DNA of 42,019 nucleotides from Spirochaetales bacterium. GTDB lineage: Bacteria; Spirochaetota; Spirochaetia; SZUA-6; JAFGRV01. Location of the stretch: contig JAFGKU010000218.1 in NCBI GenBank assembly GCA_016928415.1, forward strand, positions 1 through 42,019, in the 5' to 3' direction. Under the pieces are notes generated by a model. It saw only the letters and a program-made list of their open reading frames with translations. It searched no databases and had not been told where the DNA came from. A program made the translations under genes and the position numbers. Shown one piece after another: positions 1-42,019 of this stretch (position 1 is its first letter; every line of letters starts with the position of its first letter).

Positions 1-456
1 CGTGGCCGTATCAGTAGCTGAGTCGGTAGGTGTTGGTGTATCCGTGGCAGTGTCTGTCGCTGAATCAGTCGGTGTCGGCGTATCCGTGGCCGTGTCAGTT
101 GCTGAGTCAGTAGGTGTCAGCGTATCCGTGGCTGTATCTGTCGGGGAATCGGTTGGAGTCGCCGTATCCGTAGCTGTATTTGTCGGGGAATCCGTGGCCG
201 TTGGAGAATCTGTAGCTGTGTTTGTAGGTGAATCGGTTGCGGTTGGCGTATCAGTAGGGGTATCAGTAGGTGAATCGGTTGGTGTCGGCGTATCCGTGGC
301 TGTAAATGTGGGAGAGTCAGTTGCTGTCGGTGTGTCCGTGGCTGTATCCGTGGGAGAATCGGTTGCCGTTGGTGTGTTCGTGGCTGTATCCGTTGGTGAA
401 TTGGTAGCCGTGTTTGTAGGGGAATCCGTGGCGGTAGGAGTGTCTGTCGGCGTGTG
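1..456 (-). repeat. Coding tandem repeat, about 42 bp unit
   Basis: Degenerate tandem repeats encode the Thr/Pro/Asp-rich linker of the lipoprotein. Near the left edge the period is 42 bp (14 residues, [14 protein letters not shown]); further upstream the unit varies ([12 protein letters not shown] types). Third positions differ between copies while the amino-acid pattern is kept, which argues for selection on the protein rather than very recent expansion. Confidence 0.85.
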
Positions 457-594
457 CAAAGGGTCAGGAGTTGGGGTGAAAACGTTATTAAGGGGATCAT
501 TCAGGTCAAAATTACCGCAGCCTGTAAGTATACCGGTTATGATTATTATTAATATAAGGAGTAAGTGCCGGTGGAATTGCCGCTTCCTATTCAT
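1..594 (-). CDS. Pro/Thr/Asp-repeat lipoprotein, 5' part only
   Basis: A leftward open frame starts at ATG 594 and runs off the left edge (198 codons visible, no stop). The product begins with a basic N-terminus (MNRKRQF), a hydrophobic stretch at residues 11-22 and a lipobox LTGC with the acylated cysteine at residue 25, so it should be a signal-peptidase-II lipoprotein. After a short linker ([19 protein letters not shown]) it becomes a low-complexity chain of Thr, Pro, Asp, Ala and Ser with a unit such as [14 protein letters not shown]. Such Thr/Pro-rich stretches usually act as extended, possibly glycosylated cell-surface linkers to a C-terminal domain, which lies outside the window. The opposite strand is also open here, but encodes only a Val/Ser/Gly repeat with no signal and is a shadow. 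Function unknown. Confidence 0.85.
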
Positions 595-694
595 TGATCA
601 ATAAATTCTCTTCCTCTATTAATTGAATTTAATAATATTTTATGTCGAATTCAAATAATAAATCTATTTTCACGTAAAATTTTGCTATAATTAT

Positions 695-706
695 TGATAA
701 TTATCA
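695..706. promoter_or_regulatory. 12-bp palindrome TGATAATTATCA, possible Fur/PerR-type operator
   Basis: In the AT-rich 239-bp space between the divergent lipoprotein and hypA genes there is a perfect palindrome TGATAATTATCA, flanked by ATTAT and TTTAA. It resembles half-sites of Fur-family operators (GATAAT hexamers), and a Fur-family gene is present at 22151-22606. The resemblance is partial and it sits about 90 bp upstream of the hypA promoter, so a regulatory role is only a suggestion. Nothing else is evident in this spacer apart from the hypA promoter. Confidence 0.25.
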
Positions 707-795
707 TTTAAGTTGATAAATTGATTCATACAAATTTTTAATTTTTATGAGAAAACGTTATCAGGGTAAATGGGGGCTATGCTAAAAGGACGCGC

Positions 796-823
796 TTGAT
801 TATTTTCGCCATGACGTTATAAA
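796..823 (+). promoter_or_regulatory. hypA promoter, implies leaderless mRNA
   Basis: TTGATT (796-801), a 16-bp spacer and TATAAA (818-823) form a good sigma70-type promoter. Transcription should begin near 830-834, at or just before the hypA ATG at 834. There is no Shine-Dalgarno before that ATG; the sequence there is instead CCTCCT, the complement of one. Confidence 0.6.
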
Positions 824-833
824 ATAACCTCCT

Positions 834-1187
834 ATGCATGAATACGGTATCGTCAGTACGATCGTAAATACGGTGCTGAAGGAACTTTCCACACGTAATA
901 TGGAACCGGAACAGGTTATTTCAGTAAATATGGTAGCAGGAAAACTGCACCAGATTATTGAAGAAAACATGCAGTTTGCCTTTGAAGTTCTGACAAAGGA
1001 TACGGGGTTGTCCGGCTGCCGGCTGAATATTGAATTCAAACCTGTCCGCATACGCTGCCGTGCGTGCGGAACGGAAGGCGAGGTATCAGGAGCCTTTTTC
1101 CTGTGCGGTGCCTGCCAGTCCCATGATGTGGAAGTGGTCACGGGTAAAGAATTATACCTGGAAAACCTGGAGGTGAGGGATGAGTAA
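834..1187 (+). CDS. hypA: Hydrogenase nickel incorporation protein HypA
   Basis: HypA (117 aa, usual length) delivers nickel to [NiFe]-hydrogenase, and in some bacteria to urease, together with the GTPase HypB. The N-terminus is Met-His-Glu, whose amino group and His2 form the nickel site, so the start at 834 is fixed by function. The zinc site is the pair C75-x2-C78 and C91-x2-C94 (RCRACG, LCGACQ). It overlaps hypB by 8 bp, indicating one operon. No hydrogenase structural gene or hypCDEF lies in the window. Translation probably begins on a leaderless transcript, because no ribosome-binding site precedes the ATG and the promoter ends 10 bp upstream. Confidence 0.95.
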   Translation: MHEYGIVSTIVNTVLKELSTRNMEPEQVISVNMVAGKLHQIIEENMQFAFEVLTKDTGLSGCRLNIEFKPVRIRCRACGTEGEVSGAFFLCGACQSHDVEVVTGKELYLENLEVRDE

Positions 1188-1836
1188 TCTGGAGATTAAG
1201 GTATACAAGAACCTTATGGGCGCCAATGAGGAATGGGCCGTCAAAATCCGGTCCGTTTTAAAAGAGAAAGGCGTGAGGATGGTCAATATAATCGGCTCGC
1301 CCGGTTGCGGTAAGACAAGCCTGCTTGAGTATATAGGCAAACACGGAACAGGCGAAAAAACGCCGGTACCTTTTGCCGTGCTGGAAGGGGACGTGGAAAC
1401 GACGAAGGATGCTGAACGTCTCAATGTACTGAAAATACCCGTAAGCCAGCTTATAACGAGCGGCGGCTGCCACCTGGAGGCGAAAATGGTCTACCATGCC
1501 CTGTGCGACCTTGACCTGGACCGCATAAAGCTTGTCGTGGTGGAGAACGTGGGCAACCTGGTCTGTCCCGCCGAATTTGACCTGGGAGAGGACGCCAAGA
1601 TAGCCGTGCTCAGTATAACGGAAGGAGAAGATAAGCCCGTCAAGTATCCCATGCTGTTCAGGGAGGCGAAGGCCTGCGTATTGACAAAAATCGATTTATT
1701 GCCCCATCTTAAATTCGATCTGCCGGCCTGTCTCGAATACGTTAAGCAGGTGAATGGAAGTATCCCCGTTTTCCAGGTTTCTTCCTATACCGGTGAGGGG
1801 ATGGATGATTTTACCCGGTGGTTTATCGGTGTATAA
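1180..1836 (+). CDS. hypB: Hydrogenase/urease nickel incorporation GTPase HypB
   Basis: A SIMIBI-class GTPase of 218 aa that powers nickel insertion by HypA. The P-loop is GSPGCGKT (residues 39-46), followed by the switch segment GDVETTKDAERL (70-81) and the guanine-specificity motif TKID (169-172). The G-domain metal site is visible as C97-H98 (GGCHLEA) with C129 (NLVCPAEFD). The N-terminal CxxCGC motif and the His-rich nickel-storage region found in some HypB proteins are absent, so this is the short form. The start lies inside the end of hypA, preceded by the strong Shine-Dalgarno GGAGGTGAGGG, so the two genes are translationally linked. Confidence 0.95.
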   Translation: MSNLEIKVYKNLMGANEEWAVKIRSVLKEKGVRMVNIIGSPGCGKTSLLEYIGKHGTGEKTPVPFAVLEGDVETTKDAERLNVLKIPVSQLITSGGCHLEAKMVYHALCDLDLDRIKLVVVENVGNLVCPAEFDLGEDAKIAVLSITEGEDKPVKYPMLFREAKACVLTKIDLLPHLKFDLPACLEYVKQVNGSIPVFQVSSYTGEGMDDFTRWFIGV

Positions 1837-1877
1837 TATTATGGAGTGAATTAATATTCATTTTACAGCCCTCCGGC

Positions 1878-1906
1878 TTGAACAAATTGATGCACAATAG
1901 TATGCT
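1878..1906 (+). promoter_or_regulatory. Promoter for the dehydrogenase gene
   Basis: TTGAAC (1878-1883), 17 bp, TATGCT (1901-1906). Each hexamer matches consensus at four of six positions with ideal spacing. It would give a leader of about 80 nt before the GTG start at 1994. Confidence 0.4.
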
Positions 1907-1993
1907 TTGAACGATAGTGTTTTTCGGGCGCAATGGGAAACAGGTATGTTTTTCAGGGTGTGCCTTGATATTTCTATTTTAAGGAGAATAATT

Positions 1994-3100
1994 GTGGCAG
2001 GTAAAGAAGTTTTCCTGAGCGTGGATACGGTTCGCGGATTCATGGCCGATGTTTTTACCGGATTAGGCGTTCCCGGGGAAGAAGCGGAAATATGCGCGGA
2101 CGTACTTATCGCTTCGGATTTAAGAGGGATTGATTCGCACGGGGTCGGCCGGCTTAAGATGTATTATGACAGGATTAAGCTGAAGATTCAAAAGCCCGTG
2201 ACGAAAATAGATGTTATAAAGGAGACGGAAACCACGGCAGTTCTGGATGGAAACCACGGCATGGGCCAAGTCATCAGCACCACGGCAATGAAAATGGCCA
2301 TACAGAAGGCCCAAAAATACGGGATGGGAAGCGTGGCCGTGCGTAATTCAACCCATTATGGAATAGCCGGCTATTATCCGTTGATGGCCATAGCGGAAGG
2401 AATGATCGGACTTACCGTAACCAATGCCAGGCCTTCCATTCCACCGACATTCGGGGTAACACCTTCGCTGGGAACCAATCCCCTTACATTCGGCGTACCG
2501 ACGGATGAACCTTTTCCTTTTTTGATCGATTGTGCCACATCCATCAGTCAACGGGGGAAAATAGAGTTTTTGGACAGGGCGGAAAAACCTACGCCGGAAG
2601 GATGGGCCATAGACCAGGAGGGCAAGCCCGTAACCGATACAAAAAAACTGCTGGGTGACCTCGTGGCCGGAACGGCGGCTTTATTGCCGGTCGGCGGCGC
2701 CGGGGAACTTTTAGGCGGTCACAAGGGGTATGGATGGGCCGTCATGGTAGAGATTCTTTCGGCAGCCCTTACAAACGGGGCTTTCATGGAAGATTTAAAG
2801 GGGAAGGATAAGGATGGTAAACCGGCTCCGTATAAACTGGGGCACTTCTTTCTGGCCATCAATATAGAAAGTTTCATAGGACTTGATCAATTCAAGAAAA
2901 CCGCCGGATCCATCATGCGTGCCCTCAGAAACTCGAAAAAGGTGCCGGGAGAGGAACGCATTTATACGGCCGGAGAAAAAGAATATGAAATGGAAAAACA
3001 GAGGAGGAAGAACGGTATCCCCATAAATGAAAATCTCCAGAAAAATTTGCTGATCATGAAAAATGAACTTGGTCTGACAGGCTATGATTTTCCCTTTTAA
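1994..3100 (+). CDS. Ldh/YlbC-family (type 2) malate/L-lactate dehydrogenase
   Basis: NAD(P)-dependent 2-hydroxyacid dehydrogenase of the type-2 malate/L-lactate/ureidoglycolate family, 368 aa (family about 330-370). Diagnostic segments are DSHGVGRLKMYYDR with the catalytic histidine near residue 48, the NARPS...LGTNPLTFGVP nucleotide-binding region, and GGHKGYGWAVMVEILSAALT near the C-terminus. The frame is open from 1907, but the start is set at GTG 1994 because AAGGAG (1981-1986) lies 7 nt before it and the family N-terminus (VSVDTVRGFMADVFTGLGVP) follows directly. The substrate (malate, lactate, sulfolactate or another 2-hydroxyacid) cannot be told from sequence. Gene stands alone between hypB and the HEAT protein; a cytoplasmic enzyme. 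Confidence 0.9.
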   Translation: MAGKEVFLSVDTVRGFMADVFTGLGVPGEEAEICADVLIASDLRGIDSHGVGRLKMYYDRIKLKIQKPVTKIDVIKETETTAVLDGNHGMGQVISTTAMKMAIQKAQKYGMGSVAVRNSTHYGIAGYYPLMAIAEGMIGLTVTNARPSIPPTFGVTPSLGTNPLTFGVPTDEPFPFLIDCATSISQRGKIEFLDRAEKPTPEGWAIDQEGKPVTDTKKLLGDLVAGTAALLPVGGAGELLGGHKGYGWAVMVEILSAALTNGAFMEDLKGKDKDGKPAPYKLGHFFLAINIESFIGLDQFKKTAGSIMRALRNSKKVPGEERIYTAGEKEYEMEKQRRKNGIPINENLQKNLLIMKNELGLTGYDFPF

Positions 3101-3132
3101 TAAAGTGAGAGTCCTGTAGAGGGGGTTTGTCA

Positions 3133-4038
3133 ATGTTTGAAAACATGAGTAAAGAGGAAAAACTGGATTTACTGGAACAAATTTCCTGCAATGATGACAG
3201 CATCTTCACGAATTATACAAAGGAAATCCTGCTGCTCATGGACGATCCTGACCCGGATATAAAATTGAAAGCCATTCTTGCTTCGTGGGATTATCCTTCA
3301 ATTGGAATGTCGGAAAAGCTGCTTGATCTGGCTGAAAATGATCCCGATGAGAAAATCAGGGCAAAGGCTATCGTTGCCCTCGGAAGATATATATACGAAT
3401 TATCCTATGATGATTTTGGCATTGATTTCGGCGTGGAAGACATGAACGAAGATGAACAGAAGGAACTGGACCAGTATAAGAAAATTTCCAATTTCCTTTT
3501 ACGCATAAATAAGGATTCATCCAGTACAAAAGATGAACGGCGGTATGCCATGGAGGCCCTGAGTTTTCTGGACAGGGAAGAAATTTCGCATATGATTCAG
3601 AAAGCGTACAATTCAGGCGACCCTCTTTTAAAATTATCGGCAATATTCAGTATGGGCCGTTCGGGAATGGAGAGATGGGAAAAGGACATTCTTGCTGAAT
3701 TGAACAGTGATGACCCCATGATTATAAAAGAAGCGGTAAAAGCGGCGGGAGAATGCGGAATAAAGCAGGCGGGCAAAATCCTGCGGCGATTGACATACGC
3801 GGAGAACAGGGATTTGCAGCTTGCGGCCATATGGGCTTTGGGACAAACGGGATGGGATGAAGGATATGAAAGGCTTCAAGAACTGGCGGGAACCTTCGGC
3901 GATGAAGAGATACAGGCCTGTGCACAGCAGGCCATGGAGGAGTGGGAAGTAATGAATGCCGCTGATGAAATGGATGAAGATCTTTATGAAAACGGGGAAT
4001 TGGATCTTGAAGATAACAACGGGGAAGATCATACCTGA
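3133..4038 (+). CDS. HEAT-repeat protein, acidic
   Basis: A 301-residue, strongly acidic, all-helical protein. Several HEAT-like helical pairs can be read: DPDPDIKLKAILASWDYPS, AENDPDEKIRAKAIVALGRY, SGDPLLKLSAIFSMGRSGM, SDDPMIIKEAVKAAGECGI and AENRDLQLAAIWALGQTGW, the last resembling PBS-lyase-type HEAT repeats. The C-terminal 30 residues are almost entirely Asp/Glu/Asn. No signal peptide or membrane segment, so probably a cytoplasmic scaffold or partner-binding protein; the partner is unknown. The start is taken at ATG 3133 because AGAGGGGG ends 7 nt upstream; the in-frame TTG at 3127 is too close to that site. It follows the dehydrogenase by 32 bp and may share its transcript. Confidence 0.8.
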   Translation: MFENMSKEEKLDLLEQISCNDDSIFTNYTKEILLLMDDPDPDIKLKAILASWDYPSIGMSEKLLDLAENDPDEKIRAKAIVALGRYIYELSYDDFGIDFGVEDMNEDEQKELDQYKKISNFLLRINKDSSSTKDERRYAMEALSFLDREEISHMIQKAYNSGDPLLKLSAIFSMGRSGMERWEKDILAELNSDDPMIIKEAVKAAGECGIKQAGKILRRLTYAENRDLQLAAIWALGQTGWDEGYERLQELAGTFGDEEIQACAQQAMEEWEVMNAADEMDEDLYENGELDLEDNNGEDHT

Positions 4039-4172
4039 GAAAAAGATCATTATTTTATTAAAATATAATGAATTATAAATGTTTAAGCCCGTAATCACGG
4101 CATCTTCTGTCTTTTAATGAGGGAATGCTGCCGTGAAATCGGGGGATAGAATATACCCGGGAGGAAATGAGG

Positions 4173-4517
4173 ATGGAGAAACGGAAATATAAGAGAAAAA
4201 TCATACCCATTAATGTTGAATTCGATTTGAGCAAACAGCAGGTGTGGCTTGAATCAAAGACCAAAGATATTGGCGGCGGCGGTATTTGTTTGATATTGTC
4301 AGAGAAAATTCCTTTAAAATCACAGCTGGAGTTGAAATTCAACCTGCCGGATTTATCATCATCGATATTGGCACTTGGTAAGGTGGTATGGACCGAGGAA
4401 GTACCGTCAAAAAAAAATCCGGTTTATTATACGGGTATCCAGTTTATCCGCATCCCTGAGGAGGCCCGCGGTTATATCATGAAATACGTCGAGGGCGCCA
4501 CCTTTGAACGCAGGTAA
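4173..4517 (+). CDS. PilZ-domain protein, putative c-di-GMP receptor
   Basis: A single-domain PilZ protein of 114 aa. The N-terminal basic motif (RKYKRK) and the DIGGGGICL segment correspond to the RxxxR and D/NxSxxG c-di-GMP-binding motifs; the second is relaxed, with Gly in place of Ser. The beta-barrel continues through VVWTEE and YYTGIQF, followed by a C-terminal helix (PEEARGYIMKYV). Likely to respond to cyclic-di-GMP in motility, adhesion or envelope control; the target is unknown. ATG 4173 is preferred to ATG 4167 because GGAGG (4160-4164) is 8 nt from the former and only 2 nt from the latter. The gene ends shortly before the tRNA promoter. Confidence 0.85.
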   Translation: MEKRKYKRKIIPINVEFDLSKQQVWLESKTKDIGGGGICLILSEKIPLKSQLELKFNLPDLSSSILALGKVVWTEEVPSKKNPVYYTGIQFIRIPEEARGYIMKYVEGATFERR

Positions 4518-4559
4518 TATCCCGTAATAACCTCTATGGGTTTTCCCGATAAGCCCTAC

Positions 4560-4586
4560 TTGACTTTTTCAATGAATGCCTATACA
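4560..4586 (+). promoter_or_regulatory. Promoter of the tRNA pair
   Basis: TTGACT (4560-4565) and TATACA (4581-4586) with a 15-bp spacer (16 if ATACAT is used). Position is right for initiation about 10 nt upstream of tRNA-Gln. Confidence 0.5.
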
Positions 4587-4602
4587 TTTGTTTTTAAAAT
4601 AT

Positions 4603-4673
4603 TTCCCGGTAGTGTAATGGCAGCACAAAAGATTCTGGCTCTTTTAGTGGTGGTTCAAATCCATCCCGGGAAG
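4603..4673 (+). tRNA. tRNA-Gln (anticodon CUG)
   Basis: A full cloverleaf can be folded: 7-bp acceptor stem TTCCCGG/CCGGGAA, a short D arm GTG...CAC, anticodon stem AAAGA/TCTTT with loop TTCTGGC (anticodon CTG), and T arm GGTGG-TTCAAAT-CCATC. The discriminator is G4673. The U1-A72 first pair is typical of tRNA-Gln. CCA is not encoded and must be added after transcription. It is 8 bp from tRNA-Glu and co-transcribed with it. Confidence 0.93.
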
Positions 4674-4681
4674 GATTCCCT

Positions 4682-4753
4682 GGCCCCTTCGTCTATCGGC
4701 TAGGACAGGAGATTCTCATTCTTCAAAGAGGGGTCCGATTCCCCTAGGGGCTA
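4682..4753 (+). tRNA. tRNA-Glu (anticodon CUC)
   Basis: Acceptor stem GGCCCCT/AGGGGCT (with a G1-U72 wobble), D arm starting GTC...GAC, anticodon stem GGAGA/TCTTC with loop TTCTCAT (anticodon CTC), and T stem AGGGG/CCCCT. Discriminator A4753, no encoded CCA. The T-loop reads TCCGATT, so position 55, almost always U (later pseudouridine), is C at 4735. Either this is a real variant or a base error in the assembly. The rest matches the tRNA-Glu pattern, including T8-C9 after the acceptor stem. Confidence 0.9.
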
Positions 4754-4770
4754 AATATAATTATTAATAC

Positions 4771-4794
4771 TCCGGCGTAAGCCGGATTTTTTTT
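4771..4794 (+). terminator. Intrinsic terminator of the tRNA operon
   Basis: TCCGGC (4771-4776), GTAA tetraloop, GCCGGA (4781-4786), then eight T residues (4787-4794). A textbook rho-independent terminator placed 17 bp after tRNA-Glu. Confidence 0.93.
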
Positions 4795-4881
4795 ATACCA
4801 TTGCCTGCCGATAAACCGCTATAAAAAATGTGACGGCAATAGTAATATAACGGTTGATTCAGGTTGTCTTTTCACAGTATA

Positions 4882-4911
4882 TTGTTGCAAAGAGAGAAGG
4901 TATTTTATATA
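4882..4911 (+). promoter_or_regulatory. Possible carA promoter, near-leaderless
   Basis: TTGTTG (4882-4887), 18 bp, TATATA (4906-4911). If used, transcription would start at about the carA ATG (4917). The -35 hexamer is poor, so this is weak evidence, but it would explain why carA has no well-spaced ribosome-binding site. Confidence 0.35.
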
Positions 4912-4916
4912 AGGTT

Positions 4917-6071
4917 ATGAAAAATAATTGCTATCTTATTTTAGAAGACGGCTCAGTATATACGGGGAAAGGTTTCGGGAAGCAGGCTAAAACCATTGAA
5001 GAACTTGTTAATGACAAGACATCGAACCCTTCCGCCGGTGAGGTCGTTTTTAATACCGGTATGGCAGGCTACCATGAAATCCTCACCGACCCGTCCTATA
5101 AGGGACAGATAATCGTAATGACATACCCTCATATCGGCAACTACGGTACGGATGAAGAATGGAATGAATCGGGTAATGAAAAACCGGACAGCGGCAGGAG
5201 GATAAAGGCTTCCGGACTTGCCGTCCGTTCATTGTACGAAGGGCCGAGGCCTTTTAACAGAAAATCATTGGATGAGTTTCTTTCGGACCACGGGCTTTCC
5301 GGCATTACCGATATAGATACCCGGCGGCTTACATTGAGAATCAGGAATGAAGGCAGTCCCACGGGTCTGCTTGTCAGTCCCGAAAAGGAAACATTATCAA
5401 AAAGTGAATTGTCGCAGTGTATGAGCTACCTGAAATCCTTTCCCTGTATGGAGGGGAGAGACCTCGTCACCGACCTGGGAACACGGGAACCCATCGTTTT
5501 CAACGAGAAGGGGGCGCCCCACATCTGTCTTATAGACAGCGGTGTCAAGGCCAATATAATCAGGGATCTTGTCAAGTGCGGATGCAAGGTCACTTCGGTT
5601 CCCAACAGCGTCGATCTTGCGTTTGTCCAGGGCCTCAAAACAGACGGTGTGTTGTTTGCCAATGGCCCGGGAGACCCCGCCGTTCTTGCCCATCTTATTG
5701 GCCTGGCTGGCGATTTGATCGGTAAAAAGCCCGTATTCGGTATCTGCCTCGGTCATCAGCTTATTTCCATCGCCCTGGGAGCAAAAAGCTACAAGATGAA
5801 ATTCGGACACCATGGCGTAAACAATCCAGTAAGGGACGAATCGACAAAGGTAGTCCTGATTACGTCGCAAAATCATGGTTTTGCCATTGATGAAAAATCC
5901 CTGTCTCCGGATATCGAAGTCCGGTTCAGGAACGTCAATGATCAAACCATTGAAGGGATTTACCATAAGAAGCTGCCGGTCTACTCGGTACAGTTTCACC
6001 CGGAGGCGGCACCGGGGCCGCGGGATTCCTTTTTCATTTTTAAGGGTTTCCTGGAGTTGATCGGAAAATAG
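4917..6071 (+). CDS. carA: Carbamoyl-phosphate synthase small (glutaminase) subunit
   Basis: Hydrolyses glutamine and channels ammonia to CarB, for pyrimidine and arginine synthesis. The 384-residue protein has the N-terminal CarA domain ([17 protein letters not shown], then [19 protein letters not shown]) and a C-terminal class-I glutamine amidotransferase domain. The nucleophile is C277 in GICLGHQ; the catalytic dyad is H361 and E363 in [13 protein letters not shown]. The frame is open from 4854, but ATG 4917 gives the usual family N-terminus. The only AGG upstream is 2 nt from the ATG, too close for normal use. carB follows after 56 bp, so an operon is expected. A purine/pyrimidine attenuator was not recognised in the leader. 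Confidence 0.97.
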
Positions 6072-6127
6072 AAGTCAATTACGGTGCGGGATATATATCG
6101 CGTGGATATCATGTAAGGAGGACGCTT

Positions 6128-9100
6128 GTGCCGGCGCGGAGAGATTTAGAAAGGATTTTGATAGTCGGATCAGGACCGATAGTGATCGGACAGGCCTGTG
6201 AATTTGATTATTCCGGGACACAGGCTGTCCGTGCCCTGAAAGAGGAGGGGTACAAGGTCATATTGGTGAACCCGAACCCGGCCACCGTAATGACCACCCC
6301 CGGAATCGCTGATGTGATCTATGTTGAACCATTGAAGGTGCCGTATGTCGAAGGCATAATACGGAAAGAAAGACCGGACGCGATTCTTCCCACGATGGGA
6401 GGCCAGACCGGCCTGAATCTTACCCTTAAATTATACGAAGAGGGTATCTTGGCGCGTTACGGCGTTGAAGTTATCGGTGCCAGCGTTGAATCAATCAGGC
6501 TCGCCGAGGACCGGGGGCTTTTCAAGGAAACCTGTAAAAAAATAGGCCTCGATGTTCCCCGTTCGGTTGTCACCAAATCCATGGAAGGCGCCCTGGAAAT
6601 GGAAAAGGAGACAGGGCTTCCCCTTGTCATCAGACCCAGTTTCACATTGGGGGGCCAGGGCGGCGCCATCGCCTACACGCATGAGGAATTAATAAGACTC
6701 ACAGAGAAAGCTTTCAGGGAAAGCCCCGTGAATGAAGCCCTTATAGAAGAGTCGATGCTGGGATGGAAGGAATTCGAGCTTGAGGTGATGCGCGACAGGA
6801 TTGATAACGCCGTGGTGGTCTGTTCCATAGAGAACCTGGACCCGATGGGCGTGCATACGGGCGACAGCATAACCGTGGCTCCGGTCCAGACCCTGTCGGA
6901 CAGGGAATACCAGGCCATGCGGACGGCCAGTCTTGAAGTGCTGCGGGCCATCGGCATTGACTGCGGCGGATCGAATGTCCAGTTTGCCATCAAGCCGGAT
7001 ACGGGGCGCATGACCATCGTCGAGATGAACCCCCGGGTTTCGCGGTCTTCCGCCCTTGCCAGCAAAGCAACGGGATTTCCCATTGCCAGGTGCGCGGCGC
7101 GCCTTGCCGTCGGATTCACGTTAGATGAGATTATCAATGAAATAACCGGCAAGACCGTTTCGGCCTTTGAGCCTTCGCTCGATTATGTCGTGGTCAAGGT
7201 GCCGAGATTTGAAATGGAGAAATTCCCTTCCGGGTACCTCACCCTCGGAACACAGATGAAATCCGTCGGCGAGGTGATGGCCATAGGGCGGACTTTTAAC
7301 GAGGCTTTGAACAAGGCCTACCGTTCTCTGGAACTCGGATACGAGGGGCTCGAGGAAATACCGGGCGTTGACGAGGCACTCCTGGATAAAATGCTGAAGC
7401 CGTTTCATCCCATGCGTCTTTTTGCCGTATACCACAAGATCAAAAAACACGGTGAAAAGATACTGGACGATCTTTACAAGGCCACCTCGTTTGACCCGTG
7501 GTTTCTTCACCAGATCCTTCTGCAGGTAACGCTTGAAAAGCGGATTGTAGAAGAGACACTGACACCCGAACTGCTGCTTGAAGCCAAGAGGAGTGGATTT
7601 TCGGATAAACGGATATCCGATCTGAACGGCATGTCACCGCAGGCCGTCGAGGAGATGCGCCTGAAGGAAAACATGCTCGCTTCCTTTCATTTTGTTGATA
7701 CATGCGCCGGTGAATTCGAGGCGAGAACCCCCTATTTTTATTCCACGTTCGGTGAAATCAACGAAGGTGACCCGATCGGCAGGGATACGGTCATTATTCT
7801 GGCATCAGGACCAAACAGGATCGGACAGGGACTGGAATTCGACACATGCTGTACATTGGCTTCCTTTGCCTACAGGAAGCTGGGTGTCAAGACCATACTT
7901 GTCAATTCAAACCCTGAAACCGTGTCCACCGATTTCAACACCTCCGACAGGCTTTACATGGAACCGCTTGTACCGGAAACGGTCAAGGAGGTAATGCGCA
8001 AGGAAAACATAAGGGATGTCATCGTCCAGCTGGGCGGACAGACTCCATTGAACATGTCCCGCGAGCTTGAGAAGTGGGGTGCCAACATTATCGGCACGAG
8101 GGTAAAAAGCATTTTCGATACGGAAGACCGCGGCTTGTTTGCCGATTTGTTGAAGCGCATAGGCCTCCGTCAGCCGGCCAACCGCATTGCCCGGACGAAG
8201 GATGACATCTTCAAATATTCCGAAGAGATAGGGTTTCCCGTTCTGTTAAGACCGTCGTTCGTGCTGGGCGGCAGGAGCATGTTCGTGTCATTTGTTCCGG
8301 AAGAGCTTTACGAGTTCCTTGCCACGGGAATCAAGATCGACCCCGAAAAGCCGGTGCTCGTTGACCAGTTTTTGGAGGATGCGTTTGAATATGACCTGGA
8401 CGCCATTTCAGACGGGAAGGAAGTGTATATTGCGGGCATATTGCAGCATATCGAGGCGGCCGGTATTCATTCAGGTGATTCGGCCTGTGTGTTTCCTCCC
8501 TTCAAATCATCGCCGGAAATACTGAAGGAGATGGCGGATGCAACACGCCGGATAGCCCTTGACATAAAATGCGTCGGATTTATCAACATCCAGTTCGCCG
8601 TCAAAGACGGGACCCTTTACATACTTGAAGTGAATCCGCGGGCATCGCGTACAATTCCCTTCCTCTCCAAGGCTTCGGGAATCAACCTGGTCGAGGCCGT
8701 TGTGAAAGTATGGCGCGGTATCTCCCTCAAGGAACAGGGATTGACGGGAATCGGGAAATGCATCACCGATTGGGCCGTCAAGGAAGCGGTATTCAGCTTT
8801 GAAAGGCTTGGAGATACGGACCCCATCCTCGGTCCCGAAATGAAATCTACTGGCGAGGTTATGGGTACGGGCTCTTCCTTCGGAGAAGCCTTTGCCAAGG
8901 CGCAGGCCTCGAGCGGAACCGTCCTGCCGACCAAAGGCAAGATATTTGTCTCCGTGAACAAGTACGACAGGAAGACGATTCTCCCCATTATCAAGGAATT
9001 GGCCGACCTGGGCTTTTCCATTGCGGCTACACGCGGTACTGCCAGATTCCTGTTCGACCATGGACTGTTCCCGGAAATCATACTCAAGATACACGATGGC

Positions 9101-9322
9101 AGGCCTAATGTTATAGACCATATGCGCAACGGTCAGATTACCCTACTCATCAATACGCCGTTGGGACGATTTTCCCAGAAGGGTGATGCGGAGTTGCGCA
9201 TAGAAGCTGTTCAACGGAAAATACCGTATACCACCACCACCTCCGCAGCCTGGGCTGCCCTGGAAGGTATAAAGTACCTTTTAAAAAATGAAACAATTGT
9301 CCGGCCGCTCCCTGAAAAATGA
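6128..9322 (+). CDS. carB: Carbamoyl-phosphate synthase large subunit
   Basis: Makes carbamoyl phosphate from bicarbonate, ammonia and two ATP. At 1064 aa it is full length. The two homologous ATP-grasp halves are clear: each starts with a Rossmann segment ([20 protein letters not shown] near residue 10; [18 protein letters not shown] near residue 555) and carries glycine-rich ATP loops ([22 protein letters not shown]). The [17 protein letters not shown] and [17 protein letters not shown] segments hold metal ligands. The C-terminal MGS-like allosteric domain covers roughly residues 930-1064. Start is GTG 6128 with AAGGAGG 6 nt upstream. Its stop overlaps the rlmKL start by 4 bp (ATGA). Confidence 0.98.
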
Positions 9323-11511
9323 GTGACCTCCATAAGTTTTTCGCCGTTTCCCCCCGATTTGTCGAAGACCTTGTTTTAAGCGAGCTGGCCGGCCTGGGAG
9401 CGTCGGAACTCAAGGAGACGCCGGGCGGGGTGTGGTTCGCGTCCGATTTACCCACCGCATACAAGGCCTGCCTTTACAGCAGGATCGCTTCACGGATATT
9501 GTTTCCCGTTGGCGAATTCCCTGCCTCCGGTGAACAGGAATTATATGAAAACGGAAAGAGAATTCCCTGGGATGACCATTTGACGGTAAAGAACACGTTT
9601 GCCGTCGATGCCGTTTTATCCCGTTCAAAGCTCACACATTCGCATTATGCCGCCTTGAAGCTGAAGGATGCCATTGCCGATTATTTCAGGGCTAAATACG
9701 GCCGGCGCCCCTCCGTGTCAACGACAAGGCCGGATGTAAGGATTAATCTTTTCATAAAAGAGGATACGGCCTCCGTCCGGATCGATCTTTCAGGGGAAAG
9801 CCTGCACAGGCGGGGCTACAGGACCAAAGGCGGTATGGCTCCCTTAAAGGAGAATGTGGCGGCTGCCGTTCTTCTTCGTGCCGGCTGGCCTGACTTGTAC
9901 GCCAAAGGGTATGCCTTTCTTGACCCCATGTGCGGCAGCGGTACCCTGCCTGTCGAAGCGTGTCTTATGGCTTTACAGATCCCGCCGGGTGCCTTCCGCC
10001 GGTATTTCGGATTTTTGGGATGGAAGGGCCATGATGAATATGCCTGGAAGTTATTGAAGGCCGGGATTGCAGACGGGCTGGAATCGGTGAAAACGGGAAC
10101 CGGCAAGGGTAAATTGATTCCTGTTTTCGGATTCGATTCGGAAAGAAAATCCATCGCGGCCGCCAATGAATGCCTGAACTCTCTTGGCCTGAACGGGTAT
10201 ATACATTTTGAAAGAAAAGAACTTGCTTACCTGCAAAAACCGGCGTCTTCTTCCTGTGAGCAGGGGCTGATTGCCGTAAATCCTCCTTATGGAAAACGTC
10301 TGGGGGAATCGAAGGAAAAGGTTAAACCGTTGTACGCGGGATTGGGCCGTATTCTGTTCGAACGGTTCAAGGGATGGAAAGCGAGCATTCTTACGGAAGA
10401 CGAGGCGTTGTCCCGGGCTGTCGGGCTCAAGGTGGACAAAGTGAACAGGCTGTACAATGGCGAATTAAAATGCCTGCTGGTTCATTTTGATATAGATGAA
10501 ACCTCAAGGGTAAACGGCGTTTTACGGAAGAATACCGGTAAAACAGGTAATGAAGAATTTCCGGTAAATCCGCACATTGAGATGTTTTTAAACAGGCTCA
10601 AGAAAAACACGAAAGTATTGAAAAAATGGGCTCGAAAGAACGGTGTCTACTGTTACAGGATTTATGACAGGGATCTCCCGGAATACGCCGTCGCCATTGA
10701 TGTGTATGACGAAGCAGGCATTGTCGTCCGGGAATATGCACCGCCAAAGGAAATTGAACCTTTCAAGGCGGAAAGACGGCTTAATGACATCCTGCATGTT
10801 TTACCCGGATTCTTCAACCTGCCCGCCGGAGCGTTCCATTTCCGGCAGCGGAAAAAGCAGAAGGGAAAAGAACAATATTCAAAACGCGGTTCGAAGCCTG
10901 AATTATCGGAGGTTCGTGAGGGGGATCTTCGTTTCCTCGTCAATTTTGACAATTACATTGATACGGGCCTTTTCCTGGACCACAGGAAGACGCGGGGCTT
11001 GATCCGCGAGTCGGCGGCAGGCAGCCGGTTCCTGAACCTTTTCGGGTATACCGGTACCGCCACGGTGTGTGCTGCGGCCGGAAGGGCGAAGTCAACGGTG
11101 ACGGTGGATGCCTCGCAGACATACCTGGACTGGGCCGGGAAGAATATGTCCCTGAACGGATTCAATCCCGAAAAACATGAATTCGTAAAATCCGACTGCA
11201 TGGCATGGCTGGAATCGAACAAGAGAATGTTTGACCTGATTTTCTGCGACTCCCCGACGTTTTCCAATTCCAAAAGCCGGCCGGACAACCTGGATATCCA
11301 GCGGGATCACGTCAGATTAATCAGGCTGATCATGCGTCATTGCGAAAAAAAAGGAAAGATGTTTTTTTCAACCCATTTCAGACGTTTTAAAATGGATACA
11401 ATCTCTTTGAAAGAATTCAAAATAGATGATTTGACGGAAGCAACGCTGCCCTTTGATTTCACGCGCAATAAACACATCCGGCAGTGCTTCCGTATCGCCT
11501 GGAATACTTGA
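9319..11511 (+). CDS. rlmL: Bifunctional 23S rRNA guanine methyltransferase RlmKL
   Basis: The fused enzyme (730 aa) makes m2G2445 and m7G2069 in 23S rRNA in E. coli. The N-terminal half has a THUMP RNA-binding region and a methyltransferase with [13 protein letters not shown] (SAM binding) and catalytic [10 protein letters not shown]. The C-terminal half (RlmK-type) has [10 protein letters not shown], the SAM motif [16 protein letters not shown], and a [11 protein letters not shown] active-site segment. The fused form is typical of Gammaproteobacteria but occurs sporadically elsewhere. Its ATGA overlap with carB indicates translational coupling, which would tie this rRNA enzyme to pyrimidine supply. 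The mutT promoter overlaps its stop codon. Confidence 0.93.
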
Positions 11512-11534
11512 CTTCGATTATTTATTCGTTTAAT
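11508..11534 (+). promoter_or_regulatory. mutT promoter, near-leaderless
   Basis: TTGACT (11508-11513), 15 bp, TTTAAT (11529-11534). It overlaps the rlmKL stop. Transcription would start about 5 nt before the mutT ATG at 11546. The spacer is short for a sigma70 promoter. Confidence 0.45.
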
Positions 11535-11545
11535 CTTCACCCATT

Positions 11546-11926
11546 ATGCAGAATGTCGTAGCGGCCGTTATGATCAAAGACGGAAAATATCTTATTGCCA
11601 AACGCAAGGAAGGCGGCAGCCTGTCCGGTAAATGGGAATTCCCCGGAGGCAAGGTAGAGCCCGGTGAAACGGATGAACAGGCCATGAAAAGGGAGCTGTT
11701 TGAAGAATTTGAAATTGAAGTGAAAATGGGCGAATTTATTGGTTCCCATGAATTCAGCAACAAGAATAAGCTTTACACACTTCAGGCCTATAACGTTACC
11801 TATCTTTCCGGCGAATTCAAATTGCATGAACACGATGAAATTGCATGGGTGCTGCCGGGCGAATTCGGTTCTTATGATTTCGCTGATTCGGATAAAGCTA
11901 TCATCAGTATATTAACCAATGATTAA
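11546..11926 (+). CDS. mutT: MutT-type Nudix hydrolase
   Basis: A 126-residue Nudix protein that resembles MutT, the 8-oxo-dGTP diphosphatase that cleans the nucleotide pool. After the first strands (VVAAVMIKDGKYLIAKRKEGG, cut here as VVAAVMIKDGKY and LIAKRK) comes GKWEFPGGKVEPGE and the Nudix box GKVEPGE...KRELFEEFEI. The canonical glycine near the end of the box is replaced by Glu (REL-FEE-FEI); the metal-binding glutamates are kept. The C-terminal strand (ALPGEF-like WVLPGEF) is MutT-like. Other small Nudix substrates are possible. No Shine-Dalgarno precedes the ATG; a terminator follows 10 bp after the stop. Confidence 0.85.
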   Translation: MQNVVAAVMIKDGKYLIAKRKEGGSLSGKWEFPGGKVEPGETDEQAMKRELFEEFEIEVKMGEFIGSHEFSNKNKLYTLQAYNVTYLSGEFKLHEHDEIAWVLPGEFGSYDFADSDKAIISILTND

Positions 11927-11935
11927 TAAGTGATT

Positions 11936-11961
11936 GCCGCCGGAGCAGGTGCGGCGTTTTT
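11936..11961 (+). terminator. Intrinsic terminator after mutT
   Basis: GCCGC (11936-11940), 10-nt loop, GCGGC (11951-11955), then G and five T residues. It should close the carAB-rlmKL-mutT transcription unit. Confidence 0.7.
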
Positions 11962-11983
11962 CAATGTTCCAATAATTAATTTC

Positions 11984-12011
11984 TTGACATCTCACGTTTA
12001 TCAGGTATCAT
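11984..12011 (+). promoter_or_regulatory. Strong promoter for the TPR-like gene
   Basis: TTGACA (11984-11989, perfect), 16 bp, TATCAT (12006-12011, five of six). Initiation near 12018 gives a leader of about 110 nt. The leader contains a GGGTTT-TCACTG-AAACCC hairpin at 12089-12106 and an AT-rich, degenerate inverted repeat at 12019-12075. Confidence 0.75.
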
Positions 12012-12128
12012 TTATGATGAGGTGCTCCTAAATTTCCGTTTTGGTAAAATTATAATTGAAGTTTTGGGGACCTTCTTTGAAAAATCAAGGGTTTTCACTG
12101 AAACCCGATAGAAACGGGATGAAAGTTG

Positions 12129-13286
12129 ATGGAAGAAAAGGCACCTATGGACCCTGAATTCGTAAAGGATACGGTCCGGAAGGCAATGGATGAATCGGAT
12201 GTTAACGGTATCAATCCCGCCCTGCGTATAATCAGGGAACTGGAGGCGGGTGCCGGGGATGAAGATGTGCTGAAGGACCTGATCTATCCCGAAACACTCC
12301 TGTTTTTCAGGTACATTTCCGAAAATTATCCGACACAATGTGTGTTAGCCGGACTAAATCCGAGAGATGAAATCCGGCTGCGGACAAAGGCAATTGACAT
12401 CCGTGAAGTCTGGAGCCAGACAAATGAATCACACCAATGGATCAAGAAGGCGGAAAAGGCTATTGCAAAGGGTGACCTTGTCCTGGCCCAAAGCTGTTTT
12501 GTGAATGCCGTGAAAATCTGGAAAGAAATCCCGAAACTGGAACAAAAGAGCTTTTCCACAATGATGATTCTTAAAACGCTCGCCGTGGACAGGACTCTGT
12601 ACTGCAGGTGGCTGAAAGATTCGGGGAAGTACAAGAAGGCCCTGACGGAATACAAGGTGACGGGGCGGTTTTTCAAAAAGCTGACGGTAAATTACCCTCA
12701 CCGAAAAGATGAATATGCCAAGTATCTATCCGGTTACGCTTCGGCCCTTCACCTTTCGGGTGATAACCGGAAATCCCTGAAATACTACTGCAAGGCGGAA
12801 TCCCTCTGGGAGAAGTTGATGAAAAAGTCGGTGAACGACAATACGGCCATCGAACTTGCGCTTTGCTATAATAACCATGTGCTTGTATTGGCGCATGTCA
12901 CGCCGGAAGTCGGGGAGGAACATTTCAGGCTTCTCAAAAGGGCGTACTACTGCCTTACGTCTGTTAAGCGGAAGACGACCGAAAGCAGGCTGTTCCTCGC
13001 CTCAACGCTTCATAAATGGGCATTGTTCCTGTTTGAATATTGTGATCAGAATCCGGGATTGAATGCCGGGCAGCTTGGAAAGCGGAAACAGGAGGCGGGC
13101 ATTATTCTCCTGGAAGCGGAGGACCACCTGGCAGAGATAACGGACTGCCGGGACAGGGATTATTACATGACTTATATAGCGATTTTGGAGCTCATACTCA
13201 ATGAATGCGACATTGAGAAGGACGGAAAAAGAAAGGAGCTCGAAGAGAAACTTGCCAAGCTGAAAAAGGAGTGGCAGAAGTATTAA
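12129..13286 (+). CDS. TPR-like helical protein of unknown function
   Basis: A 385-residue protein with no signal peptide or membrane segment. The central part is built of helix pairs with TPR-like spacing, for example the segment around IKKAEKAIAKGDLVLAQSCF, WLKDSGKYKKALTEYKV and LHLSGDNRKSLKYYCKAESL. The C-terminus is a charged coiled-coil-like helix (KRKELEEKLAKLKKEWQKY). Likely a cytoplasmic protein-protein interaction module; no enzyme motif is visible. Start taken at ATG 12129 rather than the adjacent TTG 12126; there is no good Shine-Dalgarno (GGGATGAAAG is the nearest). The stop codon overlaps that of the convergent ABC permease gene by 4 bp (TTAA). Confidence 0.75.
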   Translation: MEEKAPMDPEFVKDTVRKAMDESDVNGINPALRIIRELEAGAGDEDVLKDLIYPETLLFFRYISENYPTQCVLAGLNPRDEIRLRTKAIDIREVWSQTNESHQWIKKAEKAIAKGDLVLAQSCFVNAVKIWKEIPKLEQKSFSTMMILKTLAVDRTLYCRWLKDSGKYKKALTEYKVTGRFFKKLTVNYPHRKDEYAKYLSGYASALHLSGDNRKSLKYYCKAESLWEKLMKKSVNDNTAIELALCYNNHVLVLAHVTPEVGEEHFRLLKRAYYCLTSVKRKTTESRLFLASTLHKWALFLFEYCDQNPGLNAGQLGKRKQEAGIILLEAEDHLAEITDCRDRDYYMTYIAILELILNECDIEKDGKRKELEEKLAKLKKEWQKY

Positions 13287-14878
13287 GCTGACCCGGAGTG
13301 TTCTTCCCGGCCCAGTTGTCTTTCGGCAATCTTCCGGCCTGCAAGTTCCATGACCGCAAGAACTATGAAAAGGCCGGCCAGTAATAAACCGTAACTCGTC
13401 ATGTTTTTATAGAAAAATATTACAAACAGGTAAATCGGCAGGGGCATGACCATGCCTATGAGCATCCTGATAAACAATAAACCCATTCTTTGTCCGCGTT
13501 CGAGTTTCCGGCTGAAAGGGGTTTCAGCGAAATAGAGCAGGAACAGATTCGTCTGGATCAATGATAACAGCAATACGGTAAGGAAGTGCATCAATACGTG
13601 CACATACGCCCCGGTAAGAACCATGTAAAATACAACGAAAATCAACAGGTAGGGAACGATGAAAAAAAAGACGATGAATTTTCTTGCCGCCAGTATCATT
13701 TTTAACCGTGAGCAGGGTGTTGTATAGAAAACCCAGCTTGCTTCGGATTCCGTGGAATAAACGAGCGAGTTCTTTATATAGACCGGGAAAAATCCGATGG
13801 CTACATAAAACAGGATAGTTTTATCGAACATCTGGATGCCGGCCCGGGAAAACGGGTCCAGAATGGCCCCGCCCTGTGAGAACATGACTATGAGGAAATA
13901 CAGCACCGTAATGGGTATTATGACCAAAATACCGTTTCGGAACTGGTGATTGTACTTTAATCCGGTCCAGATCAATTTAAAAATTACCGAATCCTCCCCC
14001 GTGGCAAGACGGAGTACGCTGCGGTTTTCCCTTCGGGGTTTTTTCCGTACAATGGTCCGGTTAAGATCGGCAATTTTTTCGGCGTATTCCAGTGAAATGA
14101 CTTTTGAGCACAGGACCAGCAGTACGGGCAGGGAGATCAATGAAAGACCGGCCGCGATATTGGCGCCGATATCCGCGCCAAGCCTGAATATTGAAGGTGA
14201 CCAGGCTGCCGGTATGAACAGCCAGAAAATAGAATGACTGAAGGTAAGGACCGTTCCGCTTTCAAGTATGATTCTGGGCAGAATGATGAAAGAACCGTAT
14301 ACGGCAAAAAAAACGATCAATTGAAATATACTTGCCATGAGTTCGACGGCGCGTTTTGGCAGAATCCTGAGAATCAAGGCATAAAAAAGCGTCAAGAGCA
14401 GGCTGGTGGCAGCTCCCGTGACCAGCAATGAATAGAGGTTGCTAAGGATCAATGATAAAGGTCTTGACTGGGTAACAAGGCAGGCGGAAAAAGGTATATA
14501 GAAGAGGATGACAATGATAAAAACATACGAAAGAAGGGTAAAAATTTTGGAATAAAAATAATCAACGGCGGTGACGGGCAGACTCGAAAAATAATTGAAA
14601 TCTTCCGCGCCCGTGATGAGTATTGAATATTCCGTCATGACAAAGCTGGCAATAATCAGGGTAATATAGAGGCTGCCTATTAATGCCACTGAAAAATTGT
14701 CGGGAACCAGGTAACAAATGAGCCCCGCGGCAAAACCGGACATGATAAAAATGGCGCAGAGTGAAATTATCCTGAATACCTGACGTGCCTTTCCCGTAGA
14801 AGGCCGCCGGGAACGTACTTCCCGGATAATTGTGAACTTGATGATGGTAAAAATCTGTCTGAAATCCGGCTTACGCAT
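13283..14878 (-). CDS. ABC-2-type transporter permease
   Basis: A 531-residue integral membrane protein with about a dozen hydrophobic segments and a basic cytoplasmic N-terminus (KFTIIREVRSRRPSTGKAR). It is encoded 3 bp downstream of the ABC ATPase on the same strand, so it is the membrane half of that exporter. Large two-block permeases of this kind occur in bacterial ABC-2 exporters for peptides, lipids or drugs; the substrate cannot be inferred. The stop codon shares TTAA with the convergent TPR gene, leaving no room for a terminator between them. Confidence 0.85.
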   Translation of the reverse strand: MRKPDFRQIFTIIKFTIIREVRSRRPSTGKARQVFRIISLCAIFIMSGFAAGLICYLVPDNFSVALIGSLYITLIIASFVMTEYSILITGAEDFNYFSSLPVTAVDYFYSKIFTLLSYVFIIVILFYIPFSACLVTQSRPLSLILSNLYSLLVTGAATSLLLTLFYALILRILPKRAVELMASIFQLIVFFAVYGSFIILPRIILESGTVLTFSHSIFWLFIPAAWSPSIFRLGADIGANIAAGLSLISLPVLLVLCSKVISLEYAEKIADLNRTIVRKKPRRENRSVLRLATGEDSVIFKLIWTGLKYNHQFRNGILVIIPITVLYFLIVMFSQGGAILDPFSRAGIQMFDKTILFYVAIGFFPVYIKNSLVYSTESEASWVFYTTPCSRLKMILAARKFIVFFFIVPYLLIFVVFYMVLTGAYVHVLMHFLTVLLLSLIQTNLFLLYFAETPFSRKLERGQRMGLLFIRMLIGMVMPLPIYLFVIFFYKNMTSYGLLLAGLFIVLAVMELAGRKIAERQLGREEHSGSA

Positions 14879-14881
14879 TTA

Positions 14882-15643
14882 TTATTTCAGCGCATTAATG
14901 ATGTCGAGCGCCTCTCTCTCAATATCCTTTCTTCCTGTCAGCTTGATAAAAGCCTTTTCCAGGTCTGCGCAGCCCGTTTCCGCCAGTATCTGCTCAACCG
15001 TGCCGCTTGAGAGGATTTTGCCCTTGTCCATTATCGCGATTTCATCGCATAATTTTTCCACCACCTCCAGTATATGTGATGAAAAAAGAATCGTTTTTCC
15101 CATGGCGGAAAAAGAACGGAGCGTTTCTTTCAATACCGCCGCCGCATTGGCATCCAGGCCGTTAAGCGGTTCGTCCAGGATGAATATGTCGGGGTTGTGC
15201 AAAAGGGCCGAGACGATGACGAGCTTTTGAATCATGCCCTTGGAGTAGGTAATAATGGGATCGTCCTTTTTTTTCGTTATACCGAACTTCCCCAGAAGTT
15301 CGCTTGCGCGTCCGGCAATGACAGACGGGTCAACATGGTACAATTGCGCGGTCATCGTGAGAAATTCCTGGCCGGTCAAATTAGTGAAAACATACGGCAC
15401 CTCGGGCACATACCCGATCATCGCCTTTGTTTCCACGGGGAATTCGGTGATGTCTTTCCCGTTTACCAGTATACTGCCTTTTGTCGGTTTCAAGGCGCCG
15501 ACTATGGTTTTGACGATTGTTGATTTCCCTGCACCGTTTGGTCCCAGCAGTCCAAAGACAATCCCGGGCTTAATGGTGAGATCAATGGCATCCACTGCGA
15601 GCGAATTGCCGAACCGGCGGGAAAACTCAATTATTTCTATCAT
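14882..15643 (-). CDS. ABC transporter ATP-binding protein
   Basis: The nucleotide-binding subunit (253 aa) of an ABC-2 exporter. Walker A is GPNGAGKST (residues 34-42), the Q-loop region lies near GYVPEVPYVF, the signature is the variant YSKGMIQK rather than LSGGQ, Walker B is IFILDEPLNGLDA and the switch histidine is in FSSHILE. The relaxed signature YSKGM is common in ABC-2 drug and antibiotic exporters (DrrA-like). It precedes the permease by 3 bp. Its promoter region is shared with the divergent fusion gene at 15744, and the candidate -10 ends 8 bp before the ATG without a clear ribosome-binding site. Confidence 0.92.
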   Translation of the reverse strand: MIEIIEFSRRFGNSLAVDAIDLTIKPGIVFGLLGPNGAGKSTIVKTIVGALKPTKGSILVNGKDITEFPVETKAMIGYVPEVPYVFTNLTGQEFLTMTAQLYHVDPSVIAGRASELLGKFGITKKKDDPIITYSKGMIQKLVIVSALLHNPDIFILDEPLNGLDANAAAVLKETLRSFSAMGKTILFSSHILEVVEKLCDEIAIMDKGKILSSGTVEQILAETGCADLEKAFIKLTGRKDIEREALDIINALK

Positions 15644-15651
15644 AGAATTCT

Positions 15652-15681
15652 ACCATAGCATGAATTCCCGAACAGGTGCAA
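15652..15681 (-). promoter_or_regulatory. Leftward promoter of the ABC transporter
   Basis: On the minus strand: TTGCAC (15681-15676), 18 bp, TATGGT (15657-15652), with the ABC ATPase ATG 8 bp further. The -35 hexamer is identical to that of the divergent promoter at 15693-15698, and the two form an inverted pair. Confidence 0.4.
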
Positions 15682-15698
15682 GATAAGCAAGCTTGCAC
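15676..15698. promoter_or_regulatory. Inverted repeat joining two divergent -35 boxes
   Basis: GTGCAAG (15676-15682) and CTTGCAC (15692-15698) form a perfect 7-bp dyad. The arms contain the -35 hexamers of the leftward ABC promoter and the rightward fusion-gene promoter. A regulator bound here could control both genes at once. Confidence 0.4.
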
Positions 15699-15721
15699 AG
15701 GCTGTTGAATTTAATTATACT
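15693..15721 (+). promoter_or_regulatory. Promoter of the cNMP-AckA-PduL fusion gene
   Basis: TTGCAC (15693-15698), 17 bp, TATACT (15716-15721, five of six). Start expected near 15728; ATG 15744 follows the Shine-Dalgarno AGGAGTGA. Confidence 0.6.
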
Positions 15722-15743
15722 TGAATTCCGTCAGGAGTGAATT

Positions 15744-18062
15744 ATGGACGTAATTTCTTTTTTATCCAGCCATGTGCCCTTGTTCAAGGGATTCCCGGAA
15801 ACGAAAATAAAGGAGTTGCTCGCCGTCTCCCGCGTTATGCCTTTTGAACCCAATGAGGCAATCATAGAATACGGTGAAAAGGGTGAATTTTTAGGCGTGC
15901 TGTTAAGCGGTGAGGCGTTCGTATCCATAACCACCGACTCCGGTGATTCCGTTGAAGTGGCAAGGATAAAGCCCGGTGAAATTTTCGGGGAGATGTCGCT
16001 GATGACCGGGGAAAAGACGATTGCCGATGTCATCGGCCTTACGCAATGCTCGGCCTTGCTGATACCTCAAAGCTATTTCGCCATTCTTATCGCCACCAGT
16101 CCCGAGGCGATCAAATATATTTCCCGGATCATCTCGGAGAGGCTGAAAACTTTCCCGAGGGTAAACGAACAGGAAGGTATTTCCGATGTATCCGCAGCGG
16201 CTAAAGCAGCGGACCCCTACAGCCTGAAGTTGAAAAGCAAAAGCCCGATGAAACTTCTTGTCCTGAGGTCAAGCCCCCATTTTCTCAAGTACAACCTTTT
16301 CAGCACCGCGGATGAGACGCATAATATTTCCGGGTATATCGAGCACGTTAACGGCGGAGAGGCTGTGCATTCCATCCTGTATCACGGGCGGAGAGAGGAG
16401 GCGGCCTGCGGGAAAGTTGACCACACGGAGGCCGTACGGCTTGTGTTCAAGGCGATCGGGGAAAAATTGGAAAGCCTCCCTGAAAAGGAAAGGGTTGTCG
16501 GGGCCTGCGGGCACAGGGTCGTCCACGGCGGTGACGCGCTGTTGAACTCCGTTGTCATAGATGATAAGGTAATCAATGAAATTCAGGCGGCATCCGTACT
16601 GGCGCCCAATCATAACCCTGTCAATCTGGCATGCATCCGGGAAGCGATACGGCTGTTTCCGGACATACCGCACGTTGCCGTGTTCGATACTTCCTTTCAC
16701 CATACTCTACCACCCTACGCGTATCTTTACGGCCTTCCTTACGGGCTGTACGAGGAAAAGAGAATCAGGCGGTACGGTTTCCAGGGCATGTTCCATGGAT
16801 ACACCGCATTGAAAGCGGCCGAGTTTTTAAAACGGCCTTACAACGAGCTGGAGGTCATCAGTTGTCATTTGGGCGGCAGCGCTTCCGTCTGCGCGGTCGA
16901 CCATGGGCGCTCGGTGGACGTTTCCATGGGATTCACCCCGCAGGAAGGGCTGCTGATGGATACACGGAGCGGGGATATTGATCCGTCCATCCTCTCCCAC
17001 CTCATTATAAACGAGAAAATGACCCCGGAGCAGGTGAGGGATCTTTTTGAAAAAGAAGGCGGATTAAAAGGCCTGTCCGGCATTTCCGATGACATGGTGG
17101 AAATTGAAAACGCGGCTAATGACGGGAATTCACGGGCCATTCTTACCGTTAAATCATATGGTTACAGGGTAAAAAAATACATTGGCTCATACATGGCGGC
17201 CATGGGTGGATTGGATGTCCTTGCCTTTTCGGGCGGTATCGGGCAGGGAAGCGCCTTTATACGGAGTCTTGCCTGTCAGGGGCTTGCCTGTATGGGCATC
17301 GTGATTGATGAGGCAAAAAATAAAAAGGCCCTGGACCCCGACCGGATCTATGACATTTCGGGAAGCGCCTCACAGGTTAAAATACTTGTCATGCCTGCCA
17401 GGGAGGAGAAGATGATCGCCCGTGAGACGCTGCGTGTACTCGGGCATGATTATGTGACGAAAATCATTCACAGCCAGGAACCGATGGTGATCCCGCTGGA
17501 AGTATCCGCCCATCATCTTCATTTAAGCCAGGATCATGTGGAAGCGTTATTCGGGCCCGGTCATCAACTCACGAGATTGGCGGATCTTTCCCAGCCCGGC
17601 CAGTTCGCGTGTGAAGAAACGGTGGATTTGATCGGTCCCAAAGGTCTCGTGAAAAAGGTGAGGGTTTTGGGTCCGGCCAGGAAGGAAACACAAGTTGAAA
17701 TAGCCATGACAGAACAATATAAGCTTGGCGTGCTTCCGCCCATCAGGCAAAGCGGCGATTTGAAGGGAAGCCCCGGCATCACCATCCAGGCTAACGGAAA
17801 TACCCTGACAATAGACCACGGGGTCATCTGCGCGCTCAGGCATATCCATATGTCCACCGAGGAGGCATTGAAATTCGGACTGCATGACCGGGATGTTGTA
17901 CGAATCCGGGTCCAGGGCGACCGGGAGCTGATATTCGGGGATGTCCTGGTCAGGGTAAATCCCAATTACCGGCTTGCCATGCATATTGATACGGACGAGG
18001 CCAACGCGGCCAACATTAAAACGGGAATGATCGGTTATCTGGACGGCATTCAAAGCCGATAA
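15744..18062 (+). CDS. Three-domain fusion: cNMP-binding fold, degenerate acetate kinase, PduL phosphotransacylase
   Basis: A 772-residue fusion. Residues about 8-140 form a cyclic-nucleotide-binding (CRP/cAMP-kinase-type) fold with GEIFGEMSLMTGEKTIADV; the Arg that usually holds the cyclic phosphate is replaced (KT). Residues 169-570 are an acetate-kinase fold: GHRVVHGG (R258), APNHNP (H290), FDTSFHHTLPPYAYLYGLP (D315), CHLGG (H375), MDTRSGDIDP (R408) and E554 are kept. Against Methanosarcina AckA, N7, S10, S12, H180 and N211 are R175, P178, F180, Q347 and G378. Residues about 580-770 are PduL, with both metal-binding His motifs (SAHHLHLS, ALRHIHMS) and HIDTDEANAA. PduL makes acyl phosphate from acyl-CoA; a working kinase would then make ATP. 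Here kinase activity is doubtful. No frameshift is seen. Confidence 0.9.
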   Translation: MDVISFLSSHVPLFKGFPETKIKELLAVSRVMPFEPNEAIIEYGEKGEFLGVLLSGEAFVSITTDSGDSVEVARIKPGEIFGEMSLMTGEKTIADVIGLTQCSALLIPQSYFAILIATSPEAIKYISRIISERLKTFPRVNEQEGISDVSAAAKAADPYSLKLKSKSPMKLLVLRSSPHFLKYNLFSTADETHNISGYIEHVNGGEAVHSILYHGRREEAACGKVDHTEAVRLVFKAIGEKLESLPEKERVVGACGHRVVHGGDALLNSVVIDDKVINEIQAASVLAPNHNPVNLACIREAIRLFPDIPHVAVFDTSFHHTLPPYAYLYGLPYGLYEEKRIRRYGFQGMFHGYTALKAAEFLKRPYNELEVISCHLGGSASVCAVDHGRSVDVSMGFTPQEGLLMDTRSGDIDPSILSHLIINEKMTPEQVRDLFEKEGGLKGLSGISDDMVEIENAANDGNSRAILTVKSYGYRVKKYIGSYMAAMGGLDVLAFSGGIGQGSAFIRSLACQGLACMGIVIDEAKNKKALDPDRIYDISGSASQVKILVMPAREEKMIARETLRVLGHDYVTKIIHSQEPMVIPLEVSAHHLHLSQDHVEALFGPGHQLTRLADLSQPGQFACEETVDLIGPKGLVKKVRVLGPARKETQVEIAMTEQYKLGVLPPIRQSGDLKGSPGITIQANGNTLTIDHGVICALRHIHMSTEEALKFGLHDRDVVRIRVQGDRELIFGDVLVRVNPNYRLAMHIDTDEANAANIKTGMIGYLDGIQSR

Positions 18063-18083
18063 TATCCTTAAAGGAGGGGATAT

Positions 18084-18296
18084 ATGAACAAAAATGAAGA
18101 ATTCAGGATTCGGGCAAGGTTGAACCAGGACGGAGAGCTTGTCCTGAAAGATATGCCGTTTAAAGCAGGTGACAGCGTGGAGCTTGTAGTCAAATACGAT
18201 TCGGAATTTTTCCCGGGTAAAGGGAATGCATTGAAGCTTTTCTCGGAAAACAAGCTGTTCAAATCAAGCCGTATAGTCTTTTCTTCAAGGGATTAA
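18084..18296 (+). CDS. Small unknown protein, antitoxin/AbrB-like N-terminal pattern
   Basis: A 70-residue protein with a good ribosome-binding site (AAGGAGGGG, 9 nt before the ATG). The segment GELVLKDMPFKAGDSVELVV recalls the beta-rich fold of AbrB-type or small antitoxin proteins, which read 'value-lpdlplkpGdkVEviv'. The C-terminus is basic and Ser-rich. No toxin gene is adjacent, so a toxin-antitoxin role is not supported. It lies 21 bp after the fusion gene and 9 bp before a membrane enzyme, so it is probably in their operon. Confidence 0.7.
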   Translation: MNKNEEFRIRARLNQDGELVLKDMPFKAGDSVELVVKYDSEFFPGKGNALKLFSENKLFKSSRIVFSSRD

Positions 18297-18305
18297 ACTA
18301 AATAA

Positions 18306-19067
18306 ATGGTTTTTGATTCAATTTATTTCATTTTTCTGGCTGTCCTTTTTGGAAGCAGCCCGCTAATATTTGTTGCCCTTCTTCTGGTTACGGCACCCTA
18401 CGGGCGGTACAATAAAAAAGGATGGGGCTTGACCCTCAATTCACGGATTGCCTGGTATCTCATGGAATTACCGGCTGTAATTACGATTTTTCTGGTTTTT
18501 ATTCTTGGAAGCCGGAATTATTTGAATTTATCCATAATCTATCTGTTAATCTGGGAAACGCATTATATTTACAGGAGTTTTATATTTCCCGGCCTTTTAA
18601 GGGGCGCTAAAAAAACATTTCCGGCAGTACTTGTCTTTTTTGCTTTTGTTTTTAATGTCATGAACGGTTTTGTTAACGGTTACTACCTGTTTGTGATTGA
18701 ACCGGCGGCATCGATACCGGATTTCCTGGCTCCCCATTTTATCATCGGGTTGGTTCTGTTCGTAACCGGACTGGGCATCAACATCCATTCGGATAAAATT
18801 ATAAGGCTTTTGAGGAAAGGCTCCGAAACAGGGTATAAAATACCTTACGGCGGATTTTTTCGTTTCGTCTCGAGCCCCAATTATATGGGAGAAATAATCG
18901 AATGGACCGGGTGGGCCGTTCTTACCTGGTCCATTCCCGGTTTGTGCTTTGCCGTATTCACTTTCTGTAATCTGGCCCCCCGGGCCGTATCAAACCATAA
19001 GTGGTATAATGAATATTTCCCGGATTATCCCAGGGAAAGGAAAATTCTTTTTCCCTTTATATTTTAG
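18306..19067 (+). CDS. Steroid 5-alpha-reductase-family membrane protein
   Basis: A 253-residue polytopic membrane protein with about six or seven hydrophobic segments. The C-terminal region matches the 3-oxo-5-alpha-steroid 4-dehydrogenase family: KIPYGGFFRFVSSPNYMGEI, then NHKWYNEYFPDYPRERK, ending with FPF. The SxPNYxGE and HKWYxxxFxxYP motifs are characteristic; in the family they bind NADPH. Members reduce the C4-C5 double bond of steroids or related unsaturated lipids; the natural substrate in this organism is unknown. No clear Shine-Dalgarno precedes ATG 18306 (AAGGGA is 17 nt away). It ends 10 bp before the phosphatase gene, in the same apparent operon. Confidence 0.87.
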   Translation: MVFDSIYFIFLAVLFGSSPLIFVALLLVTAPYGRYNKKGWGLTLNSRIAWYLMELPAVITIFLVFILGSRNYLNLSIIYLLIWETHYIYRSFIFPGLLRGAKKTFPAVLVFFAFVFNVMNGFVNGYYLFVIEPAASIPDFLAPHFIIGLVLFVTGLGINIHSDKIIRLLRKGSETGYKIPYGGFFRFVSSPNYMGEIIEWTGWAVLTWSIPGLCFAVFTFCNLAPRAVSNHKWYNEYFPDYPRERKILFPFIF

Positions 19068-19077
19068 AGGTGATCAT

Positions 19078-20349
19078 ATGAATAATATCCCGTTCGATCA
19101 AGAACGGCACATAGAAGACCTTCGTAATATCCTGGACCTGACCCGCCTGCTCGCTTCAGATCTTTCGCTTGACGAGATATTGAATATCGTGCTTGAGGCG
19201 AGTACGCGGATCATCAGGGCCGATCGTTCCAGCCTTTTCCTGCTGGATGAGGAAAACAGTGAACTGTACAGCCGGATTGCCCAGGGGTCGGAAATTTCGG
19301 AAATACGGTTTCCGGCCAACAAGGGAATCGCGGGTGCGAGTGTTTCAACCGGAAAAATCATAAATATTCCTGATTGCAGCAATGACCGGCGTTTTAACGC
19401 CGATATCGACAGCCGGACAGGATATAAAACACGGACATTGCTCTGTGCGCCTATAAGGAGTTTCGAGGGCAGGATTATCGGTGTTGTGGAGGTGTTGAAC
19501 AAGCACGAAGGGGTATTCACGGATTACGATGAATACCTGCTGGAACTTTTTGCGGCGCATGCCGGGGTAAGCATAGAACGGGCCATTCTCATTAACCATT
19601 ACATGGAAAAAATGACGCTTGAAAGCGAGATCAATATTGCCCACGAGATACAGGAATCACTCACGCCCCAATTGGCGCCATCGATTCCCGGTTATGATAT
19701 TTCATGCCTGAGCCGTCAATGTGAAAAGACGGGAGGCGATTATATTGATTTCGTGGAGCTGGAAAATTCGAAACTCGCCATCGCCATCGGTGATGCAACG
19801 GGGCACGGCCTGGGCGCCGCCCTTCTTATGCTTGTTGCCCGGAGTACGTTCCGTACCCTGCTTCTTTCGTATGAAAGCATGCCGGAACTGATAAAAATCA
19901 TGAATGAACGACTGGAAGGCGATGTAGAAGACACGCACAATCTCACTTTTTTTTATTCAGTTCTGGATTTCAAAAACCACGAACTCAAGTTTGTTAATTG
20001 CGGACAGGATACACCCCTGTTGTACCGTGCCGCCAGGGAAACGACCAGGGAACTGGGGGTAAGCAGCCTGCCTCTTGGAATAACCTTGAACGCACGCTTT
20101 GAGGAAGGGAAGCCCTTGAGTCTTGAACGGGGCGACATCCTCCTCCTTTATACAGACGGCGTAACCGAAACGATGAATGTGAAAGATGAAGAGTACGGTA
20201 TTGGCAGATTGAAAGATGTGGTTAAAAGGCATTCGAACAAAGATGCCGTGTCGATTCGGGATGCCATTCTCTGGTCTGTTTCCGATTTTGCCGGTGAGTG
20301 CCGGCAGCAGGATGATTTGAGCCTGATTGTCATAAAGCGGAATTCCTGA
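19078..20349 (+). CDS. GAF-domain PP2C/SpoIIE (RsbU-type) serine phosphatase
   Basis: A soluble 423-residue protein. After an N-terminal helix (LRNILDLTRLLASDLSLDEIL) a GAF sensor covers about residues 25-175 (RSSLFLLDEENSELYS, KGIAGASVSTG, LCAPIRS). A linker helix (SEINIAHEIQESLTPQ) leads into the PP2C-type phosphatase of the SpoIIE/RsbU family: the metal-binding Asp of GGDYIDF, IAIGDATGHGLGAALLM and LLLYTDGVTE. Such enzymes dephosphorylate anti-sigma-factor antagonists in partner-switching pathways. No cognate antagonist or anti-sigma gene is in the window. The frame is open further upstream, but ATG 19078 with AGAGGTGAT before it is the natural start. Confidence 0.92.
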   Translation: MNNIPFDQERHIEDLRNILDLTRLLASDLSLDEILNIVLEASTRIIRADRSSLFLLDEENSELYSRIAQGSEISEIRFPANKGIAGASVSTGKIINIPDCSNDRRFNADIDSRTGYKTRTLLCAPIRSFEGRIIGVVEVLNKHEGVFTDYDEYLLELFAAHAGVSIERAILINHYMEKMTLESEINIAHEIQESLTPQLAPSIPGYDISCLSRQCEKTGGDYIDFVELENSKLAIAIGDATGHGLGAALLMLVARSTFRTLLLSYESMPELIKIMNERLEGDVEDTHNLTFFYSVLDFKNHELKFVNCGQDTPLLYRAARETTRELGVSSLPLGITLNARFEEGKPLSLERGDILLLYTDGVTETMNVKDEEYGIGRLKDVVKRHSNKDAVSIRDAILWSVSDFAGECRQQDDLSLIVIKRNS

Positions 20350-20465
20350 TTACTGCCACGAAGATTTCTAGTTGAAGATATTGCCTGGGAATGTTTAAAA
20401 TAAATTCAAAACCATCTATTGATTTTAACTCATTTTATTTAAACTAGAAAGCTTCGTGGCAGTAA
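20350..20465. mobile_element. 116-bp MITE-like element with 24-bp inverted ends
   Basis: Left arm 20350-20373 (begins TTACTGCCACGAAG) and right arm 20442-20465 are inverted copies matching at 23 of 24 positions, enclosing 68 bp of AT-rich DNA with no reading frame. Both ends include a TA dinucleotide (20351-20352, 20463-20464), which is what Tc1/mariner-IS630-type elements duplicate. It sits immediately after the TGA of the phosphatase gene. There is no T-run after the right arm, so it does not look like a simple terminator, although the RNA would form a long hairpin on either strand. No transposase of this family is in the window. Confidence 0.6.
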
Positions 20466-20516
20466 ATCCTTGATAATATACCCCACCCCCATTAAAAACT
20501 GAAATATTTTCAAATT

Positions 20517-20560
20517 ATACCTTAATATTATTAATATTGATATTGACATTATTAAGGTAT
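20517..20560. promoter_or_regulatory. 11-bp inverted repeat and promoter before DUF2089 gene
   Basis: ATACCTTAATA (20517-20527) and TATTAAGGTAT (20550-20560) are perfect inverted copies, 22 bp apart. A perfect -35 TTGACA (20543-20548) sits just before the right arm, with a weak -10 TAGCTT at 20566-20571. An operator for the HTH-containing DUF2089 protein encoded next (autoregulation) is a natural guess. Confidence 0.45.
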
Positions 20561-20590
20561 TTTTTTAGCTTTATGGAGAGAGGAGGTGAA

Positions 20591-20950
20591 ATGAAGGATA
20601 TTATGGGGGCCTGCCCTGTCTGTCAAAAGGAATTATTTGTTACGGAATACCATTGCCCGGAATGCGATATCACATTCAAAGGGCATTTCAAGCGTTGTGA
20701 TCTCTGTAATTTACCCGAAGACCTTATCTATTTTGTAAAAGTATTTTTAAAAGCCGAGGGTAATCTAAAAGAAGTGGAAAAAAACATCGGGATTTCGTAT
20801 CCCACGATAAAATCACGTCTTGCCAGGATCAACCAGATTTTATCGCTGGGAAAATTCAAGGATCTTTTGAAGGCGGATGACAGGCTTGCCCTGTTAATGG
20901 ACTTCAAGGAGGGCAAAATCTCCATGGAAGACCTGATGGACCTGATATAA
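20591..20950 (+). CDS. DUF2089-family zinc-ribbon/HTH regulator
   Basis: A 119-residue protein with an N-terminal zinc-ribbon-like part containing two CxxC pairs and a third (CPVCQ, CPEC, CDLCNLP), then a helix-turn-helix-like region (VEKNIGISYPTIKSRLARI) and a C-terminal LMDFKEGKISMEDLMDLI segment. This layout is that of DUF2089 proteins, thought to be transcriptional regulators. The start is ATG 20591, 2 nt after AGGAGGTGA; the open frame reaches back to 20537 but lacks a ribosome-binding site there. The following gene encodes a DUF4097 protein whose tail carries a similar EGKIS-E motif, so the two probably act together in an envelope-stress-type system. Confidence 0.85.
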   Translation: MKDIMGACPVCQKELFVTEYHCPECDITFKGHFKRCDLCNLPEDLIYFVKVFLKAEGNLKEVEKNIGISYPTIKSRLARINQILSLGKFKDLLKADDRLALLMDFKEGKISMEDLMDLI

Positions 20951-20953
20951 AAA

Positions 20954-20996
20954 GCCGGGATCATCAGTAAATCGGCAATTTCAGATGAATCCCGGC
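20954..20996. promoter_or_regulatory. Hairpin between DUF2089 and DUF4097 genes
   Basis: GCCGGGATCATC (20954-20965) pairs with GATGAATCCCGGC (20984-20996) with a one-base bulge. No T-run follows on the plus strand, so it is not a standard terminator for this transcript; it may stabilise mRNA ends or lower expression of the downstream gene. Confidence 0.45.
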
Positions 20997-21052
20997 AAAT
21001 AGAAGAACCGGCCGCTTTGGCAACCGGAAACAACCGCATTGGGAGGAAATAA

Positions 21053-22144
21053 ATGCAATCAAATTATAATTTATCTATTGAAAAAGGAAAAGAGGTATTA
21101 ATACAGGGAAACAACAATCATATAGAAATAGTCGGCGAAGAAATTGAATCCCCGTTCGTCAGCGTAGAATCGGCAAATGACTTCTGTTGTATGGAAACAG
21201 GGGAGGAGAAGGAAGGGGACAAGGATATAAGCAGCGCCCTTGAAATTCTCGATGAAGATAAAATGTTTATCCGGCTTAAACAGGACATGTTCAAGCATTA
21301 CGTTTTCCATTTTCCCGCGTCATGGGAACAACGGCTCTCCATCGAGTTGAGTAACGGGAAAATATTCCTGAAGAATATAAACGGTGCCCTGAAGGCACGC
21401 TCTTCCAATGGAAGTGTTGAAATGGAAAACATTTCCGGCGATATAACTTCGATAAGTTCAAACGGTTCTGTCCGGGGTAACAAGGTGACGGGAACGATCG
21501 ATATATCGGCGTCAAACGGCAGGGTTGTCCTTCGGGAGTCATTTTTCAACAGCGGATCGATTAAAAGCGGTAACGGTAAAATTTCCCTGCAGCTTGACGG
21601 CGCCGGTGCCGGGAATGTGAATTTGTTTTCGGGAAACGGCAGGATAAAACTCGCACTGAAGGATGATCTGAACGGATTGATCAAGGTTCAGACACGGGGA
21701 AAACTGGTAAACCACCTGGAAGGGTATACCGTCATGACGGATAAAGATATAACGACACTGAAAAAAGGCGATGGGGATTACCAGATTTATATTGCCAACT
21801 TTTCAGGCGGCGTCCGCCTGATGGGATATGATGATTTTGACAAGAAATGGCCGGATGAAGATTTTGAATTCAGGTTTGAAACGGAATTCAATCCCGGCGA
21901 TTTTTTTGAACATATTTTTCATCATGGCTTCGGCCGCGGTTTCCCGGGATTCATCCATAAAATCATCCGCATGGGAGATAAATTCGGTAAAATGGGTGAG
22001 GAAATGTCCCGAAATTTCTGGGAATCCAAACCGGAAAAAGAGGAGCATGAGGAAGAGATTCGAATGGTGCTGACAATGCTGAAGGAAGGTAAAATATCAA
22101 CCGAGGAGGCGGAGCGGCTGATCAACGCCATTAAGTCCAAATAA
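21053..22144 (+). CDS. DUF4097/YvlB-like beta-repeat protein with SHOCT-like tail
   Basis: A 363-residue protein. The middle (about residues 95-235) is a series of short beta-strand repeats typical of DUF4097, a putative adhesin-like beta-helix: IELSNGKIFLKNINGALKAR, SSNGSVEMENISGDITSI, SSNGSVRGNKVTGTIDI, SASNGRVVL. The C-terminal segment EEEIRMVLTMLKEGKISTEEAERLINAI is the SHOCT-like tail also found in Bacillus YvlB. No signal peptide is visible, so it is probably cytoplasmic or peripheral. GGGAGGAAAT gives a good start at ATG 21053. Forms a pair with the DUF2089 regulator; ends 6 bp from the convergent fur gene. Confidence 0.87.
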   Translation: MQSNYNLSIEKGKEVLIQGNNNHIEIVGEEIESPFVSVESANDFCCMETGEEKEGDKDISSALEILDEDKMFIRLKQDMFKHYVFHFPASWEQRLSIELSNGKIFLKNINGALKARSSNGSVEMENISGDITSISSNGSVRGNKVTGTIDISASNGRVVLRESFFNSGSIKSGNGKISLQLDGAGAGNVNLFSGNGRIKLALKDDLNGLIKVQTRGKLVNHLEGYTVMTDKDITTLKKGDGDYQIYIANFSGGVRLMGYDDFDKKWPDEDFEFRFETEFNPGDFFEHIFHHGFGRGFPGFIHKIIRMGDKFGKMGEEMSRNFWESKPEKEEHEEEIRMVLTMLKEGKISTEEAERLINAIKSK

Positions 22145-22150
22145 CGGGAA

Positions 22151-22606
22151 TTATTTGGACCTGCACTTGCTGCAGAGACCAAGGAAATTGATGATATGGT
22201 TGTCTATTAAGAATTTGTATTTTTTTGACAGGCCGGATTCTGTCTTGGCAATATAGGTGAGTTCGTCTTCCATGAAATCTGAATAATCTATGATTGTCCT
22301 GCAGTTCCGGCATATTAGATGGTGGTGGTGTTTCTTCGTGCTGTATTCTTCGGTAAGTTCGTATTTCGCCTTGCCGTGTCCGAATTCGAATTTTGCCGCT
22401 ATGCCCGTTTGTTCAAGCAGTTCAAGCGTCCTGTAAACCGTCGTCAGCCCTATATTGGGGAATTGGGGATGTAGCACCATGTAGATGTCTTCGGCGCTCA
22501 GGTGCTTGACGTTTTTATAAAGGACATTGATTATGGCTCTTCTGCCGGTAGTCATCCTGAATCCGGACGACGCCAGTTTTTTCTCCCACTTATGATTCTC
22601 TTTCAT
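22151..22606 (-). CDS. Fur-family transcriptional regulator (Fur/PerR/Zur type)
   Basis: A 151-residue metal-dependent repressor. The winged-helix part includes FRMTTGRRAIINVLY and LTTVYRTLELLEQTGI (recognition helix). The regulatory site has the KKHHHHLICRNC segment and the structural zinc pairs CRNC and CSKC. Metal specificity (iron, peroxide or zinc) cannot be told from these residues; the nearby ferritin-VIT gene favours iron or peroxide. It has a strong promoter (22650-22622) and an AATGAGGAGCC ribosome-binding site. Confidence 0.93.
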   Translation of the reverse strand: MKENHKWEKKLASSGFRMTTGRRAIINVLYKNVKHLSAEDIYMVLHPQFPNIGLTTVYRTLELLEQTGIAAKFEFGHGKAKYELTEEYSTKKHHHHLICRNCRTIIDYSDFMEDELTYIAKTESGLSKKYKFLIDNHIINFLGLCSKCRSK

Positions 22607-22621
22607 TGGCTCCTCATTCGC

Positions 22622-22650
22622 ACTATAGGCTGCGACTGGTTAAGTGTCAA
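22622..22650 (-). promoter_or_regulatory. Promoter of the Fur-family gene
   Basis: On the minus strand: TTGACA (22650-22645, perfect), 17 bp, TATAGT (22627-22622, five of six). The ATG at 22606 is about 10 nt past the expected start point, with GAGGAG within that short leader. Confidence 0.8.
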
Positions 22651-22670
22651 GAAGAAGGAAAAATAATTGT

Positions 22671-23372
22671 CTACCATATGCCCGGAATCAAGCGGAACCG
22701 GACTTTTTCGGCGTATTCCTTGTAACCGGGAAGCTCGTTCATCAGGGTCGTATCTTCCCTGCAGGTTCTTATCACAAAGACAATAATGATCAGAATGGAA
22801 AAGCTTTCAGCAATGAACGAGCCCAGCGCCAGCGGCAAAGAGAGCATAAGTATAATAATGCCGCTGTACATGGGATGACGGACAAAGCGGTAGGGACCTG
22901 TGCTGATGACATGGTGCCCGCGGTCTTTCTGGATTCTTACCACTTCCGAAGCATACGTGTTTTCCCCGTGGACCCTGAATATTATCAGCATGACAGGCAG
23001 GAACATTGCAAAACCGGTAATTTGTACGGGAAGGGGAACGGGGAGCCACCTGAAACGTACGGCATCCAGGCCGCAGGTAATGATCATGGCGATTAGCAGG
23101 ATACTGTAAAGCAGGAGCAGGCCTTTATCCCAGGATTTCCCTTCTTTTTTTTTCTCTGCCCGCTCCTTGAGCAGGGCGGGATCATATTTTTTGAGCCAGA
23201 GAATAAATGCCGTAACGGCAGACAGGTAAATTCCGATGAGAACCCAGGCTTCAACCCAGAACAGGGTTCCCGCGGGAAGAAAGAAGGCTGTTAACATAAT
23301 GATGAGGCCGGATAGAATTCGTAATACTTTTTTAATTGTCTTTTTTATTTTACCCCCGGTAATGGTTTCCAT
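22671..23372 (-). CDS. ICMT-like membrane protein (isoprenylcysteine methyltransferase family)
   Basis: A 233-residue membrane protein with several hydrophobic segments. The C-terminal half contains VISTGPYRFVRHPMYSGIII, the RHPxYxG motif of the isoprenylcysteine carboxyl methyltransferase / phospholipid N-methyltransferase group, and the acidic KEDTTLMNELPGYKEY-like segment (CREDTTLMNELPGYKEYAEK). In bacteria such proteins methylate lipids or other small hydrophobic acceptors; the acceptor here is unknown. The start is taken at ATG 23372, because an upstream frame extension to 23408 would lie inside the promoter. No Shine-Dalgarno precedes it; the -10 ends 7 bp before. Confidence 0.85.
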   Translation of the reverse strand: METITGGKIKKTIKKVLRILSGLIIMLTAFFLPAGTLFWVEAWVLIGIYLSAVTAFILWLKKYDPALLKERAEKKKEGKSWDKGLLLLYSILLIAMIITCGLDAVRFRWLPVPLPVQITGFAMFLPVMLIIFRVHGENTYASEVVRIQKDRGHHVISTGPYRFVRHPMYSGIIILMLSLPLALGSFIAESFSILIIIVFVIRTCREDTTLMNELPGYKEYAEKVRFRLIPGIW

Positions 23373-23379
23373 TCTTACA

Positions 23380-23408
23380 TTATTATGATAGCCTGAATTC
23401 AAAGTCAA
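23380..23408 (-). promoter_or_regulatory. Promoter of the ICMT-like gene, leaderless
   Basis: On the minus strand: TTGACT (23408-23403), 17 bp, TAATAA (23385-23380). The ATG at 23372 begins 7 bp downstream, where transcription should start. Confidence 0.55.
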
Positions 23409-23452
23409 GCCGTTTCTGTCCGGTTCGGCTTTAAACCGTAAAGGATGAGGTC

Positions 23453-24325
23453 GTGAAGTACAATAAAACGCTTTTAAAAATGCAGAGGAATGAAATCACG
23501 GAATACCATATCTATTTGAAAATCGCGCGGACGATCAAAGATGAAGCCAATAAAAAAATTCTTACCGAAATTGCCGAGGATGAACACAGGCATTACCATA
23601 AACTCCTCAAAATCACACAGAAAGAGGTGAAACCGAACAGGGTTAAAATCTGGTTTTACTACCTGATCTCCATAGTTTTAGGACTTTCGTTCGGGTTAAA
23701 GTTGATGGAAAAAGGCGAGTCCCTGGCTTCCTCGCTGTATGATTCCGATTCATTCGGCGATATCGAGTTAAAATCGCTGAGCCTTGATGAACAGAGGCAC
23801 GAAAAGAGTTTGTTGAACATTTTATCCGAGGAGCGCCTCGAGTATGCCGGCTCCATTGTGCTTGGATTGAATGACGCCCTGGTTGAGTTGACGGGCGCCC
23901 TGGCCGGTTTAACCTTTGCCCTTCAAAATAACAAGCAGATAGCCCTGGCCGGACTGGTCACGGGATTTGCCGCATCGCTGTCGATGGCTGCATCGGGGTA
24001 TTTATCCTCAAAGGAGGAGGCCGGGGAAAACGGCGGTAAAAATCCCCTCAAGGCCGCGCTCTATACGGGAATAACGTACGTTATTACGGTAATCCTGCTT
24101 ATCTTCCCGTTTTTTGTTTTCCTCACCAATCCTTTCATTGCCTTGGGTGTTACCCTGGCAATTGCATTGGTCATTATTTTCCTCTACACGTTCTATATCA
24201 CTACCGCAAAGGGATTGAAATTTTTCCGGCGCTTTACTGAAATGGCCGTGATATCCTTAGTCGTAGCGGTAATTAGTTTTTTTGCCGGTCTTGGTCTTAA
24301 AATCTTTTTGGGAATCGATGCTTGA
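23453..24325 (+). CDS. Ferritin-like/VIT-domain iron (or manganese) transporter
   Basis: A 290-residue fusion of an N-terminal ferritin-like helical domain (about residues 1-135) and a C-terminal VIT1/CCC1 membrane domain. The first part has carboxylate/His positions of a di-iron site, e.g. NEITEYHIY, EIAEDEHRHYHKLL and LDEQRHEKSL. The second part starts with VLGLNDALVELTGALAGLTFA, the characteristic VIT helix, and has about five membrane spans. In rhizobia the similar protein MbfA exports iron. So this should oxidise or sense Fe2+ and pump it out of the cytoplasm. GTG start with GGATGAGGT upstream. It faces the NifX-like gene, which ends 9 bp away. Confidence 0.9.
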   Translation: MKYNKTLLKMQRNEITEYHIYLKIARTIKDEANKKILTEIAEDEHRHYHKLLKITQKEVKPNRVKIWFYYLISIVLGLSFGLKLMEKGESLASSLYDSDSFGDIELKSLSLDEQRHEKSLLNILSEERLEYAGSIVLGLNDALVELTGALAGLTFALQNNKQIALAGLVTGFAASLSMAASGYLSSKEEAGENGGKNPLKAALYTGITYVITVILLIFPFFVFLTNPFIALGVTLAIALVIIFLYTFYITTAKGLKFFRRFTEMAVISLVVAVISFFAGLGLKIFLGIDA

Positions 24326-24333
24326 AAAGTATT

Positions 24334-24714
24334 CTAGTGATGCCCGCCGCCGCAGGTCATGTTTTCCGTCATTTTTTCCAGGTTCCCTGCAACCAGTTCA
24401 TTGAGGGCTGACCTGTTGTCGGTATGATCGCTGTCATAATAGATATCGATGCCCGCATCCATAAAACCCATAAGCGGTCTTCTGCCCATGCCTCCCGCGA
24501 TAAGGGCCGTTACTTTATTTGAAGCGAGGATATTCACCGGAACCAGGCATCCCCCGTTTGAATGTTCCTGATTCGGGATGACGGATACGCCGGTGATTTC
24601 TCCGTCTTTTAAGTCAATGATTGTAAAAACATCGCAATGCCCGAAATGGGCGGAACGCTGGCCATCCAGGCCCCCCGTTCCAACCGAAGGGATGGCGACT
24701 CTGCCGTTTTTCAT
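24334..24714 (-). CDS. NifX/NifB-type dinitrogenase iron-molybdenum cofactor-binding domain protein
   Basis: A 126-residue single-domain protein of the NifX/NafY/YjiA-type 'dinitrogenase iron-molybdenum cofactor' family. It has RVAIPSVG at the start, SAHFGHCDVFTIID, the GGCLVPVNILASN region and GGMGRRPLMGFMDAGIDIYY. The end is CGGGHH, a possible metal-binding tail. Outside nitrogen fixers such proteins are thought to bind or carry Fe-S or metal clusters; no nif gene is in the window. A good ribosome-binding site (GAAAGGA) precedes the ATG. Confidence 0.9.
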   Translation of the reverse strand: MKNGRVAIPSVGTGGLDGQRSAHFGHCDVFTIIDLKDGEITGVSVIPNQEHSNGGCLVPVNILASNKVTALIAGGMGRRPLMGFMDAGIDIYYDSDHTDNRSALNELVAGNLEKMTENMTCGGGHH

Positions 24715-24762
24715 ATAACTGTCCTTTCAAAGAAATTAATGAAAATGGTTTCCAATACTGCT

Positions 24763-24791
24763 AATGTACATTATATTACCTGAATTGTCAA
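24763..24791 (-). promoter_or_regulatory. Promoter of the NifX-like gene
   Basis: On the minus strand: TTGACA (24791-24786), 17 bp, TACATT (24768-24763). A perfect TATAAT (24775-24770) also lies here but has no -35 at proper distance. The leader would be about 40 nt with a normal ribosome-binding site. Confidence 0.5.
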
Positions 24792-24819
24792 GTATCCTTC
24801 AATATCAGCCTTGTAAACT

Positions 24820-27800
24820 TCAAGCTTCTCCAGATAATGAAGAGACAAGTTGAATAACCTCATTTTCATCGATCCTGTCCGGCATGTCGATCAATCGGTT
24901 GTCCCGTAAACAGCAGAGGGAGCTTTTTACGGGTTTGGAAAACAGTTCTTTCATCGCCTGTGCATAGAAGGCAAGTTGAAAATTATACCGGGACGGCACT
25001 ACAACAGCGTCCGTTTTAAAATCGATGAGATGACAGGATTCCTCATGCTCGAAAACCAGGTCGACAATACCCTGAATCCATACCGGGCCGTTCGGAGCGA
25101 CTACCTTACGGACAAAAGGAATTTCCGTCATGACGGAAGCTGACTCTGATACCTGTTCCCCGGTCTTCGAGACCAGAAACGTATCTGCAAGGTTGATGGC
25201 CGCTTGCACGAGTTCTTCGACGCGGTGGAGTCCGAATTCAACAAGGAGTGATTCCGGAAGCATTTCTTTGCTGAATGTCCCGCAGATTTTTTTGTGGATG
25301 ATATAGTGCGTAAGCGTACCAAAATGCTCATGCAGTTTACCTTCCGTTAAAAAATCATCAATGGGCAGGACGGGCATCCGGATGCTTTCGGCGTGGTCCC
25401 GTAGTGATGCATACTGTTCGTTTAACCGGGAAACGGAGTATTGCCTTACAGGGAATTCCGGTACATCCAGCCTTTCCGGAGCATAACTGCCTGAAAACGA
25501 TAATGGCTTTTTCCCGGCCCTTGGCCGTGCGGAAGTCATGTATGTTTCTTCCGTCAGGTCTTCAATGGTCTGAATTTGGATTTCATAATTTTCTTTTTCA
25601 ATTTTAGAAGGCAGAGAATCCCTGTCCAGGTTCAATGAAGAAAGAATCATGTTGAGATGGGTGCCCGTTGTCTGCCTGTTCCTGCTGTTATGCGCTCCGG
25701 TGATGATGAGGCGGGATTCCGCGCGGGTCAAGGCCACATACAGGAGGCGTTTCAATTCGGCAAGGTCCCTCGCTTCACTGTCCGCTTTGTTCTGTGTGTA
25801 AAAGTAATTTGATTTGTCCGTATTGAAGGATACGCCCAGCTCCTCGGAATAATAGTACGGCCTGCTTCCCAGTCCTTCCCGCATTCCCGTATTCCCCGTG
25901 TTTGTCAGAATGACTACGGGGAATTCAAGGCCCTTGGATTTATGGATGGACATGATTTTAACGCCGGATTCCTTCCATTTCAGGATTTCAAGGTCATCCT
26001 GTTTTTCGTATTTACCCAGGTTTTCCCGTATCCTGTCCAGGAACCGGGAAAGAATTTCACCCTTTTCCTCGGACTGCCGTGCAAGGACCAGAAGGTAATC
26101 GAAAAACTCAAGGTAATTATGAAAGGATTTATTTTTAAGGATATGGTAGCGGTAACCCGATTTGTGGATGATGTCGCTTAAAAGCCGGGTTATGGGCTTT
26201 ATATCCATGGAAGCCTTCACGAATGAATATAGCTTTTTTGCCAATAAAAGCTTGTTGCGGTCAGTTTCATCGAGATCGGCCTCACATTCAAACGGTTTGC
26301 CGTCATGCAGCATTAATTGCACGAATGCCATGTCGGATACATTGACAATAGGCGACCGGAGTAATCCGGCGTAAGCGGCCCTGTCTGCAGAGAAAAGTGC
26401 AAACTGCAGAAGATTGTAAATATCATTTACGGGAGATTCCATGAAAAGACTGCGCAACCCTTGAGTGGAATAGGGAATATCGAAGATCCGCAGCATTCGT
26501 TCATACACTATCTGGTTTCCCGTTGAGCGCATGAGCAGGGCGACATCATCGTAGCCGGCCTTTCTGAAGGTATTGCCTTCCTTTACCTGCCATACACCGC
26601 TGGTAATGGCATCCCTGAGAAACCGTATCGTATAAAAGGCTTCCGACTCCGTGCTGCCATAATCCGCTTTTTCCCCGTTATTGTCATTGAACGGTTTATA
26701 AAGGATGTTGATGACGGGCTTGGCCGCGTTACGCACCCCGGTCGATTCCGCCTTGTTGTAAACCGCTTCGTACGGTTCGGAGGCATTTCCGAAAACGCCG
26801 GGAAAAAGATCGTTGAAAAATGACACAAGTCCCGGGGTACTTCTGTAATTGGTACGGAGGACAAGGGGTTTGCCGGCATCCCCCGCAAGGTCGGTATGCA
26901 GTGATTTGAACACGCTGACATCCGCGCCGCGGAAACCGTAAATGGATTGCTTGTCGTCCCCGACAAAAAACAGTTTATCCGGCACAAGGTCTTTGCCTTC
27001 AGGTATGTTCGCCGACAGATTTTCCGGCTTTTCCGCCAACAGGTACAGGAGGTCTTTTTGCAGCTTGTTGTTATCCTGGAATTCATCGATAAGGATGTAC
27101 CGGAACTGGGTCTTGTAATACAGGCGGAGCTGTTTATTCAGTAACAATGTCTGGACCGCCATGCCGGCCACATCCTGGTGGTTGAGTATTTTTTTTGCCC
27201 TTTTAAGATTGAAAAATTCCTGCCTGAAATTATCCAGGAGAAGTGAAACGGATTTTCCCGTATCCGCATTGGCAAGGGAGGCAAGTACCTGTTTGAGTAA
27301 TTCCAGTTTGGTGCGCCAGTCCTCTATCATGGCATTAGCCGGTTCGACGGTATCTCCCTTGCCGCGCAGCTTGCTGATTTTAAGGCTGTCAAGGAAATCG
27401 GCAAGCCGGCCCTGTGATTCCCCGTCATCAGGCGACCAGTCGAGTTCCTTCATGGGCTTGAGCCGGCTCCTGTTTTCCAATGCGGTTTTTGAATCGTTTT
27501 CCATGGCCGCTATTGAGGCGGAGAGGTCCCGGAATTCAGCCGAATGGATCTTCCATGCTTCCCGCAGCTTAACTATCTGTTGCTTGAACAGTTCCGCGAA
27601 GGATTGCGTACCCGTGATCTGGAAATGGTGGAATGCCATGTGGGCAAAGAAATCCTTCCATACGCGTTCAAAGCCGTTTACCCTTACGAATTCGGCAAGG
27701 GCCTTATTGTCTTCGTTTTTCAGCATGAAATCCAGGGCCGCGTTGACGGCAGTTTTTTCATCATCATCGTAGGCATAGTCCGATGGAACCCCGAAGTATT

Positions 27801-28131
27801 CGGACCATGAACGGGCAATTTGTGAACAGAAACTGTCTATCGTGAAAATGCAGGCCTTGTCGAAATCCCCGAGGGCTTTTACCGCATTGGGTGTGTTCAT
27901 GGCTTCAAGGCGTTTCCGGATCCTGTCGTACATTTCGGCGGCGGCTTTCCTGGTGAACGTAAGCGCCAGTACCTGGTCTATAGAAACGTTTTTTGTTTCC
28001 AGCAGGTGCACGAAACGCTCGGCCAGCACCGTTGTTTTACCGCTCCCCGCCGACGCCGAGATTACGGCATTCTGTTCAACCGTTATGGCCTTTTCCTGGT
28101 CAGTATCTTTCCTGGCTGTTTTTATTTCCAT
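24820..28131 (-). CDS. addA: ATP-dependent helicase/nuclease AddA-like subunit
   Basis: UvrD/Rep-type helicase with a C-terminal nuclease, 1103 aa, the large subunit of an AddAB (RecBCD-equivalent) double-strand-break-processing enzyme. Walker A is ASAGSGKTT (about residues 26-34); helicase motif Ia LALTFTRKAAAEM, motif II YILIDEFQDNN, motif III VGDDKQSIYGFRGAD, motif IV LRTNYRS and motif V IMSIHKSKGLEFP are all present, then LLYVALTRAE. The PD-(D/E)XK nuclease has HLIDFKTDA near residue 1050. Start at ATG 28131 is preferred over the upstream ATG 28152, because GAGGAT lies just before it. It starts 8 bp after the stop of addB. Terminator not seen downstream. Confidence 0.93.
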   Translation of the reverse strand: MEIKTARKDTDQEKAITVEQNAVISASAGSGKTTVLAERFVHLLETKNVSIDQVLALTFTRKAAAEMYDRIRKRLEAMNTPNAVKALGDFDKACIFTIDSFCSQIARSWSEYFGVPSDYAYDDDEKTAVNAALDFMLKNEDNKALAEFVRVNGFERVWKDFFAHMAFHHFQITGTQSFAELFKQQIVKLREAWKIHSAEFRDLSASIAAMENDSKTALENRSRLKPMKELDWSPDDGESQGRLADFLDSLKISKLRGKGDTVEPANAMIEDWRTKLELLKQVLASLANADTGKSVSLLLDNFRQEFFNLKRAKKILNHQDVAGMAVQTLLLNKQLRLYYKTQFRYILIDEFQDNNKLQKDLLYLLAEKPENLSANIPEGKDLVPDKLFFVGDDKQSIYGFRGADVSVFKSLHTDLAGDAGKPLVLRTNYRSTPGLVSFFNDLFPGVFGNASEPYEAVYNKAESTGVRNAAKPVINILYKPFNDNNGEKADYGSTESEAFYTIRFLRDAITSGVWQVKEGNTFRKAGYDDVALLMRSTGNQIVYERMLRIFDIPYSTQGLRSLFMESPVNDIYNLLQFALFSADRAAYAGLLRSPIVNVSDMAFVQLMLHDGKPFECEADLDETDRNKLLLAKKLYSFVKASMDIKPITRLLSDIIHKSGYRYHILKNKSFHNYLEFFDYLLVLARQSEEKGEILSRFLDRIRENLGKYEKQDDLEILKWKESGVKIMSIHKSKGLEFPVVILTNTGNTGMREGLGSRPYYYSEELGVSFNTDKSNYFYTQNKADSEARDLAELKRLLYVALTRAESRLIITGAHNSRNRQTTGTHLNMILSSLNLDRDSLPSKIEKENYEIQIQTIEDLTEETYMTSARPRAGKKPLSFSGSYAPERLDVPEFPVRQYSVSRLNEQYASLRDHAESIRMPVLPIDDFLTEGKLHEHFGTLTHYIIHKKICGTFSKEMLPESLLVEFGLHRVEELVQAAINLADTFLVSKTGEQVSESASVMTEIPFVRKVVAPNGPVWIQGIVDLVFEHEESCHLIDFKTDAVVVPSRYNFQLAFYAQAMKELFSKPVKSSLCCLRDNRLIDMPDRIDENEVIQLVSSLSGEA

Positions 28132-28138
28132 CGTATCC

Positions 28139-30841
28139 TCACCCGAGCACATACTTCAACCGGCAAACACCCCTGTAGGTGCAGTACCGGCAGTCAATCC
28201 TGTTATACGGCGGTTTCGGGAAGAATTCCCCGGCGTCCAGCCGGTCCGCCATGTCAATGCAGTATTTTTCAACATTTGCCGCCGCTTTTTCCATTGTTTC
28301 ACGGGACGCGGCGTTTCTTCTTTTTCCATCCCCGTCATAGATAAACCTGTACCTGCCTTCCTCGATATTATAATAGGCAACCTGTGATACGGTTTCCTGT
28401 AGTACTTTCCCGGCAAGGTAATAATACAAAGGCATCTGGAATGAACCGGGTGCTTCACCGAAAATATCCCCGGCTGACGGGATTCCCGAACGTTTATAGT
28501 CGATGATCGTATATTTATCGTCCCTGTATATTATCCTGTCGATTCTTCCGCGAAGCTTTACCCTGTCTTCCCGGATCATGTGGCTCATGGAAAATTCAAC
28601 GGAATGAAGGGAATAGCCGTCAAATTCATCGTCATCTTTATCCATGAAAACGGAAGCGAGCGCGGCAGCCTTTGCCTCGATCCAGGTCCAGACAGGCTTG
28701 ATCGGTACGGGGTGATTATGGCGGTATTTCCCGAGCGCCTGTTTTAATCCGGCTTCCAGAATCTGTGCACCGGTGCCTTCTGCTGACTCCCTGAGCCTGC
28801 AAAGCCGTTCAAGCAGGCTGTGGAGGAGGAGCCCCCATTCAAGAGGAGAGAAAAACTCTATTTCTCCCGCGTATTCCTCAATACCAAGTGCGTATTCCAG
28901 GAGGAAGCCGAAGGGGCATTTGGCATACGATTCCAGCTTGGAATAATTGAATTCATAGACGCCGTCCTTATTGGACAGTCTTTTTTTAATGAGGGGCAGA
29001 ATACCCTGCCTGTCCAGGGCGGCAAGCGTGTAGTCATCGATCTTCTTTTTGAAGACGGTTGAACAGGCATGGGTATACCCTTCGAATTGCGCGGGATATA
29101 TTTCTGCAAGCGCATCGTTTCTTCTGCCTGACCATAACTCGGTTTCCTGGATGAATGGATCGGCGTTCCCTATATTCTCCAATGATGTGAAATTGTCGAT
29201 AATTCCATGTGTTATAAAAAACCCGGGAGGAAGCAGGGTCCCGCTTAAATTCCGTTTTGAACAGGTTATGGAAACATTTTTCCCCGACTCTGAATAGAGT
29301 TTAAGAAAATCCGCCGTAAGGTCTTCTTCCTTGATTTTTAAGGCTTTCTGCTCCTGCTGGTTCAGGAAGGGAAAACTGTTGAGGATGTGACGCGTGTTAT
29401 CCTGGCTGGCATTAATAATAAAGTGGTAGTCGGGGAATATTCCCGCCGACACCCTGTAGGGATATACGGAAATGCCTTTCAGGGGACGGACGGGCACATA
29501 GATTTTTTCATCCATGTATTGGAGCCACAAGGCATAACAGTCCGTAATTACCGGTTCACCGAGTTTTTTATGCGCCAGGGTCAATTCATCCAGCTGTTTC
29601 AGGGCGAACCTCAGGATTTTGTAGGTTTCCCACTCCATGCCTTCGATGATAAAAAACTGGTTCAAAAACCGGTCGATGGCATCCTTCAATTCCTCAAAGT
29701 CGGACGCTTTTATTATTGCACTGATTCGTTTGTTGATATTCCTGTAATAATGCCTGATTGCGTCGACAGGACCTTTTCCCAGATCATTCTCTTCCGCCTT
29801 TTTAAAATTGACTTCCCATATGTCGGTTTGCTGGCCGTAATGGTAGTTTTTAATGCATTTATACCTGATACCGAAAGCAATGAGGTGGTCGGCCGCTTCC
29901 CTGTTTTTCAGGGGGATAGAGGCATTCAACAACAGGTTTTTAAGTGAATCGAAACTAAAGCCGGAGTCATGGCATTCTTTTAAATGCCTGAAGAGGATGA
30001 TCACGGCAAACGATGAAAGCTGCCGCCCTTTATGTTCGTACAATGTGATGCCCCTCAGTTTTGCCTCATTCCGGAGAATCCAGTCCAGTTCTTCCGTACC
30101 GCCTATCGTAATACCTATCTCGTCGCTTCTGACACCTTTTTTAAGCAGGTTTTTGATTTCATGGAATAACCATCGGATTTCATGAAGGCTGTTTTCAAAA
30201 GAGGTTATTTTTATTTCCTGTTTCATGGTTTGTTCATGAAGGGGAATGATTTTTATGTTTTTTTGCCCGGATATCAGGCCGGAATACTGCCTGTAATCGT
30301 CAATTACTTCCGGGAAGAACAGGATGAACTGGAGGCCATCCGTATCGATTGCCGGGACCAGGTAATTCGGTTCAAACAAGCTGTGAGTTTCAAGGAAATC
30401 CCTGTATTTATTGAACAGGAACCGGAGGTCTGCCTTTTTGTCCCGGCTTATGGGTCCGGAATCCGATAATACGCCGCCGGTTTCCATGCCATTGAGTACC
30501 GGCAGCATTTTTTTCAAATGGCCTGCGTAGATGTTTGACTGGGAAGCGAATTCCCGGCGGATAAGCTCTTTGAAAACCGGTGTCTCCGTGTTTCCTGCCA
30601 GCAGGCCGTTTAAAAAAAATATACGGTTGATGTTATTGGCTGGCTTTGCCTTTGTGCTGAATTGAAAAGTCTTCTGCTTGAAATCATCCCACGAAATGAA
30701 TTGTCCCGACAATACTGTTTTTGCATCCGTGAAATCGAATGCCTTGTGCCTGTAGAAACCCGCCGCTATTTCCGAGGGGAATACGAAGAAATGGTCTGCG
30801 TGATTCAGGTTATCCTTTATAATGCTGAAAATAGTTTTCAT
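28139..30841 (-). CDS. addB: AddB-like PD-(D/E)XK nuclease subunit
   Basis: The partner of AddA, 900 aa. The C-terminus has a nuclease core (KYTIIDYKRSGIPS) flanked by the four cysteines that hold the 4Fe-4S cluster in AddB: one in YAKCPFGFLLEYALG and three in IDCRYCTYRGVCRL. The N-terminal inactive helicase-like half is visible (for example LDWILRNEAKLRGITLYEHK), but no Walker A is present and the protein is shorter than typical AddB (about 1150 aa). It is thus closer to the short AddB forms of some diderm bacteria. It overlaps the Nudix gene by 4 bp and addA follows closely, so the three form one operon. Confidence 0.88.
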   Translation of the reverse strand: MKTIFSIIKDNLNHADHFFVFPSEIAAGFYRHKAFDFTDAKTVLSGQFISWDDFKQKTFQFSTKAKPANNINRIFFLNGLLAGNTETPVFKELIRREFASQSNIYAGHLKKMLPVLNGMETGGVLSDSGPISRDKKADLRFLFNKYRDFLETHSLFEPNYLVPAIDTDGLQFILFFPEVIDDYRQYSGLISGQKNIKIIPLHEQTMKQEIKITSFENSLHEIRWLFHEIKNLLKKGVRSDEIGITIGGTEELDWILRNEAKLRGITLYEHKGRQLSSFAVIILFRHLKECHDSGFSFDSLKNLLLNASIPLKNREAADHLIAFGIRYKCIKNYHYGQQTDIWEVNFKKAEENDLGKGPVDAIRHYYRNINKRISAIIKASDFEELKDAIDRFLNQFFIIEGMEWETYKILRFALKQLDELTLAHKKLGEPVITDCYALWLQYMDEKIYVPVRPLKGISVYPYRVSAGIFPDYHFIINASQDNTRHILNSFPFLNQQEQKALKIKEEDLTADFLKLYSESGKNVSITCSKRNLSGTLLPPGFFITHGIIDNFTSLENIGNADPFIQETELWSGRRNDALAEIYPAQFEGYTHACSTVFKKKIDDYTLAALDRQGILPLIKKRLSNKDGVYEFNYSKLESYAKCPFGFLLEYALGIEEYAGEIEFFSPLEWGLLLHSLLERLCRLRESAEGTGAQILEAGLKQALGKYRHNHPVPIKPVWTWIEAKAAALASVFMDKDDDEFDGYSLHSVEFSMSHMIREDRVKLRGRIDRIIYRDDKYTIIDYKRSGIPSAGDIFGEAPGSFQMPLYYYLAGKVLQETVSQVAYYNIEEGRYRFIYDGDGKRRNAASRETMEKAAANVEKYCIDMADRLDAGEFFPKPPYNRIDCRYCTYRGVCRLKYVLG

Positions 30842-31356
30842 TTTTTCAAGATGAAGTAAAGGCCGGAAAAGATCTTGGGGTCGATCAGTTTCCCTTCCCT
30901 GCGTTTTTTCTCGCAGAAATCGTCCATCTCTTCCAAGGGTACCAGATGAACCTGGATATCCTCGCTTTCATCGCCACCGCCTTCTGAAACCTTCTTGAGT
31001 CCGTATGCGCCGAAAATGGTCACGATCTCCGTGCTCATCCCCGGGGAAGGAGGGCCTTCCGCCAGCAGTACGAGTTTGTCCGCCGTATAGCCTGTTTCCT
31101 CGAGTAATTCCCGCCTGGCGGCATTTTCAAGAGGTTCATTTCTGACTTCCTCGTAATCCCCCGCCAGGCCTGCAGGCAGTTCAATCACCTTTGCCTGTAC
31201 GGGTTTCCTGAATTGTTCAACGAGGACGATCCTGCCGTCATCCAGAACAGGTACGATAATAACAATTCCGGTGCAGTGGAAGCGCTCGGCATATTCCCAG
31301 CCATCCACACTCAATATCTTCAGGAATTTCCCGCTTGCAATGATTTTTTTTTCCAT
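30838..31356 (-). CDS. Nudix hydrolase, ADP-ribose pyrophosphatase-like
   Basis: A 172-residue Nudix protein that resembles ADP-ribose pyrophosphatase (NudF-like). The Nudix box has ARRELLEETGY with upstream E positions, although the loop between the first glycine and glutamate is longer than in the canonical motif by about two residues (AGLAGDYEEVRNEP). The following GPPSPGMSTEIVTIFGAYGL fits ADPRase proteins (SPGxxxE). It overlaps addB by 4 bp. The start is taken at ATG 31356; the frame extends to a TTG at 31368 that lies within the promoter. No Shine-Dalgarno is seen, and the -10 ends 11 bp before, so the mRNA is probably near-leaderless. Confidence 0.88.
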   Translation of the reverse strand: MEKKIIASGKFLKILSVDGWEYAERFHCTGIVIIVPVLDDGRIVLVEQFRKPVQAKVIELPAGLAGDYEEVRNEPLENAARRELLEETGYTADKLVLLAEGPPSPGMSTEIVTIFGAYGLKKVSEGGGDESEDIQVHLVPLEEMDDFCEKKRREGKLIDPKIFSGLYFILKK

Positions 31357-31367
31357 AAGTGGATTCA

Positions 31368-31396
31368 AGTATCCTAAACGAGCGGGGCTTTGTCAA
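31368..31396 (-). promoter_or_regulatory. Promoter of the nudix-addB-addA operon
   Basis: On the minus strand: TTGACA (31396-31391, perfect), 17 bp, GATACT (31373-31368). It is back-to-back with the clpS promoter. Confidence 0.65.
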
Positions 31397-31419
31397 GAAA
31401 ACGATTGATCATTTTACCC

Positions 31420-31448
31420 TTGATTTACTCCGGTTTTGTTGCTAAATT
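31420..31448 (+). promoter_or_regulatory. clpS promoter, near-leaderless
   Basis: TTGATT (31420-31425), 17 bp, TAAATT (31443-31448). Initiation near 31455 leaves about 5 nt before the clpS ATG. Confidence 0.55.
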
Positions 31449-31459
31449 TACTGTTATAT

Positions 31460-31762
31460 ATGAGTGACTTCGGGATACAGGAAGAAACCAAAATAGAGGA
31501 TGAGGTTGCCGAACCTCCACGGTATAAAGTCATTCTCCATAATGACGATTATACCACATTCGAGTTCGTTATCTATATTTTGAAAATCGTCTTCCTGAAG
31601 CCCGCGAAGGAAGCCGAGCGGATCACCCGCGATGTACATAAACGGGGGTACGGGGTATGCGGCATTTACACCTGTGAAATTGCCGAAACAAAAGTGCTGA
31701 CCGTACATCAGCTCAGCGAGGAGGCGGGGTTTCCCCTTCGCTGTACCATGGAAAAGGATTGA
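31460..31762 (+). CDS. clpS: ATP-dependent Clp protease adaptor ClpS
   Basis: ClpS (100 aa) hands N-degron substrates to ClpA-ClpP. An unstructured N-terminal extension (about residues 1-20) precedes the core YKVILHNDDYTTFEFVIYIL, whose HNDDYT and H60 (DVHKRGYGVCG) shape the N-degron pocket. The end has AGFPLRCTMEKD, the usual ClpS C-terminus. ATG 31460 is chosen although the frame is open further upstream, because the promoter occupies that part. No ribosome-binding site (ATTTACTGTTATAT before the ATG). clpA follows after 6 bp. Confidence 0.95.
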   Translation: MSDFGIQEETKIEDEVAEPPRYKVILHNDDYTTFEFVIYILKIVFLKPAKEAERITRDVHKRGYGVCGIYTCEIAETKVLTVHQLSEEAGFPLRCTMEKD

Positions 31763-31768
31763 GACTAT

Positions 31769-34060
31769 ATGATCAGTAAAGATTTGGAAAATGTCATTAT
31801 AAATGCCTATAAATTTGCCAAGGAACAGAAACACCTGTACTTGAGTACCGAACATCTCCTGCATGCCATACTTAACCAGGATATCGGTGCCCGTATCATC
31901 CGCGGCTGCGGGGGCAGGGTGGAAGAACTGGAAAAGCTGATTTCAGATTACCTGAAGTCCATGGAAAAAGCGGATGAAGAAGAGAAAGAACCCATCCAGA
32001 CGGCAGCTTTCCAGCGAATTCTCCACAGGGCCTTTGTCCATGCGCAGTCCGCCGAGAAAAAGGAAGTGGAAATCGGCGATGTTATCATCTCCATTTTCGA
32101 TGAAGACGGTACGAACGCCCTGTACTTTATAAAAAAGCAGGGTATCGGAAGGCTTGATGTCCTCAAATTCATATCACATGGAATCATAAAAGCCGGGGCG
32201 GAACAGGATTTTGAAGCGGTCGACCCGGATTTCTCCCATGATCCCAACAGGTATTCAACGGATGACGATCAATTGAATATGGGCTCGCAGAATCAAACCA
32301 GACGCGGCAGGGATTTTTTGTCCCTTTATACGGAGGACTGGACGCAGATGTCCAGGGAGGGCAAGTTCGACGCCTTGATTGGCCGGGAAACTGAAATTGA
32401 ACGGACCATCGAAATTCTGTGCCGGAGGATCAAGAACAATCCCATCCATGTGGGAGACCCCGGTGTGGGTAAAACGGCCATTACCCAGGGACTGGCGGGA
32501 TTGATTGTCGCCGGCAAGGTACCTGAAAAACTGCAGGGCTTCCGGATATACGCCCTTGATATGGGCGGCATGGTGGCCGGAACCCGGTACAGGGGGGATT
32601 TTGAAGAACGGCTCAAAGGGGTAATCAACGCTTTAAAACAGCAGGAGAAGGTGATTCTCTACATCGATGAGGTGCATACCATCGTGGGTGCCGGCGCCGT
32701 CGGTTCAGGCAGCCTTGATGCGTCTAACATCATAAAACCGGCCATCTCATCCGGAAGCCTCAGGTGCATAGGGTCGTCAACCTATGAAGAGTATAAAAAT
32801 CACTTTGAAAAGGACAGGGCATTGGCCCGCAGGTTCCAGAAAGTGGAAATACTTGAACCCTCCATAAGTACCACCGTCAAGATCCTCCAGGGATTGAAGA
32901 ACAACTACGAGTTGTTTCATAACATAAAATACAAGGAAAAGGCGATTGAATCGGCCGTTGATCTGTCGGCCAAGTACATTAATGAAAAGCGCCTTCCTGA
33001 CAAGGCTATTGATGTTATTGATGAGGCGGGAGCGCATGTATCCCTCTATTCTCCTGACAGAAAGTACGTGAATGTACAGGACATAGAAAAGACCGTGGCC
33101 AAGATAGCCCGTATCCCCGTGGAAAGCGTCAGCGAAACGGAAAAGGACAACCTGAAGGATTTCGAGATAAAACTGGGTGAACTGATTTTTGGGCAGGAGA
33201 AAGCCATCCATTCGATTGCCACATCCATCAAGCGGCACAGGGCCGGATTGGGGCATCCGGAGAAACCGATCGGGTGCTTCCTTTTTTCGGGTCCGACCGG
33301 TGTGGGTAAAACCGAGTTATGCCGGATGACTTCCAGGCTGATGGGAATTGAGTTGATCCGGTTTGACATGAGCGAGTACATGGAGAAACACACGGTAGCC
33401 AGGCTTATCGGGGCACCCGCCGGGTATATCGGTTTTGAACAGGGGGGATTGTTGACCGATGCCATCCGGAGGCACCCCAATTCCGTTCTCCTGCTCGACG
33501 AAATCGAAAAAGCACACCTTGATATATACAATGTTCTGCTTCAGATAATGGACCATGCCACCTTGACGGATAACACGGGCCGCAAGGCCGATTTCAGGAA
33601 CGTTCTTCTGGTCATGACTTCCAACCTCGGGTCGCGTGAGATGGCCGCACAGGGCATCGGATTTTCCAAGGACGACACCTATACCCCTACCAGCCCCATA
33701 AAGGCCATCGAGAATCATTTTTCACCCGAATTCAGGAACCGGCTGGATGAAATCGTGGTCTTCTCTCACCTGGAGCCGGAAACGATCAGGAAGATTGTCT
33801 GGAAATTCGTCAATGAACTCAAGGATCAGCTGAAACCGAAGAATGTCACCCTTGACCTGACCGATGCGGGGGTGGAATTCCTGGCAAGGGAGGGGTACAA
33901 TCCCGCGTACGGCGCACGGCCGATGGCCAAGGTCATCCAGGAAAGGATAAAGAACCCGCTTGTTGATGAACTCCTTTTCGGTAAGCTCCAAAAAGGCGGG
34001 CATGTAACGGTAGATTTTGCCGATGACCAGGTCAAATTCAAATATGTATTGAAAACTTGA
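31769..34060 (+). CDS. clpA: ATP-dependent Clp protease ATP-binding subunit ClpA
   Basis: A Hsp100 unfoldase of 763 aa that feeds substrates to ClpP. The N domain (about residues 1-145) is followed by the first AAA+ module with Walker A GDPGVGKT (a variation of GEAGVGKT) and Walker B VILYIDEVHT, and the second with GPTGVGKTE and VLLLDEIEKAH. The ClpP-docking tripeptide I-G-F occurs in MAAQGIGFSKDD. Length and order agree with ClpA rather than ClpB or ClpC (no long middle coiled coil). It is in an operon with clpS; clpP is not in the window. Confidence 0.96.
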   Translation: MISKDLENVIINAYKFAKEQKHLYLSTEHLLHAILNQDIGARIIRGCGGRVEELEKLISDYLKSMEKADEEEKEPIQTAAFQRILHRAFVHAQSAEKKEVEIGDVIISIFDEDGTNALYFIKKQGIGRLDVLKFISHGIIKAGAEQDFEAVDPDFSHDPNRYSTDDDQLNMGSQNQTRRGRDFLSLYTEDWTQMSREGKFDALIGRETEIERTIEILCRRIKNNPIHVGDPGVGKTAITQGLAGLIVAGKVPEKLQGFRIYALDMGGMVAGTRYRGDFEERLKGVINALKQQEKVILYIDEVHTIVGAGAVGSGSLDASNIIKPAISSGSLRCIGSSTYEEYKNHFEKDRALARRFQKVEILEPSISTTVKILQGLKNNYELFHNIKYKEKAIESAVDLSAKYINEKRLPDKAIDVIDEAGAHVSLYSPDRKYVNVQDIEKTVAKIARIPVESVSETEKDNLKDFEIKLGELIFGQEKAIHSIATSIKRHRAGLGHPEKPIGCFLFSGPTGVGKTELCRMTSRLMGIELIRFDMSEYMEKHTVARLIGAPAGYIGFEQGGLLTDAIRRHPNSVLLLDEIEKAHLDIYNVLLQIMDHATLTDNTGRKADFRNVLLVMTSNLGSREMAAQGIGFSKDDTYTPTSPIKAIENHFSPEFRNRLDEIVVFSHLEPETIRKIVWKFVNELKDQLKPKNVTLDLTDAGVEFLAREGYNPAYGARPMAKVIQERIKNPLVDELLFGKLQKGGHVTVDFADDQVKFKYVLKT

Positions 34061-34177
34061 CCGGTTTGGATCAAAAATATAAAAAAATTCCTGTTTTTCC
34101 CTGGATTTTTTGATAAAACGGTGTAATTTGTAAAGAAATTACATTATTAAATATTGTTATATTGCGGTAATTCTGCC

Positions 34178-34197
34178 TTAAGACAGTCTTAATTTTT
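34178..34197 (+). terminator. Possible terminator after clpA
   Basis: TTAAGAC-A-GTCTTAA (34178-34192) is a palindrome followed by five T residues. The stem is AT-rich and the loop small, and it overlaps the stop codon of the convergent antiporter gene, so its strength is uncertain. A second weak dyad (ATCAAAAAT at 34070-34078 with ATTTTTTGAT at 34105-34114) lies in the same spacer. Confidence 0.3.
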
Positions 34198-35460
34198 ATT
34201 ACTTTTACTGTTCGTGATCTCTCCTGCTTTGACCAACGCATGTTTGGTGAGGATCGGCCCGATTACGTCAAAGAAAAGGCAGGTGGCCGTCACAAACGTG
34301 ATGATGGTTGCCCCAATATAATGGCCGTCCGGATTTATTTCCGAAAATTCCTTTTTCACGATGAGCGATAATCCCACCGCGACGCCAACCTGTGAGAGTA
34401 TCCCGAGACCGACGTATTTTTTCACTATTTTATCCGCCCCGCCGGCAAGGCTTCCAAGCCAGGCGCCAAGAAGTTTCCCCGAACCGCGAAAAAGAATATA
34501 CACCGTTCCCAAAACACCCAGGGCGGGCAGGGCTCCGAAGTTGAGGTTTGAACCGGCGAGCACGAAAAACAGGATAAACAGGAAAGGCATGACATCGCTC
34601 AGCGCGCCGTTCAAGGTATGCACGTTTTTGCTTGTTTGTGTATTGACTATCGTAATCCCCATGATCATGTTCGTGAGGATGAAGGACAGGTGAAACCAGT
34701 CGCAGATACCGGTAACGAGGAAGACGGTGATCACGGTAAGAACGAGGATATCCCTGTTATTTGATAGTCTTTTCAACAGCAGCGAAACGAGGAAACCTAT
34801 GCCGATACCGAACGCGAGGCTTAAACCGATTTCCGCAAGAGGTGAAAGAAACATCTGCATAATGCTCAATATATCGCCGCCTGTTCCCTTGAGCAATGAT
34901 TTGGAGATGGCCGAACAGAATCCGAAAAGTATGATGCCGATGCCGTCATCAAAACCCACAACAGAGTAGAGAGTCCTGGTGAGTTCACCCCTGGCGTTGT
35001 TTTCCTGGATCACGGAAACGGTGCCGGCCGGTGCCGTGGCGGCGGAGATGGACCCCGTCAACAGCGCTAAAGGGAGGACGACCGTCTGTGGAAGACGGAT
35101 TAACATGCCGACGAAGAGCATCCCCAGGGTCACCATTATAAACGTGACGAGTGATTCGAAAAGGATAATAATAAGAACACTCTTTCCCTGCTTTTTCAAT
35201 GTCTGAAAATTCAATTCCAGGCCTATGCTCAAGGCGACGAACCCCAGCGCCAGTTCGGGGATCAGGGAGAGGTCTGTCTGTACTTTTGTACTGATTAAGT
35301 TCAGGGCAAAAGGTCCAAGGAATGCCCCTGCCAGCAGGAATCCGATAACCGAAGGCATCTTTATCACCCTTGAGAGTTTTCCCGTATAAAACCCGGCGAG
35401 TGTGACCAGCCCTATGATAAAAAGAATGGGCAAATGAAGATTGTCTATAAATCCGTTCAA
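34189..35460 (-). CDS. CPA2-family monovalent cation/proton antiporter
   Basis: A 423-residue membrane protein with about 12 hydrophobic segments, matching the Na+/H+ exchanger (Kef-type, CPA2) family. Characteristic regions are VIGFLLAGAFLGP near the start, PELALGFVALSIGLELNF, and GSISAATAPAGTVSVIQE with GFDDGIGIILFGF, where the paired acidic residues of the ion site are expected. No C-terminal TrkA-N domain is present, so regulation must come from elsewhere, most simply from the adjacent EIIA/PII-like protein. The TTG start at 35460 is supported by AAGGAA 6 nt upstream. Direct ion specificity (Na+ or K+) is not known. Confidence 0.92.
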   Translation of the reverse strand: MNGFIDNLHLPILFIIGLVTLAGFYTGKLSRVIKMPSVIGFLLAGAFLGPFALNLISTKVQTDLSLIPELALGFVALSIGLELNFQTLKKQGKSVLIIILFESLVTFIMVTLGMLFVGMLIRLPQTVVLPLALLTGSISAATAPAGTVSVIQENNARGELTRTLYSVVGFDDGIGIILFGFCSAISKSLLKGTGGDILSIMQMFLSPLAEIGLSLAFGIGIGFLVSLLLKRLSNNRDILVLTVITVFLVTGICDWFHLSFILTNMIMGITIVNTQTSKNVHTLNGALSDVMPFLFILFFVLAGSNLNFGALPALGVLGTVYILFRGSGKLLGAWLGSLAGGADKIVKKYVGLGILSQVGVAVGLSLIVKKEFSEINPDGHYIGATIITFVTATCLFFDVIGPILTKHALVKAGEITNSKSNKN

Positions 35461-35478
35461 AATAATTTCCTTTTACTA

Positions 35479-35553
35479 GGCACCTCTAAAAACCACCATT
35501 TTAACAATCTCCCGGATCCAAATTTTATAAAAACTGGGGTTTTTAGAGGTGCC
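35479..35553. repeat. 75-bp intergenic inverted-repeat element, copy A
   Basis: GGCACCTCTAAAAACC (35479-35494) and GGTTTTTAGAGGTGCC (35538-35553) are perfect 16-bp inverted copies with a 43-bp interior. The left half is similar to a second element at 37952-38010 (shared GGCACCTCTAAA, then ACC-TTTTA and ACAA). No reading frame. It lies between the antiporter start and the regulator gene. Confidence 0.75.
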
Positions 35554-35575
35554 CACGATAAAACCATAGTTTATC

Positions 35576-35609
35576 AAGGTCCCCTAAAGCTGTTCGCGAC
35601 GCGGACCTT
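35576..35609 (-). terminator. Hairpin at the end of the EIIA/PII-like gene
   Basis: AAGGTCC (35576-35582) and GGACCTT (35603-35609) form a 7-bp stem with a 20-nt loop; the right arm overlaps the TAA stop of the minus-strand gene. No clear T-run follows on that strand, so termination is uncertain. The left arm with its flank (GGTCCCCTAAAG) resembles the repeat elements nearby. Confidence 0.3.
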
Positions 35610-36421
35610 TAAAAGTCGATTTGTCCATTGGCATAGAACAGGTCGCTTGCCGAGATAAAAACACCCGATTTTTCCTTGATTTCGGGAATCAGGTTGTTGA
35701 CCTTCCGTATGACATTATTCGCCAGTTTTTTATCCACGACGGCGATTATAAGCCGGCTGAACCTGTCTTTGCCGCCTGTCCAGAATGAGGCAAACAGGGG
35801 CATCACGTTCAGGTAATTGCCCACATTGACGGTTTCAACCACGGTAACGGCGCCGTTTGCCGCACCTGATACGAGTTGAAGCAGGTCGTCGAAATATTTC
35901 TCATTCTGGATGAAAATGTGAAACATGACCAGTTCCGTCTGCCCCTTTATGGCATCCGTTGTTTCGGATTGTGAGAAAATTGTTTCAAGCAGTTCTTCCG
36001 GTGTTTCTGAATTTATCAGTGAGTTGCGGATGGGTTCCGACCTGAGGAGCCGTGAAATACCGAGCAGTATCTGGATATGCCTGTTTCTTTCACCTGTCGG
36101 TCCTATGATAAAAAAGAAAAGATGTACGGGTTTGTCGTCCTGGGCGTCAAAATCCACGCCGTCTTTACTGACGAGAACCCCCACGACAAAATCACTGATA
36201 TTGTCCAGAAAACAATGCGGTATGGCTATGTTGTTGCCGAAAGCGGTGGAGCCAATTTTTTCCCGCTCAAGCAGGGCATCGTAGATTTTTTGTTGAGGAA
36301 TGTTTTTTAAAACATCACTTTTTTCGGCCAATTCGGCTATTTCATGCAGAATATCCGTTTTATTGGCACCGCTTGCACCTATCCGGACGCAGTCCCGGTT
36401 CAAGTTTTCCTTTAAAACCAT
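35609..36421 (-). CDS. PTS EIIA-like protein with C-terminal PII/ferredoxin-like domain
   Basis: A 270-residue soluble protein. Residues about 1-155 are an EIIA domain of the fructose/nitrogen type (PtsN-like), with the phosphorylatable histidine H69 in IAIPHCFLD. Residues about 163-270 form a beta-alpha-beta unit reminiscent of PII-like or CBS-free regulatory domains (TELVMFHIFIQNEKYFDDLL... LIIAVVDKKLANNVIRKVN). There is no membrane EIIBC nearby; in several bacteria, EIIA-like proteins next to Kef/Nha-type antiporters act as cytoplasmic regulators of cation flux. The gene is just upstream of the antiporter on the same strand, separated by copy A of the repeat. ATG 36421 with AAGGGA before it. 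Confidence 0.85.
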   Translation of the reverse strand: MVLKENLNRDCVRIGASGANKTDILHEIAELAEKSDVLKNIPQQKIYDALLEREKIGSTAFGNNIAIPHCFLDNISDFVVGVLVSKDGVDFDAQDDKPVHLFFFIIGPTGERNRHIQILLGISRLLRSEPIRNSLINSETPEELLETIFSQSETTDAIKGQTELVMFHIFIQNEKYFDDLLQLVSGAANGAVTVVETVNVGNYLNVMPLFASFWTGGKDRFSRLIIAVVDKKLANNVIRKVNNLIPEIKEKSGVFISASDLFYANGQIDF

Positions 36422-36446
36422 AAAAGTCCCTTATACCCGGTCGGAG

Positions 36447-36917
36447 CTATTCTTCGACCTGCGTGGTCAGGAAAACCTGGGCCGTCATTTGTTCAATCTG
36501 ACTCTGCAGTGCTTCGATACCGTCCATGTGGGCATCTTCTTCATTGAGGATTGCCTGCAGTATATCCCGGGTGGCATAGTCCTTGACTTCACCTGCCAGG
36601 ATAATGGCTTCATTATATGCCTTGATGGCCCCTTCCTCGGCCGTATGGTCATTGGCGAGTTGTTTTCCGATATCGGAACCGATCATTATTTTATTGAGAT
36701 TGGAAACGGTCGGTATGCCTTCGAGGAAAAGAATACGCCCGATGAGCTTTTCGGCGTGCTTCATTTCATCGATGGCCCGTTTTTCGAAATGCTTGTGCAG
36801 TTTTTCGTATCCCCAGTCATCGCACATTTCCGAATGTACCATGTACTGGTTGATCGCGGTCAGTTCGTCCGCCAGAAGCGCGTTCAAAGTTGCTATGAGT
36901 TTTTCATTACCTTTCAT
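36447..36917 (-). CDS. bfr: Bacterioferritin
   Basis: A 24-meric heme-containing iron-storage protein subunit of 156 aa. Compared with E. coli Bfr the ferroxidase ligands E18 (ADELTAINQY), E51 and H54 (AIDEMKHAEKL), E94 region, E127 and H130 (LNEEDAHMDG) are present, as is the heme-axial methionine in IDEMKHA. So it should bind heme and oxidise Fe2+. The Shine-Dalgarno is strong (AAGGAGGACTTAA before ATG). It lies upstream of the EIIA-like regulator on the same strand, 25 bp away. Confidence 0.96.
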   Translation of the reverse strand: MKGNEKLIATLNALLADELTAINQYMVHSEMCDDWGYEKLHKHFEKRAIDEMKHAEKLIGRILFLEGIPTVSNLNKIMIGSDIGKQLANDHTAEEGAIKAYNEAIILAGEVKDYATRDILQAILNEEDAHMDGIEALQSQIEQMTAQVFLTTQVEE

Positions 36918-36956
36918 TTAAGTCCTCCTTGAATATACTTTTTCATGAACGATAAT

Positions 36957-36985
36957 AAGTTAGAAAAATAACGGTTCTCCGTCAA
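36957..36985 (-). promoter_or_regulatory. Probable bfr promoter
   Basis: On the minus strand: TTGACG (36985-36980), 17 bp, TAACTT (36962-36957). The sequence after the -10 contains ATTATCGTTCAT, which partly resembles a Fur half-site. The rest of the 229-bp spacer upstream (to 37146) contains only a short ORF described separately. Confidence 0.4.
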
Positions 36986-37060
36986 GGGGCCGCGGATGTG
37001 TATAAGTGGAACGCTGCCAGTTAGAGGTTGGATCGACGGGATTTATGGTATGTATGAGTT

Positions 37061-37150
37061 CTATTTATATACCGCAAGGCTGAAGGCATTATCCGTTAAT
37101 GTTCCTGCCTGATTGTAAATCTCTATCCTGAGCTGGGCCCCGTTATTCAT
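37061..37150 (-). CDS. 29-residue ORF coupled to the phosphatase-like gene, possibly a remnant
   Basis: An ATG (37150-37148) overlaps the TGA stop of the inositol-phosphatase-like gene (ATGA). It is followed by 29 codons that read as ordinary protein, with segments AQLRIEIYNQAG and TDNAFSLAVYK, ending in TAG. The pattern 'RIEIYNQAG' resembles a strand of FlgD-like/beta-sandwich surface domains. It may be a small coupled protein or a fragment of a lost larger gene. No ribosome-binding site other than by coupling. Low certainty. Confidence 0.3.
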   Translation of the reverse strand: MNNGAQLRIEIYNQAGTLTDNAFSLAVYK

Positions 37151-37926
37151 TTATGTGAAGCTTTACGAAGAAAAGGATCTAAACAGCCGTTTGTTGCCAC
37201 TATGCCTTTGGAGGTATGTTCCCATTCAGTTGTATCGTAATTGTAAACCGCCCCCCCCGCGTTTTTAAGGATGAGGGCGCCGGCGGCATGCCCTTCCATG
37301 TTTGAACCGAAATCTATATAACAGTCCGTTCTGCCCCGTGCAATGTTGCACAGGTTCAATGCGGGTGATAAAAGCCCCAGACCTTTTTTGCAGCCGTCAA
37401 ACGCGGTCCGCCATTGGCTATACAGCTTTTTTATATTTTCCATGTGGGCGCTGAACCCGAAAACGATCAATGCATCTGTAATTTCAGTTGTTCCGGATAC
37501 CTGAATTTCCGCGCCGTTTAGAATAGATTTTCCCAGTTTTTCCGTGGAATAAAAAAAATCCCTCATGACCGGATTGTAGACATAGCCCTCTATTATTTTT
37601 CCCTTGTGCTCCAGTGCTATCGATATGTTGAAGTAGGGCACGCCGAAAATGAAATTGGCCGTTCCGTCAAGGGGATCGATAATCCACCTGTATTCGGAAT
37701 CGCCGGGAAGGCTTCCTGCTTCCTCGGAATAGATGGCCGCGTCGGGATCGAGTTTCCTTATCCGGTTCAGTATGATGCCCTCAATTTCATGATCCGCATC
37801 CGAAACCAGATCCAGCCGGTCTTTTTCAGTATAGACGATTCTTTTATTGAATTTCGTGGCTAAGATTTCGCCCGCCCTGTCTAATATTTTTTTTATATGC
37901 TTTAAATTATGATTTATATTAATCAT
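37147..37926 (-). CDS. Inositol monophosphatase-family protein with altered metal site
   Basis: A 259-residue protein of the FIG/IMPase/SuhB superfamily. The first metal sites are conserved: YSEEAG (E near residue 68) and WIIDPLDGTANF (DxxDGT). The usual third metal motif W-D-x-A-A-G is replaced by M-E-G-H-A-A-G (NMEGHAAGA), so the conserved aspartate has become glycine, with a glutamate one position earlier. Activity is therefore doubtful or the substrate altered. Otherwise length and order match. Upstream on the same strand is a DUF1295 membrane protein separated by repeat element copy B. Confidence 0.87.
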   Translation of the reverse strand: MININHNLKHIKKILDRAGEILATKFNKRIVYTEKDRLDLVSDADHEIEGIILNRIRKLDPDAAIYSEEAGSLPGDSEYRWIIDPLDGTANFIFGVPYFNISIALEHKGKIIEGYVYNPVMRDFFYSTEKLGKSILNGAEIQVSGTTEITDALIVFGFSAHMENIKKLYSQWRTAFDGCKKGLGLLSPALNLCNIARGRTDCYIDFGSNMEGHAAGALILKNAGGAVYNYDTTEWEHTSKGIVATNGCLDPFLRKASHK

Positions 37927-37951
37927 TTATCCGCCATAGATTTTTTCCAAA

Positions 37952-38010
37952 GGCACCTCTAAATACAACCTTTTAGACAAATAAAAAAATAAGGGTTTTT
38001 AGGGGTCATC
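37952..38010. repeat. Intergenic inverted-repeat element, copy B (degenerate)
   Basis: It begins GGCACCTCTAAA like copy A, and its interior ACAACCTTTTAGACAA aligns with copy A with few differences. The right arm (GGGTTTTTAGGGGTCATC, 37993-38010) is an imperfect partner. It overlaps the last codon of the DUF1295 gene, so it may have supplied the gene end. Confidence 0.6.
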
Positions 38011-38872
38011 CTAGATAAATTTTCCATTTTTTCACGCTGTAAATAGGCAGAAACGGAAAGATAACGGGGACCTTCCTGATGTAAGCGTTGTATTCGGGAT
38101 CATTTGCATAACGCTTGTCCTGGCTTAATTCCAGCCGTCGTGTGGATCCTATCATGATAAAAAAGATCAAGATGAGTCCTGCGGAGGTGATTACCCAATG
38201 ATAAATGGTTGCATAGGCCGCAATACCGGCTGTCCAGTTCCCAGCCCAGAATATGATTTCACCCAGGTAATTGGGGGTCCTCACAATACCGAAAAGGCCG
38301 ATTTTACAGATTTTACCCGGATTCCAGTTTTTAAACCGGGCTTTCTGAAAATCTGCCAGGCTTTCAAGCAACAGGCCGGATACCATGACGGCAATGCCGG
38401 TCATACCGGTTACCGGTATCACTATATTAATCGTTGAGCTGCGGGAAAGGGTGGAATTCAATAAGCAGGGACTGAACATGATCACATAGAGAACGGCTAC
38501 CGAGATCCAGATAAGAAATTTAAGAGGCAATCTTGCATTGATGGTGCCATATTCGGTTGCTTGGATTGTTTTTCGATAACCTGATGATGCATTCCTGATG
38601 ACAAGGTAAATACCGAGTCTAAGGCCGTATGCAGCAAGTAACCCCGCCTGAAGGATTATAAGGGGATTCAGCGAATCTCGAAAAAAGAACAGGGTAAGGA
38701 AGGCCATACCGGCAATAGAGAAACCGTATCCCGTACTGATGAAATAAACAACCTTGATGAAACCGAACGAAGAAAGGATTAAAGCCGTGACAAACATGAA
38801 AACAAATTCTATGGAAAAGCTATTGAGAAAGTCGATAAAGAATGCGGGTAAGGTAGAGATAAAAAAATCCAA
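38006..38872 (-). CDS. DUF1295-family membrane protein (5-alpha-reductase-like C-terminus)
   Basis: A 288-residue polytopic membrane protein. The C-terminal part, with GIVRTPNYLGEIIFWAGNW and the ANDPEYNAYIRKVPVIFPF region, is typical of DUF1295/steroid-5-alpha-reductase-related proteins; the N-terminal half has several membrane spans including the LQAGLLAAYGLRLGIYLVIR segment. Substrate is unknown; members are oxidoreductases of lipids in eukaryotes. TTG start at 38872 with GGGAGA upstream. It is paralogous in type to the protein at 18306-19067 but not closely alike. Its last bases lie within repeat copy B. Confidence 0.85.
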   Translation of the reverse strand: MDFFISTLPAFFIDFLNSFSIEFVFMFVTALILSSFGFIKVVYFISTGYGFSIAGMAFLTLFFFRDSLNPLIILQAGLLAAYGLRLGIYLVIRNASSGYRKTIQATEYGTINARLPLKFLIWISVAVLYVIMFSPCLLNSTLSRSSTINIVIPVTGMTGIAVMVSGLLLESLADFQKARFKNWNPGKICKIGLFGIVRTPNYLGEIIFWAGNWTAGIAAYATIYHWVITSAGLILIFFIMIGSTRRLELSQDKRYANDPEYNAYIRKVPVIFPFLPIYSVKKWKIYLG

Positions 38873-38988
38873 TGCAGGTCTCCCGTGAAATTATTTATAG
38901 GCAAGATAATATAAATATAGTTATACCAGGGTCAAGAGTATGGAAGACATCGATGCCAGGTATCTGAATTGCCAAATATAAAATAATA

Positions 38989-39027
38989 TTGAAATATATT
39001 GAAAATATTTTATAAATATATTATAAA
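38989..39027 (+). promoter_or_regulatory. Two overlapping promoters offset by about one helical turn
   Basis: TTGAAA 38989-38994 with TATAAA 39011-39016 (16-bp spacer), and TTGAAA 38999-39004 with TATAAA 39022-39027 (17-bp spacer). The two hexamer pairs are repeated 10-11 bp apart in a strongly AT-rich stretch. They would drive the small gene at 39053, whose GGAGGG ribosome-binding site lies between. Confidence 0.6.
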
Positions 39028-39052
39028 TATTTTAAATGGAGGGAAGGGCCCT

Positions 39053-39271
39053 ATGAAAAATGAGACAAAAAAAGACCGGTTTAAAAGGGTGGGTGAGAAA
39101 AGGGTGCAGAATGTCCTGAAAGGAATCCGCAATTTATCGGGACTTTCCAATAAAAATACGTATGAATGGGATCCTGCGCAGCTTGAAAAGATCTGGGCCG
39201 CCATAAACGATGAACTTGAAACCTGCAAGGAATGTTTCAAGAATCCTGATTCCAGAAAATTCAGGCTGTAA
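39053..39271 (+). CDS. Small conserved protein of unknown function
   Basis: A 72-residue charged protein with segments KRVGEKRVQNVLKGIRNLSG, LSNKNTYEWDPAQLEKIWAAI and CKECF. The pattern 'R..KRV..VL..I..L...SN...Y......EKI..AI' is one I recall from small uncharacterised bacterial proteins, where it is often plasmid- or accessory-associated, but this was not checked. ATG 39053 with GGAGGG upstream. The next gene begins 4 bp after its stop. No catalytic motif. Confidence 0.75.
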   Translation: MKNETKKDRFKRVGEKRVQNVLKGIRNLSGLSNKNTYEWDPAQLEKIWAAINDELETCKECFKNPDSRKFRL

Positions 39272-39275
39272 CGCA

Positions 39276-40987
39276 ATGGAAATAATCAATGCATTAAAAA
39301 CCAGAATAGACAGGATCGATGGTAAGGATTCGGAGCTTACCAATCCCTTAAGGGAGAATATAAGTACAGGGATTTTTCCCTGTACATCGATCAAATCCCG
39401 AAGGACCCGTATGCCCCTCCGCATACGGGGAAGTATCGCCTGGTCATCAAAAATAATTTTACGGATAAAGTGGATGCCCTTTTCAGTTCAGGGGCTTCCG
39501 GAATTGCCTTCCGTGATTTCCTGGCGCGGCGCTTTTTCGATACTTCAATGGCAAAATCAAAGGGCAGAAGGGGCACTGGTTATAGCGGTGTCATTACCAT
39601 CGCTGAACCGGGACAGGCTATCCTGGACAGGAATTCTGTTGTTGCGGATGAGAACAACATAGAGGTCAGGTTTTTCATCGGCGTTCCGGCCCGGGGCAGA
39701 AAAATCGATTCACAGACCTGCTGCAGCATGATGTTCGAACAATTGCCTGAAATTGTCAGGTTTTCCCTGTACCCGGAGAACCTGGACCTGGAAAGCCTTG
39801 AAAACCATATAAATACAATGGAAGATGCGGATTACCTGCGGTCGAGGCTCGATGAGAGGAACCTGACGGCGTTCATCGCCGACGGGGCCGTTTTACCCCG
39901 CGAAAGCGGTACAAGCGACAAGCCCCTCGGGCCTGATGAAGCTGTTCCGTTCAAAGCACCGGAGAGCCTGTGTGTTGAAATGGATTTGCCCCATTCGGGG
40001 GTTATCAGGGGGCTGGGTATCCCGAAAGGAATTACGCTTATTGTCGGCGGGGGCTTTCATGGAAAATCAACCCTCTTAAAGGCCATTGAATCGGGCATTT
40101 ATAACCATATACCGGGAGACGGAAGGGAAGGATGCGTGTCCGGACTTAATACCGTTAAAATTCGTGCCTACAGCGGGAGATACATTGAAAAGGTGGATAT
40201 TTCCCCGTTTATCAACAACCTTCCCTATCAGAAAGATACCATACGGTTTTCGACTGAAAACGCCAGCGGGAGCACATCCCAGGCGGCAAGCATTATGGAG
40301 GCAATCGAGGGAGGGGCGTGTTCCCTTTTGATGGATGAGGATACGTGCGCCGCCAATTTCATGATTCGCGACCGGAAAATGCAGAACCTTGTACAGAAAG
40401 AAGATGAACCGATAACAGCTTACATCGATAAGGTCAAAGGATTGTACGAGAACAGGGGAATTTCCACGATACTTGTCCTGGGCGGGATAGGTGATTATTT
40501 CGATGTCTCGGATACCGTGATTCAAATGAGGAATTACGTTCCCCTGGACGTTACGGAGAAGGCGCATTCCATTTCCGGCGCAATGTCCGAAAAACACCTG
40601 TTTGAAGGAAAGGAGCGGGATATGGTGAGAGCAGGCAGGGTTCCTGTTGAAAATTGTGTTAACCCCTTTAATGACTACAATAAAAAAAGCGTTTATGCAA
40701 CGGAAATCAGCCGAATACATTTCGGTAAAAATATCATCGACCTTACCGACATGGAGCAGCTGGTGGAATTATCACAGACAAAGGCAATGGGAGAAGCCAT
40801 AATACTTATTGGGAAACGCTTTGACGGAAAAATTCCCCTGATGAATATTATTAACAATCTGATGAAAGAGATAGAAGAAAATGGACTGGACGTTTTAAGT
40901 GAACGGATATCCGGGCAATTCAGCCGCTTCAGAAGTATTGATCTGGCCTGCGCCGTTAACAGGTTGAGAGATTTGAAAGTGAAATGA
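39276..40987 (+). pseudogene. ABC-class ATPase (COG3044-like) with a frameshift near 39325-39332
   Basis: A predicted ATPase of the ABC class, about 570 residues if restored. ATG 39276 begins MEIINALKTRIDRIDGKD; the family sequence then continues in another frame (GAYQSLKGEYKYRDFSLYID) from 39332. A single missing base between 39326 and 39331 joins the two; the second frame has a TAA at 39323-39325 and no earlier start. The remainder is long and intact to 40987: Walker A is GGGFHGKSTLL, Walker B SLLMDEDTCAANFM. Either a real inactivating or programmed shift, or a base missing from the assembly. If the shift is real, only a GTG start at 39470 (505 aa) would be available, without an obvious ribosome-binding site. 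Confidence 0.8.
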
Positions 40988-41004
40988 CATATTTACCCGG
41001 TTCC

Positions 41005-41553
41005 CTACTGCAGATTTGAATATTCTTCATGGCTGATTTCCATAAAGACAACATCCGTTTCATTGCCTTCATATATTTCATGGGCCTTTAGAATACGGGT
41101 TGTCTTTAAGCCGCATTTTTCATAGCATCGTATGGCCTGTTTGTGCCAGACATACGTGTCCAAAACAACTTTTGATGCTTCCCTGATGGAAAACAGGTAA
41201 TCCAGGACCAGGTTGACGGACCGTTGACCCAATCCCCTGTTTCGGAAAATTTTTTCACCAATGAGTATGTCGATGTAAAAAACGTTTTTTTCCTCTTCAT
41301 CCAGTCCATGCCGGGTCAATGCCTGCCTGTCGAATTTACCGTACTTCAGGAATCCAATAGGTTTATCGTCGTAATAAATTATATAGCTGTTTTTATTATT
41401 ATCACCGCCGAATTCACGTCTTATAAATTCAGGAGAATACTTTTTATCCCTTCCCCCATAGAATTTGAGGGTCTCCGTATCCGTTAACCATTTATGGATG
41501 ATATCAAGATAATCGTCGGCAGGACGACGTAAATCAATATTGTTTTTAGTCAT
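41005..41553 (-). CDS. GNAT-family N-acetyltransferase
   Basis: A 182-residue acetyltransferase with the GNAT fold. The acetyl-CoA-binding region (motif A) is IGEKIFRNRGLGQRSVNLVL and the later strand KVVLDTYVWHKQAIRCYEKCGL is also typical. Sequences of this shape include aminoglycoside 6'-N-acetyltransferase-like proteins, but most are of unknown substrate; resistance is not implied. Start at ATG 41553 is chosen with AGGAAA upstream; the frame is open to 41583. It overlaps the shikimate kinase stop by 8 bp. Confidence 0.88.
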   Translation of the reverse strand: MTKNNIDLRRPADDYLDIIHKWLTDTETLKFYGGRDKKYSPEFIRREFGGDNNKNSYIIYYDDKPIGFLKYGKFDRQALTRHGLDEEEKNVFYIDILIGEKIFRNRGLGQRSVNLVLDYLFSIREASKVVLDTYVWHKQAIRCYEKCGLKTTRILKAHEIYEGNETDVVFMEISHEEYSNLQ

Positions 41554-42019
41554 TGGGGTTTCCTGTTTTCCGGACCAGTTCATTTATGATTTCTTCAAAG
41601 TCCCTGTTACGGCAGTCTACAGTGACATCCGCGTATTTTTCATAAAGCGGTGCGCGGACGGTGTAAATATCATGAAGGCTTTGTCCTTTTTCCATAACGA
41701 TACCGCGGGTCTCGATGTTCATGATCCTGCTTGACAATGTATCGAGATCGAGTTGCAGGTATACAACCGTCCCTATTTTCTTCAGGTGAGCCATTGCCTT
41801 CCCGCTTAACACGGCGCTGCCTCCCGTGGCGATGACGCATCTTACGCACTGGAAATCCAGGATAGTCCGTTCTTCGGCCCTGAGGAAGCTGTCTATGCCT
41901 TCCGTGGATAGAATTTCCTGCAGGAGTTTTTTTTTCGAGTCCTGGATCAGGACATCCGTATCGATGAAAGAGTATCCCACGGTTTTGGCAAGGACGACCC
42001 CCAGTGTGCTTTTACCGGC
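41546..42019 (-). CDS. aroK: Shikimate kinase, C-terminal part
   Basis: Reads in from the right edge; the first visible codons are AGKSTLG, the end of the Walker A, so only about 10 residues are missing. It phosphorylates shikimate in the aromatic pathway. DTD (shikimate-binding), the FLRAEE segment, CVIATGGSAV and the lid/adenine region RAPLYEKYAD are all present. The stop is at 41546 and overlaps the GNAT start, so the two share a transcript. Confidence 0.93.
   Translation of the reverse strand, partial: AGKSTLGVVLAKTVGYSFIDTDVLIQDSKKKLLQEILSTEGIDSFLRAEERTILDFQCVRCVIATGGSAVLSGKAMAHLKKIGTVVYLQLDLDTLSSRIMNIETRGIVMEKGQSLHDIYTVRAPLYEKYADVTVDCRNRDFEEIINELVRKTGNPND

Follow-up and report, generated by a model that had tools for sequence, protein, structure and literature searches.

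A sensor-kinase-PduL fusion protein of a Spirochaetales bacterium with an intact PduL domain and a probable pseudokinase derived from acetate kinase

A gene in the window (the whole 42,019-nucleotide stretch of DNA that was analysed) encodes a 772-aa protein in which a CRP-like domain, an acetate kinase domain and a PduL phosphotransacylase domain are joined in one chain. The kinase domain is catalytically degenerate and has kept its fold, and the PduL domain is intact. We consider it probable, with moderate confidence, that the protein is a phosphotransacylase of the PduL type and that its fused kinase turned into a pseudokinase scaffold once a different acetate kinase (AckA) had taken over.

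The gene lies at 15744..18062 on the + strand and forms one ATG open reading frame. Three Pfam domains scored above their cut-offs in the order PF00027, PF00871 and PF06130, namely cNMP_binding at residues 33-118 (E 3e-17), Acetate_kinase at residues 171-560 (E 1e-115) and PTAC/PduL at residues 585-759 (E 9e-75). The CRP/cNMP-binding fold extended over residues ~5-136 (15756..16151, + strand) in the alignment to the bacterial cAMP-binding protein 7pza, the acetate kinase domain over residues 169-567 (16248..17444, + strand), and the PduL domain over residues 580-770 (17481..18053, + strand) in the alignment to PDB 5cuo. The single frame and the three domains agree with the original prediction. 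An AlphaFold2 model of the protein, built from a four-sequence alignment, was of low quality (mean pLDDT 53, pTM 0.43).

A search for the same domain order, which had been proposed as a check, found the fusion with the same order and length in 28 other genomes. A join of three genes or an assembly artefact was rejected on this ground. A compensated frameshift over NCGSSS was also rejected: neither NCGSSS nor the other motifs were restored in any other frame, and the flanking DNA aligned gap-free to an intact relative.

The gene neighbourhood was compared across 14 regions. Conserved neighbours were found only among close relatives, and the context gave no functional clue. An ABC ATPase gene (14882-15643) adjoins a gene for a 531-aa probable ABC permease, which lies with that of a 386-aa protein at 12126-14878; neither of these two proteins had a Pfam match. 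At 20537-22144, a DUF2089-type HTH/zinc-ribbon gene is followed by a gene with a DUF2089-C SHOCT-like end, so that the parts of a DUF2089 protein lie on adjoining genes.

Whole-genome searches gave 29 three-domain proteins including that of the window, with 6 in the window's order (Spirochaetota), 11 in Fibrobacterota and 12 in Planctomycetota. The 28 other fusions are L002, L003, L012-L016, L046-L055, L061-L070 and L156, and their Pfam domains were checked on examples. A contig scan with one genome per species had already given full-length relatives from three sources, namely a Spirochaetales bacterium, a Planctomycete (Candidatus Anammoximicrobium) and a Chitinivibrionales bacterium. The window protein shared 50-60% identity with the fusions of its own order. 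Kinase motifs were normal (NCGSSS, HGxSH, HLGN) in 26 of the 29 proteins, with exceptions at known sites comprising N211S in L067 and changes at F179 in L055 and L070. The three-domain architecture is widespread, and its kinase is normally intact. Forms without the sensor also exist as AckA-PduL proteins of ~610-650 aa. Sensor-AckA proteins that end before PduL were observed at L056 (G480, 1501-3189) and L072 (G955). A PduL domain was found nowhere in the G480 genome; therefore, the sensor domain can also join the kinase alone.

The residues of the window kinase were numbered by alignment to the acetate kinase of Methanosarcina thermophila (PDB 1g99/1tuu). This alignment confirmed the five substitutions that had been read from the sequence, N7>R175, S10>P178, S12>F180, H180>Q347 and N211>G378, and likewise the six kept residues R91, H123, D148, H208, R241 and E384, which correspond to R258, H290, D315, H375, R408 and E554. 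Four further substitutions, S11>H179, L122>N289, G239>D406 and R285>V452, were added. The PHOSPHATE1 motif NCGSSS was lost and reads RSSPHF at residues 175-180 (16266..16283, + strand); its positions N7-S10-S11-S12-K14 read R, P, H, F and K, so that four of the five residues were replaced. The equivalent of His180 was Gln347 in a QGMFH segment in place of HGTSH (16782..16784, + strand), that of Asn211 in PHOSPHATE2 was Gly378 (16875..16877, + strand), and that of Gly239 in LOOP3 was Asp406 (16959..16961, + strand). At H180, N211 and G239, where an active kinase would be recognised, the window protein thus has Q, G and D. The catalytic residues R91, D148, R241 and E384 were all present. Residues that have been assigned to the acetate and catalytic side were retained, and those that were lost belong mainly to the nucleotide loops.

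In M. thermophila AckA, a single change of N211 or G239 cuts activity 6- to 200-fold, with a loss of ~200-fold on replacement by Ser (PMC4390882). Because N211 and G239 were both replaced, together with H180 and four of the five PHOSPHATE1 residues, the window protein has very probably lost the step from acetyl-phosphate to ATP. It is very unlikely that its kinase domain still functions as an ATP acetate kinase. Bifunctional channelling by an Ack-PduL protein calls for both active sites to be intact, and the kinase site of the window protein is lost.

Two other fusions, L015 (G017) and L016 (G012), also carried degenerate kinases, so that the total was 3 of 29. Both belong to another family within the window's order, and their substitutions differ from those of the window protein. 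L015 showed S10I, K14H, H123N, N211K and G331S. L016 showed N7S, S10G, S11D, S12E, K14D, R91H, H123L, N211R, R241S, G331A and E384P. The five substitutions of the window protein are therefore not fixed in the family, and homologues with normal motifs, which had been named as a sign of a single damaged gene, are in the majority. The conclusion that this is one damaged gene did not follow, since L015 and L016 are degenerate through different substitutions and the window copy is no lone accident.

The number of kinase losses was considered on phylogenetic trees. The PduL tree placed the window protein next to the intact fusions of its family (98/94), away from L015 and L016. In the tree of sensor plus PduL, it grouped weakly with the degenerate members (48/82). 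Neither topology was rejected by AU tests (0.49 and 0.24). Two losses are favoured by the family assignments and by the differences among the substitutions, but we claim no more than that at least one took place.

The distribution of separate acetate kinases was compared with the state of the fused kinase. The window genome contains a separate AckA (G000:C227:8937-10142). Each of the three genomes with a degenerate fusion (G000, G012, G017) carried a separate, canonical-looking AckA, and these AckAs formed one strongly supported clade apart from the fused kinases in the kinase tree. Within the window's family, G001, G002 and G004, whose fused kinase is intact, showed no AckA beyond the fused one. 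Overall, an additional AckA was present in 3/3 degenerate-fusion genomes versus 4/25 intact-fusion genomes (Fisher p 0.011, with kinship ignored and the three degenerate genomes all from one order). The separate AckAs of the window's order (L005/L030, G000:C227:8937-10142) have Phe or Leu at His184 (HGTSF/L), and the other catalytic residues that were checked are kept. Because Phe stands at the His184 position in the window genome's copy, the activity of this enzyme is itself a presumption.

The PduL domain was then compared with known PduL sequences. The zinc ligands of the reference PduL are given as His48, His50, Glu109, His157, His159 and His204 in PMC4784909. In the alignment to PDB 5cuo, the window protein has the complete set as H591, H593, E652, H700, H702 and H747. 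With PF06130 covered at full length and 0/56 invariant columns altered, PduL was intact as predicted. The window protein would thus be an active PduL phosphotransacylase. The fused PduL is the sole PduL of the window genome. Only two PTA_PTB matches were found in this genome, both weak, partial and phosphotransbutyrylase-like; relatives have a full Pta, and with the window genome 85% complete its absence there is unproven. At G000:C189:13382-15489, a PTA_PTB-like frame adjoins an acetate/butyrate-kinase-like frame, which suggests a phosphotransbutyrylase/butyrate kinase pair.

In a genome from the family of L015 and L016 (G007), a stand-alone PduL of 204 aa (L112, G007:C62, 1468-2082) grouped within the PduLs of the fusions, and this genome also has a separate AckA. 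L112 may tentatively be read as a fission product and a possible end of the same road, with the caution that its branch is long.

The CRP-like domain matched the PF00027 profile in fold. In its phosphate-binding cassette, Glu83 was kept, and the canonical Arg, which we take to be the residue that holds the cyclic phosphate (CRP R82, PKA R209), was replaced by Thr92 in the alignment to 7pza. This position was Thr, Ser, Asn or Met in the 28 aligned fusion members, and Arg in 0/28. Because the canonical Arg is missing in all of them, the proposal of a cNMP sensor is doubtful. Class III cyclase domains were abundant in the fusion-bearing genomes, with 17 matches in the window genome; therefore, cyclic nucleotides may exist in these genomes. 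Regulation of the window protein through the sensor domain is presumed.

The favoured reading can be set out as a series of steps. In an intact fusion, PduL most likely converts acetyl-CoA and Pi to acetyl-phosphate, and the kinase converts acetyl-phosphate and ADP to acetate and ATP, in line with the proposal made for Ack-PduL fusions (PMC4784909). The ancestor was probably such a bifunctional fusion, in which PduL passed acetyl-phosphate to the fused kinase under an N-terminal CRP-like regulatory domain. The separate acetate kinase (G000:C227:8937-10142) would have rendered the fused kinase dispensable. The loops that bind nucleotide phosphates would then have been lost, and the fold retained, probably to hold PduL and the sensor in the right quaternary arrangement. 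The present protein would act as a phosphate acetyltransferase of the PduL type (acetyl-CoA + Pi <-> acetyl-phosphate + CoA, with the acyl chain presumed), and the freed acetyl-phosphate may go to the separate kinase or to other uses.

The production of acetyl-phosphate is normally coupled to its conversion to ATP. A bolder form of the favoured reading is that the pseudokinase, which arose in the middle of the three-domain enzyme, was retained to couple regulation: a CRP-like sensor of a non-cAMP signal would control PduL through an AckA fold that may bind without phosphorylating any longer, uncoupling acetyl-phosphate formation from ATP production. We regard this form as tentative and rather doubtful.

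The constraint on each domain was compared over invariant columns defined on 25 intact aligned proteins (80 columns in the kinase, 56 in PduL). The altered kinase columns numbered 16 in the window protein, 8 in L015 and 27 in L016, versus 0, 1 and 3 altered PduL columns, respectively. In leave-one-out controls, intact proteins mostly had 0-2 altered kinase columns, with a maximum of 8/88. In the kinase tree, the end branch of the window protein measured 1.06 changes per site, compared to 0.27 for the intact relative L012; in the PduL tree, the two values were 0.29 and 0.23. The loss is restricted to the kinase, where it falls mainly on catalytic positions.

This strong acceleration of the kinase branch would also be expected from passenger decay, in which a functionless kinase drifts towards loss and stays in frame only since PduL lies downstream. 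The stand-alone PduL of G007 inside the fusion PduL group, next to a separate AckA, looks as if a front part had been lost in the same way. However, hydrophobic core positions were kept at 114/118 in the window kinase, while a neutral simulation kept a mean of ~104 and 0/2000 runs reached 114; the value for L016 was 111/118 (P about 0.05). This simulation was lenient, with excess divergence only. Furthermore, the kinase domain still scored 385 bits on TIGR00016 (cut-off 293), as a member of the acetate kinase family, and a shortened kinase was seen in no three-domain member. Because catalytic positions were lost while the core was kept, selection on the window's domain seems to have maintained the fold rather than the reaction, and passenger decay is an unlikely explanation.

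The kinase fold could instead serve as a ligand sensor or act on another phosphoryl acceptor. In the window protein, the nucleotide-phosphate side is lost and the acyl/acetate side (R91, R241, D148, E384, V93, P232) is kept, so that binding of acetate or acetyl-phosphate might be signalled to PduL. However, Leu122 of the acetate pocket is Asn, and R91 and R241 are also lost in L016, so that the role would not be common to the degenerate members. We consider this reading improbable, and nothing found pointed to a new phosphoryl acceptor. The scaffold, one of the roles that the original prediction gave the kinase fold, fits the catalytic loss with a kept core. These data do not separate it from other reasons for fold retention; the scaffold is favoured, with a passive remnant and ligand binding as its rivals.

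A kinase still active at useful rates, with a rearranged site or an altered phosphoryl donor, would account for the main catalytic residues R91, D148, R241 and E384 that remain. With N7, S10, S11, S12, H180, N211 and G239 all replaced, and single changes of N211 or G239 as costly as they are in M. thermophila, this is very unlikely. Finally, a damaged single gene or assembly artefact might be suspected from the fragmented source assembly (243 contigs), but it is highly improbable given the uninterrupted frame, the exclusion of a frameshift, the untouched PduL and the two further genomes whose fusions are intact except for a degenerate kinase.

On the reading of a pseudokinase scaffold, the family offers a natural series of intact-kinase fusions, dead-kinase fusions accompanied by a separate AckA, and a genome in which PduL and AckA stand apart. 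With this series, one could test whether a metabolic enzyme can use a pseudokinase domain as a scaffold or an allosteric coupler, and which signal is sensed by a CRP-like domain that lacks the cyclic-phosphate Arg. Annotation pipelines will label the window protein an acetate kinase, which it probably is not.

Ack-PduL (PTAC) fusions were noted by Erbilgin et al. 2016, who proposed acyl-phosphate channelling (PMC4784909). We found no description of a sensor-bearing Ack-PduL fusion or of an acetate kinase pseudoenzyme in the open-access literature; the fusions as such are known, and the sensor-bearing form and the pseudokinase are apparently unreported there. The fusions of Erbilgin et al. likewise join an acetate kinase to two PF06130 (PduL) halves, and an N-terminal CRP-like domain and loss of the kinase site are unmentioned in the passage on them (PMC4784909). 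The three-domain cNMP-AckA-PduL relatives share the domain order and length of the window protein but, unlike it, have canonical kinase motifs in 26 of 29 cases. The acetate kinases of M. thermophila (1g99/1tuu) and PDB 2iir aligned over their full length (E 1e-91 or better) with R91, D148, R241 and E384 kept, whereas N7/S10/S11/S12, H180, N211, G239, L122 and R285 of the M. thermophila enzyme are replaced. With CRP/PKA-type domains (PDB 7pza, PKA regulatory subunits), the window protein shares the fold and the FGE of the cassette, but it has Thr92 at the cyclic-phosphate Arg. With the PduL structure PDB 5cuo, it shares all zinc ligands and the flanking motifs, and its PduL is fused behind two upstream domains.
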